IMG/VR virus record: IMGVR_UViG_3300030117_000955 | Location: 1 to 21,725 of that record | DNA length: 21,725 bases | DNA from: a virus | Direction: 5' to 3' (one strand) | In this document: positions 1-21,725 of the stretch, piece after piece | Layout: each line of letters opens with the position of its first letter | How positions within the stretch are numbered: the first letter of the stretch is position 1 | Notes under the pieces: model-generated | Database searches by the model: none | What the model was told of the DNA's origin: nothing | The model's input: the letters and a program-made list of their open reading frames with translations, nothing else | Translations under genes and position numbers: made by a program

Positions 1-18
1 TTGCTCTAGGATAACATC

Positions 19-369
19 ATGGCTAATACCTTTAAAGTAAAAACAAATGCTGCTATGCCAGCCTCCGCTGGTACGCCTCTGACTCTTTACACGTGCCCCG
101 GCTCGACCACTTCGGTTGTGCTGGGTTTAATTTTGTGTAACGTCGGAACAGCACAGCACACTGTGGACGTTCAACTAGTGTCTGATACCAGTGACACAGA
201 AACAAACGAAACAGTTAAGCTGGCAGAAAACATACCGATCCCTGCAGGAAGCTCTCTAGAACTTTTATCAGGTGGTAAAGTTGTGCTGCAGGCTACAGAC
301 GTTTTAAAAATTGACGCAGATACGGCGGCAAAGATTGACGCGACACTGAGTATTATGGAGATCACCTGA
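19..369 (+). CDS. Small beta-rich virion-associated protein (putative)
   Basis: This 116-aa protein has no signal peptide or membrane segment. It is rich in Thr, Val, Ala and Asp with alternating hydrophobic residues, which suggests a beta-sandwich. Residues 1-20 (MANTFKVKTNAAMPASAGTP) resemble the start of small structural proteins that I associate with marine phage tail modules. The start is supported by an AGGA about 7 bases upstream. Its stop overlaps the next start (TGATG at 367-371), so it is probably translationally coupled to the S74 fibre gene. A role in the tail or head decoration is inferred from position and composition only. I do not recognise a named family. Confidence 0.7.
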   Translation: MANTFKVKTNAAMPASAGTPLTLYTCPGSTTSVVLGLILCNVGTAQHTVDVQLVSDTSDTETNETVKLAENIPIPAGSSLELLSGGKVVLQATDVLKIDADTAAKIDATLSIMEIT

Positions 370-1562
370 TGCCCTATGTAGGTATAAAAGCAACTAATGT
401 GGTTGATAACGCTGAGTCTCAATCTCTTACCGTTAGTAAAGATCTCACTGTTGGTGGCAAAGTCACTGGCGACCTTACAATCGAAGACGATCTGAAGCTA
501 ACAAGCGACAACGCACAAATATCTTTTGGTGCTGACAGTGACGTTACGCTTACACATAACCCTGACGCTGGTTTACTGCTTAAAAATACAAATACGGCAG
601 ACGGAAACCCAGCAAAATTAATTCTCCAAACAGGTGAGACTGCCGTTGAAGCAAATGATGTTTTAGGTCGAATAGATTTTCAAGCTCCCGATGAGGCGAC
701 AGGGACAGATGCTGTAGCAGTTGGGGCAAATATAAGAGCAGTTGCAGAAAGTGATTTTACTGCAAGTGCAAATGCAACAACTTTGGAATTTAGAACTGGG
801 TCTTCAGGCACTCTTTCTAACAGGCTTGTCGTAAAGTCAGACGGCAAAATTGGCATCGGCACTAGTTCGCCAAGCAGTATATTACATCTGTCTGCTTCAG
901 ATGACCCGATTATTACTTTGACAGATACGGGCGCTAGTGCTTCAGCAGACATCACAGGATCTAATGGTAATCTTCGGCTAAACAGTCAAACTGCCACTAT
1001 TTTTGACATGGCTGACAGCGAAATCGGCAGGTTTGATTCGTCAGGCAACTTCTTTCTTGGTATGACCAGTGGCAGTCCAAGCAGCAGTGTATTTGGATAT
1101 AAACTTGCCGCAACTGGAGCCTTACAAAATGCAAGAAATACAGGCGGCACTGGAGCCGTTTTAAAAAGTTTTGGCAATGCTGGCGAGTTCAGAGTCTTGG
1201 GTGATGGTGACGCTCAAAATACAAATAATAGTTACACTGGACTATCTGATGAAAAACTCAAAGAAAATATATCTGATGCTTTGTCTCAATGGGATGATAT
1301 TAAAGCAGTTCGGGTAAGAAAATACAGTCTTAAAGAAAGAAACTTAGACGCGGCTGATAGTCTTGGTGTAATAGCTCAAGAGCTTGAAGCATCTGGCATG
1401 AATGGTTTAGTAAAAGAAGTAGAAGAAGATGAAGATAGCAAAGAAACAGTAAAAACTGTTAAGTATTCTATTTTGTATATGAAAGCTGTAAAAGCCCTGC
1501 AAGAAGCGATGGCTCGTATTGAAACATTAGAAACTAAAGTAGCTGCACTAGAGGCTGAATAA
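369..1562 (+). CDS. Tail fibre/spike protein with C-terminal peptidase S74 intramolecular chaperone
   Basis: This 397-aa fibre has an N-terminal repetitive beta-rich shaft (for example SLTVSKDLTVGGKVTGDLTI at about 18-37) and a GIGTSSP motif near residue 163, common in phage fibres. The C-terminus is a peptidase S74 chaperone starting at LSDEKLKENI. Ser293 and Lys298 have the five-residue spacing of the Ser-Lys dyad known from endosialidase chaperones. That domain trimerises the fibre and then cuts itself off just before the Ser. It ends in a coiled coil (about 371-397, MKAVKAL through VAALEAE). The predicted mature fibre is therefore residues 1-292. A GGAG lies about 8 bases before the ATG. 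The gene is coupled to both neighbours by one-base overlaps. Confidence 0.9.
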   Translation: MPYVGIKATNVVDNAESQSLTVSKDLTVGGKVTGDLTIEDDLKLTSDNAQISFGADSDVTLTHNPDAGLLLKNTNTADGNPAKLILQTGETAVEANDVLGRIDFQAPDEATGTDAVAVGANIRAVAESDFTASANATTLEFRTGSSGTLSNRLVVKSDGKIGIGTSSPSSILHLSASDDPIITLTDTGASASADITGSNGNLRLNSQTATIFDMADSEIGRFDSSGNFFLGMTSGSPSSSVFGYKLAATGALQNARNTGGTGAVLKSFGNAGEFRVLGDGDAQNTNNSYTGLSDEKLKENISDALSQWDDIKAVRVRKYSLKERNLDAADSLGVIAQELEASGMNGLVKEVEEDEDSKETVKTVKYSILYMKAVKALQEAMARIETLETKVAALEAE

Positions 1563-2683
1563 TGGCAAGCAAAGCAAGACAGTTAGCACAATCCGCAAGC
1601 GCACCGGAAGGTCGGAAGAATATTGTGACCAACGGTGCGATGAACGTGGCACAACGCTCAATTTCAGTGGCAGGCATTGGTGCATCGGCTGGTTATTTTA
1701 CAGTTGATAGATTCAATATAAATGCCAATGGAACAAGTGGTCGTTTAGCCATGACACAAACTGCTGATGGCCCTTCTGGTTTTGCTAACTGTATTCAACT
1801 TGACTGCACAACAGCAGATACTGATATGGATGGAAATAAGTTTATAATTCTTGAACAGAGATTTGAGGGTCAAGACTTACAGAGATTTATGAAAGGAACT
1901 AGCGATGCTAAAGAGTATGCAGTTTCTTTCTATGTAAAAGGCAATGCTTCAGCAACCTATATTGCCGAGTTATTTGATACTGACAACAGCAGACAAGCAT
2001 CAAAAACTTTTTCGGTAACAACTAGTTGGACAAGGGTTGAATTAACTTTTCCAGCAGATACGACAGGCGCATTTGATGATGACAATGCTCAAAGTTTGAA
2101 CCTACATTTATTTCTTGTTTCCGGCACTACTTACACCAGCGGCACTCTTAGCCAAACGTGGACAAGTAATAGTGGCAACAACGCAAACAGAGCCGTAGGT
2201 GGTGGTAATTTTTTCAGCAGTACAGACAACACATTTTTTATTACAGGTGTTCAACTCGAAGTTGGCTCTGTAGCCACTGAGTTTGAGCATCGTAGTTACG
2301 CTGAAGAGTTAGCCTTGTGCCAGAGGTATTACCAAAAGTTTGAAGGCACAACATCAAACTATGAAAGTATCACTGTTGGCTACAATCAGGGAACTGGCAA
2401 CCATGTGGGGGTTCTTTATACAAACGTCCCTATGCGTTCAACTGGAATAGCTCTTGAAACGACTGGCACTGCTAGTGATTATGTTATTTTGCATCAAGCT
2501 ACCGTTCAAAATTTAACGTCTGTGCCTGTGCTTTATGCGTATGCGTCTATTCCCCAAAATGATGAAATTATAAATGTTACACTTACAGGAACTACTGGTT
2601 CTGGTTTGACTGCTCAAGGCGGTTCTATTTTATCTTTTACTAACTCTGCTGGCAAAACCCTAGCAATAGAGGACGAATTATGA
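1562..2683 (+). CDS. Tail protein with N-terminal CBM-like module (putative receptor binding)
   Basis: This 373-aa protein begins MASKARQLAQ and then NIVTNGAMNVAQRS and YFTVDRF, a layout seen in phage tail proteins that carry a carbohydrate-binding-module-like jelly roll. The stretch FFITGVQLEVG, followed by EFEHRSYAEELALCQRYYQKF at about residues 225-258, is very common in tail proteins of marine and other phages and marks the end of the jelly roll. The last ~110 residues look like a separate beta-rich tip. A GAGG lies about 7 bases upstream of the ATG, which overlaps the stop of the S74 fibre gene. Host surface glycan binding is inferred from the module type. No enzyme motif is visible. Confidence 0.8.
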   Translation: MASKARQLAQSASAPEGRKNIVTNGAMNVAQRSISVAGIGASAGYFTVDRFNINANGTSGRLAMTQTADGPSGFANCIQLDCTTADTDMDGNKFIILEQRFEGQDLQRFMKGTSDAKEYAVSFYVKGNASATYIAELFDTDNSRQASKTFSVTTSWTRVELTFPADTTGAFDDDNAQSLNLHLFLVSGTTYTSGTLSQTWTSNSGNNANRAVGGGNFFSSTDNTFFITGVQLEVGSVATEFEHRSYAEELALCQRYYQKFEGTTSNYESITVGYNQGTGNHVGVLYTNVPMRSTGIALETTGTASDYVILHQATVQNLTSVPVLYAYASIPQNDEIINVTLTGTTGSGLTAQGGSILSFTNSAGKTLAIEDEL

Positions 2684-2871
2684 CGGAAACAACTTACAAC
2701 ATAACATCTGCAAAATATGTAAAAAACCCTGTAACAGATGAGAACGTAGCAATACAAGCAGTTGTTGATGGTCGGCACTTGTCTTTTATGATGGTAGACA
2801 ACGGTAAGTATTGGGAGGCCGTGAAAGAGCAAGTAGCGGCTGGCACGTTAACAATACAGGACGCAGACTGA
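2680..2871 (+). CDS. Small conserved tail-module protein
   Basis: This 63-aa protein overlaps the previous gene by four bases (ATGA) and has a GAGGA about 6 bases upstream of the ATG. Its core IQAVVDGRHLSFMMVDNGKY and its ending, a helix followed by TIQDAD, match a pattern I know from short proteins in marine phage tail regions. Their function is not established. It could be a fibre chaperone or connector because it lies between two tail genes, but that is inference. There is no membrane segment and no cysteine. Confidence 0.7.
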   Translation: MTETTYNITSAKYVKNPVTDENVAIQAVVDGRHLSFMMVDNGKYWEAVKEQVAAGTLTIQDAD

Positions 2872-3953
2872 TGGCATACATAGGCAAAGAACCGGGTAGT
2901 GGTCTTCGAGGCAGGTTTGTCTACACAGCCACAGCAGGACAGACCAGCTTCACTGGATCTGACAGTCTTGGACGCACCCTGACATACACAGATTCCGAAT
3001 ACACGGATGTGTTTCTCAACGGCGTTAAGCTAGACAAGACAGACTACACCGCTACCAGCGGCACAAGCATTGTGCTGGACAGTGGTGCTTCCGCAGATGA
3101 CACGCTAGAGATACTGGCGTTTGACACGTTTGGGTTGTTCTCCGGTGAGTTTGCACAGGACGTTTCGGTATCTGGAGACTTAACGGTTGATGGCACAACT
3201 TTGGCTGTTGATAGCGCAAACAATGCTGTTGGCATACTTACTACATCACCAACAAACGCATCTCTTGACGTTGCGGGTCGTGGTCGTTTTTTACAGGACG
3301 CTGCAGCAACTACAGGCGCAATTATTTTGCGTGAAAGCTCTGGTGGTGTTGGTGGTCATCTTCAATTTGTAACCAACGACAACTCTGGTCAGCGTGGGTT
3401 TATTGCCTCTAATAGTTCTAGCGATATTCTATTTGGTTCAAGCGCAGAGCGTTTGAGGATGCTATCGGCTGGTGGCCTAACCTTCAACGGCGACACCGCC
3501 GCCGCCAATGCGCTGGATGATTACGAAGAGGGAACGTGGACACCTATTTTTACTGGGTCATCATCTAATCCGTCTGTAACTTATGATATTCAAACTGGAC
3601 ATTATAGAAAAATAGGGGGGCTTGTTCACGCCTCATTTAATTTAAGAACTGATGCCGTAGCATCTGCTGGTTCAGGTAGTTTATTTATAAGTGGGCTACC
3701 TTTTGCTGGAACCACAGCCAGCAACACACACTATAGCGGTAGTATTGGATATAGCGCATCTTTTGCATCTAGTTCACGGATGCCACAAACTGTACACATT
3801 GGTTCAAATGGAACAGTAATAGTTTTAATTGGTAATAGTGACAGTGATGACGCTAATTCTGGTTTATCGACAGCAGTTACAACTTCAGCTTTAGTAGATG
3901 CAGCAAATAGCAATTATGTAATTGGTCAAATGACTTATCCCACAGACGCATAG
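2871..3953 (+). CDS. Mosaic tail fibre protein
   Basis: The 360-aa product starts MAYIGKEPGSGLRG at the ATG that shares one base with the preceding TGA. The same frame is open further upstream through a TTG at 2811, but that would overlap the 63-aa gene and has no support. Residues ~1-95 form the GRFVYTATAGQTSFTG / YTDSEYTDVFLNGVKL module often found at the N-terminus of marine phage fibres, which probably attaches to the tail. A short shaft (SVSGDLTVDGTTL) follows. The joint motif LDDYEEGTWTP at residues 215-225 links to a variable C-terminal domain that probably touches the host. The N-module and the joint are GC-rich, while the C-terminal domain is AT-rich. There is no S74 domain. Confidence 0.85.
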   Translation: MAYIGKEPGSGLRGRFVYTATAGQTSFTGSDSLGRTLTYTDSEYTDVFLNGVKLDKTDYTATSGTSIVLDSGASADDTLEILAFDTFGLFSGEFAQDVSVSGDLTVDGTTLAVDSANNAVGILTTSPTNASLDVAGRGRFLQDAAATTGAIILRESSGGVGGHLQFVTNDNSGQRGFIASNSSSDILFGSSAERLRMLSAGGLTFNGDTAAANALDDYEEGTWTPIFTGSSSNPSVTYDIQTGHYRKIGGLVHASFNLRTDAVASAGSGSLFISGLPFAGTTASNTHYSGSIGYSASFASSSRMPQTVHIGSNGTVIVLIGNSDSDDANSGLSTAVTTSALVDAANSNYVIGQMTYPTDA

Positions 3954-3962
3954 GAGCGTAAA

Positions 3963-4247
3963 ATGGCTTTAACAAAAGAAACAGAATATGACTGCGAGGT
4001 ACGGGGGCCGTACAAAAACGTCCAAGTTCGCACAGCGACAATCGTGAAGGATGATGGTGCAGAAATCAGCCGCAACTATCACCGCCACGTTTTGCAATGC
4101 CGCACCAAGTCTGGTGACACTTGGGGTGACACAGACATTTCAGGCGAAGACGCAACCGTACAGGCTGTATGCAATGCAGTGTGGACGAATAGTGTTAAAT
4201 CAGCTTATGAAACATTCATGGATAACCAACCAAGTGTAGGCGGCTAG
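3963..4247 (+). CDS. Conserved hypothetical phage protein
   Basis: This 94-aa protein starts after a clear TAGGAGCGTAAA ribosome binding site, making its start one of the best supported in the window. MALTKETEYDCEVRGPYKNV, QVRTATIVKDDGAEISRNYH and AVCNAVWTNSVKSAYE follow a layout I recognise from short proteins just downstream of fibre genes in many marine phages. Their role is unknown. It has two internal Cys (C16 ECEV-type and C86-class positions are not conserved motifs), no membrane segment and no catalytic signature. It may be a minor structural or assembly factor. Confidence 0.7.
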   Translation: MALTKETEYDCEVRGPYKNVQVRTATIVKDDGAEISRNYHRHVLQCRTKSGDTWGDTDISGEDATVQAVCNAVWTNSVKSAYETFMDNQPSVGG

Positions 4248-4249
4248 TA

Positions 4250-4471
4250 ATGGACGCTTCAATCATCATAGACACTCTTCTAGGTATCGTCCTTGTTGGC
4301 ACCGGGTATTTTCTCACCTCTTTGTCAGCAGAGGTAAAGCGTATCGACATCTTGTTGAACCGCACCCGCGAGGATTTTGCCACCAAAAAAGAACTACAAG
4401 ATAACATGGACAGAGTGATGGAAGCTCTCCACAGAGTAGAGGATAAGCTAGATCGAGCTTTAAGCAAGTAA
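4250..4471 (+). CDS. Small membrane protein, holin-like (putative)
   Basis: The 73-aa protein has one N-terminal hydrophobic segment (about residues 4-24, IIIDTLLGIVLVGTGYFL) followed by a charged, helical, probably coiled-coil tail ending in RVEDKLDRALSK. This topology is shared by small phage holins and holin-like or ejection-associated proteins near tail genes. The next gene also encodes a single-segment membrane protein, and the two could work together. No endolysin or second spanin component is visible in the window, so a lysis role is only an inference. The gene lies two bases after the previous stop. Confidence 0.6.
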   Translation: MDASIIIDTLLGIVLVGTGYFLTSLSAEVKRIDILLNRTREDFATKKELQDNMDRVMEALHRVEDKLDRALSK

Positions 4472-4472
4472 C

Positions 4473-4943
4473 ATGGAACCGATAACGACTGCATTAACAG
4501 GTTTGGCTCTGGTTCAAAAAAGTGTGGGCTTTATTAAGTCTAATATTGCTACAGCAAACGACATCAAAGATATTGCAGATGCCATTGACGGACTTTTTGC
4601 AGGAGAGAAACAAGTGCAACAAGAGCGTTTCGGCAGCAAAAGTCTGATAGGGCAAACAAAGGATGTTGCCAGCAGTGTTATTGACTCTAAACTAGCGCAG
4701 GAACAGTTGGAAGAGATAAGTATTTTGATTGACAATCGTTTTGGATACGGCACGTGGAGACAGATCGTCAACGAACGTGCCAAACGCTTGCAAGAAGAGA
4801 AAGAGCGTATTCGAGAACAAAACCGCGAGAAGCGAAGAAGAAAAGAAGAGATGGCTGAAATTTTTAAAATCGTCGGATTTACTGCTCTTGGTATTACAAC
4901 GATTTTATTTATAGCAACTATTTGGTATTTAAGGTATGGTTGA
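4473..4943 (+). CDS. Membrane-anchored coiled-coil protein of unknown function
   Basis: This 156-aa protein has a helical N-terminal half, a strongly basic helix at about 100-127 (RAKRLQEEKERIREQNREKR and on) and a single C-terminal transmembrane segment at about 133-152. The tail-anchored layout with a basic stalk suggests it sits on the inner membrane with the stalk in the cytoplasm. Similar proteins next to a short holin-like gene occur in other marine phages, with unknown role. The start lies one base after the previous stop. Its end overlaps the next gene by eight bases. A lysis or DNA-ejection role is possible but not shown. Confidence 0.6.
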   Translation: MEPITTALTGLALVQKSVGFIKSNIATANDIKDIADAIDGLFAGEKQVQQERFGSKSLIGQTKDVASSVIDSKLAQEQLEEISILIDNRFGYGTWRQIVNERAKRLQEEKERIREQNREKRRRKEEMAEIFKIVGFTALGITTILFIATIWYLRYG

Positions 4944-6516
4944 ATCAACAAATATCACTGACTACACTCAGTATGAGGAAGGATTTAGACAGTACCAACA
5001 ACAAAATCCATTACCAAAAGACCAATTCTATATGACTGTGATGGAAACATTTCCGGGAGGTTTTACTACTTCTAACAGCGGTGAATCTGGTCAATTTAGA
5101 GACTACTTAAAAAGTATAGGCGTTCCATTACCAAATAATGCACCTACCCCAATACCTGAAGGAACGAAACAAAACGTGTCACAAGCAAAAAACATAAAAG
5201 ACTCAAGAGAACAAGCAGCAGGTTTAAAACCGGGAGTTACTCCTGCTCTACCTGAGGGCACCGCTATTGATCCTAAAGATATTCTTGTAACTCCAGAAAC
5301 GCTGGTGTCAAAACAAAGACCTGACTTAGAAAAAAGTACATTACAGGCAGAAGTAGTAGATCCTGAAACCATAGTAGATGTTGCACCTCCCTTAGTAAAA
5401 GCTGCAGAAAAGTACACGGCACAAACTATAGATGACACTCCTGTAGGAATTGCTGCTCAAGGTAAATTATCTTCAGAAGCAATCATAGGAGATATACAAG
5501 GTTCCGTATCTCAAGACTCCCTAGCACAGGCTGCAACAGGAGAACTTGACGAGAGGGCAACTGTAAGATACCAGATAGGTGAATTATTTAAGTCCTTTGA
5601 GGAGGGCAAAGAACCTCCTGCATGGGCTAGTCCTGCCATTCGTGCAGTAACAGCCCAAATGCAAGCAAGAGGGCTTGGTTCCTCTTCTATGGCGGCTGCA
5701 GCCATAACACAGGCGATAACGGAAGCAGGCATACCGATTGCTAAAGCAGATGCAGATAAGTATTCACAGATACAACTTGTAAATTTAAACAATCAACAAC
5801 AAGCTGTGCTACAAAATGCTGCTACTTTTGCAGCTATGGACAAAGCAAATCTAGATGCTAGGATGCAGGCAGCAGTAAATAATGCTAAAGCTTTCTTGTC
5901 TATAGATTTACAAAATTTACAAAACCAACAAAAAATATACGAGCTAGATTACAGCGGAAAGTTACAAGCTTTGTTTAAAGATGCTGCTGCCGAAAATGCG
6001 GCTCGTCAATTTAACGCTGAGTCTCAAACACAAGTCAACCAGTTTTATGATACTCTTAGCACTAGCTTAGAAGAGGCAAACACTTCCCGTCGTTTAGCAA
6101 ATGAACAATTTAATGTATCTGCAAAAAATGCTGTTAATCAGTATGTACAGTCTTTGAATGATGATAGAGAACGGTTTAACATAAGTTTAGCTCAACAGAT
6201 AGATCAATCAAACGTGCAGTGGAGAAGAGATACCACGACGGCAAACACAGCCGCTGATAATGAAGCTGAGAGAATAAATGCACAGAATTTGTTAAACTTA
6301 ACTCAGCAAGCACAAAGTCAATTATGGCAAAAGTACAGAGATGACGCAGCATGGGCTTTGCAGTACGCAAATTCAAAAGAAATGAGAGCGCATCAAATTG
6401 CTTTGTTGGCTATGGAACAAGCGGGTAATGCGTCTATGTTTGAAGATCAAATGGAGTATGACGCTATATCTACGTTAGGCACAGGCTTGATGATAAAAGT
6501 GTTAGGTCTCGGATAG
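4936..6516 (+). CDS. Putative internal virion protein (helical, Ala/Gln-rich)
   Basis: The 526-aa product has a Pro/Thr-rich N-terminal half without obvious domains. Residues ~210-520 form a long Ala/Gln/Asn-rich helical region (AAAAITQAITEAGIPIAKAD, then many Q/N-rich heptads) with a short hydrophobic C-terminus. Long helical, low-cysteine proteins at this position, after the fibres and before very large genes, are typical of the internal core or ejection proteins of T7-like phages. No catalytic motif is visible. The ATG overlaps the upstream stop by eight bases, and the AAGG directly before it is too close to be a good binding site, so translational coupling is likely. Confidence 0.65.
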   Translation: MVESTNITDYTQYEEGFRQYQQQNPLPKDQFYMTVMETFPGGFTTSNSGESGQFRDYLKSIGVPLPNNAPTPIPEGTKQNVSQAKNIKDSREQAAGLKPGVTPALPEGTAIDPKDILVTPETLVSKQRPDLEKSTLQAEVVDPETIVDVAPPLVKAAEKYTAQTIDDTPVGIAAQGKLSSEAIIGDIQGSVSQDSLAQAATGELDERATVRYQIGELFKSFEEGKEPPAWASPAIRAVTAQMQARGLGSSSMAAAAITQAITEAGIPIAKADADKYSQIQLVNLNNQQQAVLQNAATFAAMDKANLDARMQAAVNNAKAFLSIDLQNLQNQQKIYELDYSGKLQALFKDAAAENAARQFNAESQTQVNQFYDTLSTSLEEANTSRRLANEQFNVSAKNAVNQYVQSLNDDRERFNISLAQQIDQSNVQWRRDTTTANTAADNEAERINAQNLLNLTQQAQSQLWQKYRDDAAWALQYANSKEMRAHQIALLAMEQAGNASMFEDQMEYDAISTLGTGLMIKVLGLG

Positions 6517-6526
6517 GAAAATAAAA

Positions 6527-7048
6527 ATGGAATTTTTAGAAAACTTAGGTAAACAAGTTTATAGCGGAGTTTCTACAGTAGGAGAGTACATATCAGACAC
6601 CTACGATTCTGCTGTAAATTTTTTGTTTGGATCTAGTGGTTCAGGTTCAGAAACTAGTCTTGGAACCAGTATTAAACAGGGATTTATTAGTGGAATTACA
6701 CAAGATCTTATGTCCAGCCCAAGAGCTATAGGTCAAATTGGTGCGAAACCAACAAGAACTAACACTCAGGCTAGAAGTGATCTTGACACTGGTTTGACCC
6801 AACGAACACAAAATCCAAGACCTACCCTCTCCCCAATATCTCAACAGGCTCTAGTCAACATCTATAACAGAAATAATTTTACGATTGCAAAACAGTTTCA
6901 ATTAGCAGGAAACCGTGTAAAACCTACACTTAGAGCAGCATCGCCGCCTCCTCAGAATCGCGCTGTTAAAAACATTCGCACTCCCGGAGCAATTAAAACT
7001 AGCCGACGACGCGCCTATCAACCCAACATTTATAAAGATGAAAACTAA
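6527..7048 (+). CDS. Uncharacterised virion-module protein
   Basis: This 173-aa protein has an N-terminal helical, mildly hydrophobic segment (MEFLENLGKQVYSGVSTVGE), a Gly/Ser linker near 36-42 and a disordered, basic C-terminal half rich in Arg, Pro, Asn and Thr, ending in a very basic stretch (KTSRRRAYQPNIYKDEN). I do not recognise a family. The basic tail could contact packaged DNA, which would fit the internal-virion gene block around it, but this is inference. The ribosome binding site is AGGA about 9 bases before the ATG. Its stop shares one base with the next ATG (TAATG). Confidence 0.6.
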   Translation: MEFLENLGKQVYSGVSTVGEYISDTYDSAVNFLFGSSGSGSETSLGTSIKQGFISGITQDLMSSPRAIGQIGAKPTRTNTQARSDLDTGLTQRTQNPRPTLSPISQQALVNIYNRNNFTIAKQFQLAGNRVKPTLRAASPPPQNRAVKNIRTPGAIKTSRRRAYQPNIYKDEN

Positions 7049-7671
7049 TGCTTGAGAAAAAACAAGATCGTTTTATTGAAAGCGCAGGGTATGACCCGAT
7101 GATGCGCCCACCTCCGGGGCACAGCCTAACTTTGCCGCCGGGTAATCAGCCTTACGAACAACCCCCAAAGTTTAGTAAATCGTCTGACTTCATAGAACAT
7201 ATTTTTGATAAGTTTCAAATTCCAGAGAACGAAGCTGAACTAATGAACAGTTTAGCTGTAGGTATAAGCTTGCAAGAAATAGTTCAAGCAATAGGTCTAG
7301 GGGCTTTTACCACTGGGCTTGCTAACCCTGATGTTGTTGAAAATTCTAAACCAGAAATATTTGTTAACTTACTCTCACAAGCTATGGATCTTTTTGATAT
7401 TCAAGAGGATAGCCCCATACCATTTAAACTTTTTGCTACTCCCTCTGGTTTAGCAGAAGAAGAACAAACTATGGATGATCTAACCGCAATACAGATGGCT
7501 AAGAAAAGAAATCCTAGAGGATATGCTGTTTTTGAAGAAAATCAAAAGGCAGAGCAACAAGAAAGAGATATGCAAATGGTGGAGCAAATGGCTCAAGATC
7601 TAGATCAGTACAAAACTGAAACCAAAAAATCAGGAGGCTTTTTAGATGTAGAAAGCCCGGAAGAGGCGTAA
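7048..7671 (+). CDS. Conserved structural-type protein with PGxSLT/PYExPP motif
   Basis: The 207-aa protein carries RPPPGHSLTLPPGNQPYEQPP at residues ~20-40 (PGHSLT and PYEQPP are the key parts), followed by a compact helical domain (IEHIFDKFQIPENEAELMNS to GLANPDVVE). I associate this PG-S-L-T / P-Y-E-P-P layout with conserved virion proteins of several marine phage groups, whose role is not known. The C-terminal third is acidic and helical (QKAEQQERDMQMVEQMAQDL). No good ribosome binding site is visible, and the TAATG junction suggests reinitiation from the 173-aa gene. Function beyond a likely virion role cannot be stated. Confidence 0.6.
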   Translation: MLEKKQDRFIESAGYDPMMRPPPGHSLTLPPGNQPYEQPPKFSKSSDFIEHIFDKFQIPENEAELMNSLAVGISLQEIVQAIGLGAFTTGLANPDVVENSKPEIFVNLLSQAMDLFDIQEDSPIPFKLFATPSGLAEEEQTMDDLTAIQMAKKRNPRGYAVFEENQKAEQQERDMQMVEQMAQDLDQYKTETKKSGGFLDVESPEEA

Positions 7672-7675
7672 CACT

Positions 7676-9895
7676 ATGGGAGCCAATATAGTAGCTTTAG
7701 CATTGATGAAAGGGCTAGGGACTGCACTGGCTTTTTCAGCAGAGGCAGATGCAAAAGAAAGAGAAACAGCAAGAGCCGCTACGGCTGCCGATGATAAACA
7801 GAGAACAGAAATGGCAATTGCTCTTGGAAAAACTCATATACAGAATGGTTTAAACAGTCCTATTACATTTACCAGAAATCTAGCAACTGATTTAGGATTT
7901 GAAAATCCAAATGCGCTTTTTCCTGTTAAAGGTTATGAACCTGCTGTTATTCAAGATTCTAGTTTACCGGGAGGTGGAGTATCCTTTTATTCCGCGCCTG
8001 ATAGAAACCTTTCATCCGATGCGTATGCAGGTGCCGTTGTTAACAATCTAGAACAAAGGAGAGTTGATGTATCGACAGGCGTACCAATGCTGCAACCGTT
8101 TCTTGCAGAAACGTATTACATGTTTCAACAAAACAAACAAATGCGTGGAGAAAACGATCCTCTCACTAAAAAATCTGCAGCCCTCTACAACCAACTTAAA
8201 ACACAACATATATCAGAAATAGGAACTATTATAAACAAACAGATTCAAGAAGCTGGTAATATTGCAGGTGAAAAAGGGCTTGCCGCATCCCCGTTAATTC
8301 CAAGTTTTAAATCTGATTCGGGTATAATGAGAGCTATTTCTGTATTACCTCAAGCAGAAGTTGAAGAAATATTTTTGGAATCATATAACTTTGCCGCTGG
8401 AGAAACAGGCTTAAATCTTTCAAAAGAATATTACATACCCACAGTAGATGACCTTACACTTATACGGTCAAAATTTGGATTAGCCACACCCGCTGAATTG
8501 TTTGAATCAATCACTGTTCAAGAATTAAGAGGTGGTCCTATTTCTTCTAAACAAGTTGAAGAGTTTAAAAAACAAACAAACGCGCAGGGCTTTACAGGAT
8601 CAGACTCTACCCTATCAGTAAACAGCAAAATACTTCTTGCTAACCGACTTGCAGAAAAAATACCTCAGATTAAAAATGCAGAAATGGGAGCTACTCTCAT
8701 TAACGTGTTGGGACTAATGCTTGCTCCAGAAGGTAATCAAAGAGGCATATTAAATATCTCACAAGCCGGGAACGAGTTTGATTTATTTACAGATTCTACT
8801 GCACCTCCTATTGTTTATGGGGGTACAACTTATGATGAAAGTTACCTTAGAAAGATTATTCCAATGTTTAATGATGTTGAAGAGATAACTGGAGGGCAAA
8901 TTAATTTTGTGGGTAGGGATCTTCTAATAGGTGTAATTGCTTCGCATCTAAAAAAAGATTTACTTGAGACGGGGACTGTAGGACAAATGTCCAGAGATGC
9001 AACCAGTCAAAGTGGCACATTCTTGAGCAAACTTAGTATTAGAAAATCTTTTGACGGACAAACCTCTAATTATGCTACTTACAGCTTAATGAGAGAACAG
9101 AGCAATAAGGCGTTTGCAACTTTAAGTAATATAGAAGGTCTTACTAGAATGGCTGTACAACGGCAAGAGGGCCAACTTCCAGCCAATGTGCAAGCCCCTG
9201 TTTTTGGATTTGTTGGATTTCTTACTTTGACTCTTGAAGGTGCAAAATCTCAAGTGCAGGCCGCAAAAAATAATCTCTTTGTTTTTAAAGATAAAGAAGA
9301 CGATAGATTGTTTGACTACATGGCTTCAACCTACACAAGAACAAGCGAAGATATACCTTCTGTATCAAGCTTTCTAGGACCGGATGGACAAGTAGACATT
9401 ACCAAATTAACCTCTGCACAGCAAACTGCGCTGCTTAGATTTCTAGCGGTTCAAGCTGTGTATCAAATGGCTAGAAGTTTGGAAAATCCTACCGGAGGTG
9501 GTGCCCGTCTTTCTGAACGAGATATTAAAAATATGGAAGAAGCTTTTCAATTAGGATCAATGACAGATCCTAGACAATTTCTTGCTGTTATAAACTACGC
9601 AATGAAAGAAACTAAAATAAGAAAAAGATACTTAGATTCACAGGCTAAATACAGAAGCCAACCTTTTCACGCTCTTGCAAACGAAGTGATTAATCAAAGA
9701 GAAGGCAACCTCATAGACTTTAGCCAAGCTCAAGAGACCAATGCTACTGATCCAAATAATATTTTTAATTACGCAGTATCGCAAATAAAAAAGGATTTTA
9801 AAGCAGGTGTTGCATCGCCCACCGCGCCTGATACTTTGTTTAATAATGACGAGCTTGATGCACTAAATAAAGCACTATTTGGGTCAACAAGCTAA
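7676..9895 (+). CDS. Large uncharacterised protein, probable internal virion protein
   Basis: The 739-aa product begins with a mildly hydrophobic stretch (IVALALMKGLGTALAFSA) and then a charged helix. The remainder is mixed alpha with few cysteines and no recognisable catalytic motif. It lies between the 207-aa protein and the 1892-aa giant, with a one-base overlap to the latter (TAATG). Size, order and low cysteine content match the second of the two or three large internal or ejection proteins of podoviruses, by analogy with T7 gp15. Sequence similarity to T7 gp15 is not visible by eye. GAGG lies about 10 bases before the ATG. Confidence 0.6.
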   Translation: MGANIVALALMKGLGTALAFSAEADAKERETARAATAADDKQRTEMAIALGKTHIQNGLNSPITFTRNLATDLGFENPNALFPVKGYEPAVIQDSSLPGGGVSFYSAPDRNLSSDAYAGAVVNNLEQRRVDVSTGVPMLQPFLAETYYMFQQNKQMRGENDPLTKKSAALYNQLKTQHISEIGTIINKQIQEAGNIAGEKGLAASPLIPSFKSDSGIMRAISVLPQAEVEEIFLESYNFAAGETGLNLSKEYYIPTVDDLTLIRSKFGLATPAELFESITVQELRGGPISSKQVEEFKKQTNAQGFTGSDSTLSVNSKILLANRLAEKIPQIKNAEMGATLINVLGLMLAPEGNQRGILNISQAGNEFDLFTDSTAPPIVYGGTTYDESYLRKIIPMFNDVEEITGGQINFVGRDLLIGVIASHLKKDLLETGTVGQMSRDATSQSGTFLSKLSIRKSFDGQTSNYATYSLMREQSNKAFATLSNIEGLTRMAVQRQEGQLPANVQAPVFGFVGFLTLTLEGAKSQVQAAKNNLFVFKDKEDDRLFDYMASTYTRTSEDIPSVSSFLGPDGQVDITKLTSAQQTALLRFLAVQAVYQMARSLENPTGGGARLSERDIKNMEEAFQLGSMTDPRQFLAVINYAMKETKIRKRYLDSQAKYRSQPFHALANEVINQREGNLIDFSQAQETNATDPNNIFNYAVSQIKKDFKAGVASPTAPDTLFNNDELDALNKALFGSTS

Positions 9896-12800
9896 TGAGT
9901 CAACAAGATATAAAACCAATAAACGAACAGGCTATCGACTTGGGACTGCCCGGATCTTCTAGGGTTCAAGTAGCTAATACTCCTATTGGACAAAGAGGAG
10001 GGCTAACGGAAAAAGATCTTGAGGAGGCAGCACAAGATAGAGGTGTGTCTGTTGACCAACTAAAAGCCACTTTAAGTGAAGCGGGCGTTCCTGTGCAACC
10101 TGTCACAGAATTAGAAGCCCCGGTTCAACCCCCGGAACAGCCTGTTGCTAGTTCCGAAGTAACTATACCCGTGAAAGAAGAGGTTGAAGATTTAGGTTTG
10201 ACACCACAGGAGGCTGAAAGCGTAGGCGAGGGCACAACGACTGTAGCTAGAACTCCTGAAGGAGCAATAAATCTTACAGAGGTAAACCAAGCTTCTATGG
10301 TGCCAACTTTCCTTCCCTTTCCTAGTGATGACAATAGAGATGCTGCTATAGCAAAAACTTTTGGTCAAATACCGTATGAAGAGATGTTTATGGATCATCC
10401 AAAAAATAGAGGTAAGACAGAACTAGAACTAGCAGATGAACTATTTGATATATTCTATGCAACTGGCAATCCTGAAAACGATATTCCTATGAAGGAAAAA
10501 ATGTTTTACCACGCGACAGGGATGTTGTTTGAAAGGAATATGGTAGAAAGACACTATCATGGTGCTGGTTCCGTTAGATTAAACCAGTCTTTAGACGATA
10601 CACGCCCTAGACTTAAAGGCATGGTTGTAAAAGTCAAAGATCCTCACAACGCTGGTCAAATGATACCTGTAATAAATTTTAACCATGCGATAAAAAATGG
10701 TGGAGTAGCTTTCTGGGACGCAGTGCAAGAAACTCCGACAAGTGATTATGAAATTAAATTAGTTAAAGACATGACTCCTCTTCAAAAAATGAGAATGAGA
10801 ATCTTGAATGACGGAATAGCTGATGTAGTTCCAGATGTGAGTCAAAAAGGAGTTATTAAAGACAGGGTGTATACTGGCAGAGGGCGCGAAACTGGTCTTG
10901 AAAGACACGGCATAACCCCTGATGATTTGGTCACAACAGGCGTTTACTCCGGTTATAATCTCCAAAATTCCAGCAACCAATTAGCGGGTGTTTCGTTTTA
11001 TGAAAACCCTAATTCCTTGTCAGGGTATAGCGTTGCTGTAGATGAACATCTGGGAGTTATGAAAACATTAGGTAACGTGGGTATTTCTTTAACTAACACA
11101 GTCGCAGAAACTTTTGGTTTCAACCCGGACTTACCAGAATTTCAACCTGATTTAAGAGTCACTCAAGATCCTCAAGCAGTAGACTTGATGAATGATCTAA
11201 TAGACTACGACATAGGGGTTAATAATCTTAACAGATTTATGAGACGTTTAGACGACGGTTTAAAATCTGATTTAACCTTTTATAGCGTTACAGATTCTTT
11301 TAGGTTCGCTTTTAACTTTGCGTCAAGAACTCAAATATTTCCCCTTCGTATACCTGAAGGTGAAAAAACAGTTCGTCCGATTATGCCGGGAGGTGTTCAA
11401 GCTCAAGGACCATTAACTGAAGAAGACCTTGAAAAACAAAAAATCATACATTTAAACACAAATAAAGGAACAAGAAATTACTATAACATTGGAGATCTTG
11501 TTGCTGGAACGGCCATATTTCTAACGATGGCTAAAAACTATCCTTTCCAAGTATTTGGAAAAGAAGTAGAACAGCCTGACGATTTTATGTTTTATGACGG
11601 ACAGTTCTTTGACATGTCTTCGGAGAAAATGGCAGAAATACTGGATGTCCCTAAAGAAGAAATAGAAGATAAGATTCTTACTCATCCAGCACTAAGCACA
11701 TTTTTTACAAGAGCAAAAGAGGAGGTTGCTTTAGCAGGTGGGATTGTCGTTAGCCTTCTTTTAATGCGAAGACAGTATGGAAAAAAGATTGTTAACGATG
11801 CTATTGACCGCCTAATGAAATCAGGACGATCCAAAAACAGAGAAGAAGCAATACTCACTCTTGATAAAAATAGGGGCTTGTTTAATACATTACGTGATGA
11901 CATCCTTGAGGAAGCTAACAAGGGTAGATCAATTATAAACGCAATACCGTTTAGAAGAAGAATTGCAGACTCGTTATCAAAAGGTAACACGGATCTTTAC
12001 TTGTCTACAACTGGCCCTGTCCGAAGAGCAAGGCTAGAACAACACGCAAAAGTAGCAGAAAAGCGTATAACTGATATCGACACTCAAATTCAAAACGCCG
12101 CTAACACAGCACAACTTAGAGCTTTACAAATTCAGAGGGCAGAAATTCAATTGAGAAATGCCAAAGATAGAGCCGTAGCTTTTATTGGTCCTGAATTAGT
12201 AAAAGAACTAGGAGTTGAATCGGGTGTTATAATAGGTGCCGCTGCCGTTCCAGAGTATGTTGCAGAAACATTATTTAGTGACACAGGTCAAAACCCTATA
12301 TGGATAGTAGGAGGAGGCATAATGGGGGCACTGTCTGCTCCTAAGGTGTTTTCAACAGCAGGTGACCTTGCATATCATGCTATAAACATTCCTTCTGCAG
12401 TTTTAGGTGAAGTATTAATATATGGTGGTTCATTTGCAAAAGATAGTTTTGCTGCAACTAGATTAAAAGCGGGAACCGAAAACCCTGAAGAATTATTAAC
12501 AGAAATACGAGACTTTTACGATAAAATTACAAGCAATTTTACACCTGAAGAATTAAAAAATTTAGAGGAGTATGCAGCTAACTTAATAGATCTTGAGACT
12601 AGACTGCGAGAACAAGGTATTCTTGCACCCTTAGATCCAAACAATCCAGATCCTGTAGGTGCCTCTGAAGTTCCTGTGTTGTTAGGGGATCTGTTAAAAT
12701 CAATGTGGTTACAAAATGCCGGGAACCAATTAGCAGTAAGAGGAATTAGCGAAACTGATGTTATAAAATACAACAAAAGTTTAAATGCAGAGGGCACCCT

Positions 12801-15573
12801 TGTTCAACAAAGAAGACAGCTACTCGTTAATATAGCTCAAAGATTAGAAAAATTTCAAGCTGTAGATATTCGTAGATTAGAGGGAGAAGACTCTGTAATC
12901 ATGCAAGAGTTAAGCACTTTAGCAACTCAATTAGAAAGAGATTTACAAGAATCTGAAGCAAGCTTTAAAGCTGCAAAAGATACCATATCAAAAGCACTTA
13001 AAAATTATTTAGAAGACGGAGAAAACCTGTTTACAGATTCTGACAACCCAAACAGTGTTCGTCAAATGCTCTTTGACATAGACGAAAGTTTTGAGGAAGA
13101 CATGCTTAGATTAAGTCTTGAAGGAGACTCTCAAAGCATTTTACAGTTAGGAGATGATCTTGCAGAAATACACGAAGCTAGACGGCTTGGCCTTGAAGCA
13201 CATTTTAATCGTGCAGAAGAAGGACTAAGACCCGTAGGTACAGAGTCCAGCGAAAGATTTTTTGTTGGTGAGTTGCAACACCGCTACGCTAACGGAAGAA
13301 GAGAACTTTCTGACTTTTACTCTGGTATAACTGAAAATTTTGGAGATATATCTGCTGATTACACTGAGGAACTAACTAGTTTGTTGCAACCCGGAGCAGA
13401 GGGAAGACTTTTATTTCCAGAACTGTACATAGACGACGCAACAAACAATGCAATACGGTTAGGCACTAAATTCCCTAAAGGTAGAGAAATGGCTGCGGTG
13501 ATTAACGGCAGTGCTACTAGATTTTGGGACAGAGTATTTACACCAAATGATGATTTTAAGAACCCAAGCATGTTAATTAAAAACACTATGAGTGGTTTGG
13601 GATTGTATGAAAGACTTAATATTCCAGAGTACACAGGTAAAACTAATACAGAAGCATTTATGTGGACTCGTAACTTTTTTGAAAATGTATCAGATAATGA
13701 TTTACGAGCATTGGCTGAGGAAGAGCCTAGTATCATACCGTTTTTACAAAATTTAGGATTTACACAAACCACAAAACAAACTCTTGAAAATTCTGTTACA
13801 TTAAATTTAAGACCTCTAGATATAAACATATTGCACCAAAATTTAAATAAAGCACGGGGTAAAGACCCAACTCAAAACTTTATGTTGGGACAGATTAAAG
13901 AGCAGTTGCTAGATCCTAGAAAAGTTTTTTACAGAAATCAAGGCTTACCAAATCAAGAAGTGGTCGAGACTGGTGCAGATGGTATGAACTTTAATGCAGC
14001 CTACAGAAAAGGTTTAGATGAATTGGTAATTCCTTTTTATGACACGTTCTCTGATCCAAGAATATTAGAGGCTGCAAGCGGAAATCCTAACACGTATGAC
14101 TCGTTAGGTATTTTTACAGACTTCTTAAAAGATCTACACAGTAAAAGATACGTAGGTGCAACCGCTGCTGATGTTCAAGACCATGTAATGAACTCTGTTG
14201 TAAAACCATTTACTGACATATTCGGAGAGTATGATCCTGTTACTAAAAAGAAATACATAGTGGCAGGTTCTGAAAACGCCCGGTTATTAACAGCTTTACT
14301 GACCGATCATTTTGCAAGTATACACTTAGATGAAAACTTTGGTGTTATTAAAGATGCAGGTTTAGGAATAGTTCCGGCAAAAATTAACATAAAAAATACA
14401 AATCTTGGTCCTATGGAAGTTTTGTCTAGGGTAAACTATTACGTAAAACAAGAAGTCACAGACGCAGATGGCAAAACAAAAATTGTATATGTCTCTGATC
14501 CAAGCTCTCCCTTAATAGACAAAGAAGCTATAACCAGACCTGCAGATCTTAAATACACCAATAAAAAACTTTTGAGAAAAGGTGAGAATAAACTAGCACT
14601 AGCACTACAGAAAGCGGAAAAAGAATATGCTGCAAGGGTATTCGATAAACAACTCCTATCAAAAAATATGCTCTCCCTTCATAGAAATATCTCAGGATAC
14701 AATAAAGGTATGAGTACCTACAACCTTTACGATCTTATGAAGAATGATTTTAAAGTTTTAAATTTAGTAAACAGGGCTAGAGAACAAATGTCAATCGGCC
14801 CTCTTAGAAATGTTCCAACAGATGACACAAAGGTTTTTGAAGTCGTAACTACAGAAGTTTTCGACGAGGAAATAGCAAGTGTTCTTGCCGCAGGTGTAAG
14901 CAAAGAAATAACCAAAAGGCATACAAGTGGTATTTTAAAAGGTCAATTGTACTTGGACGATGGTCTTGTTAAACAAATGCTAACTGACCCTGAGTATGAA
15001 CCATTACGAGAGGCTTTGGAGATTTACAACCCTGAATTTATAGAATCTCTTAGAGCAATAGATGAATTGACTGACATCATACGAGTCCCGGACCCAGAAG
15101 AGGCCGGGGGACAAGTAGTTAAAAACGTAAGAAGCATAAATCTTCTTAGAGGTCTAACTTTGTTGAGAGCAACATTTGCACGTCAAATTAGTCCAACACA
15201 CATGGGTGCAGAAATACTTTTAACAAATAGTAAATACGCTGATTTTAATTCTACTGCTCAAATACTATCAAGTCCAGAAGCAACAAGAAAACTATTGAAG
15301 TACATATTAAACAATGAAGACTTGACTCGAAAAGAAGTTGATCGTCTGTCTAATTTTATATTGGTAATAGGTACAAAAGAACTTGTTAGAGGCGGCGGCG
15401 ATACTTATTATGGGGCTGATGGAACTTATAAGGGAGAAGGTTTTCATTTAGAACGAGAGCCTGAAAACATACCCTATACAATGCCTAACTCTATGCAACC
15501 AGATAATTTAGCAGAGCATAGAGCTTGGATGAAAAGAAACAACATACAAAACCCACAAGGAGCAACACAATGA
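9895..15573 (+). CDS. Giant virion protein (putative DNA-ejection/internal core protein)
   Basis: This 1892-aa product takes up a quarter of the window. The N-terminal ~130 residues are Pro/Glu/Val-rich and probably disordered. Next is a long mixed region, a hydrophobic segment near residues 610-625 (VALAGGIVVSLLLM), a basic coiled-coil-like zone (~715-765), and two further hydrophobic stretches at about 780-815 (GVIIGAAAVP and IWIVGGGIMGALSAP). The final ~1000 residues are mostly helical. Length, position after the smaller core genes and internal hydrophobic segments fit a membrane-penetrating ejection protein, by analogy with T7 gp16. I cannot find a lytic transglycosylase signature or other enzyme motif. 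The gene has no ribosome binding site and is probably coupled to the 739-aa gene. Confidence 0.65.
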   Translation: MSQQDIKPINEQAIDLGLPGSSRVQVANTPIGQRGGLTEKDLEEAAQDRGVSVDQLKATLSEAGVPVQPVTELEAPVQPPEQPVASSEVTIPVKEEVEDLGLTPQEAESVGEGTTTVARTPEGAINLTEVNQASMVPTFLPFPSDDNRDAAIAKTFGQIPYEEMFMDHPKNRGKTELELADELFDIFYATGNPENDIPMKEKMFYHATGMLFERNMVERHYHGAGSVRLNQSLDDTRPRLKGMVVKVKDPHNAGQMIPVINFNHAIKNGGVAFWDAVQETPTSDYEIKLVKDMTPLQKMRMRILNDGIADVVPDVSQKGVIKDRVYTGRGRETGLERHGITPDDLVTTGVYSGYNLQNSSNQLAGVSFYENPNSLSGYSVAVDEHLGVMKTLGNVGISLTNTVAETFGFNPDLPEFQPDLRVTQDPQAVDLMNDLIDYDIGVNNLNRFMRRLDDGLKSDLTFYSVTDSFRFAFNFASRTQIFPLRIPEGEKTVRPIMPGGVQAQGPLTEEDLEKQKIIHLNTNKGTRNYYNIGDLVAGTAIFLTMAKNYPFQVFGKEVEQPDDFMFYDGQFFDMSSEKMAEILDVPKEEIEDKILTHPALSTFFTRAKEEVALAGGIVVSLLLMRRQYGKKIVNDAIDRLMKSGRSKNREEAILTLDKNRGLFNTLRDDILEEANKGRSIINAIPFRRRIADSLSKGNTDLYLSTTGPVRRARLEQHAKVAEKRITDIDTQIQNAANTAQLRALQIQRAEIQLRNAKDRAVAFIGPELVKELGVESGVIIGAAAVPEYVAETLFSDTGQNPIWIVGGGIMGALSAPKVFSTAGDLAYHAINIPSAVLGEVLIYGGSFAKDSFAATRLKAGTENPEELLTEIRDFYDKITSNFTPEELKNLEEYAANLIDLETRLREQGILAPLDPNNPDPVGASEVPVLLGDLLKSMWLQNAGNQLAVRGISETDVIKYNKSLNAEGTLVQQRRQLLVNIAQRLEKFQAVDIRRLEGEDSVIMQELSTLATQLERDLQESEASFKAAKDTISKALKNYLEDGENLFTDSDNPNSVRQMLFDIDESFEEDMLRLSLEGDSQSILQLGDDLAEIHEARRLGLEAHFNRAEEGLRPVGTESSERFFVGELQHRYANGRRELSDFYSGITENFGDISADYTEELTSLLQPGAEGRLLFPELYIDDATNNAIRLGTKFPKGREMAAVINGSATRFWDRVFTPNDDFKNPSMLIKNTMSGLGLYERLNIPEYTGKTNTEAFMWTRNFFENVSDNDLRALAEEEPSIIPFLQNLGFTQTTKQTLENSVTLNLRPLDINILHQNLNKARGKDPTQNFMLGQIKEQLLDPRKVFYRNQGLPNQEVVETGADGMNFNAAYRKGLDELVIPFYDTFSDPRILEAASGNPNTYDSLGIFTDFLKDLHSKRYVGATAADVQDHVMNSVVKPFTDIFGEYDPVTKKKYIVAGSENARLLTALLTDHFASIHLDENFGVIKDAGLGIVPAKINIKNTNLGPMEVLSRVNYYVKQEVTDADGKTKIVYVSDPSSPLIDKEAITRPADLKYTNKKLLRKGENKLALALQKAEKEYAARVFDKQLLSKNMLSLHRNISGYNKGMSTYNLYDLMKNDFKVLNLVNRAREQMSIGPLRNVPTDDTKVFEVVTTEVFDEEIASVLAAGVSKEITKRHTSGILKGQLYLDDGLVKQMLTDPEYEPLREALEIYNPEFIESLRAIDELTDIIRVPDPEEAGGQVVKNVRSINLLRGLTLLRATFARQISPTHMGAEILLTNSKYADFNSTAQILSSPEATRKLLKYILNNEDLTRKEVDRLSNFILVIGTKELVRGGGDTYYGADGTYKGEGFHLEREPENIPYTMPNSMQPDNLAEHRAWMKRNNIQNPQGATQ

Positions 15574-15869
15574 AGACTTACGGCAATGGCCCGAAAGGAA
15601 TGAGATACGGTGGCATGAACCGTAAGCCCATGATGTATGGTGGCGGTATAAGCGCAGGTATCAAATCCTTCAAAGGCAAGAAACCTAAAAAGAAACAAAT
15701 GGGTGGCATGAACAGCAACACCATGTCAACCGGAATGAACAAGATGCCAAACCCCATGATGGGAAAAACCATGATGGCAGGGGGCGGTAAGTTACCTATG
15801 ACCACAGTAAAAGGCAAGAAAGTTCCTTTTTTTGCTGCTGATGGAAAAGGTAAAAACGACTTAGCGTAA
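15570..15869 (+). CDS. Met/Gly/Lys-rich basic small protein
   Basis: The 99-aa product starts at the ATG overlapping the giant gene's stop (ATGA), with AGGAG about 8 bases upstream. The frame is also open to 15525, inside the giant gene, but without such a site. It holds 15 Met, 20 Gly and 18 Lys, only two acidic residues (Asp91 and Asp97) and no Cys. Short motifs recur: MRYGGM, MMYGGG, MGGM and MMAGGG. Such Met/Gly-rich basic proteins next to core genes are familiar in marine phages but have no established role. Nucleic-acid or virion-core binding is inferred from charge. It is the last gene of the plus-strand arm. Confidence 0.75.
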   Translation: MKTYGNGPKGMRYGGMNRKPMMYGGGISAGIKSFKGKKPKKKQMGGMNSNTMSTGMNKMPNPMMGKTMMAGGGKLPMTTVKGKKVPFFAADGKGKNDLA

Positions 15870-15896
15870 AAAAAAAGAAGCGAGGATAAACCTCGC
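15868..15896 (-). terminator. Intrinsic terminator of the minus-strand operon
   Basis: Read on the minus strand, a six-base stem (GCGAGG, loop TTTAT, CCTCGC; 15896-15880) is followed by TTC and nine T residues (15876-15868). This is a standard Rho-independent layout. The T run overlaps the stop codon of the Met/Gly/Lys-rich gene on the other strand. It lies about 40 bases beyond the last minus-strand stop codon. Confidence 0.75.
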
Positions 15897-15910
15897 CCCT
15901 TCAATAACAG

Positions 15911-15943
15911 CCCCGGCAGGGAAACTTGCCGGGGTTATTTTTT
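15911..15943 (+). terminator. Intrinsic terminator of the plus-strand late operon
   Basis: A perfect eight-base GC-rich stem (CCCCGGCA at 15911-15918 and TGCCGGGG at 15927-15934) with an eight-base loop is followed by TTATTTTTT (15935-15943). It lies 41 bases after the stop of the last late gene. The T tract also encodes the last Lys codons and the stop of the convergent minus-strand gene. Confidence 0.85.
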
Positions 15944-16144
15944 GCGCGTAACTTTACGTATCTTCTCTACTTTATGGTGTATGTACTCTTCTTCATCCGC
16001 AAAGAAGTTGTGTAGACCTTTAAGAAACTTGAGTTGTAGTCTTTTAAGATTTCTGCCGCGTGGCAGTAGCCACCCTATGCACAGACCAAAAGAGGTTGCA
16101 CAGAGCATTACAAGCAAGGGTGCAAGGCTAGATGAGATATCCAT
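15935..16144 (-). CDS. Small membrane protein of unknown function
   Basis: I choose the ATG at 16144 because GGAG lies 7 bases upstream; a GTG at 16171 would add nine residues without a good site. The 69-aa product has one N-terminal membrane segment (about 7-26, LAPLLVMLCATSFGLCIGWL) and then a basic, helical cytoplasmic tail ending in KIRKVTRKK. It overlaps the preceding gene by 17 bases and is the last gene of the minus arm. The size and topology would suit a holin-like or superinfection-type protein, but nothing decides this. No family is recognised. Confidence 0.6.
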   Translation of the reverse strand: MDISSSLAPLLVMLCATSFGLCIGWLLPRGRNLKRLQLKFLKGLHNFFADEEEYIHHKVEKIRKVTRKK

Positions 16145-16370
16145 TTGCTTTCTCCATAATTCTATCTCCACTGGCTTTCAAGAACCGCAGCAAAGATGTT
16201 ACCTTCCACGTATCTTGAAAGTTGGGTGCTTCTTTTTCCATAGACTGTTTAAATATTTCTGGATCAACATAATCCATCTCAAGTTTAACGTCTCCGGTTT
16301 TAGTAAGTCCCATGCGTATGCTAAACAGATCATCAACTTTTGTTGTTTGTTTTTTTGGTTTGAATCTCAT
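16128..16370 (-). CDS. Small uncharacterised protein
   Basis: The 80-aa product begins with a basic stretch (MRFKPKKQTTKVDDLF) and ends in a helical segment. It contains no cysteine, membrane segment or catalytic motif. The start overlaps the stop of the upstream PD-(D/E)XK-like gene by four bases (ATGA), with GAG about 8 bases upstream, so the two are likely co-translated. The sequence DYVDPEIFKQSMEKEAPNFQ looks like an ordered helical protein rather than random sequence. I do not recognise a family. Confidence 0.6.
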   Translation of the reverse strand: MRFKPKKQTTKVDDLFSIRMGLTKTGDVKLEMDYVDPEIFKQSMEKEAPNFQDTWKVTSLLRFLKASGDRIMEKANGYLI

Positions 16371-16843
16371 TTTACTTCTCGTAGTTCACTGATTGGTATG
16401 TTGTAACAGTCTGCACGAAACGTGTAATTGTTAGAGGGATCCACATCTCCTCTGCTATGTCTGTGAGCTTTTTCGTAAAAGTCTTGTTTTGATATTTTGC
16501 CCAAAATCCAAGCTCGTTTAAGATTGTGCAAGATACGAACAAAAACATACTCATCACAATCCTGATCAGAGCCATGCGCTGCAACAGAACAATCATAATG
16601 ATTTAAAGGTTCAGAGTCACAGCGTTTTGTTTTGACATCAATACGACGACCCTCGTGCATCAGATCATAGTCAAATGTATTACTAGGAGATGCGTTTAGA
16701 TGCTGTTGCACTATCACCTCACCCAAACTACCCAACACGTTGCTGGTGCCATTCGTGATGCTACCATTTAGGAAGACCATGTTTGCAGCTTTCTTGGCTG
16801 CGTTTCTCATCATGTCTTCATTTATGTCTACTGCAATAATCAT
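16367..16843 (-). CDS. PD-(D/E)XK-like nuclease fold protein (putative)
   Basis: The 158-aa protein shows GSLGEVIVQQHL (Glu42) followed by FDYDLMHEGRRIDVKTKR, in which Asp58 or Asp60 and Asp69-Val-Lys71 fit the order E, D, (D/E)XK of the PD-(D/E)XK superfamily. A later strand (DEYVFVRIL, about 97-105) and AWILGKISKQDFYEKA suit the same fold. Comparable small proteins are known in phages and bacteria, usually without assigned substrate. It could be an endonuclease in host-DNA breakdown, or a non-enzymatic relative. The ATG overlaps the upstream stop (ATGA). No ribosome binding site is obvious. The assignment is by motif only. Confidence 0.6.
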   Translation of the reverse strand: MIIAVDINEDMMRNAAKKAANMVFLNGSITNGTSNVLGSLGEVIVQQHLNASPSNTFDYDLMHEGRRIDVKTKRCDSEPLNHYDCSVAAHGSDQDCDEYVFVRILHNLKRAWILGKISKQDFYEKAHRHSRGDVDPSNNYTFRADCYNIPISELREVK

Positions 16844-17055
16844 CGTCTAAGAGGATAACCATATAATGATTTAGTTCGTTTGTATATAGCACTAGGGCAC
16901 ATATCGTCGTAGTAAATTTGATGAGTCTTTTTTACATTGTCTGTGCAATGATACTCACACCGTCTAACAAGAACACTAGGTCTACCGTCCATATACGACA
17001 TGGTAACACCCTGTGTTGCTAACTGACAAATTATTGCTGTGGCTGCTATGCTCAC
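16840..17055 (-). CDS. Small Cys-containing protein, possible signal peptide
   Basis: The 71-aa product starts at a GTG that overlaps the RNR stop (GTGA), preceded by a G-rich GGGGCGG. Residues 2-18 (SIAATAIICQLATQGVT) are hydrophobic and could act as a secretion signal, although there is no positive charge ahead of them. The rest holds Cys33, Cys37 and Cys53 and a basic end. Cys10 within the hydrophobic part could alternatively be a lipobox-like Cys, but the context is poor. Function is unknown. Tight coupling to the RNR gene says only that they are co-expressed. Confidence 0.5.
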   Translation of the reverse strand: MSIAATAIICQLATQGVTMSYMDGRPSVLVRRCEYHCTDNVKKTHQIYYDDMCPSAIYKRTKSLYGYPLRR

Positions 17056-19025
17056 TGCACCGCCCCTATATCCACAACTTCACAAGCGTCCGCTGAACAT
17101 GCTAATTCACGATTGCCGTTTGTGTTGTCTTGTTTTTCAAAATCTTCTAAGTCTACCCAATTTAAATCAGGGGGGCAAGTTAAATTCATTTTGTTTTCTT
17201 TACCGTCTTGATCTTTAACTAACTGATAACCACCGTCGTATTCTTTTTTAGTAATGTCCTGATACGGTGCTTGCTTGTACGTATGATCACTAAACGGAAG
17301 AAACGAAATGCCACTACACAGATCAAAGTTATCATACACCCACGCACCTACAGCTATCCACTCGTGTTCTTTAACACTAATGGTGACGGAAGGTTTATGC
17401 TCACACCAATGAATAGCGTACAGCTTCCACAACTCCAACTGTTCAAGTGCTGTCATGTCATTACGACAAGATGACGTATCAGGTGAGCGTGTCAAAAAAC
17501 TAAATACAGTCGTAGTGTCTGGCTTCATAACATCTGGCTCATTGGGCACACCCTTAGATACCAAGAACTGTGTCAAAGGATCTTTGTTGTCTCCCCGGAC
17601 TGTACGCACATAATGTGGATTGTGACGAGCGTGGATGCCACTAGCGGCATCTACAAGCTGCGATACAGTACCGCTGGGCTTCACGCAGGTGATAGCGGTG
17701 GAGGCTTCAATACCTATTTCCCCAGCCAAGTATGCGTTTTGATCTACTGCTGCTTGTTTCATTTCACGTAACCAACGCACAGAATCTACAGTCTTTGATA
17801 GGACATTGTGATCCATGATACCTGTCAGGGATACACCAAGAAGTCGTTCTTCTTTTGTGTTCTTTTCCCAAATTTTTCTTAGGTATTTAAAATTAGTCAG
17901 TGTGCTTTGAAACGTGCCAAGAGTTGTAGCAATACGCACTTTACGTTTTAGATCGTCAAGACTATCTGTGGGACGCACTACAACCTCTGAAAGATTGCAA
18001 AATTGATACGGGCGCAAGATAATCTCACTACATGGGTTACACCCAAACTCGTGTTCTGCATCCCGCCTGCCATTTTCTGAGACTTTCATTTTAGCAGCTT
18101 CACGATTAAAGATGCCCCGTTCACCACTCTTACTGTCATACAAGGACAGCCATTCTTTCATGAACGTACCGACATCAGGCTTCTTGTCATAAGATACAGA
18201 ATTATTTGCCAAAGCTCTTTGACCATTGTTCTCCCACCAGTTTCCTGACTTAGCGTGAGAGATTTCCCGGTTGGATAAATCAGAGAGACTAATAAGGGCT
18301 GACCTACGAACACCCCCAACAACAACGATCTCACCGACCTTGCACATGATATCGTGACACTCTAATGCAGTCAGGCGACGGCCTGCAGCAGTCTTAAATA
18401 TGTCTGTAACAAACTTGAACAAGTCAAGAAGAGGGTCTGGTCCAGACGCACGACCCCCCATAACAGACAACCGCGCACCCGCTGGGCGAACATCAGATAC
18501 ATCAAAGGACGGGATCTGTCCCACATACAACAGAGAGACAAGTTCTCTAAACGCTCTTGCCCACCCGCTTCTGCTGTCCCCAACACGTATGATCGTCGAG
18601 GAGTCCTCAAAATGTTCGTTAACGATTGGTAACTTGCTAACATACCTATCTTCAACAGAAAAGCCCACACCTGTGCCACACATCAGTATGTACATGCACT
18701 CATCAAAAGCGCGGGGGCTGTCAACCGGGAGATACGAACAGTTGTAGCCCACCACGTTATCTCTACCCAGAGCAAAGCCTGCAGTCATCATAGCTCTCAT
18801 GGACGGCATGACTTCTAGATTAAGTATTGCTTCCTCAATCTCTTCGGCAAAAAGCTCATTAACAGCGTAACCGTGTTCACGGGCTAAATGATCGACCATG
18901 AAATCAACGTATCTCCTTACAGTTTCCTCCCACGTTTCTCTGCGATTTTCGTGCGGCAACCACCGGGCATACCGGGATTTGTGTATAAACTGTTGGTATA
19001 CAGTTGGTAAACGATTACTAAGCAT
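17052..19025 (-). CDS. nrdJ: Adenosylcobalamin-dependent (class II) ribonucleotide reductase, monomeric type
   Basis: This 657-aa enzyme reduces ribonucleotides to deoxyribonucleotides for phage DNA synthesis. The catalytic set is complete by comparison with the Lactobacillus leichmannii enzyme. NPCSE gives the thiyl-radical Cys332 with Asn330 and Glu334. Cys96 (GYNCSYLPVD) and Cys343 (11 residues after Cys332, as in the reference) form the active-site redox pair. Cys643 and Cys648 near the C-terminus form the re-reducing pair. CGTGVGFSVE (116-125) and PSGTVSQL (450-457) are further family motifs. Length is somewhat below the 739 aa of the L. leichmannii protein, and no N-terminal ATP cone is seen. 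AGGAG precedes the ATG. The start overlaps the DUF3310 gene by eight bases. No small subunit is needed. The host must supply B12. Confidence 0.92.
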   Translation of the reverse strand: MLSNRLPTVYQQFIHKSRYARWLPHENRRETWEETVRRYVDFMVDHLAREHGYAVNELFAEEIEEAILNLEVMPSMRAMMTAGFALGRDNVVGYNCSYLPVDSPRAFDECMYILMCGTGVGFSVEDRYVSKLPIVNEHFEDSSTIIRVGDSRSGWARAFRELVSLLYVGQIPSFDVSDVRPAGARLSVMGGRASGPDPLLDLFKFVTDIFKTAAGRRLTALECHDIMCKVGEIVVVGGVRRSALISLSDLSNREISHAKSGNWWENNGQRALANNSVSYDKKPDVGTFMKEWLSLYDSKSGERGIFNREAAKMKVSENGRRDAEHEFGCNPCSEIILRPYQFCNLSEVVVRPTDSLDDLKRKVRIATTLGTFQSTLTNFKYLRKIWEKNTKEERLLGVSLTGIMDHNVLSKTVDSVRWLREMKQAAVDQNAYLAGEIGIEASTAITCVKPSGTVSQLVDAASGIHARHNPHYVRTVRGDNKDPLTQFLVSKGVPNEPDVMKPDTTTVFSFLTRSPDTSSCRNDMTALEQLELWKLYAIHWCEHKPSVTISVKEHEWIAVGAWVYDNFDLCSGISFLPFSDHTYKQAPYQDITKKEYDGGYQLVKDQDGKENKMNLTCPPDLNWVDLEDFEKQDNTNGNRELACSADACEVVDIGAVQ

Positions 19026-19290
19026 TTTGATTCTCCTTTTCTTGTATTAACTTTTCCAAATACCATCGTGCTTTTTTAAGGTCTTCAACACCATTCTTGT
19101 AACGGTATCTCCACAGATACTTAATTACATTACCTTGTAGGTAGTATTCAAAGCCGCTGTCGGTTGCAGCTTCTATCGCCTCTATACATTCAATCTCTGT
19201 TTGATTGTAGTGTTGAGGGCTATTCACATTGTCGTCAGCCATCATCTCTGATCCAAAATAAACAAATCTTCCATCCAGCCAATTTTTCAT
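19018..19290 (-). CDS. DUF3310 protein (T7 gp1.7-related domain)
   Basis: The 90-aa protein has the DUF3310 signature: NSPQHY at 23-28, ECIEAIEAA at 34-42, then LQGNVIKYLWRYRYKNG (51-67) and EDLKKARWYLEKL (69-81). The same domain occurs in T7 gp1.7, a dGMP/dTMP kinase, but many DUF3310 proteins are shorter and their activity is unproven. Lying directly before the RNR gene, it may help nucleotide supply or its control; this is inference. The ATG at 19290 has GAGGA about 8 bases upstream and overlaps the previous stop (ATGA). It could also begin at Met16 or Met17, but those lack a good site. Confidence 0.85.
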   Translation of the reverse strand: MKNWLDGRFVYFGSEMMADDNVNSPQHYNQTEIECIEAIEAATDSGFEYYLQGNVIKYLWRYRYKNGVEDLKKARWYLEKLIQEKENQNA

Positions 19291-19619
19291 GATTTGTCCT
19301 CGAAGTCAAATTTTATCACGTTGTCCACAGCTTCATACTTAACGCCCTTATCTGTCGTCTCTGTGTTTATTAAATTAAAAACTTTTTTTGTTTCCATAGC
19401 TGCTGTGCCTGCACTTAGAAGAAGCTCCATGTCCTCGTGTATCAGAGACATGATACCTTCCATCACGACCTCACCAGCGTGAGGATACCCATACTCGTCC
19501 GTCAAACCACCTGTAGTGTCGTAGATGCGAGTTTGAAATCCGTTTTCTGTAGGCACAATAATAAAATAGTATCTCCCGGAGAGAAGCCCTTTAGTTTCTT
19601 TTTCAAATTCTTCTATCAT
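19287..19619 (-). CDS. Uncharacterised 110-aa protein
   Basis: I place the start at 19619. The frame is open to 19739, but those 40 residues would lie fully within the endonuclease gene. The product has two parts: a beta-rich N-terminus (GRYYFIIVPTENGFQTRIYD) and a helix (EVVMEGIMSLIHEDMELLLS) with an acidic end. There is no cysteine, membrane segment or catalytic motif. It overlaps endonuclease I by 17 bases and DUF3310 by four, so it is part of the nucleotide and recombination operon. I do not recognise a family. Confidence 0.6.
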   Translation of the reverse strand: MIEEFEKETKGLLSGRYYFIIVPTENGFQTRIYDTTGGLTDEYGYPHAGEVVMEGIMSLIHEDMELLLSAGTAAMETKKVFNLINTETTDKGVKYEAVDNVIKFDFEDKS

Positions 19620-20121
19620 TTTTAAACCACTCTTCTGGTATTGAGCCTTCTGCCCACATAAACTTGTGTCTGTTGCACCATGTAGCGTAGCTAGTAAGAC
19701 TGTTTTTTCTAATCTTGTTTCTTGCTCTTTGAAATACAAAACGAATATCTACATCTGGGTTTTGCTTTTTAATTAACAAGTGTTTGGATCTGTCTGCCGT
19801 ATCAAACTTACCTTTAGCTTCTACAAAAAACCCGTACTCTGGAAACCAAAAGTCCGGTGTGTAGTTCCGTATCTTAGGTTGAAACGGTATTTTTTGAGTT
19901 TCGTACTCAAAGTCTCTGCCCTTCTCTGCAAGCTTTCTAGCTACCGCCAACTCAAAGTCAGATCTAAACTTATGCCTTCTACCCACTATGGTAACTCTAT
20001 TTGATGCGGCGAGTGATTGGACGTCAGGTGGTTGAACCTTTTCAGTGTGTATCCTGCCATCTTTGGGGATGACTTTTCTAAAAATGTAATCCGATCCTGT
20101 ATTATCATACTTGGAAGACAT
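19603..20121 (-). CDS. T7-type endonuclease I (Holliday junction resolvase)
   Basis: The 172-aa protein matches phage T7 gp3 over its nuclease core. FRSDFE gives Glu57 (T7 Glu20), YTPDFWFP gives Asp90 (T7 Asp55), and VEAKG gives Glu101 and Lys103 (T7 Glu65 and Lys67). DRSKHLLIKKQNPDVDIRFV and SLTSYATWCNRH also mirror T7. The enzyme resolves branched DNA, and in T7 it also helps break down host DNA. An N-terminal extension of about 50 residues relative to the T7 core is present. The ATG has AAGG 7 bases upstream, and the frame has an in-frame TGA 14 codons before it, so no longer form is possible without frameshifting. The first 136 bases overlap the upstream gene. Confidence 0.88.
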   Translation of the reverse strand: MSSKYDNTGSDYIFRKVIPKDGRIHTEKVQPPDVQSLAASNRVTIVGRRHKFRSDFELAVARKLAEKGRDFEYETQKIPFQPKIRNYTPDFWFPEYGFFVEAKGKFDTADRSKHLLIKKQNPDVDIRFVFQRARNKIRKNSLTSYATWCNRHKFMWAEGSIPEEWFKNDRRI

Positions 20122-20399
20122 ACGATACCTTCTCTGTGTAAAACATAATTTATTTTTTGAAACTCAGCTTCTATGGTTTTGATATCACGTTCTGCAGTTT
20201 CGGACTGTAGTGAACCTGTTGCACCCTCTTGCAGGTACGCATCCACCAATGTCAAAGACAACCCACACCGCGCATTACGAAGCTGTATGATATCATGTGA
20301 CCCGCCCTTTTTTCCTACAGATTCTACATATACAAAAAATATGTTTGGATTTAGAAACTGCATACTAGGATCAAATTTCCTGTAATAAACAAGCGACAT
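19986..20399 (-). CDS. Uncharacterised 137-aa protein overlapping endonuclease I
   Basis: I place the start at the ATG at 20399, which shares a base with the upstream TAA and has AGGA about 7 bases ahead. An earlier start (20426) lacks support. Residues 1-92 are unique. They start MSLVYYRKFDPSMQFLNPNI and continue with a helical part containing SHDIIQLRNARCGLSLTLVD. The last 45 residues are encoded out of phase inside the endonuclease I gene, and that part looks like a shadow reading (Pro, Ser and His-rich end). I do not recognise a family. Co-expression suggests a nucleic-acid-related role, but no motif supports it. Confidence 0.55.
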   Translation of the reverse strand: MSLVYYRKFDPSMQFLNPNIFFVYVESVGKKGGSHDIIQLRNARCGLSLTLVDAYLQEGATGSLQSETAERDIKTIEAEFQKINYVLHREGIVCLPSMIIQDRITFLEKSSPKMAGYTLKRFNHLTSNHSPHQIELP

Positions 20400-20623
20400 T
20401 ACAAGTCCTCTACATTCGTGTTCCAAACAAAAACTGGAGTCGTGTCACCCACGTAACTGCCTGCTATGTTATAGTGAAAATGATCTAACGCATCTTGTTC
20501 TGGCATATCGTCCATTAAAATTTGAACTATTTTGTTTGCGTCGTAAACAATGCAGTCTTCCCACCCTATACGTTGGCTGGTTCCAATTACGGCAGGGTCA
20601 AAGTGATCAGGCAACTTTAACAT
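20399..20623 (-). CDS. Conserved hypothetical phage protein
   Basis: I place the start at the ATG at 20623, four bases after the exonuclease stop; the longer frame to 20707 would overlap the exonuclease gene. The 74-aa product has LPDHFDPAVIGTSQR, CIVYDANKIVQILMDDMPEQ and FHYNIAGSYVGDTTPVFVW. This layout recurs in short proteins of marine and cyanobacterial phages, where the function is unknown. No ribosome binding site is visible. Reinitiation after the exonuclease is likely because the genes are so close. Confidence 0.7.
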   Translation of the reverse strand: MLKLPDHFDPAVIGTSQRIGWEDCIVYDANKIVQILMDDMPEQDALDHFHYNIAGSYVGDTTPVFVWNTNVEDL

Positions 20624-20627
20624 AATG

Positions 20628-21509
20628 TTAGTACACGCTTTCAGTCTTGTGAGTGGTGTACCATGTTCCGGGGCGACTTTGCGCCCTAGACGTAGCTTTC
20701 GGTGCATACACGGCTTTAGGCCAACACTTAGACTTGTAACCGCAGAACGTGCATGTGCGGTGCATCAACTTATTACCAGTAGGTTCGTTCTTGTGCATCT
20801 CATTCTCAGGTTGAAACTCCTTACGAAATTTTGCTTTCGACATGAGATACTTAGCACGGGATTTTGCATCTTCTATATAGCGTCGTCTGTCATCTTCTTG
20901 ATCATCAGGCGCGTGACAAACTACCCACTCCCCAGAATTTTTATTAACAACAATCCACCCACCAAAAGGCAAATCCACAGCAGTGGAATAAAGATATCCC
21001 TGCATAAGATAACCAAATGTGTCTTCTTTCTTGATAGCTTCGTAACCACCGAAGTTACCAAACTTGTGATTGAACGCGAAGTCTGACGCTGACTTGATGT
21101 CCCATACTTTCGGCCCCGTACCGTCATCCAGTATTGCATCCAAAGTTCCCCTAATAACAATGTCATCCCCTAAATCTAACTCTACTTGTTTTTGCAATTC
21201 TATAATATTTATATCTGCTGCTCTCATAATCAAAACAACAAGTGATTCTATCATGTCACCAAATATAAATCTCATAAAGGTGGTGTATTCCATGTCTTCC
21301 TTTTCGCCACTCAGAGATAATTGCTGTTGGCATAAAGGACGACCTAGCCCAGACATACGTATCTTGTTTGTCTGTTCTCTGCTCACAAATTGTTTTTTAA
21401 CAAAAAGTTGCGCGGATTCTATAAACTCTTCAGAATGACGAGACGAGAGAGCAACGCCCCCTCGTCCAGCCTTTTCTAAAGTGCTTTGTACTTTAGGCAG
21501 CAGTAACAT
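20628..21509 (-). CDS. Cas4/RecB-like PD-(D/E)XK exonuclease with predicted Fe-S cluster
   Basis: The 293-aa protein shows the PD-(D/E)XK motifs in order: GDMIE (84-88), GTLDAIL with Asp124, DIK with Asp137 and Lys139, and QGYLY (170-174). Cys60 near the N-terminus, together with Cys253, Cys256 and Cys262 (CTFCGYKSKC), gives the one-plus-three pattern that holds a 4Fe-4S cluster in Cas4 and AddB-type nucleases. The probable job is exonucleolytic DNA processing in recombination or host-genome degradation. There is no CRISPR array or other Cas gene here, so this is a phage replication enzyme, not part of an adaptive system. It overlaps the upstream gene by 17 bases. Confidence 0.85.
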   Translation of the reverse strand: MLLLPKVQSTLEKAGRGGVALSSRHSEEFIESAQLFVKKQFVSREQTNKIRMSGLGRPLCQQQLSLSGEKEDMEYTTFMRFIFGDMIESLVVLIMRAADINIIELQKQVELDLGDDIVIRGTLDAILDDGTGPKVWDIKSASDFAFNHKFGNFGGYEAIKKEDTFGYLMQGYLYSTAVDLPFGGWIVVNKNSGEWVVCHAPDDQEDDRRRYIEDAKSRAKYLMSKAKFRKEFQPENEMHKNEPTGNKLMHRTCTFCGYKSKCWPKAVYAPKATSRAQSRPGTWYTTHKTESVY

Positions 21510-21725
21510 CTTCTAACTCTTCCGCTAAAGAGATGTCCTCTGCATCCGCTACAAGTTTTGAACTCTCGCGGTATTTCTCCATGACCCCATCATTGTATGC
21601 TTTGATTGTATCTAGGAATTTTTTAAGTAGATCCATGTCATCCTGAGTTAGACTATCAAGATAATCCACCTGTGAGAAAGTAGGCACCCAGTATGTCAAC
21701 GTGCTACCACTCTTAATTTTTTTGG
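21493..21725 (-). CDS. Partial gene, N-terminus beyond the window
   Basis: The frame is open to the window edge with no stop. Upstream of the TTG at 21699 it reads on as KKIKSGSTLTYWVPTFSQ, so the TTG is probably internal and only the last ~77 residues are visible. That part is acidic and helical (DDMDLLKKFLDTIKAYNDGV, then AEDISLAEELEDVTAA), with no motif that I recognise. Its end overlaps the Cas4-like exonuclease start by 17 bases, so it belongs to the same operon. A replication-related role is a guess from position. Confidence 0.55.
   Translation of the reverse strand, partial: KKIKSGSTLTYWVPTFSQVDYLDSLTQDDMDLLKKFLDTIKAYNDGVMEKYRESSKLVADAEDISLAEELEDVTAA

Follow-up and report, generated by a model that had tools for sequence, protein, structure and literature searches.

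What role does a 99-residue protein of extreme composition play at the end of a long viral operon? The question is raised by a 21,725-nucleotide stretch of viral DNA (IMG/VR record IMGVR_UViG_3300030117_000955, positions 1 to 21,725), here called the window, in which an open reading frame running from ATG to TAA encodes a protein with 15 Met, 20 Gly, 18 Lys, 7 Asn, 7 Pro, 2 Arg, 2 Asp and no Glu, corresponding to a net charge of +18 (K + R minus D + E). Measured against the 13 other plus-strand ORFs pooled (Met 2.2%, Gly 7.4%, Lys 4.9%), the binomial chance of its Met, Gly and Lys content is 6e-9, 4e-5 and 2e-6, respectively, values that are rough because the ORF was chosen for its composition. 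The extreme composition and the repeats described in the first-pass annotation are borne out by these counts and by the MYGG, MGG and MAGGG elements present in the protein. No hydrophobic stretch was found in it, and neither Pfam nor PHROGs returned a match; tblastn against 50,697 phage records (E ≤ 1) likewise gave none, although low-complexity filtering may hide weak matches. A literature search, with most subscription journals outside its reach, found no paper on the modules described below. The relevant features are as follows.

7048-7671, plus strand: gene for a 207-aa acidic protein, kept in relatives; gp14-like in place and size, without a hydrophobic stretch (ORF, family comparison)
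7676-9895, plus strand: gene for a 739-aa protein, possibly gp15-like by place and size only (ORF, family and T7 comparison)
9895-15573, plus strand: giant gene, 1892 aa, candidate gp16-like ejection protein, judged solely from position and length (ORF, family and T7 comparison)
15557-15562, plus strand: Shine-Dalgarno sequence AAGGAG, 7 nt before the ATG (sequence, family starts)
15570-15869, plus strand: coding sequence of the Met/Gly/Lys-rich 99-aa protein, which ends the rightward operon (ORF, composition, family proteins)
15570-15644, plus strand: conserved N-module of 25 codons, MKTYGNGPKGMRYGGMNRKPMMYGG (alignment of relatives, pN/pS)
15645-15788, plus strand: variable basic Met/Gly/Lys/Asn linker, predicted to be disordered (family comparison, AF2)
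15789-15866, plus strand: exchangeable C-module, KLPMTTVKGKKVPFFAADGKGKNDLA (module recurrence, AF2, paired comparison)
15874-15902, minus strand: terminator-like hairpin of the convergent operon, facing the plus-strand one (hairpin search)
15909-15936, plus strand: intrinsic-terminator-like hairpin at the operon end (hairpin search)

A conserved gene at a fixed place

The protein belongs to a family, defined in this analysis as the N-module Met/Gly/Lys family of HMO-2011-like phages, whose N-module (pattern MK-Y-NG..GM-YGG..RKPMMYGG, matched by the window protein) is common to 66 distinct proteins in 87 records, the window included. These counts are lower bounds, since variants such as MKTYHNG and MKTYFNG escape the pattern, and the 87 records, which do not include loci L008, L009 and L013, still hold near-identical contigs from different samples. 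The relatives taken were the best 80 of 215 confirmed. In the N-module, pN/pS is 0.074 in group A and 0.137 in group B (bootstrap with at most 12 sequences per draw), with pS of 0.74 and 0.46 and pN of 0.05 and 0.06, and the gene is thus under purifying selection there. Conservation at the DNA level, for instance as a site, and a chance ORF were both rejected on the same contrast between pS and pN.

The place of the gene is equally constant. With genes called by a greedy longest-ORF rule without a gene finder, a same-strand ORF lies directly upstream in 76/76 records with enough upstream sequence and encodes 1468-1895 aa in 43/44 complete cases, while the next 1.5 kb downstream is convergent in 77/77 records. 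Five loci inside an already counted contig had been dropped, before which the figures stood at 92 copies, 80/80, 47/48 and 82/82. In these records the gene thus invariably closes the rightward operon, and the giant gene immediately precedes it. Conservation of the repeats and of position among relatives was one of the points on which the first-pass annotation had staked its proposal; both were looked for, and both are conserved. The eight N-module records searched hold one family copy each. In cellular genomes, a single scan gave two confirmed contigs and no more, both from the same metagenome-assembled genome and possibly of phage origin, binned along with it.

In the window, the start of the gene overlaps the stop of the giant gene by 4 nt (ATGA), and an overlap of 4 or 1 nt is seen in 34/76 family records. 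Scored by a simple home-made motif rule, 53 of 56 distinct family-gene starts have a strong ribosome-binding site, 3 a medium one and none a weak one; for the 32 distinct giant-gene starts the corresponding numbers are 9, 17 and 6. The contrast between the two genes that had been read from the window alone holds there, where the giant-gene start scores as weak. The search for terminator-like hairpins found 3 sites, compared with 1.0 expected in shuffles.

The exchangeable C-terminus

A new point, the main one and one that a single sequence could not reveal, is that the C-terminus of the family is an exchangeable module: near-identical genes with homologous flanks bear unrelated C-ends, and three pairs show one C-module in place of another between such flanks. 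Module and giant gene are uncoupled: loci L002 and L005 carry the same gene at an upstream identity of 63%, and L022 and L023, at 94%, differ in their C-module. The modules, mostly about 15-30 aa long, include the short hairpin VPFFAADGKGK of the window protein, an EF-hand/dockerin-type loop, which is the commonest, and others; those tested against Pfam and PHROGs resemble no family of enzymes or toxins. AF2 predicts structure in the window protein only for this C-terminal hairpin and a short helix (strands at 77-80 and 83-86, helix at 87-90; mean pLDDT 70 for residues 71-80 and 79 for residues 81-90).

The commonest C-module resembles the calcium loops of EF-hands and type I dockerins in having acidic or amide residues at positions 1, 3 and 5, a hydrophobic residue at 8 and an acidic one at 12; D1, N3, D/N5, I8 and D12 are found in 36/36 distinct proteins with the full loop. 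In a PDB profile search, almost all names among the 60 listed of 81 matches were EF-hand or dockerin (best E 0.0035), whereas the best scores of five proteins scanned stayed under the curated Pfam cut-offs (PF00036, 18.9 vs 25.4 bits; PF00404, 17.4 vs 22.9). Unlike the known systems, the module is a single loop without a partner. Where the first-pass annotation suggested metal binding through Met, many relatives instead bear this calcium-loop-like module, which is absent from the window protein, whose C-module is of the hairpin type.

The family C-modules are also found in numerous further phage proteins rich in Gly, Lys and Met. Marine-phage GG-rich proteins with KVPFFAADGKGK, LSVKAGIDNNPNPTxADRIAGA or GLYANI (phrog_16028) have C-modules and Gly/Lys/Met-rich linkers in common with the window family but differ in their N-termini and gene neighbourhoods; in the set scanned, PHROG or Pfam matches were confined to the GLYANI and LysM parts. 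The LysM domain (Pfam, E 2.7e-13) occurs in one sister architecture, where it is an envelope-directed module. Some sister proteins lie near terminase, portal or head-tail genes and others do not: same-C-module proteins lie beside, or 1-2 genes from, terminase or portal at L101, L115, L320, L334 and L345, head or tail families are found near others, and in three T7-like isolates small proteins with the related GLYANI module are encoded between the scaffold and capsid genes or between those for capsid and tail tube. Elsewhere the neighbours are mixed, mostly of unknown function, plus holin, GroES, endolysin and nucleases. The neighbour proteins examined were a hand-picked rather than random set (78, 10, 10 and 59 proteins), for which 25 of 43 and 25 of 50 families were listed.

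The upstream cluster and the phage lineage

The first-pass annotation placed the gene in a virion operon, a description that fits the tail-fibre-like genes upstream at 369-2683, whereas the genes from 4936 to 15573 have no convincing family match in Pfam, PHROG or profile searches. The gene order of about 200/700/1600 aa matches the ejection clusters described in PMC8954989, and the three genes upstream of the window gene resemble the podophage gp14-gp15-gp16 cluster in order and sizes. They differ from it in that the third gene is larger, the 207-aa protein lacks the hydrophobic stretch of gp14, and comparison with T7 gp15/gp16 detected no sequence similarity in either the 739-aa or the 1892-aa family. 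Comparison with HMO-2011 gp23/gp22 was likewise negative (here and for T7, each was taken as a single sequence). Profile searches of PHROG and PDB brought up weak, scattered matches only, with nothing usable from PDB, and the predicted structure of the 739-aa protein has a mean pLDDT of 44.6.

The B12-dependent ribonucleotide reductase (RNR) of the window is 64.3% identical to that of HMO-2011 over 100% of its length, an RNR that matches 1185 records of many groups, and a 526-aa ORF in the tail region matches 26 records, HMO-2011 among them, all at less than 60% identity. An HMO-2011-like DNA polymerase is present in 8/8 records of N-module relatives and an HMO-2011-like capsid in 5/8, one of these only a 20-residue piece; the capsid was sought by direct protein search, PF11651 being silent even in HMO-2011 itself. 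HMO-2011-type phages are described in PMC9038755 as dominant and widespread in the ocean. The family gene is not essential to this group, since the family profile found nothing in the whole HMO-2011 record and the corresponding position in HMO-2011 and CRP-9 holds no comparable annotated gene.

Possible roles of the protein

We tentatively favour, at somewhat under even chances, a small, disordered and strongly basic accessory of the ejection or tail-channel machinery of an HMO-2011-like marine phage, most likely one that would work like T7 gp6.7 and gp7.3 without homology to them. These T7 proteins (88 and 99 aa) are similar in size and are likewise single small basic-ended Gly/Lys-containing proteins of the head/tail gene region; gp6.7 is resolved mainly as loops in the mature virion and both are ejected, according to PMC11784390. 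Homology was rejected, since a profile of 25 family members scored gp6.7 and gp7.3 at 1.3 and 1.1 bits, showing no similarity. Genes 6.7 and 7.3 stand shortly before the portal gene, whereas the window gene closes its operon after the giant gene, and we know of no exchangeable C-module in T7. The ejection-accessory proposal draws on the conserved place, the purifying selection on an N-module present once per record, the HMO-2011-like polymerase and capsid together with the upstream gene order, the sister proteins near terminase, portal, head or tail genes (GLYANI included), and the LysM domain and predicted disorder outside the C-end. Counted against it were the lack of similarity to T7 gp6.7, gp7.3, gp15 and gp16, a 207-aa protein unlike gp14, the missing HMO-2011/CRP-9 counterpart and the mixed neighbours of the GG-rich proteins. 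The earlier interpretation is partly supported: the repeats and position are conserved, and packaging with the ejection proteins would fit a gene at the end of the 207/739/1892-aa cluster, whereas the large neighbours have no detectable relation to gp15/gp16.

The replacement of C-modules in three pairs, and the uncoupling of module and giant gene in L002 vs L005 and L022 vs L023, would also be expected of delivered cargo, in which the N-module would tag the protein for packaging or ejection and the C-module would be an interchangeable payload acting in the host envelope or cytoplasm, as in polymorphic effectors. We regard this as unlikely, given that most modules are so short and those tested resemble no enzyme or toxin; neither a toxin domain (Pfam, PHROG) nor a downstream immunity gene was found, the following 1.5 kb being convergent throughout. 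A distinctly unlikely alternative is a late host-takeover or lysis-related protein outside the virion: the gene lies just before a terminator, some sister proteins are near holin or endolysin families and one carries LysM, but others are near portal, terminase and head genes, and the protein itself lacks a hydrophobic stretch.

Its charge and predicted disorder are compatible, and go no further than that, with an internal protein whose basic chain would neutralise packaged DNA or late mRNA; condensation alone leaves the strict N-module (pN/pS 0.07-0.14) and the shared C-modules unexplained, and we hold it improbable. Equally improbable is an assembly helper absent from the finished virion, which would serve the giant protein as chaperone or scaffold. 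Translation directly after the giant gene, often with overlap and from a generally stronger ribosome-binding site, speaks for such a helper, yet identity to the giant protein of the window is as low as 12-22% for fifteen others while the N-module hardly changes, and the same gene stands after very different giant 3′ ends.

Under the favoured ejection-accessory proposal, the protein would be made late and in high amount, the constant N-module and basic linker would hold it in the particle through contact with DNA or a channel protein, and it would help assembly or leave with the large ejection proteins. The C-module may be a short adhesive end, such that the constant end would fit a constant phage partner and the exchangeable end a partner varying between hosts or particles. 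A bolder and rather unlikely reading would make the gene a recombination slot for a delivery protein in two parts: a constant N-module, acting as a virion-loading or ejection tag, would be joined to a fast-exchanged mini-module (hairpin, calcium loop or others) from a vocabulary common to marine phages unrelated to one another, and exchange would use the conserved N-module and the downstream terminator as homology arms. A testable prediction is that the shared N-terminal tag would load different mini-modules into virions. A frozen front and a traded end, drawn from a module pool common to other marine phages, offer a concrete handle on small, unannotated proteins of the virion region.

A small gene fixed at the end of an operon

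15570-15869, + strand: coding sequence of 99 aa, MKTYGNGPKGMRYGGMNRKPMMYGGGISAGIKSFKGKKPKKKQMGGMNSNTMSTGMNKMPNPMMGKTMMAGGGKLPMTTVKGKKVPFFAADGKGKNDLA (ORF translation)

The product contains 15 Met, 20 Gly, 18 Lys, 2 Arg, and 2 Asp but no Glu, in agreement with the Met/Gly/Lys-rich, acid-poor composition reported in the first-pass annotation, and gave zero matches in Pfam and PHROGs at E ≤ 1. Its ATG overlaps the stop codon of the 1892-aa gene (9895-15573) and follows AAGGAG by 7 nt, and terminator-like hairpins, one for each strand orientation, lie downstream. The strong ribosome binding site described earlier extends to the relatives, being strong at 53 of 56 distinct family starts.

Relatives were gathered by scanning IMG/VR. 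Among the loci examined, the conserved first 25 codons (15570-15644; the N-module) were found together with the biased composition in 66 distinct proteins from 87 records, the window included, and the family profile matched once per record in all eight N-module records searched. This profile and neighbourhood comparison, proposed in the first-pass annotation, bore out a fixed place at the operon end: in all 76 records with at least 600 nt 5′ of the small gene, a same-strand ORF ends between −17 and +21 nt from its start, and in all 77 with sufficient sequence the downstream 1.5 kb is dominated by the other strand. The upstream ORF is at least 400 aa long in 72 of the 76, the remainder being shortened by a contig end, and 43 of the 44 complete ones span 1468-1895 aa (the other, 1156 aa).

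The window, a virus record of 21,725 bases, encodes a ribonucleotide reductase (RNR) with 64.3% identity to that of Puniceispirillum phage HMO-2011, the top match among 1185 matching records, and a 526-aa ORF (4936-6516) matching 26 records, including HMO-2011, Roseobacter, and Pelagibacter phages, each below 60% identity. An HMO-2011-like DNA polymerase is present in all eight relatives' records with the small gene (37-45% identity, in two pieces), and an HMO-2011-like capsid in five of them, once as a 20-residue piece at the record end. In all eight records, the break between the two polymerase pieces falls around residue 160-195 in the protein of HMO-2011. The rightward operons of HMO-2011 and CRP-9 end with the counterpart of the giant gene, and the annotations place a convergent gene next, without a small gene between the two; the family profile found zero matches in the whole HMO-2011 record. 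N-module genes also occur in one Bacteriovoracaceae MAG, at the ends of contigs (L233, L234) that may be phage sequences binned with it.

A conserved N-terminus and an exchangeable C-terminus

In a 25-sequence family alignment, M1, K2, Y4, N6, G7, Y13, G14, R18, K19, P20, M21, and G46 are invariant. The N-module pN/pS (Nei-Gojobori) is 0.074 for 10 distinct sequences (bootstrap 0.016-0.165) and 0.137 for 33 sequences (0.043-0.277), indicating that selection acts on the protein. The C-terminal end (C-module; hairpin type in the window, 15789-15866) varies: among the 66 distinct proteins, 37 (one incomplete) end in an EF-type loop, LDxNKxGxIxxxDF, 14 in the hairpin VPxFAADGKGK, two in LSVxAGIDxNPNPTxADRIAG, two in a long module, four in singleton types, and seven in none or other (per record: EF 49, hairpin 20, rest 18). 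The hairpin evolves faster than the EF loop (pN/pS 0.48 vs 0.18).

In three pairs (window/L007, L022/L023, and L002/L008, the last of whose records begins within the gene), the C-module is replaced between homologous flanks, the DNA being near-identical up to the ~MMA(G)GG codons, then unrelated as far as the stop codon, with similarity resuming from there through the terminator. L022 and L023 share 94% identity over 300 nt upstream, whereas L002 and L005 are 100% identical across the gene and 80 nt downstream and differ in their giant-gene 3′ ends (63%, the level of most pairs compared). The gene start and the pre-C-module border therefore behave as recombination joints, and the C-module and giant gene are uncoupled.

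A profile of ten EF-type ends found almost exclusively EF-hand or dockerin entries, by name, among the best 60 of 81 PDB matches (best E 0.0035), while Pfam scores stayed below cut-offs. D1, N3, I8, and D12 occur in all 36 full loops; aspartate is usual at position 12 of dockerin loops, and seawater contains ~10 mM calcium. The window's own protein has no EF-type loop. Two genes of the isolate Pelagibacter phage HTVC027P stand in a run of small genes preceding GroES and capsid:

11998-12264: gp44, with dockerin-like loop FPDLTGDGEVTKADILKGRGV (Pfam E just 0.28)
12854-13192: gp47, with GG-rich N-terminus (weak match, E 7)

C-modules in sister proteins and their neighbours

The same modules are also found in other GG-rich phage proteins with different N-termini (sister proteins). 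A DNA pattern for KVPFFAADGKGK found at least 120 IMG/VR stretches. M+G+K exceeds 33% in 123 of the 124 motif-bearing ORFs at loci L001-L156 (a few overlapping), and among the matches listed eight carry the N-module, the remainder having other N-termini and tails. One such architecture carries a LysM domain (L143, Pfam E 2.7e-13). The LSVKAGID pattern likewise gave at least 120 stretches (M+G+K >33% in 105 of 119 ORFs; N-module in one among the matches listed), and the EF pattern 55 stretches with 53 ORFs, all above 33% and 29 with the N-module pattern. L356 combines an EF loop with a GLYANI module (phrog_16028, E 3e-26). Proteins with MKKKGYAKGG repeats (L043, L061, L086, L143, and others) join a PFFAADGKGK hairpin to a LysM-like stretch, on which Pfam was run for L143 only; PHROG matches of L143 are limited to the LysM-type and C-terminal parts. 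Many such repeat proteins end in RGxGAAxRGKRF, and another GG-rich type (L040, L039, L099, L116) has a conserved basic end, (R)DGCAIKGKTKG(R).

Hand-picked neighbour proteins, adjacent or one to two genes off, include terminase and portal at L101 and L320 and portal at L115, L334, and L345; in one set of ten such proteins, four had no match and another matched an exonuclease. Across 78 neighbours at 13 loci, the families matched include major head protein, maturation protease, tail, and virion structural proteins. Small GLYANI proteins are encoded between the scaffold and capsid genes in S-TIP37 and HTVC031P, between capsid and tail tube in P-SCSP1o, and, in CRP-4, at the end of the rightward operon ahead of a convergent RNR-containing operon. 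Against a purely virion-bound class stand 59 other neighbours, whose mixed matches fall mostly in families without an assigned function, next to holin, GroES, amidase, endolysin, and endonucleases, and include no head or tail name in the best 25 of 50 families.

Possible role of the window protein

AlphaFold2 (25 sequences; mean pLDDT 58.6) predicted strands at 77-80 and 83-86, a helix at 87-90, and otherwise no structure. According to passages of PMC8954989, the podophage ejection operon encodes gp14-like (181-240 aa), gp15-like (431-982 aa), and larger gp16-like (609-1337 aa) proteins, poorly conserved at the sequence level. The window's 207-, 739-, and 1892-aa genes (7048-7671, 7676-9895, and 9895-15573) match this cluster in order and approximately in size, which is compatible with the earlier suggestion of packaging with ejection proteins, but sequence comparisons did not confirm their identity, and the 207-aa protein lacks a hydrophobic stretch.

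This acidic 207-aa protein carries a PPGHSLT motif, shows 21-33% identity to proteins of 12 relatives, is conserved a little more strongly than the large proteins next to it, and had no convincing family match in Pfam/PHROGs. Elsewhere, two small ORFs at 4250-4943 (73 and 156 aa), each containing a hydrophobic stretch close to one terminus, are holin/spanin-like in size only.

A literature search of partial coverage found no description of the N- or C-modules. Small accessory virion-region proteins are already known; to our knowledge, none joins a constant N-terminal part to mini-modules that are exchanged. No similarity was seen between the family and T7 gp6.7 or gp7.3, small proteins that are both ejected (PMC11784390). 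Given this and the fit in place and size, we tentatively consider it possible, if somewhat short of probable, that the window protein would be a functional analogue of small channel/ejection proteins rather than a member of their family.
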